Shown here piece by piece: positions 1 through 46,923 of a DNA stretch of 46,923 bases. The notes below the pieces were generated by a model. The model saw only the letters and a program-made list of their open reading frames with translations. It was not told the DNA's origin and ran no database searches. The position numbers and the translations under genes were made by a program. Each line of letters starts with the position of its first letter. Within the stretch, counting starts at the first letter, position 1. This DNA is from an uncultured Bacteroidales bacterium (lineage in GTDB: Bacteria > Bacteroidota > Bacteroidia > Bacteroidales > Muribaculaceae), in the NCBI GenBank assembly GCA_947573135.1, contig CANPDU010000026.1, positions 1 through 46,923 of the forward strand, given 5' to 3'.

Positions 1-31
1 TAAAATAAAGTGTGTATAAAGTTTTGAAAAA

Positions 32-1324
32 TCATTCGGCGAGGCAGTCGTCGAGGGCGGCGATGATGGCTTCGCGGTCGAGGTGCTGACCGATGAAAAC
101 GAGTTTGATCATGCGGTCGCCGTATTTCTCGTCCCAGTCGCGCATCAGCCCCGGTTCGCGCTGCATCAGGGCGATCAGCTCTTCTTCGGGGGCTGTGGCG
201 TACCAGTAGCCTGACTCGGTCAGTTTTTTCTGGCGTCCGGCCTGTTCGAAAAGGAACGACATGTCGGGGTTGTGTTTGAAATAAACCACTCCTTTTGCGC
301 GGATGATGTTCGCAGGCCATTTCTGAGCGAGGAAACGGTCGAATTTATGCAGGTCGAAGGCCGGACGGCGGTAATAGACGAAGGTCTGTATGCCGTACTC
401 TTCGGCTTCGCCCTCTCCATGGTGGTGATGATGGTGGCAGGGACAGTTCTCGTCATGGCAGTGCTCCGGATCGTGGTCATGATCATGTTCATGGTGATGG
501 TGGCCTTCATGTTCGTGCTCATGCTCATGATGGTGCTCATGATGGTGGTGATGATGCGCTTCTTCCTCTTCTTCGGCACAGACAGCGCGCTCGATCTCAT
601 GAACCCAGGCTGCCGATGTGGCGACGCTCTCGAAATCAAAAAGACGGGTGTTGATGATGTCGTCGAGCGGCACATCGGCGTAGTCGCATTCGATGATGCG
701 TGCCTTGGGCTGGATGGCGCGGATTATGGCACGGATACGTGCGGCTTCATCTGCAGTGACTTCGGAAATTTTATTGAGCAGAATGATGTTGCAGAACTCG
801 ATCTGCTCGATGATGAGGTTCTCGATGTCGTCTTCGCCGAGATCGGGCTTAGACAGGTTTTCGCCGCAGCCGAATTCGTCACGCATGCGCAAAGCGTCGA
901 CGACGGTGACGATGCAGTCGAGACGGGGAATGCCGTGAGCAGTGTACTGCTCGTCCATCATGCGCATCGAGGATATTGTCTGGGCGATAGGCGCCGGTTC
1001 GCAGATGCCGCTGGCTTCGATGACTATATAGTCGAAGCGCCGTGAGGCTATGAGGTCGCTGAGCTGTCTGACAAGGTCCATCTGGAGAGTGCAGCAGATA
1101 CAGCCGTTCTGGAGGGCCACGAGGTCGTCAGACGACTGATCCTGGCCAACGACACCGCCTTTCTGAATGAGAGAGGCGTCGATGTTGACCTCGCCTATGT
1201 CATTCACGATGACGGCAAAGCGTATGCCCTGACGGTTAGACAGAATGTGGTTGAGAAGAGTTGTCTTGCCGCTGCCGAGGTAACCGGTCAGCAGCAGGAC
1301 CGGAGTTTCGATTTTTGAGTTCAT
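32..1324 (-). CDS. CobW/ZNG-type GTP-dependent metal chaperone with His-rich insert
   Basis: A 430-residue G3E-family GTPase. Walker A is GYLGSGKT (residues 14-21), the metal-binding CxCC motif is C75-I-C77-C78 within QNGCICCTL, and a CobW C-terminal domain follows from about residue 311. Family members with CxCC deliver zinc (or another metal) to client enzymes using GTP hydrolysis. Between the two domains, residues about 251-309 are an acidic and histidine-rich stretch with two extra cysteines (EHCHDENCPCHHHH), which would act as a metal store or sensor; that role is inference. It is the last gene of the minus-strand run, 9 nt after the phosphodiesterase gene. I see no obvious Zur-like palindrome nearby, so zinc regulation is not shown by the sequence. 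The exact metal and client are unknown. Confidence 0.9.
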   Translation of the reverse strand: MNSKIETPVLLLTGYLGSGKTTLLNHILSNRQGIRFAVIVNDIGEVNIDASLIQKGGVVGQDQSSDDLVALQNGCICCTLQMDLVRQLSDLIASRRFDYIVIEASGICEPAPIAQTISSMRMMDEQYTAHGIPRLDCIVTVVDALRMRDEFGCGENLSKPDLGEDDIENLIIEQIEFCNIILLNKISEVTADEAARIRAIIRAIQPKARIIECDYADVPLDDIINTRLFDFESVATSAAWVHEIERAVCAEEEEEAHHHHHHEHHHEHEHEHEGHHHHEHDHDHDPEHCHDENCPCHHHHHHGEGEAEEYGIQTFVYYRRPAFDLHKFDRFLAQKWPANIIRAKGVVYFKHNPDMSFLFEQAGRQKKLTESGYWYATAPEEELIALMQREPGLMRDWDEKYGDRMIKLVFIGQHLDREAIIAALDDCLAE

Positions 1325-1333
1325 TTATGATGC

Positions 1334-2803
1334 CTAAAATTTGACGATAATATCTGAGATAACAGGGAGATGGTCTGACGGTGATTTTTTCGACGGTTCG
1401 GGCACGAAACATGATTTAAGCTCGAAATCCTGCGGCGGATATGCAAAGATAAAATCGAGTTTATCCTGAGGAGCGTCGGCAGGCCAGGTCTTTGTGGTAT
1501 TGGTGAGATCTTTCATGCGTGCTTTGATCGACTCGATGTAGAGCTGACCGTTTGTGGCGTTGAAATCACCGGCGAGAAGGGCGGGATAGGGGGATTGCGA
1601 CATCTTTTCGGCCACATAGCGGGCCTGCTGTTTACGTGTCTCGTGATCGCGATAGTCAAGATGAGTAGATGCGAACACCATTTTTTGGCCGGGAAGTTCG
1701 AAAGTCCCCATCAGCAGAACGCGTGGCTCTTCATTGCCGGGATTGGGAAGCTCGAATTTCTCGATCTTTTCAGCCGGATAACGGGAGAGTATGCCGATAC
1801 CATAGTAGCCTGAGCCGAGGTCGATAGCGCGGCCATAGTAGCCGAATAGACCTGTGCGCCGGGCAAGTTCGGTGACATAGTTGAGACCGTTGTTGTGTTT
1901 TGCCGCTGCGCGGTTTGTGTTGACGTCAACTTCCTGAATGGCTACAAAATCAGGGCTGTATTTTTTGATTTCGGCTGCGATACGATCCATGTCAGCGAGT
2001 TCGCCGAACCGCAGATTGTAGGTCATGACAGTCATCTCGCGGGGTGCGTAAGCCTGATCGACGAGCTGCATGGCGAGTTCGGGTTCGTCGGTTGTGATGT
2101 AGTCGGCGCCGTGATTGATACACCATTGTATGTCGGCGGGAGTGTCGACCGTCCAGATGTTGACTGTGAGTCCGAGGTCATGAATACGCTTGATCCATTC
2201 GGGATTGGAGCGGAATGCGCTGATATGATAGTCGGCGCCCGAACCTCCGATATTATTGAGCATGTCGGGATCGGCTGCCGACAGAAACTGCACCGGCCGG
2301 CCGCTCATGGCGACAAGATTGTCAAAAGAGTTGCGTGAGAACGTTATATACGATGTGCGGTCGGTAAGACCTTTTTCAGCTATCATGTCGATGATCATCG
2401 GCACAGCGAGATCCTCGCGCTGCGGGTCGGAATGGGTCTTGACTTCGAGTACGATATCCGGTCTGAGACCTTTAGCGATTTCGAGATAGCTGTCGAGGGT
2501 AGGAAGCGGTTCGCCGTTGGCGAGCCGGAGTTTCGAGAGTTCATCGGAATTCGCTTTTTCAATAGTGACACCGTTGAAAGCCGGGTCATGGTTGACATAA
2601 AGGACACTGTCTGCAGAAATCCATACGTCAAGCTCTACGGCATCCGCACCGACAGAATCCGCCTTGATTAGTGCGCGTATCGAATTCTGAGCCGAGCCGT
2701 CCGGTTTCCAGTGACCGCGGTGGGCTACAATCTGAGGACGGCCGGCAGAAGCTGACAGTGCTCCCAGAGCAAGAACAGATAAAACGAGAGATCTAAGTTT
2801 CAT
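1334..2803 (-). CDS. Fused glycerophosphodiester phosphodiesterase / EEP-family phosphatase, exported
   Basis: A 489-residue two-domain enzyme. An N-terminal signal peptide (residues 1-20, ending LSASA) points to export to the periplasm or beyond. Residues about 23-250 are a GDPD TIM-barrel with the catalytic and metal residues H28-R-G-H31, E57-L-D59 and H72-D (the AHRGH, ELDVW and NHDP motifs). From residue 257 (MTVMTYNLRF) to the end is an endonuclease/exonuclease/phosphatase domain with QEVD, AGDFNA and SDHLP motifs. GDPDs cut glycerophosphodiesters to glycerol-3-phosphate plus an alcohol; EEP enzymes hydrolyse phosphodiesters in nucleic acids, inositol phosphates or sphingomyelin. Which substrate the second domain uses cannot be read from the sequence. 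It lies 23 nt downstream of pdxB and 9 nt upstream of the CobW gene. Confidence 0.9.
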   Translation of the reverse strand: MKLRSLVLSVLALGALSASAGRPQIVAHRGHWKPDGSAQNSIRALIKADSVGADAVELDVWISADSVLYVNHDPAFNGVTIEKANSDELSKLRLANGEPLPTLDSYLEIAKGLRPDIVLEVKTHSDPQREDLAVPMIIDMIAEKGLTDRTSYITFSRNSFDNLVAMSGRPVQFLSAADPDMLNNIGGSGADYHISAFRSNPEWIKRIHDLGLTVNIWTVDTPADIQWCINHGADYITTDEPELAMQLVDQAYAPREMTVMTYNLRFGELADMDRIAAEIKKYSPDFVAIQEVDVNTNRAAAKHNNGLNYVTELARRTGLFGYYGRAIDLGSGYYGIGILSRYPAEKIEKFELPNPGNEEPRVLLMGTFELPGQKMVFASTHLDYRDHETRKQQARYVAEKMSQSPYPALLAGDFNATNGQLYIESIKARMKDLTNTTKTWPADAPQDKLDFIFAYPPQDFELKSCFVPEPSKKSPSDHLPVISDIIVKF

Positions 2804-2826
2804 GACTTTAATAAATATGTAGTTTG

Positions 2827-3840
2827 CTATATTTCCGAGCGATACCGATAGTTGTTGCGCAGATATTCGAATGCTTCTGGATTGTTTTTCAAGGCTACTG
2901 TGTCAGCCAGCGGATTGTAACTGCCGATAACGGCCAGCGGCGTAACGTAGGGGGGGACGGGTTTTGGGGTGTCGGCCTTAACGGACACGCGCGGCAGATA
3001 GAAGAATGTCGTCAGAGCGTCGACGATCATCTGTGTGGCGCGCACTTTGCCGTCGTGGGAGTATCCGGCGATATGCGGAGTGGCGATAGCGGCACGAGAC
3101 AGAAGTTCGGCCGATATGTCGGGTTCGTTTTCCCAGCAGTCGATGGCGACAGGTCCGACCGAACCGTTGTCGATGGCGGCGATAAGCGCTGCTGTGTCCG
3201 TAATCGGACCACGCGCGCTGTTGATCAGGATCGGCGCACGCCGCAGTTTTGCAAAAAACGCCTCATCAGCCATATGGAACGTCGCGTCGTCGCCCCCACG
3301 GGTGAGGGGAGTGTGGAATGTTATTATGTCGGCCTTACGGGCTATATCGTCGATTGACGACCAGTCTTTGTCGCTTTCAGTACGCATCCGAGGCGGATCG
3401 CAGCATAGAACTTTCATGTCGAGCCTTCGAGCCCATCTTTCTACTATAGATCCGACATGGCCGACGCCCACGATGCCGAGCGTATATCCGGCCAAAGGCC
3501 GGTTGGCAAGCTGCATTATTGTCGCAAAAACATATTGGGCGACTGCCGGTGCGTTGCATCCCGGCGCGTTTATGACCGTTATGCCGTGGGCTGCACACCA
3601 CTCGAGGTCGATATGGTCTGTGCCGATGGTAGCTGTGCCGATAAAACGACAGCGTGATTTCTCGAGCAATTGTGCGTCACACCGTGTGCGCGTCCTGACG
3701 ATGAGGGCGTCGGCATCTTTGACTGCTGCCGGGGTGAATTCTTCGGCAGCAAGGTAACGGACATCGGCATAAGGTTCGAGCAGCCCGGCTATGAAAGGCA
3801 CATTTCGTTCGACGACGAAGTTCAGACGAAAATTTTCCAT
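2827..3840 (-). CDS. pdxB: 4-phosphoerythronate dehydrogenase (PdxB)
   Basis: A 337-residue D-2-hydroxyacid dehydrogenase. It has the Rossmann NAD motif LGIVGVGHVGSIVERWA, the substrate loop NSARGPI and the active-site histidine segment PHIAGYSHDGK. PdxB oxidises 4-phosphoerythronate in the DXP-dependent pyridoxal phosphate pathway; the short C-terminal dimerisation region fits PdxB better than SerA. An ATG 45 nt upstream is in frame, but the conserved N-terminus begins MENFRLNFVVERNVPF, so the start is set at 3840. It overlaps the upstream membrane-protein gene by 19 nt, which suggests translational coupling. Confidence 0.9.
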   Translation of the reverse strand: MENFRLNFVVERNVPFIAGLLEPYADVRYLAAEEFTPAAVKDADALIVRTRTRCDAQLLEKSRCRFIGTATIGTDHIDLEWCAAHGITVINAPGCNAPAVAQYVFATIMQLANRPLAGYTLGIVGVGHVGSIVERWARRLDMKVLCCDPPRMRTESDKDWSSIDDIARKADIITFHTPLTRGGDDATFHMADEAFFAKLRRAPILINSARGPITDTAALIAAIDNGSVGPVAIDCWENEPDISAELLSRAAIATPHIAGYSHDGKVRATQMIVDALTTFFYLPRVSVKADTPKPVPPYVTPLAVIGSYNPLADTVALKNNPEAFEYLRNNYRYRSEI

Positions 3841-4799
3841 ATGTAGATCGCGTAGTAGATTATTATTGATATTATAGCAACCCACGCACGGGGGCTGTTT
3901 CTAATTACAAACAAATGACCGAGGAAAAAGGCCGAGCAACAGTTTAGCAGAGTAAGGTATGTGATGAAATTCGTAAAGTCGGCGGCCATGGCAATTACGG
4001 TAACGACAGTCAGAAGGGTGAGAAGACCGTTGCAGGCGCGTGTGCGAGCATTGTAAGTTATCAGCTTGAGTAGACTCAGAGCGTAGGCGGTCATGGTCAG
4101 AACGACAGTCAGGGCTATCGTAGAAGCCAGCAGGATTGTCTCGGCAGAGTCAGCGGCTTCGATCACACTTACAAAATGCGGTAAGTGGAAATCTCCCGGC
4201 GTCACGATGCCCGCGCCGAAAAGCAGCCACCACGGAGTGATTACTCCGACTAAAGCAGCGAGAACAGTGCGCAAAGTGAAGATTCGCATCTGAGCACAGG
4301 CAATTATGAAGACAGGGATGTAGATTATAAATGCATACTGGACCGCAATCGCGCTCGAAAGGAGGAAAAACACCAGGAAGACTCTTCTGCGGGATTCCGG
4401 CTTACTATAGACGCTGAACATCAGGGTCATCGATGCCATTATGATTGCAGCCAGAAGAGTCCCGGATCCCAGACGGGCGGTGATTTCGGGAGTAGCCGTC
4501 TGCAGTACGGCAAAAAAAGTCGCATAGATGAAAGTGATTGTGCGCGGTATGGTGTATGCCTTGTTGATGTAGACCATAAAGGCGATAATGATGAGTATCA
4601 CCCCGGTATTGGCCCACAAAGACATTATCGGAGAAGAGATCCATTCGCTGACAGGAGGCAGAATAGTGCCGTTGTCATCACTGACCGGCGTAACCGCTCC
4701 TGTTGCGACTGCATAAAATGCAGAAGCGATCATCACGATGACTGCCATGACCATCGCTCCGCGCGAATGGAGCTGCCGGGTGACAACGGACGCTTTCAA
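3822..4799 (-). CDS. Polytopic inner-membrane protein of unknown function
   Basis: A 325-residue, strongly hydrophobic protein with roughly nine predicted membrane segments, for example around residues 16-36, 62-78, 86-105, 115-130, 143-175, 185-205, 225-250, 265-290 and 305-325. A short cytoplasmic-type arginine patch (SKPESRRRV) lies in the middle. I do not recognise catalytic motifs or a named family with certainty. It sits between purD (gap 21 nt) and pdxB (overlap 19 nt), so it is co-transcribed with biosynthetic genes; this says little about its role. Membrane proteins of this size and position are common in Bacteroidales and usually annotated hypothetical. Confidence 0.8.
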   Translation of the reverse strand: MKASVVTRQLHSRGAMVMAVIVMIASAFYAVATGAVTPVSDDNGTILPPVSEWISSPIMSLWANTGVILIIIAFMVYINKAYTIPRTITFIYATFFAVLQTATPEITARLGSGTLLAAIIMASMTLMFSVYSKPESRRRVFLVFFLLSSAIAVQYAFIIYIPVFIIACAQMRIFTLRTVLAALVGVITPWWLLFGAGIVTPGDFHLPHFVSVIEAADSAETILLASTIALTVVLTMTAYALSLLKLITYNARTRACNGLLTLLTVVTVIAMAADFTNFITYLTLLNCCSAFFLGHLFVIRNSPRAWVAIISIIIYYAIYIWKIFV

Positions 4800-4820
4800 T
4801 GCAAAACCATTGGGGATGGT

Positions 4821-6098
4821 TTATTTCATGAGGTCGCGGCCAATGTCGCGGCGGAAATATTTGCCGTCGAAGTGTATGCCGTCGACTGCCTGATAGCTTT
4901 TTGACAGAGCGTCGGCTATGTTGTCGCCGTAGGACGTAGCTGCTATCACACGTCCGCCGGAAGTGAGCAACCGTCCGTCGGGCTCACGGCGTGTGCCTGC
5001 ATGGAAAAGAATGCTTTGCGCGGGCTTGAGGTCTCCTGTGATTTCAAGGCCTTTGGCGTAAGATCCGGGATATCCTCCCGAAACAGCCATTACTGTCACT
5101 GCCGTGCGCGGATCATGGTCGGCGGGAATGTCACCGAGACTTCCTTTTGCCGCTCCTTCGAGCAGATCGACGATATCGGATGCGATGCGGGGCATCACGA
5201 CTTCTGTCTCGGGATCGCCCATACGGACATTGTATTCGATGACCATAGGATCGCCGCCGACATTGATCAGGCCGAGGAATATGAAACCGCGGTATACAAT
5301 GCCTTCTTCTTTTAGCCCCCGTACAGTGGGCAGGATGATCCGCTGTTCAACTTTATCCATGAAAGTTTTGTCGGCGAAAGGAACGGGACTTACTGCTCCC
5401 ATACCTCCCGTATTGAGGCCTGTATCGCCTTCGCCTATACGTTTGTAGTCTTTGGCAACAGGCAGTATACGGTATCCTCCTTCGCCGTCGGTGAGGACGA
5501 AAACAGAGCACTCGATGCCGCTGAGAAACTCCTCGATCACAACTGTAGCCGACGAAGCTCCGAACATGCCTCCGAGCATTTCGGCCAACGCTTTTTTAGC
5601 TTCATCGAGATTGTCGATTATGAGTACGCCTTTACCGGCAGCGAGACCGTCGGCCTTAAGAACATAGGGCGGACGGAGAGATTCGAGAAAACGGCAACCG
5701 TCGGCGATATTGGCTGATGTGAAGCTTTCATAGCGTGCTGTCGGTATCGAGTGGCGCATCATGAACCGTTTGGCGAAGTCTTTGCTTCCTTCTAAAGCCG
5801 CTCCGTCTTTTGAAGGACCGACGACGAGAACCGAATCACCGGCAAAAAAATCATAAATCCCGGCAACGAGCGGATCTTCGTTGCCGACGACGATCATGTC
5901 GATGGCATTATCGGCTACAAACTGTTTTATTGCAGTGAAGTCGAGCGGCGACAGGCTGACGTTTGTGCCGTAAGCTTCTGTGCCGCCGTTGCCTGGCGCG
6001 ATGAAAAGTCGTGCCGTGCGCGGGCTTTGGGCAATTTTCCATGCGAGGGCGGATTCACGGCCACCTGAACCTAAAAGAAGGATATTGAGCTTTGACAT
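4821..6098 (-). CDS. purD: Phosphoribosylamine-glycine ligase (GAR synthetase)
   Basis: A 425-residue ATP-grasp ligase that joins glycine to phosphoribosylamine in step two of purine synthesis, in the cytosol. Visible family landmarks are the N-terminal LLLGSGGRESALAWK, APGNGGT, the nucleotide-binding PPYVLKADGLAAGKGV, the GARS signature RMGDPETEVVMP and GGMGAVSPVP. Length and order match full-length PurD with no truncation. It is 29 nt downstream of the methyltransferase gene and 21 nt upstream of the membrane protein, inside the minus-strand operon; no purine regulatory element was seen in the short gap. Confidence 0.97.
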   Translation of the reverse strand: MSKLNILLLGSGGRESALAWKIAQSPRTARLFIAPGNGGTEAYGTNVSLSPLDFTAIKQFVADNAIDMIVVGNEDPLVAGIYDFFAGDSVLVVGPSKDGAALEGSKDFAKRFMMRHSIPTARYESFTSANIADGCRFLESLRPPYVLKADGLAAGKGVLIIDNLDEAKKALAEMLGGMFGASSATVVIEEFLSGIECSVFVLTDGEGGYRILPVAKDYKRIGEGDTGLNTGGMGAVSPVPFADKTFMDKVEQRIILPTVRGLKEEGIVYRGFIFLGLINVGGDPMVIEYNVRMGDPETEVVMPRIASDIVDLLEGAAKGSLGDIPADHDPRTAVTVMAVSGGYPGSYAKGLEITGDLKPAQSILFHAGTRREPDGRLLTSGGRVIAATSYGDNIADALSKSYQAVDGIHFDGKYFRRDIGRDLMK

Positions 6099-6127
6099 GA
6101 TCTGATATTTGGAATGTGAATGTTAGC

Positions 6128-7645
6128 TTAATTATTTTCGGAATTGTTGTCGGCGTCACGTTTTTTCCATCCTCGCGAACGCATCAGAGGACCTGACTGA
6201 GGCGGCAATGAAGGTTTTTTGTCACCGATGCTCTTAAGAGCGTGAGGATTACGGCGCAGTGCAAACGGATTTTCGGGATCGGAAGGTTGTTCGGCCTTGA
6301 AGCGGTTGTCGCGGCGGTCACCCGGTCGCGACGGTCTGTTGTCGCGGTCGTGGCGGTCACCGAAACCGCGGTCGTTGCGGCGGTCTTTGCCGAATGGCCT
6401 GCTGTCGCGTGACCGGCGGTCATAGCGGTTTGTCTGACGCGGAGTCTCCTCGTCGCGTTTTTCCTTGATTCGGCCGCCGGCCGCCATAAACGATTTTTTG
6501 TCACCGTCGAAGATTACATATTCGCGGAGCTCGCATTCGAGAGCACCGTTGTAGAGAGGTATTTTTTCAGAAGCAGACAGGCCTATTTTGCGGAAATACT
6601 CGTCGCGGTATCCGATGATCCAGGCGCTGTATCCGGTGAATACATGCTTGAGTTTGGTTCCGATTGTTTCGTAGAGGGCATCCATATCGGGAGCGCTTAT
6701 GCGTTCGCCGTATGGTGGATTTGTTACTACTATGCCTGCGGGTTGAGGAGCCTCGATCCACTTAGACAGAGGCATGACTTTTAGATCGACATATTTCGCC
6801 ACGCCGGCGCTTTTGAGATTTGACTCAGCGATGGCTACGGCTTTGGGCGAGATGTCGGCACCGACTATCGGGCATTCGACAGACCGTTCGCCGCTCTCGT
6901 CGTTGTACAGACGGTCAAATAGCTCGCTGTCGAAGTCTTTCCAGTGCTCAAACGCAAACCCTTTACGGTATATGCCGGGATTGATGTTTGCGGCTATCAG
7001 TGCTGCTTCGACGAGGAATGTGCCGGATCCGCACATAGGATCGACAAAAGGGCATTCGCCATGCCAGCCGGAGAGCATTATAATGCCTGCGGCAAGCACT
7101 TCGTTGATAGGCGCTTCGGTCTGAGCTACCCGATATCCGCGTTTGTGGAGCGATTCACCTGAAGAATCGAGCGACAGAGTCACTTCAGTTCCCGAGATGT
7201 GGACGTTGATCATAACGTCGGCATCCTTAAGCCTTACGCCCGGGCGCTTGTCTGCTCCATAACGATCTTTGAACCAGTCGACGATAGCATCCTTGATGCG
7301 GTAAGTGACATAGCGCGAATGTGTGAACTCGGCGCTGTAAGCCGTAGTGTCGATTGAAAAAGTCTTGTCGAGTGTCATTACCGACGACCAATCGAAATCT
7401 TTGGCTTTGTCATAGAGATCGTCCGGATCCTTGGCTGAAAATTTATAGAACGGTTTGAGGATTCTTAATGCAGTGCGGCAGCATAGATTTGCCTTGTAGA
7501 GAGTTTCAAGATTACCTCGGAAGGCAACCATCCGTTTGCCTTCTTCGACATTCTCGGCTCCGAGTCCGCGAAGTTCGCCGGCAAGCACACCTTCCAGACC
7601 CTGGAAGGTCTTGGCAACCATTTCAAATTTGTCGTTGCTTATCAT
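6128..7645 (-). CDS. THUMP-domain class I SAM-dependent RNA methyltransferase with basic disordered tail
   Basis: A 505-residue protein. Residues about 5-160 form a THUMP-containing RNA-binding region, and residues about 165-390 a methyltransferase of the RlmL N-terminal/YpsC type, with the motif DPMCGSGTFLVEA and the catalytic NPPYGER at 309-315. The family makes N2-methylguanosine in 23S rRNA; the exact target here is inferred. The last ~110 residues are low-complexity, rich in Arg, Asp and Gly (for example RRNDRGFGDRHDRDNR), an RNA-binding-like tail absent from the minimal enzyme. It is the first gene of the six-gene operon and has a promoter -10-like box TAACTTTG just upstream (7662-7669). 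Confidence 0.9.
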   Translation of the reverse strand: MISNDKFEMVAKTFQGLEGVLAGELRGLGAENVEEGKRMVAFRGNLETLYKANLCCRTALRILKPFYKFSAKDPDDLYDKAKDFDWSSVMTLDKTFSIDTTAYSAEFTHSRYVTYRIKDAIVDWFKDRYGADKRPGVRLKDADVMINVHISGTEVTLSLDSSGESLHKRGYRVAQTEAPINEVLAAGIIMLSGWHGECPFVDPMCGSGTFLVEAALIAANINPGIYRKGFAFEHWKDFDSELFDRLYNDESGERSVECPIVGADISPKAVAIAESNLKSAGVAKYVDLKVMPLSKWIEAPQPAGIVVTNPPYGERISAPDMDALYETIGTKLKHVFTGYSAWIIGYRDEYFRKIGLSASEKIPLYNGALECELREYVIFDGDKKSFMAAGGRIKEKRDEETPRQTNRYDRRSRDSRPFGKDRRNDRGFGDRHDRDNRPSRPGDRRDNRFKAEQPSDPENPFALRRNPHALKSIGDKKPSLPPQSGPLMRSRGWKKRDADNNSENN

Positions 7646-7661
7646 CTTTCTAAAGTTTTTG

Positions 7662-7669
7662 CAAAGTTA
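7662..7669 (-). promoter_or_regulatory. Promoter -7 box of the methyltransferase-purD-pdxB operon
   Basis: On the minus strand the sequence TAACTTTG fits the Bacteroidota -7 consensus TAnnTTTG. It ends 16 nt before the ATG at 7645, giving a leader of about a dozen bases. No clear TTTG -33 element was found at 19-21 nt. Confidence 0.65.
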
Positions 7670-7715
7670 CAACATCCTCGGCTGATTTCCGCAGCAGAAT
7701 ATTAAATTATGGAGA

Positions 7716-7859
7716 ATAAAAAATGAAAGTGCGCTACTTCACAGTAACGCACCTCCCTCATAACCAAAATTCAAGTATATATTGTGAGTCTAACAAAACG
7801 TTATAATAATTGCTCTTTAGGTAGCTTTTTGATAAAGCTTATTCAATAAGTTTATTTTA
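7716..7859 (-). ncRNA. Candidate small RNA with intrinsic terminator
   Basis: On the minus strand a TAACTTTG -7 box (7866-7873) is followed by about 145 nt that ends in a hairpin (GTGCGTTAC / GTAGCGCAC, 7729-7752, loop of 6) and a T-rich tail (TTTCATTTTTTATTC, 7714-7728). The interval also contains AGCTTT/AAAGCT and CTTAT/ATAAG inverted repeats. No Shine-Dalgarno plus ORF of note is present on that strand. Box, length and terminator together look like an independent small transcript, but the -33 element is missing and no known RNA family is recognised. It could also be a decaying terminator of a lost gene. Confidence 0.35.
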
Positions 7860-7865
7860 CACTCG

Positions 7866-7873
7866 CAAAGTTA
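7866..7873 (-). promoter_or_regulatory. -7 box for the candidate small RNA
   Basis: TAACTTTG on the minus strand, matching TAnnTTTG. No TTTG is present at the expected -33 distance, so this is a weak promoter call. Confidence 0.35.
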
Positions 7874-8130
7874 AGCCAAATTTTTAAAAAGTCACCCCTG
7901 TTTAGTCAAATATAATATTAAAATATGTTAAACAAGTGCATGCCAATTAACACAAGCATAGTTTGTTATGAAAAAATGGCTCCTCGATCATATCAAAAAA
8001 GACAAAAAACACACCTAAAATATCGCGAAAAAATGGATTAGAGTGATTCGGACCGAGATAAATTGTTATAAAAGCCATTTAAGCCGATTGAAAAACAAAA
8101 AATATTATTCTAAGTCGCAAATAGAAGAAT

Positions 8131-8149
8131 ATTTTTAAACAAGCTCTAA
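8131..8149 (+). repeat. Solo copy of the MITE terminal repeat
   Basis: ATTTTTAAACAAGCTC followed by TAA is identical over 16 nt, plus the TAA, to the right end of the MITE-like element at 34664-34961. No inverted partner was found within the intergenic region to its left, so it is a relic or solo end. It lies about 55 nt upstream of the lysS -7 box. Confidence 0.6.
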
Positions 8150-8203
8150 ATTTCATTCGGTAAAACGCTAAAGTCGTGATTCGTTAATTAGAGTGATTTT
8201 TTG

Positions 8204-8211
8204 TAACTTTG
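8204..8211 (+). promoter_or_regulatory. lysS operon promoter
   Basis: TAACTTTG matches the -7 consensus; the -33 region is poor. Predicted transcription start is near 8216, leaving a leader of roughly 60 nt before the ATG at 8279. One copy of a 12-nt direct repeat (ATTAGAGTGATT, 8187-8198) sits inside the promoter spacer. Confidence 0.6.
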
Positions 8212-8278
8212 CGCGTTATAATATAGTTGTATATCAGAATGCATCAATGATGCATTGAATTAAAAACGAAATCAGATA

Positions 8279-10021
8279 ATGAATCCACTGGAACTCAGCG
8301 AACAAGAAATCATCCGTCGCGGCAGCCTCGACACTATGCGCCAGATCGGTATAGATCCTTATCCTGCAGCCGAATATCCTGTGTCGGCTCACTCAGACGA
8401 GATAAAAGCCAATTTTAAAGACGACGCTCCGGCACGCGATGTCTGCGTGGCAGGCCGCATCATGAGCCGCCGCATTATGGGCAAGGCTGCATTTGTCGAA
8501 CTGCAGGACTCCAACGGGCGCATACAGATCTATGTGTCGCGCGACGAGATCTGTCCCGATGAAAACAAAGATCTCTATAACGTTGTGTTCAAGAAGCTGC
8601 TTGATATCGGTGACTTTATCGGTGTCGAGGGATATGTGTTCCGCACCCAGACCGGCGAGATCTCGGTTCACGCCCGCACTCTGACCGTGCTTAGCAAATC
8701 TCTCCGTCCGCTTCCGATCGTCAAGGTGAAAGACGGAGTGACCTATGACGCATTCGATGATCCCGAACTGCGTTACCGCCGCCGCTACGTCGACCTTGTG
8801 GTCAATGATCAGGTGAAGGATATATTTATCAAGCGCAGCAAGGTCTATGACTCGATGCGCCGATATTTCAACGAGCACGGTTATATGGAGGTCGAGACCC
8901 CGATTCTGCAGTCGATCGCCGGCGGAGCTTCGGCCCGTCCGTTCATCACCCACCACAATTCGCTCGACATGACTCTTTATATGCGCATCGCAACGGAGCT
9001 TTATCTGAAGCGTCTGATCGTCGGCGGTTTCGAGGGCGTATATGAGATCGGCAAAAATTTCCGCAACGAAGGCATGGACCGCACACACAATCCGGAGTTC
9101 ACCTGTATGGAGATTTATGTCGCTTATAAGGACTATAACTGGATGATGAAATTCACCGAGCAGATGCTCGAAAGAATATGCCTTGACGTCAACGGCACGA
9201 CCGATGTGAAGGTCGGCGACAATGTGATCAGCTTCAAGGCTCCGTTTCGCCGCGTGACCATGATCGATGCCATCAGGGAGCATACCGGCGTCGATATCAC
9301 CGGCATGAATGAGGATCAGCTTCGTGAAGTGTGCCGGCAGCTTGAGATCGAGGTCGACGAATCATTCGGCAAAGGCAAGCTTATCGACGAAATTTTCGGC
9401 GAAAAATGCGAAGGCAAATATATACAGCCGACGTTCATAACTGATTATCCTATCGAAATGTCGCCGCTTACAAAGCGTCACCGTAACAATCCGGAGCTTA
9501 CCGAACGTTTCGAACTGATGGTCAATGGTAAAGAGCTCTGTAACGCGTATTCCGAGCTCAATGACCCGATCGACCAGTATGAGCGTTTCGTCGAGCAGAT
9601 GCGACTTGGCGAGAAAGGCGATGACGAGGCAATGATCATAGACCACGATTTCATCCGTGCCCTCGAGTACGGCATGCCTCCTACGTCGGGCATGGGTATC
9701 GGCATGGATCGTCTGGTGATGCTCATGACCGGACAGACGACGATACAGGAAGTGCTTTTCTTCCCGCAGATGCGCCCCGAGAAAGTCGAGCGCCGCGACA
9801 AGCCTGAAGCTTACGAAGCTATCGGTATCGCAGCCGAATGGGTGGCTCCCCTTCAGAAAGCCGGAGTGCTGACTGTCGATGCTCTTGCTGATGTCGCTTC
9901 CGCCGGTAAACTGCACCAGGAGCTCTGCGGCCTGAACAAGAAATTCAAACTCGAACTTAAAAATCCCACAGTCGACGAAGTGACCGCCTGGATAGCAGCC
10001 GCATCTGCCACCCGTCAGTAA
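8279..10021 (+). CDS. lysS: Lysyl-tRNA synthetase, class II
   Basis: A 580-residue enzyme that charges tRNA-Lys. An OB-fold anticodon-binding domain (about residues 55-160; [16 protein letters not shown]) precedes the class II catalytic core, with motif 1 near [13 protein letters not shown], motif 2 at [15 protein letters not shown] and motif 3 at [12 protein letters not shown] (about residue 470). The protein is ~70 residues longer than E. coli LysS; the extra C-terminal segment (about 510-580) looks helical, and an extended C-terminus is what I expect in Bacteroidales homologues (from memory, not checked). It heads a plus-strand unit with gpsA (9 nt gap) and pgi. Confidence 0.97.
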
Positions 10022-10030
10022 ACAACGATC

Positions 10031-11053
10031 ATGAACAGCTCCTCAGACACACATAGCCCGGCGTTTCCCGGCAAAACGGCCATACTCGGCAGCGGCACCT
10101 GGGCCACGGCTCTGGCCAAACTTATCCTTGCCAACAACAGGACGATAGGGTGGTATGTGCGTCGCGACAGCCTGATTGCCGATTTCATCGCTACGGGACG
10201 TAATACGGCCTATCTGTCGGATGTGGAGTTTGATGTGAGCCGTATTCGTTTTTCGAGCGACATAAATGAGGTGTGTGATGAGGCCGACACGATCATTATT
10301 GCCATACCGTCGCCCTATTTCAAGGACGAAACCGATAAGATCACTGCCGGCATATCCGGCAAGAATATAGTCTCGGCCGTCAAAGGCATCGTGCCGGGCG
10401 ACAATGTACTGATCACCGACTATATGCAGAGCCGTTTCGGTATTGCCCCTGACCGCTGTCTGGTTATAGGCGGACCATGCCACGCCGAAGAGGTGGCTAT
10501 GGCAAGACCGTCATATCTGACCGTCGCCTGCAGCGATATAGACCGCGCGGCAGTCTTCGCCCAGACACTGTCGGGAAAGAACACTCACACGATCACATCG
10601 GCCGATGTCGACGGGATCGAGTATGCCGCCGTGCTCAAGAATGTCTATGCCATCGCATCCGGAATTGTCCATGGTCTGAAAATGGGTGATAATTTTCTGG
10701 CAATGCTGATGTCAAACGCTATCCGCGAAATGGCCTCGTTTGTCAATACTGCCGTTCCGGTCAGCCGTGACATATGCGACTCCGTCTATCTCGGCGATCT
10801 CCTGATTACGGCTTATTCGCGTTTCTCTCGCAACCATTATTTAGGATCGATGATAGGCCGGGGCTATTCGGTCAAAGCGGCAAGAATGGAAATGGAGCAG
10901 ACTGCCGAAGGCTATTATGCGGCGAAGTGCATCCATGATATCAACGAACGTTATGAAGTGGCTATGCCGATACTTAACGGAGTCTACGACATCCTTTACC
11001 GCAAGGCAAAGCCTGATGAGACCGTGATCCGCATGGCTGAATATTTTGACTGA
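10031..11053 (+). CDS. gpsA: Glycerol-3-phosphate dehydrogenase [NAD(P)+]
   Basis: A 340-residue cytosolic enzyme that reduces dihydroxyacetone phosphate to sn-glycerol-3-phosphate for phospholipid synthesis. The N-terminal nucleotide-binding motif is AILGSGTWATALAKL (residues 17-31), followed by the GpsA signatures IAIPSPYF, VSAVKGI, VIGGPCHAEEV and the catalytic-lysine segment YAAVLKNVYAIASGI. Full length. It begins 9 nt after lysS and 46 nt before pgi, so co-transcription is likely. Confidence 0.96.
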   Translation: MNSSSDTHSPAFPGKTAILGSGTWATALAKLILANNRTIGWYVRRDSLIADFIATGRNTAYLSDVEFDVSRIRFSSDINEVCDEADTIIIAIPSPYFKDETDKITAGISGKNIVSAVKGIVPGDNVLITDYMQSRFGIAPDRCLVIGGPCHAEEVAMARPSYLTVACSDIDRAAVFAQTLSGKNTHTITSADVDGIEYAAVLKNVYAIASGIVHGLKMGDNFLAMLMSNAIREMASFVNTAVPVSRDICDSVYLGDLLITAYSRFSRNHYLGSMIGRGYSVKAARMEMEQTAEGYYAAKCIHDINERYEVAMPILNGVYDILYRKAKPDETVIRMAEYFD

Positions 11054-11099
11054 TATAAAAACTGAAATTCAAGAATATCATACTTAAAAATCAACTTCA

Positions 11100-12431
11100 A
11101 TGAAACAAATCGAACTCAGCATTAAAAATGCATTCGGCGCGACAACCCGTCAGGATGTCGACGCACTGAAACCCGCTGCGCAGCAGGGTCTCAGGAAACT
11201 CACCGACGGCAGCGGCCTCGGCAGTGATTTCCTCGGTTGGGTCAAACTGCCAAGTGAAACCCCGGCATCACTTCTCGACGATATCAATGCCACGGCAGCC
11301 GATCTGCGCGCCAACTGCGACACCGTCGTCGTGATCGGTATCGGAGGCAGCTATCTCGGAGCAAAAGCCGTGATCGAGGCTCTGTCGGATTCGTTCCAGG
11401 CTTACCGCCGCGATGCTGCGACACGTATTTTATTTGCAGGACAGAATATCGGCGAGGATTATCTCTACGAGCTGTCAGACTATCTGAAAGATAAGAAATT
11501 CGGAATAATCGTAATCTCTAAATCAGGTACGACTACCGAGCCGGCGATAGCTTTCCGTCTGCTCAAAGATCAGCTCGAGCATCAGCTCGGACGCGAGGAA
11601 GCGTCTAAGCGTATCGTTGCAGTAACAGACGCAAGCCGCGGCGCGCTCCGCAGCCTTGCAACCCAGGAAGGTTATAAGACTTATGTCATTCCCGACAACG
11701 TTGGCGGCCGTTTCTCTGTTCTCACTCCGGTCGGCCTGCTGCCTATAGCAGTCGCAGGGTTCGACATCCATGCACTCGTCGAAGGCGCCGCAGCTTTCGA
11801 AGAGGCAACGCTTACAGGAGCCAATGACATGTCGGTTCTGTATGCTCAGACCCGTAACGCTCTCTACCGTGCCGGTAAAAAGACAGAGATCCTCGTCAAC
11901 TATAACCCCAAACTCCATTTCTTCGGCGAATGGTGGAAACAGCTCTACGGCGAGAGCGAAGGCAAAGACCATAAAGGAATATTCCCCGCAGCTGTCGACA
12001 ACTCGACAGATCTCCACTCGATGGGTCAGTGGATTCAGGAAGGTGAGCGCACGATCTTCGAGACAGTCCTCTCTGTTGTCGAGCAGAAACACGAACTCCG
12101 CATCGGTCACGATGAGGCAAATCTCGACGGCCTTAACTTCCTTGCCGGCAAACGTGTCGACGAAGTAAACAAGATGGCTGAGCTTGGTACCATACTCGCT
12201 CACGTCGACGGCGGTGTGCCCAATATCCATGTCACAATTCCGGCTCTCACCGAAACATATCTCGGTCAGCTCATATATTTCTTCGAGGCTGCCTGCGGTG
12301 TCAGCGGATATATTCTCAACATCAATCCGTTCAATCAGCCGGGCGTAGAGGCTTACAAGAAAAACATGTTCGCTCTTCTCGAGAAACCCGGCTATGAAGC
12401 AGAAACCGAGGCTATCAAGAAACGTATCTGA
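11100..12431 (+). CDS. pgi: Glucose-6-phosphate isomerase
   Basis: A 443-residue isomerase interconverting glucose-6-phosphate and fructose-6-phosphate. Two SIS sugar-phosphate domains are evident: [19 protein letters not shown] and [17 protein letters not shown], plus [14 protein letters not shown] and the late signature [14 protein letters not shown]. The size matches the compact form found in Firmicutes and Bacteroidetes rather than the ~550-residue enterobacterial form. It ends the lysS-gpsA-pgi unit and is followed by a strong intrinsic terminator at 12459-12501. Confidence 0.96.
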
Positions 12432-12458
12432 CAGAATTTAGGATCTGAAACAAACAAG

Positions 12459-12501
12459 CAGACCGCAGTCATCCGAGAAATCGGGACTACGGTCTGTTTT
12501 T
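12459..12501 (+). terminator. Intrinsic terminator after pgi
   Basis: Stem CAGACCG-x-AGTC...GACT-x-CGGTCTG with a small internal CCGA/TCGG extension and GAAA loop, followed by TTTTTAT. It lies 28 nt after the pgi stop codon. Confidence 0.85.
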
Positions 12502-12540
12502 ATAATATGTATTGGTCTTTTGTTAAGCTAAAATAAAAAA

Positions 12541-12574
12541 CAGGCTGCAATTTTGGTTGCAGCCTGTCTTTTTA
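12541..12574. terminator. Bidirectional intrinsic terminator between pgi and the NlpE-like gene
   Basis: A perfect 10-bp stem CAGGCTGCAA/TTGCAGCCTG with a 6-nt loop, flanked by A-run on the left and T-run on the right. It works on both strands and is the terminator of the minus-strand lipoprotein gene ending at 12589. Confidence 0.85.
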
Positions 12575-12588
12575 TATCAGGGAAATGA

Positions 12589-13047
12589 TTATTTCACTGC
12601 GTTGAGAGTGTAGAAATCGGGAGCGGTGGGAGTCTCAAGTGAGTCGTTGAGCATGATGAGAGTAGAGTCTGTAGCGTTAAGGAAGCAGATGTCTTTAACG
12701 GCCGAGTCATTTACAGAAGGAGTAAGTTTGAGGTAAGAGAAACCGTTCTTGTCGACAGTTGTGTAAGTACCTTCAGACTTAACGCTGAGGATCTCGTTGA
12801 TGCCGAGGTTGGCAGTAGTGTCGAGAGCAAAGTAGGTCTCGATCATGTCATAGTTGCCGTCGTTGAGCTGGAGAGTGTACCATACGCCGTCACAGTCAGC
12901 AGCGGGAAGGATACCTGTGTAAGCAGCTTTGGCTACAGTGATTGTATCAGTTGCAGCGGCTTCAGCATCAGCTGCTTTTTTGCCTGAACAAGCTGCCATG
13001 CCGAGGATGGCGATAGTTGCGGTTGCGATAAAGAATAACTTTTTCAT
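12589..13047 (-). CDS. NlpE-like N-terminal domain lipoprotein
   Basis: A 152-residue lipoprotein: signal peptide with lipobox GMAAC (Cys20), then a small beta-barrel domain whose start, YTGILPAADCDGVWYTLQL, matches the NlpE N-terminal (copper-resistance/envelope-stress) domain. In E. coli NlpE the segment is LPCADCEG; here the first Cys of that CxxC is Ala, so the disulphide/metal pair is not present. Only the N-terminal domain is encoded; the OB-fold domain of E. coli NlpE is absent. It is a single-gene unit with terminators on its 3' side. An envelope sensing role is inference. Confidence 0.8.
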   Translation of the reverse strand: MKKLFFIATATIAILGMAACSGKKAADAEAAATDTITVAKAAYTGILPAADCDGVWYTLQLNDGNYDMIETYFALDTTANLGINEILSVKSEGTYTTVDKNGFSYLKLTPSVNDSAVKDICFLNATDSTLIMLNDSLETPTAPDFYTLNAVK

Positions 13048-13137
13048 AACTTTTTGAATTAAAATTTAGTAAATAGTGTGCAGTTATAGAATTTGGTAAT
13101 AATGCTTTTTCAAATAGGATACACTATAAATCGGCCG

Positions 13138-13145
13138 CGAAGTTA
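13138..13145 (-). promoter_or_regulatory. Possible -7 box of the NlpE-like gene
   Basis: Minus-strand TAACTTCG differs from TAnnTTTG by one base and lies about 90 nt upstream of the ATG. No -33 match. The 228 bp between 13048 and 13275 otherwise holds nothing identifiable. Confidence 0.35.
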
Positions 13146-13275
13146 CGAAATATTCTTAAATTTTAATGTGATTTGTGAATAAAAAAATTGCGATTATCTC
13201 AAATTTTTATGATTTGTTGTCTTTTTAATCCCCTATCGATAAAAACAAACCTCGTAAATCACACTTGAAAAAACA

Positions 13276-13887
13276 TTATATCTCTTTCAGCTCAGCGAGA
13301 CGGGCGATATATTTGCCGATGATGTCGAACTCGAGGTTGACGCGGTCGCCGACCTTGATGTTGCGGAAATTGGTGTGCTCGAATGTAAACGGTATGATCG
13401 CTACACGGAACGATCCGGACTCACTGTCGCATACGGTGAGACTGACGCCGTTGACGGTCACGGACCCTTTCTCGACGGTCATGTATCCTTTGGCTATCAT
13501 GCCAGGATCAATATTATAAGTGAATTTGTAATAGCGGCTGCCGTCAGCGTCTTCGATGCTCTCGCAAATGGCCGTGCAGTCGACGTGGCCCTGAACGATA
13601 TGCCCGTCAAGGCGCCCGTTCATCATCATAGAGCGTTCGAGGTTGACGAGATCACCGGGTTTGAGACTTCCGAGGTTCGACCGGTCGAGAGTCTCGCGTA
13701 TCGCGGTTACTTCATATGTGCTGTCGGGATGGATGGCCACTACGGTGAGACACACTCCGTTATGAGCCACGGACTGGTCGATGCGCAGCTCGTCGGCAAA
13801 CGAGCATTTCACGCGAAGATTGACATTACTTTCGTTATGAGTGATGGCGGTGATTTCGGCCGCTTCTTCTACTATACCTGAGAACAT
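13276..13887 (-). CDS. ribE: Riboflavin synthase alpha subunit
   Basis: A 203-residue enzyme dismutating two 6,7-dimethyl-8-ribityllumazine molecules to riboflavin. Two tandem lumazine-binding barrels are visible, the first starting MFSGIVEEAAEI with the conserved VAHNGVCLTVV, the second starting about residue 98 (DGHIVQGHVDC) with the equivalent VNGVSLTVCD. Full length. It begins 13 nt after the GH31 gene's stop codon, so it appears to be transcribed with that gene; no FMN riboswitch is seen in the tiny gap. Confidence 0.95.
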   Translation of the reverse strand: MFSGIVEEAAEITAITHNESNVNLRVKCSFADELRIDQSVAHNGVCLTVVAIHPDSTYEVTAIRETLDRSNLGSLKPGDLVNLERSMMMNGRLDGHIVQGHVDCTAICESIEDADGSRYYKFTYNIDPGMIAKGYMTVEKGSVTVNGVSLTVCDSESGSFRVAIIPFTFEHTNFRNIKVGDRVNLEFDIIGKYIARLAELKEI

Positions 13888-13900
13888 GATCTTGAATAAT

Positions 13901-16285
13901 TTAGTTGATGATTGATATTTCAGTTGTTTTTCCTGGTACGAATTTCAGTTTTACCGACAGCAGCCCCGAGTTGCTGTCGTAGATGAATTTTGTTTTTTTG
14001 CCGTTGACAGTGACCGAAGAGGGTGCAGCTGCAAGTCCGGGCACCTTGAAGTCAATGTCGATTTTGTCCGGGGTCATGTCGTATGTCCCTTCCGAGCTGA
14101 TTGTGATCTTCATATCCCCGTTGTCGGCGCAGTCGCCATTGAAGCGGATGAGTCTGTAACTGCCTTGGGCGAGCGAGCGCGGAGACATGCGATTGTCGTC
14201 AAAGAGAGTGTAGTCTGACTCAATGCCGCGAGTCGCATAGTAGCTTACGGTCAGACGTGAGGGATCATAATCCGTAGTATTCGTCATCCGGTAATCAGAC
14301 TGAGGAATAAATGCTCCGGCGCGTACGAAAAGCGGAAGGACATCGAGCGGGGCATCGTAGGAGTTTATCATTCCGGTGTAGCTTACCCGCGGATCACGCA
14401 TGTCGATCCAACGGCCGCGAGGAAAAACGATCGGGCGGCTTACGGCGCCCTGTTTCAGCACGGGAGCGACAAGGATGTCGCGTCCCCAGAGATATTCGTC
14501 GGTGATTGTGTCGCAGCCGGCGGGACCTTTGTCATGGAAATTGAGCGGACGCACCAGCGGCCATCCTTTTGTGGCGTTTTCGTATGCAAGTGTATAGTTA
14601 TATGGTATCCAGCGGTATCGGTCGGTTATAAGTTTTTTGATTATATCGGCCTGATCAGGATAGTGATATGGTTCGGCGTACTCCTGAGAATGAGTGCGGA
14701 GTACGGGAGAAAACAGACCGAGCTGGAGCCAGCGCACATAAAGTTCGGGATCTTTAGGGTTAGCCTCGTCAATAGCAAAACCACCGACATCGTGACTCAT
14801 GTAGCCGAGTCCGCTCAGGCCGGAGTTGAGCATGATGCGGATCTGAGGCTCGAGGCCGCCCCAAGAACGGGAGACATCGCCCGACCAGGGGAACACACTG
14901 AAACGCTGGAGCCCTGTAGTGCCGCCGCGCATGAGAGCGAACAGGCGCCGGTTGGGATATTTTTCAGCGAAGAGATCATAGATGATTTTACTCCAGTCAT
15001 TGCCGTAGCGGTTATGATATTCACGGCCTTTGAGACCGTTGGCATGGCGAGAGGAAGAAGGATGCTGTTCGGGTTCGCCGAGATCGCCCCACCATCCTGC
15101 AATGCCCATGTCGGTCAGTTCGCCGTAGCGTTTGGCGAGCCATGCTTTGGTATCGGGATTGGAGACATCAAACATTCCTCCCTTGCCGACCCATATCTCG
15201 ACTTCAAGCGGATTTCCGATTGAATCACGCACAAAAATACCTTTCGGTGCGAGAGAATCATAGTTTTCGACACCTTTGCCGTTGCGCAGGACATATGGTT
15301 GCGATATCGGCACAACATTAACTCCTTGTCGGGCGAGGGCGGTAAGCATTTTTTCGGGGTTAGGCCACTGTGCGGGCTCCCAGTCAAGGCGCCCCATATC
15401 TTCTTCTTTGCCGTACCAGTAAAGATCAAGCACGAGTCCGTCGAGCGGATAACCGAGCGATTTTAGCTGCTTGACTACTTCTTCTGTCTCAGCCTGAGTC
15501 TTGTAGCCATATTTCGACGTTATATAACCGAGAGCCCATAGCGGCGGCAGATCCTGTCGGCCGGTTATGGCAGTGAGCTGTTCGACAGCATCGGCGACGG
15601 TCGACACGCCGTTGACGAAATAATAACTTACGGCTCCGGGCGCCTCGGTGATGTATTTTATCGGATCCGAAAGGATAAGAGTCGATGCCGCGTAGTCGTC
15701 GAAGACCAGAGCGAAGCCGTCGGACGATACGACAAGCGGCATAGTGATGTTCATTTGGTCGATGCGGCTGTCGGTCCCGGTGTAGCCATATGTCGGGCGG
15801 TTATACATGACGAGCGTGTCACCACGCAGATCAAGCGAATGACCGCGCTCACCGGCGCCGTAGTATGCTCCTGAGGCCGTTGTGGCGAGTTCGATTTCGA
15901 ACTTGCCGTCATTGAGTGTGCGCACACCGTTGTCTGTGACTATGCGCCCGTCGCCGCCATAGATAGTCAGAGCGCCTGTCTGCGAATCGATGATGGCTGT
16001 CACGCTACCGGTGGAAATCGACGTCAGGTTGTCGTTGAGTGATGCCTTGATTGCACCGGTTTCCTCGCTGCGTGTGTCAAACCTGTTTGCTGTCAGCTCT
16101 TTTTCATCGCCTACTCGATTGGTGACTTTCAGTGTATTGGCGTTGATGACGCTGACTTCGACGGTGCGTCCTGCCGGAGTTACGGCGGTCAATGATTCGA
16201 ATGCATAGCCGTTGATTGCGGCGAAAGTGGCCGTGTATGTGACCGCCAGAATTATGAAAACAGTTTGTTTAAAATATACTTTCAT
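13901..16285 (-). CDS. Secreted glycoside hydrolase family 31 alpha-glycosidase
   Basis: A 794-residue enzyme with an N-terminal signal peptide (about 1-23). After an N-terminal beta-sandwich (GAYYGAGERGHSLDLRG) comes the GH31 catalytic barrel with GLVLDLYWYG, the nucleophile Asp401 in GWWGDLGEPE and the acid/base Asp470 in FPWSGDVSRSW, then C-terminal beta-domains. GH31 includes alpha-glucosidases and alpha-xylosidases; the exact substrate is not settled by these motifs. Location is periplasmic or outer surface; there is no lipobox. It follows the unrecognised membrane protein by 11 nt and precedes ribE by 13 nt. No SusC/SusD genes are nearby, so it is not part of a typical polysaccharide utilisation locus. 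Confidence 0.93.
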   Translation of the reverse strand: MKVYFKQTVFIILAVTYTATFAAINGYAFESLTAVTPAGRTVEVSVINANTLKVTNRVGDEKELTANRFDTRSEETGAIKASLNDNLTSISTGSVTAIIDSQTGALTIYGGDGRIVTDNGVRTLNDGKFEIELATTASGAYYGAGERGHSLDLRGDTLVMYNRPTYGYTGTDSRIDQMNITMPLVVSSDGFALVFDDYAASTLILSDPIKYITEAPGAVSYYFVNGVSTVADAVEQLTAITGRQDLPPLWALGYITSKYGYKTQAETEEVVKQLKSLGYPLDGLVLDLYWYGKEEDMGRLDWEPAQWPNPEKMLTALARQGVNVVPISQPYVLRNGKGVENYDSLAPKGIFVRDSIGNPLEVEIWVGKGGMFDVSNPDTKAWLAKRYGELTDMGIAGWWGDLGEPEQHPSSSRHANGLKGREYHNRYGNDWSKIIYDLFAEKYPNRRLFALMRGGTTGLQRFSVFPWSGDVSRSWGGLEPQIRIMLNSGLSGLGYMSHDVGGFAIDEANPKDPELYVRWLQLGLFSPVLRTHSQEYAEPYHYPDQADIIKKLITDRYRWIPYNYTLAYENATKGWPLVRPLNFHDKGPAGCDTITDEYLWGRDILVAPVLKQGAVSRPIVFPRGRWIDMRDPRVSYTGMINSYDAPLDVLPLFVRAGAFIPQSDYRMTNTTDYDPSRLTVSYYATRGIESDYTLFDDNRMSPRSLAQGSYRLIRFNGDCADNGDMKITISSEGTYDMTPDKIDIDFKVPGLAAAPSSVTVNGKKTKFIYDSNSGLLSVKLKFVPGKTTEISIIN

Positions 16286-16296
16286 TGGTTGAGGGA

Positions 16297-17616
16297 TTAT
16301 GGATCGATCCAGTAAGTGTAGCCGCGCCAGCTGATGGCTGTGTCTCCGTCGCGATTATAGGTCGGATTATGGTTGTCATCACGGCGCGGATCGACTTTTT
16401 TATTTATGGCGTCGGATGCTGCTTTGACGATCTTGGAAAAATTTTTTGATGAACTGAGTTGTGGAGCCCATTTTTCGGTGATGATGTCGAAACGGTAGTT
16501 GTTGAGATCATCGAAAAGGCCTTTCAGTGCGTCAATTTTTTCCATGTCATCGCGTTGCCATATGCGGTTGTTGTCAAGATAGACCGATGCTTCAGTCGGC
16601 TGAAACTCAGGGCTGTCGGTAACAGATGCCGTTTCGGCATGAGGTTTGTCGGCGGATGCAGCGGGAGCGTCCGCGTCTGAACATCCGTGGCCTAACAACA
16701 GCATTAAGATAATACCGGTCACAAAACCCGCAGCTCCCCAGATCCATTTGCCGATACTGCGACGTTCTGACAGACGCAGTTTGTTGGAGTTATCGGATCC
16801 TGCCACGGGCTTTCCGACTGTTTTATATCCTGCGACCGGACTGCGCAGTATGGGTTTTGATGATTCTATTTCAAATTCGAGCGACGTTCGCCCGTCGGGT
16901 GTAGAAATCGGCAGGGCGAAGATGTAAGTCAGCTGATCAGAGCGTTTGCCGGACGTTTTATCTGATTCTTTATATGTGTCACTATCAGTTGACTCTGTGG
17001 AATCATCTTCATATCTCTGTTCTTCTACATAGGTCAGACTTAGATCGACCATAGAATTTTGGAACGGGATAACCGAATCGTCAAGCAGAACCACAGCTTT
17101 GTAGCCGCTCCAGTCCGGCCGATAAATTTCTTCGCCTATGATGTCGGCTAAAGATCGGCCACTGGCTTTGCCATAGCTCAGAAAGGCATAGTCTTTTCCC
17201 CGCGAGGCTTTTATCCGGGGAGCTTTGTCTCGGAGATCATATTCGCGGCCGAACATGCGGTTGAGTTCATCCATCTCGGTTTGTGTGACGGCTTTGGCGA
17301 GAACTATGTCACTGACCCTCGAAAGTACCTCCTCAAGATCTTCGGCCATTATATCGAGATTTTTGTCGACGTAGATCGTAGCGTCGAGATGATTAGGACG
17401 CGTGGGGGGAATTGTCCTGATGACGTGGATAGCATAACCGCCGGAGAGATTGGTGACGATAAAGAATACAATTTTAGCCGAGGGAGCATAGTCTATCAGC
17501 GATACCGCCGTCCGCATGTCGGCGGCCGCACGTCGTCCTTCGTCAGTCGGGTTGATTTCGGCGAGACGGACGTTGTCGTGTGACGATTTTGATATGTAGA
17601 GTTGAAGAGTATTCAT
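16297..17616 (-). CDS. Unrecognised single-pass membrane-anchored protein
   Basis: A 439-residue protein I cannot place in a family. Residues 1-215 look like a folded cytoplasmic alpha/beta domain (strands such as KIVFFIVTNLSGGYAIHVI and YKAVVLLDDSVIPF), residues 220-300 are polar and low-complexity, a single membrane segment spans about 305-323 (WIWGAAGFVTGIILMLLLG), and the remaining ~115 residues, ending GDTAISWRGYTYWIDP, would lie outside. Without a signal peptide this is an N-in/C-out layout. Its ATG is only 7 nt from a TATTTTTG box, so the mRNA may be nearly leaderless. It is first in a unit with the GH31 enzyme and ribE. Confidence 0.8.
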   Translation of the reverse strand: MNTLQLYISKSSHDNVRLAEINPTDEGRRAAADMRTAVSLIDYAPSAKIVFFIVTNLSGGYAIHVIRTIPPTRPNHLDATIYVDKNLDIMAEDLEEVLSRVSDIVLAKAVTQTEMDELNRMFGREYDLRDKAPRIKASRGKDYAFLSYGKASGRSLADIIGEEIYRPDWSGYKAVVLLDDSVIPFQNSMVDLSLTYVEEQRYEDDSTESTDSDTYKESDKTSGKRSDQLTYIFALPISTPDGRTSLEFEIESSKPILRSPVAGYKTVGKPVAGSDNSNKLRLSERRSIGKWIWGAAGFVTGIILMLLLGHGCSDADAPAASADKPHAETASVTDSPEFQPTEASVYLDNNRIWQRDDMEKIDALKGLFDDLNNYRFDIITEKWAPQLSSSKNFSKIVKAASDAINKKVDPRRDDNHNPTYNRDGDTAISWRGYTYWIDP

Positions 17617-17623
17617 GTTGCTG

Positions 17624-17631
17624 CAAAAATA
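17624..17631 (-). promoter_or_regulatory. -7 box of the membrane protein-GH31-ribE unit
   Basis: Minus-strand TATTTTTG matches TAnnTTTG and is separated from the ATG at 17616 by just seven bases (CAGCAAC), implying a transcript with almost no 5' leader. A -33 TTTG is not apparent. Confidence 0.55.
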
Positions 17632-17727
17632 CGGAAAATTATGTAAATATGGTCAGGGACTGTGCTTTTGTTGTTGTTGATTCAAAATTTTTTTACCGAT
17701 TATAGTCTGACTGTTAAATCTTTTGAT

Positions 17728-17735
17728 TAGCTTTG
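17728..17735 (+). promoter_or_regulatory. -7 box of the histidine kinase gene
   Basis: TAGCTTTG matches the consensus, 29 nt upstream of the ATG at 17765, in the 148 bp gap shared with the divergent gene at 17616. Confidence 0.55.
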
Positions 17736-17764
17736 CAATCATTATGTCTTAAATCTCATTCAGC

Positions 17765-19531
17765 ATGAAACAGTTATTCACGATAATCCTGTCTGTTATT
17801 TTTGCTTCTGCGGCGCCACTTGCTTCTGCTGTTACTGTTGAAGAAATCGCGGCATTGCGTAATGCGGCCGACAGTCTTCACTCTATCGGCCGTACGGATT
17901 CGGCTGAAATTGTCGGCCGCCACGCTGTATTGCTCGCAGAAAAAAGCGGAGATCCGACACAGATCGTCGGCACCAATGCCGCTCATGGCGTATTTTTGCG
18001 CTCGCTGGGACGCATTGATGAGGCTCTCAAAAGTTACGAGACAGCTCTGGAAATCGTGACTTCAGGACAATTTCGTGAAAATCCCGATCAGGAGGCAATA
18101 GAGGAAATTGCGTCACTTTATATCAACCTTGCGGTCCTTAATCTTGATATGCAGCATAAAGACGAAGCGACGGCCAATGCGGTGCTCGCCGGCGACTGGA
18201 TAGCAAAAAGTGACGACCCGGAGTTGAAAAGCACCATATATGGTGTTGCCGGGTCTGTGCTGACAGGCTGTGGAGATCTCGACAACGCATTGCGCTATCA
18301 GGACCTGGCCTATCAGAACGCTTTGGCCGCCAATGACGAAGAGGCGGCGTTCAGGGCCGCGGCCTACACAATGCTTATTGCCGACAGAAGCGGCAATAAG
18401 CAGGAGGCATCCGTCTGGCGTGAGAAATGCAACGCATTGTTGCCGTCAGTCGAATCGATGATGGCCCGACTGGTGTATTATCAGGCCGAATGCTCGATCT
18501 GTCTGAAAAACGATGATCTGCGCGGCTCTCTGAAGTGGTTTGACGAGATACTTGCGCTTGAGGGCATCGACAGTCTGCCGTTTGTGAAGTTTGACTGCTA
18601 TAATAATATGCACCTCGCCTATGCCGGACTTGGAGACTATGATGGGGCATATTCGACTCTGCTGAAAAGCAATGAACTGCGTGATACCATCTGGGAGCAG
18701 GAGAAAACCGAGAGTCTGCGTGATCTTACAGTGAAATATCACACTCAGGAAACCGAACTTGCTCTCGCTCAGAGCGAGACCCGAAGGGCTACCGTGCTGA
18801 TGTGGCTGTTTGGAGTTGTCGGTCTTCTGTTGACAGGTACAATAATATTTGTTATCTATGCTAATCGTCAGCGTCATCGCCGGATGATGAAGGAGATGGA
18901 ATTTGCCGCCTTGCGGGAAGACATCGGACGACAGCTTACCCGACAATATGTCGAGGGTCTCGAAAACGAACGCCGGCGCATGTCATGCGAACTACATGAC
19001 GGCGTCTGCAATGATCTTCTGGCTATACAGATGAACCTCAGTAACGGCCTGTCGCCTGAATGTACCGCACAATTGATCGCTATCTGCCGCGAATCTGTGC
19101 GCCGCATTTCCCATGAGCTGATGCCGCCGGAATTTGCCTATGCTTCACTCGATGAGGTCGTGCGCTATTTCGTGTCTAAACAGGCCGAGGCAAATGAAGG
19201 GCGGATTGCTATAGTCTATCGTTCGTCATCAGGCGACAGCGCCTGGACTTCAGTACCTGACGCTACAGCGCTCGAAGTCTACCGCATAATTCAGGAAGCG
19301 GTCGGCAATGCCGTCAAGCATTCCGGGGCCACAGAGATAGCCGTCAGTCTTGATATAGATGGGAAAACTCTTGAAGCTAAAATAGTCGATAACGGGACGT
19401 ATAAGTCAGCAGCCCGTAAAGGCATGGGTCTCGAGTCGATGCGCAGGCGTGCAAATTCGATCGGAGGATCTGTTGTGACCGAGCTGCTTGCCGAAGGTGG
19501 TACACAAGTACGACTGACAGTGAAGATATAG
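17765..19531 (+). CDS. Sensor histidine kinase with periplasmic TPR domain (HisKA_3 type)
   Basis: A 588-residue membrane kinase. A signal peptide (1-22) precedes about 310 residues of helical, TPR-like repeats (for example HGVFLRSLGRIDEALKSYET) that should lie in the periplasm, then a membrane segment (about 341-363, WLFGVVGLLLTGTIIFVI) and a cytoplasmic coiled coil. The HisKA_3 phosphoacceptor is His411 in CELHDGVCNDLL. The HATPase domain shows AVGNAVKHSGA (N-box), VDNGT and GMGLESMRRRA (G-box). NarX/DegS-like kinases of this type pair with LuxR-family regulators, and such a regulator starts 112 nt downstream. The ligand is unknown. Confidence 0.92.
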   Translation: MKQLFTIILSVIFASAAPLASAVTVEEIAALRNAADSLHSIGRTDSAEIVGRHAVLLAEKSGDPTQIVGTNAAHGVFLRSLGRIDEALKSYETALEIVTSGQFRENPDQEAIEEIASLYINLAVLNLDMQHKDEATANAVLAGDWIAKSDDPELKSTIYGVAGSVLTGCGDLDNALRYQDLAYQNALAANDEEAAFRAAAYTMLIADRSGNKQEASVWREKCNALLPSVESMMARLVYYQAECSICLKNDDLRGSLKWFDEILALEGIDSLPFVKFDCYNNMHLAYAGLGDYDGAYSTLLKSNELRDTIWEQEKTESLRDLTVKYHTQETELALAQSETRRATVLMWLFGVVGLLLTGTIIFVIYANRQRHRRMMKEMEFAALREDIGRQLTRQYVEGLENERRRMSCELHDGVCNDLLAIQMNLSNGLSPECTAQLIAICRESVRRISHELMPPEFAYASLDEVVRYFVSKQAEANEGRIAIVYRSSSGDSAWTSVPDATALEVYRIIQEAVGNAVKHSGATEIAVSLDIDGKTLEAKIVDNGTYKSAARKGMGLESMRRRANSIGGSVVTELLAEGGTQVRLTVKI

Positions 19532-19575
19532 GCAATAACAACTCCAAAAACATCTTAAAACTATGGAATTCCGTA

Positions 19576-19607
19576 ATTGACATGCGTTTGATGGTACAGT
19601 AATTTTG
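19576..19607 (+). promoter_or_regulatory. Promoter of the response regulator gene
   Basis: ATTG (19576-19579), 20-nt spacer, TAATTTTG (19600-19607): a good match to TTTG-N19/21-TAnnTTTG. The regulator can therefore be made independently of the kinase. The -7 box is embedded in the left arm of an 11-bp inverted repeat. Confidence 0.7.
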
Positions 19608-19635
19608 TGAGATAAAATAAATTGCAAAATTACTG
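19597..19635. repeat. 11-bp perfect inverted repeat at the response-regulator promoter
   Basis: CAGTAATTTTG (19597-19607) and CAAAATTACTG (19625-19635) are exact inverse complements separated by 17 nt. The left arm contains the -7 box, the right arm lies in the leader. It may be an operator or a leader hairpin. Confidence 0.75.
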
Positions 19636-19643
19636 TCCTTACA

Positions 19644-20300
19644 ATGACCGGAAAATCAGCATTATCACAAATGAAAATAGCCGTCGTTGATGACCATGAT
19701 CTGATCAGGGAGGGATTCAATTCCATTCTTGTGAACAATGGTGCCGATGACGTTGAAAAATATAGCACGGCAATGGCTCTGATAGAGCAGCTTGATGCCG
19801 GCAAATCGTTTGACTTCTATGTTATTGATCTCGAATTGCCTGATATTGACGGTTTTGTCCTCATAGAGATGATACGTGCCCGTAATCCAGTCGCACATAT
19901 CATTGTCAGCACTGTCCATGATGAGATCTGGACACTACGCAAATTGCTCGCGCGTGATGTAAACGCTATTATCTACAAATCAGGCGACGGCAATGAGATC
20001 GTCATGGCGATCAATGAGATACTCAAGGGCAACAATTATTATTGTGATGCTGTCCATAAGGCTTTGAAGTCGGCTTGCGACAATTCGGTCCATCCGTCGT
20101 CGCGCGAACTCGAAGTACTCTATCAGATTGCACAGGGAAAAACGTCGCGTGAGATCGCGGCTGCTATGTTTGTTACCGAAAACACAATCGAAGCCCATCG
20201 CAAGGCTTTGTTATCCAAGCTTGGAGCCGTCAATGTGGCCGACCTTATCGTAAAGGCCATAGAGCGCGGCTATATCCGCAAAAGCGGCGTCATCCGCTAA
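19644..20300 (+). CDS. NarL/LuxR-family response regulator
   Basis: A 218-residue two-component regulator. The receiver domain shows the acidic pair VVDDHD, the phosphoacceptor Asp62 in VIDLELPDIDG, the conserved Thr in IVSTVHD and Lys in IYKSGDG. A LuxR-type helix-turn-helix follows (about 153-210; SSRELEVLYQIAQGKTSREIA, then NTIEAHRKALLSKLG). An in-frame ATG at 19671 (MKIAVVDDHD) would give the more typical N-terminus; the sequence does not decide between the two. It is paired with the kinase immediately upstream and lies directly before the large surface-protein gene, a plausible target. Confidence 0.92.
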   Translation: MTGKSALSQMKIAVVDDHDLIREGFNSILVNNGADDVEKYSTAMALIEQLDAGKSFDFYVIDLELPDIDGFVLIEMIRARNPVAHIIVSTVHDEIWTLRKLLARDVNAIIYKSGDGNEIVMAINEILKGNNYYCDAVHKALKSACDNSVHPSSRELEVLYQIAQGKTSREIAAAMFVTENTIEAHRKALLSKLGAVNVADLIVKAIERGYIRKSGVIR

Positions 20301-20393
20301 TAATTTGGTCTGACACATCAGTGCTGACAGACTGTAAGCTGTCGTCGGCGTGTCTATCGAATGGAAATCCCAAATAATTTAATATAAACTCTT

Positions 20394-23300
20394 ATGATTA
20401 AACTACTCATTAAGGCGATAACTGTATTTTTATCTGCCATTATTGCCTCTCCTTGTCTGCTTGCGCAGACTATATGGGATGGCTCTACAGACACCGAGTG
20501 GGAAGGGGATGGAAGTGCTGGATCCCCTTATCTTATCGGCACGGCGGCTGAGCTTGCCGGATTAGCTAAGCGTACGAATGCCAATGAAACATTCGAAGGC
20601 AAGTATTTTAAGCTAACTGCTGATATCTGGCTCAGTGATCCCGCGGCTCCCGATAAGGATAAACCCCTTTGGGAACCGATCGGTATGTCCGTTATAAACA
20701 ATGGTGACAGTGAAGATAATCCCGGCGGATTCTGGGGTGAGGATCATTGGTTCAAAGGCTCTTTCGACGGTAACGGACACACGATCCATAATCTCTGGTA
20801 TGCCCATGACTCTGAATTTGTCGATAATTTCGATGATCCGTTCAATGACGGCACTTATGACTTCGACGGCTGGAGCAAGGCCCTGTTCGGGAATATCGAT
20901 GGAGCTACGATAAGCAATCTTACACTGTCAAACGTCAATATTCAGTGTATGCTGCATGGTGCCGCACTGGTATGCGTGGCTAAAAATTCCACAATTACAG
21001 ATATTACAGTCGACGGTCTGATCGTATGCGGTACTACGGAAAGAGAAGGCGGCTCTGCTGCAGGTATCGTGACCGAGGCAGAAGGAACGACAATCAAACG
21101 CTGTAAATCAGCGGCTTCCGTGCGTTCTGTTTCAGGTGCCGGCGGAGTGGCTTCGCAGTTGACGGCCTGTATTGTCAAAGAATGTGTTTCGACAGGTCGA
21201 GTCGCTTCGATGAGAGGTGCCGGTGGTCTCGCCGGATGGATTCTTGCAGGAAGTGAAGTTACTGACTGCCATTCATCAGCCGAAGTTATTCAATTAAATT
21301 CTAAAAGGCCGGGCACTAATATAGGCGGTTTTGTCGGATCGGTCAGCGGCTCTGTCGTGAAATGCTGTTCGTCGACAGGCAATCTTAAGGTGGACGCTAA
21401 CGGCTATGGTTTTGTCGGAAGTGTGATCGATAACGGTCTCGTTGAGTCGTGCTACGCAGTCTGCGATATAGTTAAAGACGGATATGCAGTGTTCATGACT
21501 TCGTTTGTCGGTAATATAGGCGCCGGCCATCTTGTCGGCGAAGATCCGGTGTATGGATATGTCAGAAACTGTTACGGCGCGGCAAAATACTCTTATCAGC
21601 CTTGTCCGTCAGATGTAATAACCACCGGTAATCATATAGGCGGATTCGCAAGTTCGATGGATGTAGGTTCGCAGGCTGTAAACTGTTTCTATAACTCTGA
21701 TACTGCCACCGGCGTAAATTCTATACAGCCGAGTGTCGGCGATCCGCAACCGTTATGGTTTGAATTCGGGCTTACGACCGAATACATGCAGTCCCAGGCA
21801 TTTGTCGACCAACTCAACGAAATGGCCGGTGTGATCGGTTCAAGTCTGTGGAAATACAACCCCGGTGCTTATCCTACGCCTACGGGCATCGTGGCTCCGG
21901 CATCCAACGCGCCTTTCGGAGGCGGCGACGGATCGGAATCAGCTCCCTGGCGCATATCTACAAAGGATCATCTTTTAGATCTTGCCCGTCTGACCAATCA
22001 TGGCTGGACTTTTGAAAATCAGTTTATTGAACAGACAGCTGATATTGCCCTCAATGCTCCCAAAGAACAGTGGGGCGAGCATATGCCCGAACTTTGGACT
22101 CCTATAGGCCAATACTGCAAGTATGCTGGCCGTGCATTCCAGTTCCATGGTTCCTATAACGGAAATCTCCACACTGTCAGCAATATGTACCTTGAAAGCA
22201 ATGTTGCCAATTATGCGGGTCTGTTCGGTGTCATCGGCGACGGAGCGCGTATTTCCAACCTCGGTGTGACAGACGCATATATTTGTAACAGTGCCTCAGT
22301 CTCATCGGTTACTTCGGGTATACTTGTCGGCTCGGTCGGCATGTTCAATGACGAGAGCGAAGGTACGCGTCATATCACAAACTGCTGGACGTCGGGCTAT
22401 AACGAGAGCTTTGCTGCAAGCGGTCTGATCGGCGGTACCACTCAGTGGGGCAAGACATTCGTTGACAACTGTTACACTACCGCACAGATACTCAGCAGCG
22501 GCTATCGAATCGGAGGTGCTTTTGTAGCTGACGAATATGCCGGTGATCACAATATATATCTTTCCGCATCATATTTCAACGGATCGTTTGTTAAGAACGG
22601 CTATAATGATGTTCCGTCAGTGTTCAATATGTGCGTTGTCTCGGATTCATATTATTCGACAGACGCATATCCGACAGACGGCGGATATGAGTATTACTCC
22701 TGCGGACGCACTTCAGCCTATATGACGACTCCCGAATTTGTCAACGAGCTCTCTTATGCTTCTGCCGCCGCAGGTCTTGAGTCTCCATGGAGATATACCG
22801 AAGGAGAAACGGCGTCGTTCATTGGCACTGCTCCGGAAATCAATGTCACTTTCGAGTTTGATGATGCCAAGAGCGTGACATTCAAAGCTCTGTCGGGCAG
22901 CAAACTTACTGCGCCCTCCGTAACACCGCCTGAAGAAGGAATGACTCTCTTGGGATGGTACGATGTGAATACATCCCGCCTGTTTGATTTTGCCAATACT
23001 ACGGTATCAGCTCCGATAACTCTTCGCGCCAAATGGGGTAAAGGCATAACACCTGACTATACACCTTTCAAAAACAAGTTCGCAAAGACCTATCATATCC
23101 AGACTCCGGCTCATTTGCTGGCTTTTGCCAATATAGTAAACGGCGACGTCGATTTCGCAACTGATGGAGTTGAACAGAAGAATTTTGAAGGTTATACCAT
23201 AGTCCTTGATAATGATATCGAATGGAACCCGATATCAGATTTCGACAATTGGGGCAACGGCGTTACACCGATTGCGTTCCGCTCTGTCGGTCTGGGAAGC

Positions 23301-25349
23301 AATTATAAGTTTAACGGAACATTCGACGGTCAGGGACACAGTATTATCGGCCTGTATATAAACGAATCTCTTTGGGATGGTACATTCGGCATGTTTACAA
23401 GTCTTGATGAAAAAGCCGTAGTGCAAAATCTCATACTCAAAAACGCATGTGTCGAAGCCGGTTTCACATATGGTGATCCTTGCATAGGCCTTCTTGTCGC
23501 AACGTCAAGCGGCCGTGTTTACCGCTGCGGTGCCGAAGGTAAGATCATAATGACTGATGCAGCCAAGAGCGGCGGCTATGTCGGCGGTCTTATCGGCCGC
23601 ACAACCGACAATGCCGAGACTACGGCTTTACAGGAGTGCTATGCAATTGTTGAGGCTCATCTTAACGACCAGGGCTTCGGTGGTCTGATATATACTACAA
23701 AGGGTAATATTGACAACTCATTTGCGCGTTCTGATGTCAGGTGGAAAAATTACGGTTGGTTTGGCGGGGTAGTGTGTCTCCAGCAGGGTTCTGCAGTTGT
23801 CAGCAACAGCTGGAGCGCCACCAAACTTGACTGGAAATGGTCTATGGAAAAAGAGAAACGTCCCGGCGGAGCAGCGTATGGCGAAAAAGTCAATAGCAAT
23901 TCCGGTGTTTATTATGACAAGACCCTGCTCGGCGAAGCTTTCGGGCCTGAGGCCGAATGGCTTGCATTGCCCGAATGGGAAAATGCTCCGAACCCTTACA
24001 CTCTTGGAATCGGCCTCTCTGACACTGATATGAAGCGTATGGATTCAAAGTCGGAATTTGATTATAAAGATGTCTGGGGACGTCGTAATGATAAGAATGA
24101 TGGTTATCCCTATCTTCGCTGGACTGCTCCCGGTCTTGAAAATGACGCGGAGGAAGCTATCCATGTGCAGTCTGTCACACTGGATAAGACAGATATTGAA
24201 GGAAATCCCGGAGAAACTGTTCAGCTGACAGCCACTGTCAGTCCCGAGAATGCGTCTGAGAAAGGAATCGTATGGTCTTCATCCGATGATAAGATCGCGA
24301 CTGTCAGCGAGAGCGGTCTCGTGACTCTCGTAGCTGAGGGTAATGCCGTAATAACCGCTGCATCAGCCGAGAATGCCGAGATAAAGGCCGAATGTAACGT
24401 CAAGGTCGAAATTCCGGTCGTAGCGGTGACTGGCATAACTCTTGATCCTTCATCCTACAACGGAGAGGTGGGAGACAAGTTTGTGATCTCCGCTGTCGTA
24501 AATCCTGAAAACGCTACCAACAAGAATATCATCTGGTCTTCATCCGACGAAAATGTTGTGAAGGTCGACGAGGCCGGCAACGTCGAGTGTGTCGGCGGCG
24601 GCAATGCGGTGATAACTGCAACATCAGAGCAGAATCCTGAAGTTAAGGCGACATGCGGTGTTACAGTTAAAGTTGCTGTAACGGGTGTTACGCTCGACCG
24701 TCAGGAATATACAGGTAAGGTCGGTACGACTTTACAGCTTACTGCAACAGTCGAACCCGAAAATGCTACTGACAAGACACTGACTTGGTCTTCGTCGCGG
24801 CGAACTGTCGCAAGAGTGGATCAAAACGGTCTCGTGGAACTCCGTTCTGAAGGCACTGCAACGATTACTGTTTCTTGCGGATCATTCTCGGCAAGTTGTG
24901 AAATTACAGTAGAGCCCGATGAGATTATTATTGAATCAATTACAATCGAACCGGCCGAAGTCGTGCTGAAAGAGGGCGAGAGCGTTCATCTCAATGCAAT
25001 GATTTATCCGGAGAATGCAACTAACACCGTACTGAGCTGGCGAAGCGAAGACGAAAAAGTTGCGATTGTTGATGAAGACGGTAATGTTACCGCCGTAGGA
25101 TCAGGCTTGGCTTTAATAGTCGCTGAAACTACCGATGGCAGCAATCTGTCGGCTCAGTGTATGATAAAAGTCGAAGGCGATGATAGCGGAATTGATGATA
25201 TCGAAATAGACAAAGACACAGAAGTCCGCATTATATCGCTGCAAGGCAAGGTGCTGTACACCGGTAAATTTGCTGAGGCTCGCCTCATGCCGGGCGTATA
25301 TATCGTCCGCTGCTCAGACGGTTCGGCTTCAAAAGTATTTATAAGATAA
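20394..25349 (+). CDS. Large multidomain cell-surface protein with BIG2 repeats and C-terminal sorting domain
   Basis: A 1651-residue exported protein. After a signal peptide (1-25, ending CLLAQ) come three beta-helical blocks built from GLUG-like motifs (each opening like GSPYLIGTAAELAGLAKRTN or HIQTPAHLLAFANIVNGD, with FDGNGHTI/FDGQGHSI repeats). Between them, about residues 815-882, is an InlB/Listeria-Bacteroides repeat ending TLRAKWG. Four tandem BIG2 Ig-like domains follow from about 1258 to 1596, each with ATVxPENAT and WSSSDEKVA-type motifs. The last ~50 residues (VRIISLQGKVLYTGKF ... LMPGVYIVRCSDG) form a type IX-type A sorting domain. This is adhesin-like architecture; the ligand is unknown. 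It lies 93 nt after the response regulator and ends before a terminator at 25377. Confidence 0.9.
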   Translation: MIKLLIKAITVFLSAIIASPCLLAQTIWDGSTDTEWEGDGSAGSPYLIGTAAELAGLAKRTNANETFEGKYFKLTADIWLSDPAAPDKDKPLWEPIGMSVINNGDSEDNPGGFWGEDHWFKGSFDGNGHTIHNLWYAHDSEFVDNFDDPFNDGTYDFDGWSKALFGNIDGATISNLTLSNVNIQCMLHGAALVCVAKNSTITDITVDGLIVCGTTEREGGSAAGIVTEAEGTTIKRCKSAASVRSVSGAGGVASQLTACIVKECVSTGRVASMRGAGGLAGWILAGSEVTDCHSSAEVIQLNSKRPGTNIGGFVGSVSGSVVKCCSSTGNLKVDANGYGFVGSVIDNGLVESCYAVCDIVKDGYAVFMTSFVGNIGAGHLVGEDPVYGYVRNCYGAAKYSYQPCPSDVITTGNHIGGFASSMDVGSQAVNCFYNSDTATGVNSIQPSVGDPQPLWFEFGLTTEYMQSQAFVDQLNEMAGVIGSSLWKYNPGAYPTPTGIVAPASNAPFGGGDGSESAPWRISTKDHLLDLARLTNHGWTFENQFIEQTADIALNAPKEQWGEHMPELWTPIGQYCKYAGRAFQFHGSYNGNLHTVSNMYLESNVANYAGLFGVIGDGARISNLGVTDAYICNSASVSSVTSGILVGSVGMFNDESEGTRHITNCWTSGYNESFAASGLIGGTTQWGKTFVDNCYTTAQILSSGYRIGGAFVADEYAGDHNIYLSASYFNGSFVKNGYNDVPSVFNMCVVSDSYYSTDAYPTDGGYEYYSCGRTSAYMTTPEFVNELSYASAAAGLESPWRYTEGETASFIGTAPEINVTFEFDDAKSVTFKALSGSKLTAPSVTPPEEGMTLLGWYDVNTSRLFDFANTTVSAPITLRAKWGKGITPDYTPFKNKFAKTYHIQTPAHLLAFANIVNGDVDFATDGVEQKNFEGYTIVLDNDIEWNPISDFDNWGNGVTPIAFRSVGLGSNYKFNGTFDGQGHSIIGLYINESLWDGTFGMFTSLDEKAVVQNLILKNACVEAGFTYGDPCIGLLVATSSGRVYRCGAEGKIIMTDAAKSGGYVGGLIGRTTDNAETTALQECYAIVEAHLNDQGFGGLIYTTKGNIDNSFARSDVRWKNYGWFGGVVCLQQGSAVVSNSWSATKLDWKWSMEKEKRPGGAAYGEKVNSNSGVYYDKTLLGEAFGPEAEWLALPEWENAPNPYTLGIGLSDTDMKRMDSKSEFDYKDVWGRRNDKNDGYPYLRWTAPGLENDAEEAIHVQSVTLDKTDIEGNPGETVQLTATVSPENASEKGIVWSSSDDKIATVSESGLVTLVAEGNAVITAASAENAEIKAECNVKVEIPVVAVTGITLDPSSYNGEVGDKFVISAVVNPENATNKNIIWSSSDENVVKVDEAGNVECVGGGNAVITATSEQNPEVKATCGVTVKVAVTGVTLDRQEYTGKVGTTLQLTATVEPENATDKTLTWSSSRRTVARVDQNGLVELRSEGTATITVSCGSFSASCEITVEPDEIIIESITIEPAEVVLKEGESVHLNAMIYPENATNTVLSWRSEDEKVAIVDEDGNVTAVGSGLALIVAETTDGSNLSAQCMIKVEGDDSGIDDIEIDKDTEVRIISLQGKVLYTGKFAEARLMPGVYIVRCSDGSASKVFIR

Positions 25350-25376
25350 CTGAAAAACACGATAAATTAAGAGTGG

Positions 25377-25413
25377 AAGGCCGTCGGGAGTATTGATCCC
25401 GGCGGCCTTCTTT
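25377..25413 (+). terminator. Intrinsic terminator after the surface protein gene
   Basis: AAGGCCG-x-CGGGA / TCCCG-x-CGGCCTT stem with a 7-nt loop followed by CTTCTTTG, 28 nt after the stop codon. The ~190 bp beyond it up to 25611 contains nothing I can identify. Confidence 0.75.
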
Positions 25414-25611
25414 GATGGGTGTTAAACAAAGGTATATAGTAAGTTTTTCGCGTATCGCCGAGATTAGCTGACGCTATATGAGGAGAGACGTCTGCGGCAA
25501 TTTCAGCTGCATCATTTCGGAGATTTCGATCCCTGACGGTCACCGCTCCCGGCTTCTTTCATTTTGATAGTAGAACAGCATTATGACCGTTAAAGTTCAC
25601 GCTGTCTGTGA

Positions 25612-26535
25612 TTATTTCACCATTTTTGCAAACGGTGCGGGCAGGGGGGTTGAAAAGTTCATATCGGCACGCGATGACGGATGAGCGAAACGCAGGGTCA
25701 TTGCGTGAAGAGCCAGACGATGGATGGGCGATGTTTTTGCTCCGTATTTTTTATCGCCGGCGATCGGATGACCGATGTCTTTCATATGGACGCGGATCTG
25801 ATTTTTTCGTCCTGTCTCAAGCTGGACTTCTACGAGAGTATAGCCGTTGGCCGACTTCAGCACGCGGTAACGCGTTACTGCAAGTTGTCCGGCATTGGGA
25901 TCGTCGGTAGAATAGACTTCGTGTTCGCTTGTCTCGGCGAGATAACTGCGAACTTCGCCTTCCTGCTGCTCAAGTTTTCCCTCGACTACGCATACATACC
26001 GGCGTTCAAGCACCATGTTGTTCCAGTTGTGTTGCATAGCCTCTTTGGCTCTGATATTTTTTGCAAACATCATCAGCCCCGAAGTGTGCTGGTCGAGACG
26101 ATGAACAATGAATATTTTATTACGCGGATCGACGCGCTTCAGATAGTCACGCAGTATCGAATATGCTGTACCGGTCTTGATCTTGTCCGTACCGACCGAC
26201 AGCAGTCCGTAACCTTTGTTTACAACGATTATGTCATCATCTTCGTAGACGAGTGACAGGCGCGGGTTGCGCAGGGTCTGAAACTCACGGGTAGTGTTTA
26301 CTGCCACTTTGTCGCCTGCGGCGAGTGGCTGGTCAAACTGTGTGGTGACGCTACCGTTGACCATCACCTGACGGTGTTTCAGAAAGTCTTTGACCGTTGT
26401 GCGCTTGCGGTCGTGCATGACGGTGAGAAGAAATTCGAGAAGTGGCGCCGGGGTATCGGGTGTGAAGTTGAGGATTATGTCGGGACGGAACGGCGCACGT
26501 TCGGCTCCGGATTTAACGGAAAGATTTTTTCGCAT
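25612..26535 (-). CDS. RluA-family RNA pseudouridine synthase
   Basis: A 307-residue enzyme isomerising uridine to pseudouridine in rRNA or tRNA. Residues about 30-80 form an S4-like RNA-binding domain (TTVKDFLKHRQVMVNG), followed by the catalytic domain with motif VHRLDQHTSGLMMFAK (catalytic Asp148), and late motifs KNQIRVHMKDIGHPIAGD and LHAMTLRFAHP. The target site (RluA, RluC or RluD type) cannot be assigned safely. Its ATG overlaps the topA stop codon by one base (TAATG on the minus strand), a classic translational coupling arrangement. Confidence 0.93.
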   Translation of the reverse strand: MRKNLSVKSGAERAPFRPDIILNFTPDTPAPLLEFLLTVMHDRKRTTVKDFLKHRQVMVNGSVTTQFDQPLAAGDKVAVNTTREFQTLRNPRLSLVYEDDDIIVVNKGYGLLSVGTDKIKTGTAYSILRDYLKRVDPRNKIFIVHRLDQHTSGLMMFAKNIRAKEAMQHNWNNMVLERRYVCVVEGKLEQQEGEVRSYLAETSEHEVYSTDDPNAGQLAVTRYRVLKSANGYTLVEVQLETGRKNQIRVHMKDIGHPIAGDKKYGAKTSPIHRLALHAMTLRFAHPSSRADMNFSTPLPAPFAKMVK

Positions 26536-28868
26536 TATTTTGTCTTTTTACGGGTAGAGGCAGCGCGCGTTTTCTTAGGCTTTACTTCCTGAGAGTTGAC
26601 AATCTCCATAGCTTCGTCATAGTTTAGTGCCGAGGGGTCAGTCACTGTGCGGGGGATCTTGAAGTTATCCTTTTTGTAGGATATGTACACTCCATAGCGA
26701 CCGTTGAGGATACGCAATTCGGGATCGTTGTCAAACAGTTTTACAACCTTTTTCTCTTCGGCTTCGCGTTTGGCGACTATCAGTTCGATTGCTTCTTCGA
26801 GCGAGAGTGCTGCCGGTTCAATGTCTTTTGGAATAGAGACGAATTTTCCCTGATGGCGGACGTAGGGACCGAAACGTCCGATGGCTACGACTACGTCAGA
26901 TCCTTCGAATTCGCCTATTGACCGCGGAAAATCGAAGAGACCGAGGGCTTCGTCGAGTGTGATTGTCGACACAGACTGGCCTTTGAGCAATGATGCGAAG
27001 CGCGGTTTATTGTCTCCGTCTCCTGTACCGATCTGTACGAGAGGTCCGAAGCGGCCTATCTTGACACTGACCTGTTCGCCTGTCTTGGGATCGGTGCCGA
27101 GCACACGCTCGCCGACCTTGTGTTCCAGTTTCATTGTCATGGCCTTGTCGACTTCGGGATGGAACATCTTATAGAAGTCGTCCATTTCAGCCGACCACGG
27201 CAGTTTTCCCTCTGCGATGTCGTCAAATTTCTCTTCGACGCGGGCAGTGAAGTTATAATCGAGAATATCGGGGAAATATTCGGTCAGAAAGGCGTTGACC
27301 ACAGTGCCGATATCGGTCGGGATCAGTTTGCCTTTTTCAGATCCGACGGTCTCGGTCTTTTTACGGTCGCTGATTTTGCCGTTTTTGAGAGTCAGAGTGT
27401 CAAATGTGCGTTTAACTCCTTCTTTTTCACCTTTTTCGACATATTCTCGCTGCTGTATGGTCGAAATTGTCGGTGCGTAGGTTGACGGGCGACCGATGCC
27501 GAGTTCTTCCATCTTCTTGACAAGTGATGCCTCGGTATAGCGGGGCGGCTGCTGGGTGAAGCGCTCGGTTGCGGTCATCTCTACCGGCGTCAGAAGCTGT
27601 CCCATCGAAACTTTGGGCAGCGTGAGCAGACCTTCTTCGGCTTCCTCATCGTCACGGCTCTCTATGTATACACGCAGGAAGCCGTCGAACTGTATTGTTT
27701 CGCCGTTTGACACGAAATGTTCCTCTCTTGACGAGGGCTGAATGTCAATAGTAGTTTTTTCAACGACTGCGTCAGCCATCTGTGAGGCGATGGTGCGCTT
27801 CCATATTAGCGAATACAGCCGCTTTTCCTGAACGTTACCTTCGATGGTGGCATGGCTGATATATGTAGGTCGGATAGCTTCGTGTGCTTCCTGTGCGCCT
27901 TTCGAACTGGTGTGATAGCGGCGCACCTTCAGATATTCCGGTCCGATATTGTTGTTAATCTCGTCTGATATTGAAGCGATGGCTTCATTTGAGAGGTTGA
28001 CAGAGTCTGTACGCATGTATGTGATGTGGCCGGCCTCGTAGAGGCGCTGAGCCACCATCATGGTCTGGGACACTGTAAAGCCGAGTTTGCGCGAGGCTTC
28101 CTGCTGGAGAGTGGATGTTGTAAAAGGGGGAGCCGGACTTTTCTTGAGCGGACGAACGTTGATGTTGCTGACCTTGAAAGTTGAACCTATGCAGTCCTGA
28201 AGAAATGCTTTTGCAGCCTGAAGATCGGGCAGACGCTTGCTGAGTTCAGATTTCAGTAAATGGCCGCCGTCGACTGAGAATGTCACATTGACACGGAAAA
28301 ACGGCTCGCTGACAAAATTTTTGATCTCCTCTTCACGCTCTACGATAAGTCGTACAGCCACAGATTGCACGCGTCCGGCCGACAGCGCCGGCTTGATTTT
28401 CTTCCAGAGCACCGGCGACAGTTCAAAACCGACAATGCGGTCGAGCACTCGCCGAGCCTGTTGGGCGTCAACACGGTTTAGATCAATCGTACGAGGATTG
28501 GCTATTGCGTGGAGTATGGCGTTTTTGGTGATCTCATGAAAAACGATGCGTCGGGTGTTTTCGGGTTTAAGGCCGAGCACTTCATACAGGTGCCATGCGA
28601 TGGCTTCTCCTTCGCGGTCTTCATCGGAAGCGAGCCAGACGGTCTCTGCATCGGCTGCCGCTTTTTTTAGATCAGCCACAAGCTGTTTCTTATCATCAGG
28701 AATTTCATAGACCGGTTTGAAGCCGTTGTCGATGTCGATGCTGAAATTTTTTTTCTTCAGGTCGCGAATATGGCCGTAGCTTGACATGACTTTATAGTCT
28801 TTGCCGAGGAATTTTTCTATAGTTTTTGCTTTTGCGGGAGATTCGACGATGACGAGATTTTTCAGCAT
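26535..28868 (-). CDS. topA: DNA topoisomerase I
   Basis: A 777-residue type IA topoisomerase relaxing negative supercoils. The Toprim domain opens at VIVESPAKAKTIEKFLG and contains ASDEDREGEAIAWHL; the active-site Tyr284 is in GHITYMRTDSVNLS. The C-terminus carries three short Topo_C repeats (KIGRFGPLVQIG, AIGRFGPYVRHQG, LNGRYGVYISYK) and a Lys/Arg-rich tail, and lacks the Cys4 zinc ribbons of the E. coli enzyme, hence the shorter length. A promoter -7 box TACATTTG lies at 28897-28904. The next gene, a pseudouridine synthase, overlaps by one base. Confidence 0.97.
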   Translation of the reverse strand: MLKNLVIVESPAKAKTIEKFLGKDYKVMSSYGHIRDLKKKNFSIDIDNGFKPVYEIPDDKKQLVADLKKAAADAETVWLASDEDREGEAIAWHLYEVLGLKPENTRRIVFHEITKNAILHAIANPRTIDLNRVDAQQARRVLDRIVGFELSPVLWKKIKPALSAGRVQSVAVRLIVEREEEIKNFVSEPFFRVNVTFSVDGGHLLKSELSKRLPDLQAAKAFLQDCIGSTFKVSNINVRPLKKSPAPPFTTSTLQQEASRKLGFTVSQTMMVAQRLYEAGHITYMRTDSVNLSNEAIASISDEINNNIGPEYLKVRRYHTSSKGAQEAHEAIRPTYISHATIEGNVQEKRLYSLIWKRTIASQMADAVVEKTTIDIQPSSREEHFVSNGETIQFDGFLRVYIESRDDEEAEEGLLTLPKVSMGQLLTPVEMTATERFTQQPPRYTEASLVKKMEELGIGRPSTYAPTISTIQQREYVEKGEKEGVKRTFDTLTLKNGKISDRKKTETVGSEKGKLIPTDIGTVVNAFLTEYFPDILDYNFTARVEEKFDDIAEGKLPWSAEMDDFYKMFHPEVDKAMTMKLEHKVGERVLGTDPKTGEQVSVKIGRFGPLVQIGTGDGDNKPRFASLLKGQSVSTITLDEALGLFDFPRSIGEFEGSDVVVAIGRFGPYVRHQGKFVSIPKDIEPAALSLEEAIELIVAKREAEEKKVVKLFDNDPELRILNGRYGVYISYKKDNFKIPRTVTDPSALNYDEAMEIVNSQEVKPKKTRAASTRKKTK

Positions 28869-28896
28869 AGTATTTCCGTTTTTTTATTTCGAGCGA

Positions 28897-28904
28897 CAAA
28901 TGTA
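28897..28904 (-). promoter_or_regulatory. -7 box of the topA-pseudouridine synthase unit
   Basis: Minus-strand TACATTTG matches TAnnTTTG, 28 nt upstream of the topA ATG. Confidence 0.6.
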
Positions 28905-28968
28905 GTCAAAAAAATCCCAACTACACATTATTTATATCTTTTTTATATTTGTGTGCCTCAATGAGCAC

Positions 28969-28996
28969 CGGAGCGCTTCTATTTAGAAACGCTCCG
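28969..28996 (-). repeat. 13-bp inverted repeat overlapping the U32 gene stop codon
   Basis: On the minus strand CGGAGCGTTTCTA is followed after two bases by TAGAAGCGCTCCG; 13 bp pair with one G-U wobble. The hairpin includes the last codons and the TAG stop at 28979-28981. It lacks a following T-run, so it is not a standard terminator; it could protect the mRNA 3' end. Confidence 0.6.
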
Positions 28997-30256
28997 CTCG
29001 GGTAAAAGTTGAGAAGTATCTGTCTTGTCCCATCTGTATAGGCGGTCTCCGGGACGGATCTTGGCCGGAACAGGGATTGAGAAAGCATCGCCTTTGACTG
29101 CACGCGACACAGATTTGAGATCGACGCGGATTTCATCAACAGTTATGATCAGCGCACCGGTCGTTGGTCCGGTTATGACGATTTCATCTCCGACGTTGAG
29201 TTCGCCTGCCTCCATAAAGAATTCGCCGACACCGAGCTTTGAAAAATATTTTACCCCTTTTGCCGCGTAATGTTTGACGCGGGTGGCTGATGAACCGTAT
29301 TTGGAAGACCATTCTCCCAAACGTTGTCCGAGGTAATAGCCGTCCCAGAAATCACGGTTGAAAATTTTGCGCAGACGTTGGTCCCAGTCTTGGATCTTCT
29401 CATCAGAGTAGGTGCCGTCACAAATAGCATCAAGAGCTTCGGAATAACATCTGACAGCAATGTTTACGTATTCCGCTCCGCGGGCTCGCCCCTCGATCTT
29501 AAATACGCTGACGCCGGCATCGACCATCTTGTTGAGAAAATGAATGGTTTTAAGATCTTTCGGCGACATGATATACTTGTTGTCGACTCTGAGCTGATCG
29601 CCGGTCTCAAGATCTGTCACTTCATAACCGCGGCGGCATATCTGAGTGCAGGCACCGCGGTTGGCGCTTGAATTCATCTGGTGAAGACTCAGGTAGCATT
29701 TGCCCGATACGGCCATGCACAATGCACCGTGGCAGAACATTTCAATTTTGACAGGCTTGCCGGAAGGCCCACAGATATTTTCGGTGATTATGGCATCGTG
29801 GATCGCTTTTACTCGGTCAAGGGTGAGTTCACGCGCGAGAACGACAGTATCGGCGAACCGGGCATAGAAGCGTACGGCTTCGATATTGGAGATGTTACAC
29901 TGTGTTGATATGTGAACTTCGACTCCCCGGCTGCGTGCATACGATATTGCAGCAATGTCTGAGGCTATTATGGCTGTTATACCTGCTTCGGCGGCCGCAT
30001 CTATCACGGTTCTCATGTCGGCAAGATCGTCATCATATATTATTATATTGACGGTCAGATATGTTTTTACACCGGCCGCACGACATGTGTCAGCTATTTC
30101 GCGAAGATCGTCGAGCGTGAAGTTGACGCTTGAGCGTGAGCGCATGTTGAGCCCCTGGATGCCGAAGTAGACGGCGTCGGCACCGGCGGCGATGGCAGCG
30201 GCAAGTGATTCGTGGCTCCCCACGGGTGCCATTATTTCAAAGTCTTTACGGATCAT
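28979..30256 (-). CDS. Peptidase U32-family protein, probable tRNA hydroxylation factor (TrhP-like)
   Basis: A 425-residue protein. N-terminal MIRKDFEIMAPVGSHESLAAAI leads into a TIM-barrel-like fold; the conserved cysteine region CHGALCMAVSGKCYLS ... GACTQICRRGYEV matches the E. coli YegQ/TrhP group, which makes 5-hydroxyuridine at tRNA wobble position 34 and is now thought not to be a protease. A C-terminal beta-barrel (GELNVGDEIVITGP) is also present. An upstream in-frame ATG at 30304 exists, but the promoter and conserved N-terminus support 30256. With the -7 box only six bases from the ATG, the mRNA would be nearly leaderless. Confidence 0.88.
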   Translation of the reverse strand: MIRKDFEIMAPVGSHESLAAAIAAGADAVYFGIQGLNMRSRSSVNFTLDDLREIADTCRAAGVKTYLTVNIIIYDDDLADMRTVIDAAAEAGITAIIASDIAAISYARSRGVEVHISTQCNISNIEAVRFYARFADTVVLARELTLDRVKAIHDAIITENICGPSGKPVKIEMFCHGALCMAVSGKCYLSLHQMNSSANRGACTQICRRGYEVTDLETGDQLRVDNKYIMSPKDLKTIHFLNKMVDAGVSVFKIEGRARGAEYVNIAVRCYSEALDAICDGTYSDEKIQDWDQRLRKIFNRDFWDGYYLGQRLGEWSSKYGSSATRVKHYAAKGVKYFSKLGVGEFFMEAGELNVGDEIVITGPTTGALIITVDEIRVDLKSVSRAVKGDAFSIPVPAKIRPGDRLYRWDKTDTSQLLPERSVSK

Positions 30257-30262
30257 GATTCG

Positions 30263-30295
30263 AAAAGATACAAAATCAACGAGGTCGCGACAAAA
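30263..30295 (-). promoter_or_regulatory. Promoter of the U32 family gene
   Basis: Minus-strand TTTTG (30291-30295), exactly 20 nt, TATCTTTT (30263-30270). The -33 element lies inside a 24-bp near-palindrome (30284-30307). Predicted start of transcription is within a few bases of the ATG at 30256. Confidence 0.65.
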
Positions 30296-30307
30296 TTTTG
30301 TCACGAC
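30284..30307. repeat. 24-bp near-perfect palindrome over the -33 element
   Basis: GTCGCGACAAAA / TTTTGTCACGAC: both halves are inverse complements except for one base pair. It lies between the secG stop and the U32 gene, with no T-run typical of a terminator. The position over the promoter suggests an operator; no regulator is identified. Confidence 0.65.
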
Positions 30308-30350
30308 CGTTGAATATTTTCAATAAGTTTCTCTAAGACCGTTTAAAGGA

Positions 30351-30713
30351 TTATTCGGCCGGAGTTTCTTCAGCCGCAGGAGCCTGATCAGCAACGGGAG
30401 CGACAGGAATCTGGGTGTCAAACTGATTTGCGGGAGCCGCGGGAGTTTCGGTCTGGGTTTTTGTGCGGATTTCAGCTCTGTTGCTGACGCCCGGCATCAC
30501 AAAAGCCGAGAGTACGGACAGGAACACGATCAGACCGGCGAGGATCCACGTGATTTTTTCGATGCCGCTATTAGTCGAACGCACACCCATAACCGCGTTG
30601 GCGCCGCTGAACTGTGAAGAAAGACCTCCGCCTTTTGATTTTTGGATCAAAACGATGCCGATCAGCAGGATAGCTACAATAACGGTGAGGACGATAGTAA
30701 TAACGTATGCCAT
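30351..30713 (-). CDS. secG: Preprotein translocase subunit SecG
   Basis: A 120-residue membrane protein of the SecYEG channel. The N-terminal helix (VITIVLTVIVAILLIGIVLIQ) is followed by the family signature KSKGGGLSSQF and a second helix (ITWILAGLIVFLSVLSAFV). The Ala/Pro/Glu-rich C-terminal ~45 residues form a low-complexity tail. It is the last gene of the sigma54 activator - LptE-like - TPR - secG run; 31 nt separate it from the TPR gene. Confidence 0.93.
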   Translation of the reverse strand: MAYVITIVLTVIVAILLIGIVLIQKSKGGGLSSQFSGANAVMGVRSTNSGIEKITWILAGLIVFLSVLSAFVMPGVSNRAEIRTKTQTETPAAPANQFDTQIPVAPVADQAPAAEETPAE

Positions 30714-30744
30714 AAATTTATTGAATAATTTATATGATTTTTTA

Positions 30745-31512
30745 TTAGTCAGATTCTTTTTGCGCTTGCTGAATCTTTATAAGTTTCTGCAAGAAACGCA
30801 ATTGGTCTGCAAAGTAAATACTTTTTTTCGGATAATTCAAACTTAAATTAGATATAATTTCATATGCACGCTCGTAACGGCCTTGTTTTATGAAAATTTT
30901 AGCCAAACTTTCGCTCAAAAGAGAATCGTCTGACGGAGTATGTGCTGTGGCAGCCGATTTTGGCGGTGTCGGATTTTCGGGTCCGGGTTCCGGTTGTCTG
31001 ACAGTCTCATGTTGCACGGCGATTTCAGCAGCCGGAGCATGATCACGGACAAAAGCGTCGATACAAGCATCGAGCGGGTCAGTCGGAGACGTCTGCACCT
31101 TCTCCTCCTTCATAAGGATCTCCGAATAGTCCGGTGTGGGGTTGAATATAAGGCGTTCGAGTAATTGGGTTTCGGAATGGTCAGCAGTGCCGTAGTTCGC
31201 GAAAAATGTGTCAATGGCGCTCTCTGTCGTCTGAGAACCGGCAGCAGGAGCAGGCGGATATAACGATGCAAAATTCTCGCTGCGCTCTGACATGCATTCA
31301 AACAATGCTTTTTTGTCGCCGCTGATGACGGCAAGATGGAACCTGAGCGACTCGGTCTCCGTGTCGGTAAGCGCCGATGTATGCTCTTTAAGAAGCATCA
31401 TTGCCGGTAACGGGAAATAAGGATATCTGTCGGCCAGCGTACGGAGAGTGGTGATATCTGTAGATTCCGGATCAGCTAAAAATTGATTCAGTTCGTGATC
31501 TGTAGTGTCCAT
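30745..31512 (-). CDS. TPR-like protein of the secG-lptE locus
   Basis: A 255-residue soluble protein with no signal peptide. The N-terminal third is helical (LNQFLADPESTDITTLRTLADRYPYF), the middle is Pro/Thr-rich and low complexity, and the C-terminus (about 200-255) has one clear TPR-like hairpin, LAKIFIKQGRYERAYEIISNL followed by LNYPKKSIYFADQLRFLQKL. The same neighbours are, from family knowledge, common in Bacteroidales, but no function is established. It begins 4 nt after the LptE-like gene. Confidence 0.82.
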   Translation of the reverse strand: MDTTDHELNQFLADPESTDITTLRTLADRYPYFPLPAMMLLKEHTSALTDTETESLRFHLAVISGDKKALFECMSERSENFASLYPPAPAAGSQTTESAIDTFFANYGTADHSETQLLERLIFNPTPDYSEILMKEEKVQTSPTDPLDACIDAFVRDHAPAAEIAVQHETVRQPEPGPENPTPPKSAATAHTPSDDSLLSESLAKIFIKQGRYERAYEIISNLSLNYPKKSIYFADQLRFLQKLIKIQQAQKESD

Positions 31513-31516
31513 TGCT

Positions 31517-32047
31517 TTACCAGTTTCCGAGTGTCGCGTTGAAGATCAGTTCTACAAGTTCTTTTGATATCTGTTGACATAGGTCATCCTGTACGTCGTT
31601 GAGCATCAGTGAACTGTCGAAATCACGATAAGCGCTGAATGTTTGATCGATGTTATTGCTCTCCTGTTTGTTGTCGATATATTTGACTCTGACGGATATA
31701 GTCAGTCGGGTCTGCGACGCGTAGGCGTTTTCGGTTACAGCCTGCGGTGACAGACTGTAGCCGGTGATCTCCCCTTCTATCTGCAGATCGGAGGCTCCGT
31801 CGACAACCTGAAGTCTTGTATTTCGGGCTATATAGTCAAGGAGTTCGTTTTCAAATGTCTGCTGAAGGGGCGGATATACGAGAGCTGCCCGGATAGGAAA
31901 TTCAGACACATGGACTGTGCGGTAGACTGTGTAGTCGAGGGCTGATCCGTTGAATTTATAGCTTATGCATCCGGGCATAGCCGAGGTCAGAGTCAGAATC
32001 AGCAGCAAGGTTCGCAATAAGCGGCTGTATTTATTGGTCGAGGCCAT
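31517..32047 (-). CDS. lptE: LptE-like outer-membrane lipoprotein
   Basis: A 176-residue lipoprotein; signal peptide and lipobox AMPGC (Cys27), followed by an LptE-like fold: SYKFNGSALDYTVYRTVHVSEFPIR, a central beta region and LCQQISKELVELIFNATLGNW. LptE plugs the LptD channel and is needed to place lipopolysaccharide in the outer membrane. An in-frame upstream ATG (32167) would run deep into the activator gene and lose the signal peptide, so 32047 is chosen. It overlaps the sigma54 activator gene's end by 17 nt, implying tight coupling. Confidence 0.8.
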   Translation of the reverse strand: MASTNKYSRLLRTLLLILTLTSAMPGCISYKFNGSALDYTVYRTVHVSEFPIRAALVYPPLQQTFENELLDYIARNTRLQVVDGASDLQIEGEITGYSLSPQAVTENAYASQTRLTISVRVKYIDNKQESNNIDQTFSAYRDFDSSLMLNDVQDDLCQQISKELVELIFNATLGNW

Positions 32048-33278
32048 ACTCTTTGATTTTTCTGTAAAGTGTTCGTTCTGATATTCCAAGTTCTTTCGCG
32101 GCGATCTTTCGGCGGCCGTTGTTGCGTTCGAGTGCGGCTTCGATTGCCTGCCGCTCTTTTTCTTCAAGCGAATGCGGCTCTGACGCTACGAGCGAAGGCA
32201 CGGCAGGAGCGTGCGATATGTCGACGAGAGCCGTCGGCATTATGTCGACAGGCTTAGTCTCCCTATCATCTTCGGCGGGAGAGTTAGCCGGCTCTTTCAT
32301 ATCGACAAAAGCTTCGACAAGTTTAGTGTGTTTCTCTTCGAGCCGGTTTTTGAGCTCATCGATCTGGCTCTGGAGTCTGAATATGAGATTGAAGATCATT
32401 TCACGTTCGTTTTCATAGGTCCGCGACCTGGAAGAAGAGAGTGCGGGGGTATAGACCGTAGCATTTGCCGGCAAATACTGTCCGACTTTTTCATGGTCCA
32501 CAGTCTCTCCGCTTTCGAACAGGGCGATCTGTTCGACCACGTTTTTAAGTTGCCGGACATTGCCGGGCCACGAATAATGGCTCAAAGCGTCGCGTCCGGA
32601 CTCTGAAAATGTTATAGGTGCTGTCCGGTATCGTTCGGCGAAATCAGATGCGAATTTTCGGGACAGCAACATAATGTCGTCGCCGCGTTCGCGCAAAGGC
32701 GGTATGTTTATTTGAACAGTCGAGAGCCTATAATAGAGATCCTCACGAAAGCGGCCTTCTGACACAGCCTTTAGAAGATCGACATTAGTGGCGGCAACGA
32801 TGCGGATATTGGTTTTCTGCACCGTCGAAGATCCGACTTTGAGAAATTCACCGGTTTCGAGTACGCGTAGCAGGCGCGCCTGAGTTGTCAGCGGCAGTTC
32901 GGCCACTTCGTCAAGAAAGATAGTGCCTCCGTTGGCTTCTTCGAAGTAGCCCTTGCGTGAGGCCACGGCTCCGGTAAAGGATCCTTTCTCATGGCCGAAA
33001 AGTTCGGAGTCGATAGTGCCCTCGGGTATTGCACCGCAGTTGACGGCGATGTATTTTGAGTGCTTTCGCGGGCTGTAGGAGTGGATAATCTGAGGAAAAA
33101 ACTCTTTGCCTGTGCCACTTTCTCCGATCACAAGCACCGACAGATCGATCGGTGCCACACGTATTGCACGTGCGACGGCAACTTGTAGCAAAGGAGAGTT
33201 GCCGACGATGCCCAGACGCTGCTTGGCCTGACGCACATCGGCAGGAATTTCATTTTTTGAAATCAGTTCTTGCGGCAT
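32031..33278 (-). CDS. Sigma54-dependent transcriptional activator without receiver domain
   Basis: A 415-residue enhancer-binding protein. Only ~22 residues precede the AAA+ domain, which has Walker A GESGTGKE (52-59), the sigma54-contacting loop GSFTGA (99-104), Walker B GGTIFLDEV (117-125) and an arginine-finger region (FREDLYYRLS). A ~100-residue linker with coiled-coil character (IFRLQSQIDELKNRLEEKH) leads to a Fis-type HTH at about 373-415 (RKIAAKELGISERTLYRKIKE). Lacking a receiver or GAF input domain, it may be constitutively active or controlled by another protein. Its end overlaps the LptE-like gene. Confidence 0.92.
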   Translation of the reverse strand: MPQELISKNEIPADVRQAKQRLGIVGNSPLLQVAVARAIRVAPIDLSVLVIGESGTGKEFFPQIIHSYSPRKHSKYIAVNCGAIPEGTIDSELFGHEKGSFTGAVASRKGYFEEANGGTIFLDEVAELPLTTQARLLRVLETGEFLKVGSSTVQKTNIRIVAATNVDLLKAVSEGRFREDLYYRLSTVQINIPPLRERGDDIMLLSRKFASDFAERYRTAPITFSESGRDALSHYSWPGNVRQLKNVVEQIALFESGETVDHEKVGQYLPANATVYTPALSSSRSRTYENEREMIFNLIFRLQSQIDELKNRLEEKHTKLVEAFVDMKEPANSPAEDDRETKPVDIMPTALVDISHAPAVPSLVASEPHSLEEKERQAIEAALERNNGRRKIAAKELGISERTLYRKIKEYGLDQ

Positions 33279-33296
33279 AATAAGAAGTTATTAGTG

Positions 33297-33304
33297 CAAA
33301 GATA
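33297..33304 (-). promoter_or_regulatory. -7 box of the sigma54 activator-lptE-secG operon
   Basis: Minus-strand TATCTTTG matches TAnnTTTG and ends 18 nt before the ATG at 33278. No -33 match was found. Confidence 0.55.
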
Positions 33305-33392
33305 GCATTTCTCAGCGAGCCGACCGGCCTCAATTATGATTTTTTTGGTATTGCTGATGAGTTTCGTGTTGTCAGATATTATGAAAATGTCA

Positions 33393-34541
33393 TCAATGAC
33401 CGAATTCTCTTAGCAATCTTATGATTTGTCTTACGGTATTTTCTATATTGCGGCATGTTGTATCCGGGTCAAGTGCATCTGAAATTTCGACCGGTGAGGA
33501 GAGGATAGAAAATATTGCCGCAAAACCGGCGTTATTCAGACTATCGGAAAACTCGACAGATCCTCCCAGAGCTACGACAGGTATGCCGTGGCGGCGACCG
33601 GCTGACAATACGCCGAATGGCGTTTTCCCCCTCATTGTCTGGCTGTCGATGCGTCCTTCTCCGGTAATTATCAGATCTGCGCCCTCAATGCGTCGGTCAA
33701 ACCCCACAGCATCAAGAACCATATCGATACCTGGCCGCAGCCGAGCTCCGAGTGCAGCTGCCAACGCGCCTCCGACGCCTCCGGCCGCGCCTGCCCCCGG
33801 CATAACGGATACGTCGACGCCTGTAGCCTCAGCTAAGGCTTTTGCATAAATCTGCATTCCGGCCTCAAGAATTTCTATCGTCGCATCGTCGGCTCCTTTC
33901 TGACGGCCGAATACGCGGCTTGCACCACACGAACCGCAGAAAGGGTTGTCCACGTCGCAGGCTACGGTTATATCAGCCCCTAATATCAGAGGATCAAGAC
34001 CCGACAGACTGATTGATGATACAGCTGCAAGATCTCTGCCGCAACCCTTTCCGCTGATTATATTGCCGTTAATGTCGAAGAATTCCGCGCCGAGGGCGCT
34101 GAGCATGCCCATGCCTCCGTCGTTGGTCGCGCTTCCTCCGATTCCGAGAAGTATTTTCCGGCAGCCTTTGTGTAACGCATCGCGGATCATCTCGCCTGTG
34201 CCGTAGCTTGTCGTCGACAACGGATCGCGCTCGTTCTCGCCGAGCAAAGTAAGTCCGCTTGCCTGAGCCATTTCCATTATTGCGGCACTACCGTCTGCTG
34301 AAATGCCATATATGGCTTTCACAGGCCGCATTAACGGATCGCAGACCGAGACGTTTTGTAACTGTCCGTGCCATGCCTCGGCAAGAGCCTCGACAGTGCC
34401 TTCGCCGCCATCACCAAGCGGGATGCATATTACTTCACAACCCGGCGATTCCTTGAGGATGGCATTACGGCACACATCGGCAAAACGGGTCGAACTGACC
34501 GAACCTTTGTATGAATCTGATGCAATGACGATTTTTTTCAT
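33393..34541 (-). CDS. Glycerate kinase (GarK/GlxK family)
   Basis: A 382-residue kinase phosphorylating glycerate with ATP. Family landmarks: N-terminal MKKIVIASDSYKGSVSS, the IPLGDGGEGTVEAL motif, IGGSATNDGGMGMLSALG, GAGAAGGVGGALAA and LIITGEGRIDSQTMRGKTP. Whether the product is 2- or 3-phosphoglycerate is not deducible. A 60-codon in-frame extension exists upstream but has no family similarity and runs across the promoter, so the start is 34541. It is separated from the sigma54 activator by 114 nt and has its own -7 box. Confidence 0.94.
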   Translation of the reverse strand: MKKIVIASDSYKGSVSSTRFADVCRNAILKESPGCEVICIPLGDGGEGTVEALAEAWHGQLQNVSVCDPLMRPVKAIYGISADGSAAIMEMAQASGLTLLGENERDPLSTTSYGTGEMIRDALHKGCRKILLGIGGSATNDGGMGMLSALGAEFFDINGNIISGKGCGRDLAAVSSISLSGLDPLILGADITVACDVDNPFCGSCGASRVFGRQKGADDATIEILEAGMQIYAKALAEATGVDVSVMPGAGAAGGVGGALAAALGARLRPGIDMVLDAVGFDRRIEGADLIITGEGRIDSQTMRGKTPFGVLSAGRRHGIPVVALGGSVEFSDSLNNAGFAAIFSILSSPVEISDALDPDTTCRNIENTVRQIIRLLREFGH

Positions 34542-34563
34542 GTAAAAACTGTTTTTGGCGATG

Positions 34564-34571
34564 CAAAAATA
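34564..34571 (-). promoter_or_regulatory. -7 box of the glycerate kinase gene
   Basis: Minus-strand TATTTTTG, 22 nt upstream of the ATG. A small palindrome ATCACAGTGAT (34588-34598) falls near the expected -33 position and could be an operator. Confidence 0.55.
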
Positions 34572-34663
34572 GACAAAAACTTTGTTATCACAGTGATTAT
34601 TATGTGCGTGATGCCCCCGGAATTGGATTTTCGGCTGAAAAGATATAATTTTGTGGAAAATAA

Positions 34664-34961
34664 GAGCTTGTTTAAAAATAAATGTTGCCGGCAGGGTTGC
34701 ATAGCTTGAGGAGCAGGGCAAAAAGCGCCCAAGATATGCAAAGCAAAGGTAATTTTAAATTAATCAAAACTCTTCCGTAAAGATTTTAAAAGAAATGAAA
34801 AGATGTAAGTATTATAAAAAGAATAGCAGCCGACGGTCATTCGCCGGCATATTTCCGTCTGTTCTTCGGTCGTTATGGAACCCCATAACTCCCTCATCGC
34901 ATCCAAAAATCTGCACGGCGTCTGACCGCCCTGCCAATAACAATTATTTTTAAACAAGCTC
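34664..34961. mobile_element. MITE-like element with 33-bp terminal inverted repeats
   Basis: The 298 bp element begins GAGCTTGTTTAAAAAT (34664) and ends with its inverse complement (34946-34961). Extended over 33 bp the two ends (34664-34696 and 34929-34961) agree at 29 positions, including a second conserved block GGCAGGG. The copy is flanked on both sides by TAA (34661-34663 and 34962-34964), as expected for a 3-bp target duplication. No transposase is encoded; an internal GTTATGG/CCATAAC hairpin is present. GAG-starting ends and TNA targets recall IS5-group transposons (from memory), so it may be mobilised by such a transposase elsewhere in the genome. Confidence 0.75.
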
Positions 34962-34978
34962 TAACTAGTGTCGGATTT

Positions 34979-37039
34979 ATGAATCGACGATTTACATATA
35001 TGCATATTCTTGTCGCGGCTGTTCTTGTTGCGATTGTCACCGCTTGTGCAAGCATAGGACGTCCGGAGGGCGGTCCGCGAGATGAAGATCCGCCGCGCTT
35101 TGTCAGAGCTACACCTGCGCCGGGACAGCTGAAAGTCAGCGGAAACAAGATAACTGTAACTTTTGACGAGAATATTCAGCTCGACGATGCTTTCAACAAG
35201 GTTGTAGTGTCGCCCGTGCAGACTCAGCCGCCGGCAATCAGCTCAAATGCCCGTAACGTAACTGTCGAGTTGCGTGATACAATGCGCCTCAACACCACTT
35301 ATTCGATTGATTTCGGTGATGCGATAAAGGATCTTAACGAGGGAAATATCCTCGATGGTTTCGCTATCGATTTTGCGACCGGTGACACTATCGACACTCT
35401 TCGCATTTCGGGTGTGGTTCTTGAGGCGCGCACTCTCGAGCCGGCTCAGGGGATGCTGGTCGGCGTTCACTCCAATCTTGACGATTCGGCTCTGACCACT
35501 CTGCCTTTTGATCGAATCGCCCGTACTAATCAGTTCGGCCAGTTCACGGTGCGCAATCTCAAACCGGGAACTTACCGCGTCTTCGCGCTCAACGATCTAA
35601 ACCGCGACTATAAATGGGATCGCTCGGAGGACGTGGCATTCTATGATTTTACAGTGTCACCTGTTGTAGAAGATATTGAAGTATGCGATACATTTCTACG
35701 CGCCGACGGCTCGGATTCGCTTGTCAGGCATCCGGGCATAAAATATCTGCCGAATGATGTGCTGCTCACTTGGTTTAACGAAGGCTACAGCCCTCAGTAC
35801 ATGAAAGATTACAGCCGACCTGACCGTCGCCGTATCACACTTAATTTCGCGGCGCCGTCTGACACGCTGCCCGAAATTACAATTGCCGACGGCCGCTTTG
35901 CAGGCCGCAATAGCGACGATTGGGCATTGCCTCAGATAAATTCTACGCGCGACTCGCTGATATACTGGATCCGCGATACGGCGGTGATCAGCACCGACTC
36001 GTTGCGTCTGTCGGTAAAATATCTCAAGACAGATACTGCCGAACAGCTGAGTTGGCAGACCGACACTCTGCGTTTCTTTTTCCGTGATCCCAAGCCTAAA
36101 AAGAAAGACAAGAAAAAAGACAAGGACGAGGAGACAGATACGGTGATAACCGATGCTTTCGGTGTGCCTCAGCCAAAAAATTTCCTCAACTTCAATGTCG
36201 GGGCAGGAGTGGTCGATGTTTATGCGCCGTTGGTCTTTCAGGCCGATCAGCCTATCGACTCGATCGTGCCAGGATCTCTTACGCTTGAAATTCAGGCCGA
36301 CACTCTGTGGAATAAGGTTGCCGCAGGTCCGTTGTTGCCTGATTCTCTTGATCCGCTGCTTAAGCGGCAACTACCGGTGGCTTGGGTGCCGGGGTCAAAA
36401 TATCGGGTAACAATTGATTCCGCTGCGGTTACTGGTATTTATGGGGTGTGGAATAAACCGCTCAAACAGGAGTTCAGTGTCAAGTCTCTTGACGAGTATT
36501 CCAATCTTGTGTTTAATGTCACGGGTCTGGAACCGGATTCTGCCGGTATCATGCCGCATGCCTATGTCGAATTGCTCGGCGGCGATGACAAACCTGTCAG
36601 AGTAGCGCCGGTCATAGGGGGCAGAGCCGAATTCAGATATCTCAATCCGTCGGTATATTATGCCCGTCTTTTTATAGACTCCAATAACAATGGTAAATGG
36701 GATACAGGCAATATAGCTCTCAGCCTTCAGCCTGAGGAAGTCTATTATTACAGTAAAAAGCTTCAGCTCAAGAAAAACTGGGATGTAGAGCAGGCATGGA
36801 ATGTTTATGAGCTTGCTGTCGATGCCCAGAAACCGCTTGCAATAAAGAAAAATAAACCTAAGCCAAAGAAGGGCGAGCGGCTCAACGATAAAGAAGAGGA
36901 AGAAGAGGAATATGACGAATTCGGCAATCCTATCGACGGCAACAATCGTTTCGACCGTTATGATCCGAATAATATCAACAATCGCCGACCGTCTAACTCT
37001 TCGTTCGGTGGCCTGAGAAATCAGGGTCTGTCAAGGTAA
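34979..37039 (+). CDS. Bacteroidales Ig-like (SbsA/Big_5-type) lipoprotein
   Basis: A 686-residue exported lipoprotein (lipobox IVTAC at about residue 23) followed by GGPRDEDPPRF, a sequence typical of this Bacteroidales family. A Big_5/SbsA-like Ig domain covers about residues 40-130 (KITVTFDENIQLDD), then beta-rich segments including a carboxypeptidase-regulatory-like fold (TNQFGQFTVRNLKPGTYRVFAL). A Lys/Asp-rich linker lies near 375-390, and the C-terminus is charged and Asn/Arg-rich. Function is unknown; envelope location is well supported. Its ATG is 17 nt past the MITE end, so its promoter may lie within the element. A nucleotidyltransferase gene follows after 23 nt. Confidence 0.85.
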   Translation: MNRRFTYMHILVAAVLVAIVTACASIGRPEGGPRDEDPPRFVRATPAPGQLKVSGNKITVTFDENIQLDDAFNKVVVSPVQTQPPAISSNARNVTVELRDTMRLNTTYSIDFGDAIKDLNEGNILDGFAIDFATGDTIDTLRISGVVLEARTLEPAQGMLVGVHSNLDDSALTTLPFDRIARTNQFGQFTVRNLKPGTYRVFALNDLNRDYKWDRSEDVAFYDFTVSPVVEDIEVCDTFLRADGSDSLVRHPGIKYLPNDVLLTWFNEGYSPQYMKDYSRPDRRRITLNFAAPSDTLPEITIADGRFAGRNSDDWALPQINSTRDSLIYWIRDTAVISTDSLRLSVKYLKTDTAEQLSWQTDTLRFFFRDPKPKKKDKKKDKDEETDTVITDAFGVPQPKNFLNFNVGAGVVDVYAPLVFQADQPIDSIVPGSLTLEIQADTLWNKVAAGPLLPDSLDPLLKRQLPVAWVPGSKYRVTIDSAAVTGIYGVWNKPLKQEFSVKSLDEYSNLVFNVTGLEPDSAGIMPHAYVELLGGDDKPVRVAPVIGGRAEFRYLNPSVYYARLFIDSNNNGKWDTGNIALSLQPEEVYYYSKKLQLKKNWDVEQAWNVYELAVDAQKPLAIKKNKPKPKKGERLNDKEEEEEEYDEFGNPIDGNNRFDRYDPNNINNRRPSNSSFGGLRNQGLSR

Positions 37040-37062
37040 TTTTGTATTAAAAATAAAGGTAT

Positions 37063-37779
37063 ATGAAGTATGTAATCTTAGCAGCCGGTTTAGGCTCGCG
37101 TTTTGCAAAAAATGGAGAAAAGAAACCCAAACCTCTCGTCGAAATCGACGGGCAGCCAATGATCGGCCGTCTGATCGACATTCTCATGAAGCATGGCGGC
37201 GAGCAGATCAACGTCGTGGCCAACAGCCGTATGCCCGAGCTTGTCGAGTATCTTGAGGATCTCAAGGCTAAAGGCTATCCTTTGGTAGTGAGGCCGATTA
37301 TCTCTGACAATTCTTATTATAGCCTCACAGAGGCGGCCGAAGGTGTCGACGGACGCTTTATCGCCATGACGGTCGATACTATTTTCCCGCAGAAAGAATT
37401 TGCTGAATATGTGCGTTTGTCGGAGCAGGCAGATGAAAACACTGTTCTTATGGGGCTGACTCGTTTCATCGACGACGAAAGTCCGCTTTACGCCCGCATT
37501 GGTGCCGACGGCAAGGTGATAGACTATCGTTATGGCGGCGAGCCTTTTGCCGAAGGAGCAATCGTTTCGGCCGGGTTATATGCGTTGTCGGGCAAAGCGA
37601 TGAAGACTGTTGCTGACCGCGAAGGTTATCCTGAGTCGCTTAGCGATTTCCAGCGTATTCTTGCCGCTGAGACAGATATTGATGTCGTGCCTTTCGAATT
37701 CTCAAAGGCCATGGATGTCGACTGTCTCCATGATCAGAAGGTAGCCGAGGAGTTTATCAAAGAAATAGCAGAAAAATAA
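37063..37779 (+). CDS. Sugar-phosphate/choline-type nucleotidyltransferase family protein
   Basis: A 238-residue NTP-transferase fold protein. The N-terminal signature YVILAAGLGSRFAKNG with KPKPLVEIDGQPMIGR is the nucleotide-binding loop and lysine region of sugar-1-phosphate nucleotidyltransferases and LicC-like enzymes; the metal-binding Asp is in AMTVDTIFP, and VDCLHDQKVAEEFI near the end fits the same fold. The exact substrate is not determinable from sequence. It is co-directional with and 23 nt after the Ig-like lipoprotein and ends before a strong terminator. Confidence 0.85.
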   Translation: MKYVILAAGLGSRFAKNGEKKPKPLVEIDGQPMIGRLIDILMKHGGEQINVVANSRMPELVEYLEDLKAKGYPLVVRPIISDNSYYSLTEAAEGVDGRFIAMTVDTIFPQKEFAEYVRLSEQADENTVLMGLTRFIDDESPLYARIGADGKVIDYRYGGEPFAEGAIVSAGLYALSGKAMKTVADREGYPESLSDFQRILAAETDIDVVPFEFSKAMDVDCLHDQKVAEEFIKEIAEK

Positions 37780-37802
37780 ACTTAGTCTGTTTCTTTATAC
37801 GA

Positions 37803-37836
37803 CGGGAGGCCGGTGTTTTGCCGGCCTCCCGCGTTA
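37803..37836. terminator. Strong bidirectional terminator between convergent genes
   Basis: An 11-bp GC-rich stem CGGGAGGCCGG / CCGGCCTCCCG with a 7-nt loop, followed by CGTTATTT. It separates the nucleotidyltransferase (plus) and GtrA (minus) genes. Confidence 0.8.
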
Positions 37837-37853
37837 TTTGTATTATATGATTG

Positions 37854-38342
37854 TTATCTTGCTCGGGTTATGACGCTGAGCACTGTGTCAAATTTGACGT
37901 AGCGATAGACAAACGTGCGCTGTAACAGCAGGTTCCAGAATACTGACACAAGAAACGAAACTGCCAGTCGGGCGATCGTAAAGCGCAGATTGCGCGAGAT
38001 GCCCCATGAATCAAGTGTCTCGCTCGCCAGACAGAACTCGGTCAGAAACTCGGTGCCGTAGGCGTTGAGCAGCAGTGAACCCATCCAGACCATCATATAC
38101 TTGATCACCACATTGGCTACGGGGCAATGTGAGCCGCGGAATGTCCATTTGTAGTTCAGGGTGCAGTTGACGATGCCTCCGGCGATTGCTCCGGCGGCCG
38201 CCGCATTACCGCCGCTCAGACCGATCCAGGCGAAAACAACAAATGATGTGACAAAGTCAACCCAGGCTGATGCCTGAGATGTTGCCATGGCTTTTAAAAC
38301 CCATGTCTGCGACTTTATTCTGTCTAAAATATTGATTGACAC
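37854..38342 (-). CDS. GtrA-family membrane protein
   Basis: A 162-residue protein with four predicted membrane helices and the GtrA layout: an N-terminal amphipathic start, ASAWVDFVTSFVVFAWIGL, GAIAGGIVNCTLNYKWTF (the conserved N-Y-x-x-x-x-x-W/F core), VIKYMMVWMGSLLLNA and RLAVSFLVSVFWNLLLQRTFVY. GtrA proteins are thought to flip polyprenyl-linked sugars or anchor glycosylation systems. It lies near a polyprenyl diphosphate synthase, which supplies such lipids, but they have separate promoters. Confidence 0.9.
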   Translation of the reverse strand: MSINILDRIKSQTWVLKAMATSQASAWVDFVTSFVVFAWIGLSGGNAAAAGAIAGGIVNCTLNYKWTFRGSHCPVANVVIKYMMVWMGSLLLNAYGTEFLTEFCLASETLDSWGISRNLRFTIARLAVSFLVSVFWNLLLQRTFVYRYVKFDTVLSVITRAR

Positions 38343-38380
38343 TGTCGGTATTTAAATTGACGGCCTGCTGAAGGTCAGCG

Positions 38381-38412
38381 CAAAGATATGTAAAAAAAAA
38401 TCCTGCTGCAAA
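38381..38412 (-). promoter_or_regulatory. Promoter of the GtrA gene
   Basis: Minus-strand TTTG (38409-38412), 20-nt spacer, TATCTTTG (38381-38388): a perfect consensus. The leader (about 35 nt) contains a small GCTGA/TCAGC inverted repeat (38367-38379). Confidence 0.8.
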
Positions 38413-38455
38413 TATTCAGCGTTAAAAAGCTTTGATCGTAGCTGTTTTAGCGTCT

Positions 38456-39430
38456 TTAATAATCTCTCGATATTATATAATCGATCAGCGAAAGCAGTGT
38501 GTCTTTTGTTTCCGACTGTGGAAAACAGTCAAGAGTCTTGGCCGCCATGTCTCTCAGACGTTTCATTTCAGAAAACGCATATTCGATGCCTCCGTTGTCA
38601 ATCGCATATGATATCAGTGTCGATATATCCTGATCTTCGAGTATCTCTTTGCGCGATAGCTCGACCATCTCTGCATGGCAAGGTAATTCTTCGCGCAGCA
38701 AAGTATGAAGCAACGGCAGAGTGATTTTGCCTTCCTTGAGATCGTTGCTGGTCGGTTTGCCGATGGCGTCGCTGCCGAAGTAGTCGAATACGTCGTCTCG
38801 CAGCTGGAAGCACAGACCGAGCAAGCGCGCGAATTCGGCGAGCGCCTCGGTGCGTTCATCGGCTACGCCGGCGGCATAGCATCCCATTTTCGCACATGCT
38901 ACGAAGAGGGAGGCCGTCTTGTTGCTGATTATATTATAATATGCGTCTTCGGTCAGCGTATGGTAGCGCGCATTATATATTTGGTCGATCTCGCCGAGCG
39001 ATAGCAGTTTACCAAGATGGCATAGAGCGTCGATGATGCGGATGTCGCCGGTGGATATGGCCTGCTGCATGGCGCACGAGACGAAATAGTCGCCTACGAG
39101 CACGGCTATATGGTTGTCCCATATCGAATTGATGGTCGGCTTGTTGCGGCGTGTCTTTGATTCATCGACTACATCATCATGGATAAGAGTAGCGTTATGA
39201 AGAAGCTCGACTGCTGCTGCAGCAGCTATGGTGTTTGCGTTGGGCTCCCCGAAAAGCTTGGAGCAGAGTATGACGATTACAGGCCTGATCTGCTTGCCTT
39301 TCGAACTGAGTTGCGCCGATACTACCTGATTCATCAACATGTTGGATGTCGAGAGTTGGGAACTCATCCGTTGGTTGAGCCGTTCGAGTTCAGGGGCGAT
39401 GGTCTTATGTATGGCTTCGAGCGTCGTCAT
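38456..39430 (-). CDS. All-trans polyprenyl diphosphate synthase
   Basis: A 324-residue prenyl-elongating enzyme. Both aspartate-rich motifs are present: LIHDDVVDESKTRR (first, DDxxD) and QLRDDVFDY (second). The residue set and length fit long-chain (for example octaprenyl) synthases that make the side chain of menaquinone, though the chain length cannot be set from motifs. The longest ORF starts at 39502, but MTTLEAIHKTI at 39430 is the natural start, since a promoter box lies between (39449-39456). Confidence 0.93.
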   Translation of the reverse strand: MTTLEAIHKTIAPELERLNQRMSSQLSTSNMLMNQVVSAQLSSKGKQIRPVIVILCSKLFGEPNANTIAAAAAVELLHNATLIHDDVVDESKTRRNKPTINSIWDNHIAVLVGDYFVSCAMQQAISTGDIRIIDALCHLGKLLSLGEIDQIYNARYHTLTEDAYYNIISNKTASLFVACAKMGCYAAGVADERTEALAEFARLLGLCFQLRDDVFDYFGSDAIGKPTSNDLKEGKITLPLLHTLLREELPCHAEMVELSRKEILEDQDISTLISYAIDNGGIEYAFSEMKRLRDMAAKTLDCFPQSETKDTLLSLIDYIISRDY

Positions 39431-39448
39431 ATTCTTGTTTACAAGTTG

Positions 39449-39456
39449 CAAAGGTA
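39449..39456 (-). promoter_or_regulatory. -7 box of the polyprenyl synthase gene
   Basis: Minus-strand TACCTTTG, 18 nt upstream of the ATG at 39430. Confidence 0.6.
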
Positions 39457-39573
39457 GCAACTTTTTTTGATGGAACGACGAATTCTTAGTAATTTTAGCC
39501 ATTGATAAGACTGATTCGACAACATAACATAGTTTTTTTCTGTTTTTAAATTCATCATATTATTGGTTTCGTT

Positions 39574-42303
39574 ATGGAGAAAAAGAAACTGTTTTTGCTT
39601 GATGCATACGCACTTATTTATAGGGCATATTACGCTCTGCTACGTTCGCCGCGCATTACCTCGGCCGGTTTCAACACTTCGGCCATTTTCGGTTTCTGTA
39701 ACACTCTTGACGAAATTCTGCGCAAGGAAAATCCTGATTATATAGCAGTCTGCTTCGATCCTCCCGGCGGCAGGACTTTCCGTCATGATGTCTATCCCGA
39801 CTATAAGGCTCAGCGTGACAAGCAGCCCGAAGATATCACGCTTTCCATCCCTTTTATCAAGCGTATTCTGGAGGCTTACAGAATTCCGGTCATTGAAATG
39901 TCGGGTTTTGAGGCCGATGATGTGATCGGTTCGTTGGCCTCGCTTGCCGAAAAACAGGGATTTACAACATATATGATGACTCCGGACAAGGACTATGGTC
40001 AGCTTGTCGACAATAATACATTCATGTATCGTCCCGCTCTGAAAGGTCAGGGCTTCGAGATCCGCGGTCCTAAGGAGATCTGCGAGCGCTACGGCATATC
40101 TTCTCCACGTCAGGTTATCGATCTGCTCGCTCTCGAAGGCGATGCCAGCGACAATGTGCCCGGTTGTCCCGGTGTAGGCGAAAAAACGGCATCAAAACTT
40201 ATTGCCGAATGGGGTTCGGTCGAAAATCTTCTGGACAATGTCGACAGTCTCAAAGGCGCGTTGCGTACGCGTATCAGCGACAACGCCGAGCAGATCCGTT
40301 TCTCTAAGTTTCTGGTGACGATCAAGACGGATATTCCTCTTGACGTGACTCCTGAGATGCTTGTCCGGCAAAAGCCTGATGTCGACGCATTGATAGCAGT
40401 TTATGAAGAATTGGAATTTAAAACCTTTGCAGCACGTCTGAAACCGTCGGTGAGTGGGCAGACATCGCCTTCTGCAGGATCGCTTTTTGATGTCGTTCAG
40501 TCAGAATCTGTCTTTGAGCCTGTGCCTGTTAGTATGAAGACGGCTGATACGGTAGAAGCGTTGGATGCTTTTGTCGCAGAAGCCGTCGGGCGACCTATGG
40601 TCGGGGTTTCGTTTTTTGTTTCGGGCGAAGACGCCATGACTGCACGTTGGGAAGGACTCGCGCTCAACATTGATGACTCGGAGAGCGTTTACGTGGCTCT
40701 GCCGCCCCGTGGTATGGGGCGGCAGGATTTCATAGCGGCTCTGAAACCGCTTTTCTCGTCTGAAGCGACAACAATTGTATCGGCCGATATAAAACGTGAT
40801 ATCATTTTATTACGGCGTGAGGGCATAGCGTTGACCGCACGCTATTTCGATGTCGCGATAGCTCATTATATACTGTCTCCCGAGGCCAATCACAAGCCGG
40901 TTAGTCTCGCAGCTGCATATCTCAGGCGCAAAGCTTTGGATTTTGATCTTACGCCGGTCGAAATCAAGGCCGCTTATGCCGCCGATTATACCCGTTATTC
41001 AAAAGCCGCTGCCGAAACAGCGCTTTTTGTGCGTCTCCTCGCGCCGGTGCTTCTTGCCGAGATTGAAAAGCAAGGGCAGGTACATCTGCTCGACAAGATA
41101 GAGTTTCCGTTTGCGCGTGTCCTGGCCGATATGGAGTGGGAAGGCGTGCGCATCGACGTTCCCGAACTCGAGGCTCAGTCTCGCAGGCTTACTGCCCGTC
41201 TCGGCGATCTCGAGCGACAGGTCTATGATCTCGCCGGAGGTGTATTCAATATCAGTTCTCCAATGCAGGTCGGAGAAGTGCTCTTCGGCAGACTTGGCAT
41301 CGACTCTTCGGCCAAGAAAACAAAACGCGGTGCGTGGTCGACAACTGAAGAAGTTCTCGAAAAATACCGTAATCGCCATCCCATAGTAAATCTTATTCTT
41401 GAAATACGCGGTCTGAAAAAACTTCTGGCGACATATGTCGATGCTCTTCCCAAACTGATCAATCCGCACACCGGTAAGATACACACTACATACAATCAGA
41501 CCGTCACGGCTACAGGTCGTATCTCCTCGGCTAACCCAAATCTTCAGAATATACCTATACGCACCGACGAGGGACGCGAGATCAGGAAGGCCTTCATCCC
41601 TGATCGCGGCGATCTGATGATGAGTGCCGATTATTCTCAGATCGAATTGCGCCTTATGGCTGATCTTAGCGGCGATCACGCCATGGTAGAGGCTTTTGTC
41701 GATCATCAGGACATCCACCGTGCCACAGCCGCTAAAATCTACCATCTCTCACCCGACCAAGTGACCGACAATCAGCGCCGTGCGGCCAAGACCGCTAACT
41801 TTGGTATTATTTATGGCATATCGGCGTTCGGCCTTTCGGAACGTTTGGCGATTCCGCGCGCTGAGGCGAAGAAACTGATCGAAGGATATCTTAGCACCTA
41901 TCCCGGTGTTGACCGATATATGAAGGATATTGTAGAGCAGGCGCGCCGTGACGGATATGTCACCACAATAATGGATCGCAAACGTTTTCTCCCCGAGATT
42001 AATTCACGTAATTCCGTTGTGCGCGGTTATGCCGAGCGAAATGCTATCAATGCGCCGCTGCAGGGGTCGGCGGCTGATATTATAAAGATAGCTATGATAG
42101 ATATAGATCGGGAGATAAAAGAGCGAGGTCTGCGTTCACGTATGATCATGCAAGTCCATGACGAACTTGTGTTCAACGTTGTCCCTGATGAGCAGGCTGA
42201 ACTTGAAAGTTTGGTAGTTCGGTTGATGGAGAGTGCCTATTCGGGCAGAGTGCCTCTCGAAGTAGGTGTCGGTGTTGGGGCTAACTGGCTTGAGGCTCAT
42301 TAA
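39574..42303 (+). CDS. polA: DNA polymerase I
   Basis: A 909-residue repair and Okazaki-fragment polymerase. The 5'-3' FEN-type nuclease covers about 1-290 (FLLDAYALIYRAYYALL, FEADDVIGSLA, PDKDYGQLV). The middle domain (about 310-515) has the shape of a 3'-5' exonuclease but lacks the DxE motif at its start (MVGVSFFVSGED instead), so proofreading is probably lost. The polymerase domain has motif A with Asp686 (SADYSQIELRL), motif B (RRAAKTANFGIIYGIS) and motif C HDE at 862-864 (QVHDELVFNV). Full length and intact frame. No clear promoter was seen in the 140 bp upstream. Confidence 0.97.
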   Translation: MEKKKLFLLDAYALIYRAYYALLRSPRITSAGFNTSAIFGFCNTLDEILRKENPDYIAVCFDPPGGRTFRHDVYPDYKAQRDKQPEDITLSIPFIKRILEAYRIPVIEMSGFEADDVIGSLASLAEKQGFTTYMMTPDKDYGQLVDNNTFMYRPALKGQGFEIRGPKEICERYGISSPRQVIDLLALEGDASDNVPGCPGVGEKTASKLIAEWGSVENLLDNVDSLKGALRTRISDNAEQIRFSKFLVTIKTDIPLDVTPEMLVRQKPDVDALIAVYEELEFKTFAARLKPSVSGQTSPSAGSLFDVVQSESVFEPVPVSMKTADTVEALDAFVAEAVGRPMVGVSFFVSGEDAMTARWEGLALNIDDSESVYVALPPRGMGRQDFIAALKPLFSSEATTIVSADIKRDIILLRREGIALTARYFDVAIAHYILSPEANHKPVSLAAAYLRRKALDFDLTPVEIKAAYAADYTRYSKAAAETALFVRLLAPVLLAEIEKQGQVHLLDKIEFPFARVLADMEWEGVRIDVPELEAQSRRLTARLGDLERQVYDLAGGVFNISSPMQVGEVLFGRLGIDSSAKKTKRGAWSTTEEVLEKYRNRHPIVNLILEIRGLKKLLATYVDALPKLINPHTGKIHTTYNQTVTATGRISSANPNLQNIPIRTDEGREIRKAFIPDRGDLMMSADYSQIELRLMADLSGDHAMVEAFVDHQDIHRATAAKIYHLSPDQVTDNQRRAAKTANFGIIYGISAFGLSERLAIPRAEAKKLIEGYLSTYPGVDRYMKDIVEQARRDGYVTTIMDRKRFLPEINSRNSVVRGYAERNAINAPLQGSAADIIKIAMIDIDREIKERGLRSRMIMQVHDELVFNVVPDEQAELESLVVRLMESAYSGRVPLEVGVGVGANWLEAH

Positions 42304-42354
42304 TGGCTCGATTAAACTATTTTTCACAAAATTTGTCTTTTATATGTATAAGCG

Positions 42355-42385
42355 TTGCGTTATTCGTTATAAAATATTAATTTTG
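42355..42385 (+). promoter_or_regulatory. Promoter of the small membrane protein gene
   Basis: TTG (42355-42357), 20-nt spacer, TAATTTTG (42378-42385). Predicted leader of about 35 nt before the ATG at 42426. Confidence 0.75.
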
Positions 42386-42425
42386 TGGAGCGATCAAATT
42401 AGTGCCTTTGGGCGTTAGATATGAT

Positions 42426-42779
42426 ATGGATAAAGAAGAGAAACAACAACTGATAGAGCAGAAAGACGGTCCGGCAGTTGATACAGCTGTTGAAAGCCGT
42501 CACGCTGATACTGTAAAAAAAGATACGCGGGCAAAATACAATACATTTGCATTGCTGAGCATTGTTTTTGCTTTGGCCGGCTGGGTCATACTGTCTTTTG
42601 AGGGCAAGCTTGCTTTGGCCGTCAGCGTTATTTCCTTTATTTTAGGATGCTTTGGCCTGAAGGCCTCGACACGCACATGGCGTAACACTGCGATTACGTC
42701 GATTGTTGCGTCTGCTGTGCTGATGGTTGTCCTGTCGGCCTTCCTTATTGTGATTTTTGTTGGTCTTAACTCGGTGTGA
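42426..42779 (+). CDS. Small DUF4190-like membrane protein
   Basis: A 117-residue protein: a polar, charged N-terminus (MDKEEKQQLIEQKDGP) of ~40 residues, then two to three membrane helices (TFALLSIVFALAGWVILSF, LALAVSVISFILGCFGLKAS, TSIVASAVLMVVLSAFLIVIF). The pattern of a conserved hydrophobic core with a GCFGLKAS-type loop resembles DUF4190 proteins. An in-frame ATG at 42402 is also possible; the internal start with the clear promoter upstream is preferred. It converges on trmD, with stop codons one base apart. Confidence 0.75.
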   Translation: MDKEEKQQLIEQKDGPAVDTAVESRHADTVKKDTRAKYNTFALLSIVFALAGWVILSFEGKLALAVSVISFILGCFGLKASTRTWRNTAITSIVASAVLMVVLSAFLIVIFVGLNSV

Positions 42780-42780
42780 G

Positions 42781-43458
42781 TTAGTCGGCAAGAAGGTCGG
42801 GGCGCCGCCGCCGCGTACGTTCTACGGCCTGCTCGTGGCGCCATTCATCTATCTTGGCCTGATGGCCCGATAACAGGATGTCAGGCACTTCCCAGCCTTT
42901 ATAGTTTGCCGGTCTGGTGTAGATCGGCGGCTCAAGCAGATTGTCTTGAAATGAATCTGTAAGTGCGCTTTGCTCGTCACCGATTGCGCCCGGAAGCAGT
43001 CTCACTATGGCGTCGGTGATGATGGCTGCAGGCATTTCGCCTCCTGTAAGCACATAATCCCCTATAGATATTTCGCGTGTGATCAGGTGTTCCCTGATCC
43101 GGTAGTCGACCCCCTTATAATGACCGCATAATATTATTATATTGTCGAGCATCGACATCTGATTGGCCATCTGCTGATTGAATATCTCGCCGTCGGGAGC
43201 CGTGAAGATTATCTCGTCATAATGACGTTGTCCTTTTAACGTTGAAATGCAGCGGTCTACAGGCTCGACCTGCATAACCATTCCCGCATCGCCGCCGAAG
43301 GGGTAGTCGTCGACTTTACGGTGTCGGTTTGTGGTGTAGTCGCGGAGATTATGGACTACAAGTTCTACAAGACCTTTGTCCTGCGCTCTCTTTAATATCG
43401 AGCAGCCTAACGGCGATTCAAGCATTTCGGGAAGAACGGTTATAATATCGATGCGCAT
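42781..43458 (-). CDS. trmD: tRNA (guanine-N1)-methyltransferase
   Basis: A 225-residue SPOUT methyltransferase that modifies G37 of tRNAs to prevent frameshifting. N-terminal [22 protein letters not shown], knot motifs [13 protein letters not shown] and [17 protein letters not shown], and the C-terminal [16 protein letters not shown] match the family. Unlike in many bacteria it is not next to rimM/rplS here. A -7 box CAAAATTA on the plus strand (minus-strand TAATTTTG, 43481-43488) lies 22 nt upstream of its ATG. Confidence 0.96.
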
Positions 43459-43480
43459 AATCTCATTTTTGATTTATGTG

Positions 43481-43488
43481 CAAAATTA
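43481..43488 (-). promoter_or_regulatory. -7 box of trmD
   Basis: Minus-strand TAATTTTG, part of a divergent promoter pair with the plus-strand box at 43501-43508. Confidence 0.6.
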
Positions 43489-43500
43489 GATAAAAAATCG

Positions 43501-43508
43501 TACTTTTG
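43501..43508 (+). promoter_or_regulatory. -7 box of the small lipoprotein gene
   Basis: TACTTTTG, with a weak TGTG at the -33 position (43477-43480, 20-nt spacer). The leader of ~80 nt contains a CAAC/GTTG hairpin and the transposon-end-like repeat at 43551-43568. Confidence 0.55.
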
Positions 43509-43550
43509 CAGCATACTGACCCTCAACTATTGTTGGTCTGGCTTTGTTCT

Positions 43551-43568
43551 ATTATTTTTAAACAAGCT
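43551..43568 (+). repeat. Solo copy of the MITE terminal repeat in a 5' leader
   Basis: ATTATTTTTAAACAAGCT is identical over 18 nt to the right end of the MITE at 34664-34961. The next base differs (A instead of C) and no left partner lies nearby. It ends 22 nt before the ATG at 43591. Confidence 0.6.
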
Positions 43569-43590
43569 ATTTGTAACTTATTACTTTCGG

Positions 43591-44004
43591 ATGAATCGGA
43601 TTTTACTTCTTTTATTTGCTGTCTTAGGACTGTCGGTGTCTTCTTGCTCGGATGGCTACGATGCTGCCGTGTGTCAGGATCTTTCCGATAAAATTGTGCG
43701 TGAGCAGCCGTTGACACAAGATGATTACGCCGACATGCTTGACCAGTACGAGGCTATTCTCAAATATCTTATTTCAAGAGCTGACGATATTATCAGTATT
43801 GAGGATGATGGCGATAAAGATCGTATGCGCCGCGAGCTCAGGTCTGACGAAGATTATCTGCAGCGGTTCAGCTACATGTTCACTTTCGGTTCGGTGCTTT
43901 ATCAGGCCGAGGTGCGGAATGAACTCGATGAAAATAATCTTGCCGCTTATCATGATCTCGAGCGTTATTCTGATGAGTTTGCCGATAGGACTGAAGAGTT
44001 ATGA
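43591..44004 (+). CDS. Small lipoprotein, function unknown
   Basis: A 137-residue predicted lipoprotein (signal peptide, SVSSC lipobox with Cys19). The mature part is acidic and helical, with ETA-like repeats of Asp/Glu (SIEDDGDKDRMRRELRSDED). No family recognised. It begins in the divergent promoter region opposite trmD and is followed after 31 nt by the SIMPL gene, so the two may be co-transcribed. Confidence 0.75.
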   Translation: MNRILLLLFAVLGLSVSSCSDGYDAAVCQDLSDKIVREQPLTQDDYADMLDQYEAILKYLISRADDIISIEDDGDKDRMRRELRSDEDYLQRFSYMFTFGSVLYQAEVRNELDENNLAAYHDLERYSDEFADRTEEL

Positions 44005-44035
44005 TTTTTATAAATTAATATAACGATTATTAGCA

Positions 44036-44743
44036 ATGAAAAAATCCACTGTCCTCTTGTCTTCGGCTTTTATTGCCGCAGCTATTGTTGTTCTCGGCTT
44101 TGCTCTGAAAGCCGGTATTGATAATTTCAGTAACCGCGACCGCGATGTAACTGTCCGGGGACTCTGTGAGCGTCAGGTGATGGCCAACAAAGTGACATGG
44201 CCTATTGTGACTAAAGAGATGGGCAACGACCTCGTGGCTATCTACGACAAAATCCAGCGAAATAACTCGGCCATAATCAGCTTCCTTAAATCAAACGGTA
44301 TAGACGACACTGAAATATCGGTTAATCCTCCGGCCGTCACTGACCGTCTTGCCGACAGCTATAATGCTGAGAATGTCAGAGTGCGTTATAACGTTACCAA
44401 TGTGATCGTCGTAACATCGTCGAAAGTCGATCAGGTCCGTAAGCTTATCGACCGTCAGACTGATCTTATGAAAGAGGGGGTTGCCGTTGTGGCCGAGAAC
44501 TATCAGTATCAGACTACCTATGAATATACCGATCTCAATGCTGTCAAACCCGAGATGATTGCCGAAGCTACACGCAACGCACGTGAGGCGGCCGACAAAT
44601 TCGCTGCGGATTCGCAGAGCCGTCTCGGCAAGATAAAGACAGCCCGTCAGGGACAGTTTACCATTGAGGATCGCGACCAGTACACTCCATATATCAAAAA
44701 CATACGCGTCGTCACTTCAATCGACTATTATCTCGAAGACTGA
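44036..44743 (+). CDS. SIMPL-domain (DUF541) periplasmic protein
   Basis: A 235-residue protein with an N-terminal membrane anchor (about 5-26, TVLLSSAFIAAAIVVLGFALKAG), then a SIMPL/DUF541 domain: DVTVRGLCERQVMANKVTW near the start and LNAVKPEMIAEATRNAREAADKFAADS late in the domain. Family members (for example E. coli YggE) are linked to oxidative or envelope stress. The paired small lipoprotein upstream suggests a shared envelope role; inference only. Confidence 0.88.
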   Translation: MKKSTVLLSSAFIAAAIVVLGFALKAGIDNFSNRDRDVTVRGLCERQVMANKVTWPIVTKEMGNDLVAIYDKIQRNNSAIISFLKSNGIDDTEISVNPPAVTDRLADSYNAENVRVRYNVTNVIVVTSSKVDQVRKLIDRQTDLMKEGVAVVAENYQYQTTYEYTDLNAVKPEMIAEATRNAREAADKFAADSQSRLGKIKTARQGQFTIEDRDQYTPYIKNIRVVTSIDYYLED

Positions 44744-44769
44744 CCGCGCTTATGTTGACGCGATTCCTT

Positions 44770-44800
44770 TTTGTTTTTAAAATAAAAAGGTCTATCTTTG
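44770..44800 (+). promoter_or_regulatory. dnaX promoter
   Basis: TTTG (44770-44773), 19-nt spacer, TATCTTTG (44793-44800), a perfect consensus. The ATG begins at 44808, 7 nt after the box, so the transcript is expected to be leaderless or nearly so. Confidence 0.8.
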
Positions 44801-44807
44801 CAGATAT

Positions 44808-46559
44808 ATGGAACATTACATCGTATCAGCCCGAAAATACCGGCCATCGACTTTCGCATCGGTGGTGGGGCAGCCTGCGCTGACAGCCACGCTTAAAAAT
44901 GCCATTGCCTCCGACCGTCTTGCCCACGCCTACCTTTTCTGTGGGTCGCGTGGGGTAGGCAAGACGTCGTGCGCGCGTATTTTTGCAAAGACCATCAACT
45001 GTGAAAATCCGGGACCCGACGGCGAGGCGTGCAACTGTTGCAGTTCGTGCGCCGCTTTCAATGAAGGCCGTTCGCTCAATGTCGTCGAACTTGACGCCGC
45101 CTCTCATAATAGTATTGAAGACATCCGGAGCATGATAGAGCAGGTCCAGCTCCCTCCTGCTCAGGGACGTTATCGCGTCTTTATAATCGACGAGGTGCAC
45201 ATGCTTTCGACCGCTGCTTTCAATGCGTTCCTCAAGACTCTTGAAGAACCGCCGTCCTACGTGATTTTCATCCTCGCGACGACCGAGAAGCATAAAATCA
45301 TTCCGACTATTCTGTCTCGATGCCAGATCTACGATTTCAATCGCATCACTATCCGCGATATGGTCGCTCATCTGTCATATGTCGCTTCTCAGGAAGGTAT
45401 AACTGCCGACCCCGCCGCGCTTGCGGTCATAGCCGCAAAGGCCGACGGTGCCATGCGCGACGCTCTCTCGATTTTCGACCAGGTAGCTGCTTCTTCGCGA
45501 GGCAACATCACTTATCAGTCGGCGATCGATAACCTTAACGTACTGGATCATGCTTATTACAAGCGCCTGATCGATGCGTTCATTTCTGATAATGTGCCTG
45601 AGGCTCTGTTGATCTATAAGCAGATCCGCGACAAAGGTTTTGACTCCCAGTTTTTTGTCAACGGCCTTGCTCTCTATATACGTGATCTTATGCTCGCGAG
45701 CAGTCCTCAGACCTTGCCTTTGCTGGAAGTTCCTGACGAGATGAGGGCCGAAATGGCTGCCATCGCGTCGAGGTGTAAGCCCGACTTCCTTTACCGGGCG
45801 ATGGATCTGTGTAACTCTACCGATCTTAATTACAGGCAGGCGTCCAACAAACAGTTCCTTGTCGAACTGATGTTGATTAAGCTATGCCAACCACTCAGCC
45901 CCTCCCAAAGTGACAGCGGCGATGGTGAGGGGCAGTTGAAACCGATAGCCGCTTTTACTCAGCCTCCGACGCAACAATACAGTCAGCAGCCTGCGGTTGC
46001 CACGTCTGTTTCCGAACCGCAGACTGTCGCTGAACCCATGGTTGCAAAGCCTCAGCTCCTTGCTTCCGCTCCGGTCTCCGACTCACGGCCTCCGATTGCG
46101 GCACGCCCGCGTTTGCGCACACCCGAATTATCCTTGAAGCGAACTGCTCATCCTGAGGCTCAGGCCGTTTCTGTAGCCACTGCACATGATCTGCGTTCCA
46201 CGCCTTATACGGATGATGCTGTGGCTAACTTCTGGCAGTCATACATTCAGACTCACAGCACGGCACGCTTACTGGTCAACATCATGCGTAATTGCTCGCC
46301 CGTACGCATTGCCGGCGACTCTTTCCGTGTCGAGGTTGAGAACGATATTCAGCTTAATCTTTTGGCCGATAATCTCAACGATATAACATCTTATCTGCGC
46401 GACAACATCCTTAACGACAACTTCACTCTCGAAGCTGCCATCAAAGACGGCCCTTCATCTCCTAAGACATGGACCGAACGCGAAGTCCTCGAACATATGA
46501 AACGCACCAATCCCGAATTCAGCTCCTTCGTCGACGACTTCAACCTGACCCTCCTCTAA
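44808..46559 (+). CDS. dnaX: DNA polymerase III subunit gamma/tau
   Basis: A 583-residue clamp-loader ATPase. Walker A is GSRGVGKT (46-53), followed by the zinc-binding cysteines (Cys65, Cys75, Cys78, Cys81), FIIDEVHMLS (Walker B/DExH) and the sensor-1 ATTEKHKIIPTILSRCQ. After the AAA+ core a Pro/Ala/Ser-rich linker (about 370-460, SQQPAVATSVSEPQTVAEP) leads to a C-terminal domain starting about 465 that in tau contacts the polymerase. I did not see a frameshift signal of the E. coli type (A-run with hairpin), so only the long form is predicted. Confidence 0.95.
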   Translation: MEHYIVSARKYRPSTFASVVGQPALTATLKNAIASDRLAHAYLFCGSRGVGKTSCARIFAKTINCENPGPDGEACNCCSSCAAFNEGRSLNVVELDAASHNSIEDIRSMIEQVQLPPAQGRYRVFIIDEVHMLSTAAFNAFLKTLEEPPSYVIFILATTEKHKIIPTILSRCQIYDFNRITIRDMVAHLSYVASQEGITADPAALAVIAAKADGAMRDALSIFDQVAASSRGNITYQSAIDNLNVLDHAYYKRLIDAFISDNVPEALLIYKQIRDKGFDSQFFVNGLALYIRDLMLASSPQTLPLLEVPDEMRAEMAAIASRCKPDFLYRAMDLCNSTDLNYRQASNKQFLVELMLIKLCQPLSPSQSDSGDGEGQLKPIAAFTQPPTQQYSQQPAVATSVSEPQTVAEPMVAKPQLLASAPVSDSRPPIAARPRLRTPELSLKRTAHPEAQAVSVATAHDLRSTPYTDDAVANFWQSYIQTHSTARLLVNIMRNCSPVRIAGDSFRVEVENDIQLNLLADNLNDITSYLRDNILNDNFTLEAAIKDGPSSPKTWTEREVLEHMKRTNPEFSSFVDDFNLTLL

Positions 46560-46572
46560 TTTCCCTAAAAAA

Positions 46573-46604
46573 TTTGCATCCTAACTCAAAAAATCATAAC
46601 TTTG
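46573..46604 (+). promoter_or_regulatory. Consensus promoter reading out of the window
   Basis: TTTG (46573-46576), exactly 20 nt, TAACTTTG (46597-46604): one of the best promoter matches in the window. It reads rightward, with no ORF start in the next ~310 bases. Confidence 0.75.
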
Positions 46605-46923
46605 CTGTCACTTATCGTCGCTCTGCGCCTCGAAATCGGACCGGCAGACCGGCACTGACTTGACGGAACTCACCTCGCCGTGAGTCCGACGATGAAATAG
46701 CCTGATCGGCAAGAGTCAGAAGCCAAGAGATAAAGTCAGCCGTGTGCCGCGCGTTGTGAGCCGTTGCCAGACAGTCATCGACGGGTCTCTGACCCCGGGA
46801 TCATCTTTATTGTATAACGCAAAGCTTCTGATCAGACAACACTAAGTCGAAAGAGCGAGCAGACATAACGGGTCAGCGGATTTTTCCGGTTGGTGAGCGA
46901 TGATGTCAGGCGTATAGTGTCGC
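46605..46923 (+). other. Noncoding stretch downstream of a strong promoter; possible structured RNA or long leader
   Basis: No start codon with a credible ORF is present in any plus frame. Inverted repeats include GGAACTCAC/GTGAGTCC (46659 region), GGGTC-TCT-GACCC (46785 region) and TCTGATCAGA. It does not show the hallmarks of RNase P RNA, tmRNA, SRP RNA, tRNA or rRNA that I can recognise. It may be an uncharacterised RNA, a long 5' leader or a degenerate gene; the window ends before this can be settled. Confidence 0.4.

Follow-up and report, generated by a model that had tools for sequence, protein, structure and literature searches.

Insertion sequences of the IS1031 group, which belongs to the IS5 family, have ends starting with GA, encode a DDE transposase of the IS5 family and duplicate a 3-bp TNA target, according to the accessible part of PMC12016507, which lists the ends of a single member. 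Among the MITEs of Bacteroidales, BrickBuilt and other elements of Porphyromonas gingivalis are intergenic and have GAG ends similar to those of the IS5 family. BrickBuilt is present in 19 copies in one strain and contains 23-nt tandem repeats between its leader and tail, and the accessible sections of that publication do not describe a shared stem-loop (PMC4596501). For QMITE2-type MITEs the transcript of the whole element is predicted to be stably folded, and an effect on neighbouring mRNAs is discussed (PMC10969869, accessible text). In ISPpu9 of Pseudomonas a structured leader of the transposase mRNA regulates translation, and two small RNAs are encoded upstream and downstream of the gene (PMC8450116, accessible text). 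The IS200/IS605 family has secondary structures at both subterminal ends, which are read as single-stranded DNA by TnpA, an enzyme of another class (PMC6006769, accessible text).

Here we describe an element in a stretch of 46,923 nucleotides from an uncultured bacterium of the Muribaculaceae (contig CANPDU010000026.1), which as a whole is referred to as the window. The element shares with the IS1031 group the 3-bp TNA duplication (TAA or TTA), the GA-starting ends and, in its full-length relatives, the DDE transposase of the IS5 family, but unlike the members of this group it has no transposase of its own. It resembles the P. gingivalis MITEs in its occurrence in Bacteroidales, its GAG ends and its intergenic position, and differs from BrickBuilt in the absence of the tandem repeats and the presence of a shared stem-loop. 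Like QMITE2-type MITEs it is predicted to give a stably folded transcript; unlike them, as far as they are described in the text accessible, it has a separate covarying structure inside each end that is common to several element families. The ISPpu9 leader is a precedent for the damping of transposase expression that we propose below, albeit in another insertion sequence and another host. In contrast to IS200/IS605, a DDE enzyme of the IS5 family and a target duplication are involved here. No description of the stem-loop or of these elements was found in the literature searched, which left most subscription papers out of reach. The MITE itself is an ordinary new member of a familiar kind, whereas the conserved and shared stem-loop is the unexpected part and the one worth following.

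The element and its insertion site

The original prediction described a MITE-like element of 298 bp with 33-bp inverted ends and TAA on both sides, without a transposase inside and located between a glycerate kinase gene and an Ig-like lipoprotein gene. All of this was confirmed (Table 1). The longest stop-free stretch of the window copy in six frames comprises 66 aa, both neighbours were identified by their protein families, and the element ends 17 bases before the ATG of the lipoprotein gene. We are highly confident that the element is an IS5-type MITE with conserved stem-loops. It is a non-autonomous element of the IS1031-like kind, the mobilisation of which would occur in trans.

Table 1. 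Positions of the features discussed in the text, numbered from the first letter of the window.
Feature	Position	Strand	Basis or remark
Solitary 16-bp end	8131-8146	-	beside TTA (orientation of the end), partner end not found
Glycerate kinase gene, divergent neighbour	33393-34541	-	PF02595, 454.7 bits; TIGR00045
TAATTTTG, -7-like box, probable promoter of the lipoprotein gene	34646-34653	+	
Left TAA of the 3-bp target duplication	34661-34663	.	read directly
MITE	34664-34961		298 bp
Left terminal inverted repeat, 33 bp	34664-34696	+	first 33 bases against reverse complement of last 33: 29/33 identical
Left subterminal stem-loop, remnant	34692-34747	+	covariance model R1, 26.2 bits, E 1.1e-4
TGAGGAG, 7-bp repeat at the site of the missing 49 bp	34707-34713	+	alignment of copies
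Right subterminal stem-loop, complete	34828-34933	-	covariance model R1, 94.7 bits, E 3.8e-23
GAGGGAG-hairpin-CGACCGA core with two tandem G.A steps	34866-34895	-	
Right terminal inverted repeat, 33 bp	34929-34961	-	29/33 identical to left end
Right TAA of the 3-bp target duplication	34962-34964	.	read directly
Gene of (lipo)protein with Big_5 Ig-like domain	34979-37039	+	PF13205
Solitary end, one mismatch (first base)	43554-43569	-	no TAA or TTA flank

The lipoprotein gene is present in 49 of 51 genomes searched, the host included, and 30 of its loci were examined, that is, the window and 29 relatives. Since glycerate kinase was undetected upstream of the gene in 27 of these relatives, only the other two, G010 and G001, are informative on the empty site; their lipoproteins are 80% and 72% identical to that of the window, respectively. 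In both, the orthologous spacer has about 100 bp and no element, compared to 437 bp in the window. Empty sites had been proposed as a check, and with regard to element-free relatives they were found, but a single TAA is not preserved letter for letter in G010 and G001, as these relatives are too diverged. The -7-like box of Bacteroidetes promoters has the consensus TAnnTTTG, and the TAATTTTG box, which ends 10 bp before the element, is kept in both element-free relatives, where 17 and 22 nt separate it from the start codon. It had been suggested that the element may supply or disrupt the promoter of the lipoprotein gene. Probably it does neither, but separates the conserved promoter-like box from the start codon. 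Judged from this arrangement of the sequence, the insert most likely lies in the mRNA leader of the lipoprotein gene, so that the leader of this Big_5 gene probably carries it. A transposase provided in trans would have acted on the GAGCTTGTTTAA... ends and brought about insertion at TAA between promoter and start codon, and the lipoprotein gene would now probably be transcribed through the insert.

RNA that begins at the left TAA and extends slightly beyond the ATG has a predicted folding energy of -100.8 kcal/mol (z -5.7). A generic terminator scan found no terminator-like site in the element on the plus strand, which is the strand of the lipoprotein gene. On the minus strand two such sites were predicted in the right part (34848-34829 and 34929-34915), compared to a mean of 0.3 in shuffled sequences, so that a terminator-like action of the window copy is conceivable. 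In another species (G022, locus L349) a left-end piece of a related element (GAGCTGTCCCATGATAAATG...), preceded by TAA, is located directly upstream of the promoter-like box of the lipoprotein orthologue, and is apparently what is left of another insertion that took place independently next to the gene and was later truncated. In four of 11 host copies a TAnnTTTG box points at the junction from a distance of 9-15 bp. An insertion preference for transcription starts was considered as well, but among 60 further element ends from three genomes a box within 20 bp points towards the end in three cases and away from it in four, and therefore no such preference is claimed.

Copies, solitary ends and the search for a partner

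As had been proposed, the genome of the host, which is 99.91% complete and assembled into 56 contigs with 2.85 Mb, was searched with the whole element and with its ends. The 298-bp query gave 42 matches, the five best besides the element itself at 92-97% identity, and the 16-bp end with at most one mismatch occurs 38 times, compared to zero occurrences of the backward-read control. Eleven copies are complete (216-347 bp): seven have 345-347 bp, one has 344 bp, and the others have 298 bp (window), 263 bp and 216 bp. Ten of them have identical 3-bp flanks, TAA or TTA, the exception being the copy on C30 with TAA and TAT. Four more copies are partial (C42, start of C21, C1, C2). At three other host insertion points (L005, L006, L008), removal of the element in silico gave long open frames across the site. 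The copies are located at unrelated sites of the host genome, as is expected of a MITE. The MITE-like reading therefore stands, on the basis of multiple copies, TAA or TTA duplications and absence from the orthologous place in two relatives; the contrary outcome, a single copy conserved at orthologous positions that are never empty, did not occur.

The window copy (C26) is shorter than the 347-bp form by 49 bp, with the junction at a TGAGGAG repeat, and the inner part of its left stem-loop including the tandem G.A hairpin is gone. The left hairpin was presumably lost via a deletion between two TGAGGAG repeats, while the right one was kept. Copy C13 has the same junction. A common origin of the two deletions was examined and not upheld: over 197 columns there is no letter that C26 and C13 have in common and that C28, C30 and C10 lack, so recurrence at the repeats is equally probable. 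In C18, C26 and C13 either one hairpin or both are missing, yet the target duplications are perfect, which gives no support to a need for the hairpin; its loss may have followed insertion.

Of the 38 16-bp ends in the host genome, 13 are located outside any recognised copy, and TAA or TTA precedes ten of these. Furthermore, two 22-bp GAGCTTGTTTAAAAATAAGCTC-like forms were observed (L036 and L056, each at 1501-1522), one of them with TTA on both sides. Solitary ends and 22-bp forms could be scars of elements that were deleted through their hairpins, and we regard the case for this as evenly balanced. The flanks of the ten ends, the 22-bp form with TTA on both sides and the occurrence of 50-bp forms without stem-loop in the AGTAASTC family (see below) argue for it, but one of the 13 ends (C30:41326) is at a contig edge and apparently belongs to a different element with the same tip. 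Host contig C30 (L151, approximately 425-495) apparently ends inside another insertion sequence, the GAGCTTGTTTAAAAAACTCG... tip of which is preceded by TAA.

The 347-bp form was matched in 29 of 99 genomes, the host included. In G018 two end regions flank a 239-aa open frame (P0001, stop to stop), which is an IS5_3 transposase according to NCBIfam NF033580 'transpos_IS5_3' (171.2 bits, cut-off 110); related transposases also score above the cut-off for PF01609 and PF13340. G025 contains a complete element of 1147 bp with TAA on both sides (CAMWNG010000056.1, L184). Its ends, GAGCCGGTTC..., agree at 19 of their first 20 positions, and its 250-aa frame (248 aa scanned) reaches 161.8 bits with NF033580 (cut-off 110). 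A decayed relative of 1141 bp is present in the Muribaculaceae record JAIDBM010000169.1. Relatives thus contain insertion sequences with similar GAG ends, among them GAGCCGG, the same TAA or TTA duplication and an IS5-family transposase, and the IS5-type relationship, initially deduced from the GAG start and the TNA-like target, was supported. IS1031-type relatives without the stem-loop have GAGCCTGTTTAAATTTT-like ends, TTA or TAA flanks and a length of mostly 855-909 bp (one 1027 bp); one of the two comparisons behind this covered 45 of 84 related-transposase loci. In contrast, the two complete elements with 1141 and 1147 bp are longer, because each of their ends carries a stem-loop of about 100 nt.

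Full-length transposons with related GAG ends were found, but the genomes searched yielded none in which the exact GAGCTTGTTTAA tip is combined with a transposase. With P0001 only broken transposase pieces with GACCCC ends were found in the host, at C22 and C34, which leaves the MITE family in this assembly without a visible partner. A search of the host genome with PF13586 gave no match, and PF01609 revealed one relic and one 420-aa transposase frame that the P0001 search had missed. The first 55 bp of C21 were considered as the transposase end of the partner and rejected. As C34, C42 and C10 also end in this sequence (shortened to 53 bp in two cases) with different flanks, it belongs to another, collapsed insertion sequence, which interrupted a MITE copy. 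This collapsed insertion sequence is seen at L013 1-55, L098 1-55 and the ends of L099 and L100, with the end GGCAGGTTCAACTGGC and a frame ending ...TEFFKQIANFALAS. A further multicopy insertion sequence, itself unseen, has GAGCTTGTTTAAAAAC ends with TAA or TTA flanks (L426, L427, L428, L432 and G044 contig ends); in G044 these GAGCTTGTTTAAAAAC... ends are situated where contigs stop, and they also terminate the stretches examined of four IMG/VR contigs. G044 has 26 of them and no stem-loop match, and the body of this insertion sequence did not appear in three further viral scans or in a plasmid search. No match was obtained among plasmids with the contig end of host C30 as query, nor among phages with the 347-bp element. 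Since exact-tip ends stand at contig edges and at the ends of IMG/VR stretches, a partner with GAGCTTGTTTAA ends may exist outside the assemblies examined.

The subterminal stem-loop

The long MITE copies and the related insertion sequences contain a stem-loop of about 100 nt inside each end, with the shared pattern GARGGAG-hairpin-YGACYGA inside each tip. A pattern search, in which the flanking letters were fixed and pairing was not required, returned 62 distinct contexts, and all inner stems have at least five pairs with highly varied arms. A later set comprises 71 distinct contexts, in which the pair adjoining the outer G.A step is A-T in 41, G-C in 29 and A.C in one; TTTT within the last 12 of the 42 nt after the core occurs in none of them. 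RNAalifold predicted 34 pairs for the 37 sequences that were kept after a 93% identity filter, 32 of them with at least one compensatory change. Paired cells amount to 93.0%, compared to 65.4% in shuffled alignments and 29.5-42.2% with slid partners, and double-change cells to 355 compared to 124.7 in shuffles; none of 500 shuffles, which ignore the relatedness of the sequences that the slid-partner control keeps, reached any of five pairing measures. When folded as single sequences, four sequences adopted the same shape (z -7.3 to -9.0), and the right stem-loop of the window, modelled on the strand reading from the tip inwards, gave -51.1 kcal/mol (z -7.6). Rfam contained no match for the four loci given at E up to 0.5. 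On the evidence of the alignment, the stem-loop is conserved by compensatory change, and this conservation is invisible from a single window.

G.T exceeds A.C by 103 to 16 among 1252 cells, and by 269 to 48 in the matches found by the model. This excess, which is partly favoured by the prediction of the structure with RNA rules, is suggestive only; it would indicate that a single strand is folded, which at either end is the one running inwards from the tip. Of 108 model-found matches, 101-107 retain each of the four G.A columns while the neighbouring pairs change, an invariance that is partly by construction, since the seed sequences were chosen with those letters fixed and the model inherits this bias.

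By covariance model, the stem-loop is present in 41 of 99 genomes, that is, in 40 of 59 of the host family Muribaculaceae (own included) compared to one of 40 of other families, and the match in the latter is weak (E 6.2e-6). One genome has 104 matches; since at most 39 candidates per genome were scored in the 99-genome scan, copy numbers from that scan are lower bounds. The model was also run on 73 of the 84 related-transposase loci. Three IS1031-type loci matched (L185, L233, L253), all titled uncultured Porphyromonadaceae, whereas L258 and 69 further loci did not; the latter comprise 65 genome records titled as other taxa, with the titles taken as given, and four viral contigs. In a set of 75 chosen loci the stem-loop was also found in 'Barnesiella sp. 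WM24' and in a MAG called 'Bacteroides sp.' (L186, L254). The restriction to Muribaculaceae is therefore to be read with the kinship labels of the 99-genome scan and a few names as its basis.

The stem-loop is not limited to elements with GAG ends. A second MITE family of 166-195 bp, with the ends (TA)AGTAASTCTT... and TA on both sides, has one stem-loop per copy, and all 15 full-size copies retrieved (L439-L453) match the model, 12 of 12 from G025 and G027 and three of three from G053. In G027 this family also has two 50-bp forms (L457, L458) in which nothing but the two ends is left and the stem-loop is missing. A third type of element, with (TA)AGTATGTG... ends, is represented by L454-L456 in G027 and L300 in G003, of which L455, L456 and L300 match the model and L454 does not. 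The TA flanks of both families are partly given by the construction of the search pattern. As elements with unrelated ends contain the stem-loop, it is not tied to one set of ends.

Possible roles of the stem-loop

A role at the RNA level is the most likely reading, with the confidence that we place in it being about even. In the related insertion sequence the left stem-loop is located between the tip and the transposase start. Transcripts entering from outside would fold at the entry end of the element, and the folded end would either damp the expression of the transposase or bind a host factor. The MITEs would then have inherited the stem-loop from the insertion sequence. With somewhat less confidence, and thus tentatively, we propose that the structure is a portable module of mobile DNA, serving regulation or survival, and does not belong to any single transposase system; it would act as RNA, probably via a host factor, and several kinds of transposon in Muribaculaceae would have it in common. 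This proposal covers the IS5-type elements with TAA or TTA flanks, which have two module copies each, as well as the TA-flanked MITEs with AGTAASTC or AGTATGTG ends, which have one.

It is possible, if rather doubtful, that a host factor in particular, an RNA-binding or transcription-related protein, reads the tandem G.A steps and that unrelated transposons acquired the module for this reason. The presence of the module in families of elements that differ in their ends and flanks, of which there are at least two kinds, the constancy of the G.A columns next to varying pairs and the near confinement to one family among the genomes searched are all consistent with such a factor. However, recombination might have brought the module into the AGTAASTC elements without its use being common to them, and the constancy of the G.A steps is in part a product of the seed selection.

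The main rival to an RNA role is a role of the DNA in the assembly of the transpososome, where the stem-loop would be folded single-stranded DNA or a cruciform bound by the transposase, similar to the subterminal hairpins of IS200/IS605. This role would fit the subterminal position of the stem-loop, which in the insertion sequence as well as in the long MITE copies is oriented alike at either end, and good folding of the element is also predicted for DNA (z -6.6 and -8.0). Nevertheless we consider it unlikely, since TA-flanked MITEs whose ends are unrelated contain the module too, once in each copy, 69 related-transposase loci under other-taxon titles or on viral contigs gave no module match, an excess of G.T over A.C on one strand would not be expected of a symmetric cruciform, and copies without the stem-loop have good duplications. 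That the structure is a functionless by-product of inverted repeats, formed by end-to-end fusion of insertion sequence ends, is very improbable: MITE transcripts are generally described as stable stem-loops in the accessible text of PMC10969869, but here the covariation is inside each end and not between the ends, lies far above the shuffled and slid controls, and concerns hairpin arms that change together while the G.A steps stay.

What the locus adds to the biology of these bacteria is a stem-loop of about 34 covarying pairs inside the ends of DDE transposons, which occurs at up to about 100 places per genome in one gut family. The covariance model is a ready tool to search for such elements. 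If the RNA role holds true, mobile elements would possess in the stem-loop a portable module for their control, and copies inserted near a promoter, as here, would put this module into the leader of a host mRNA.
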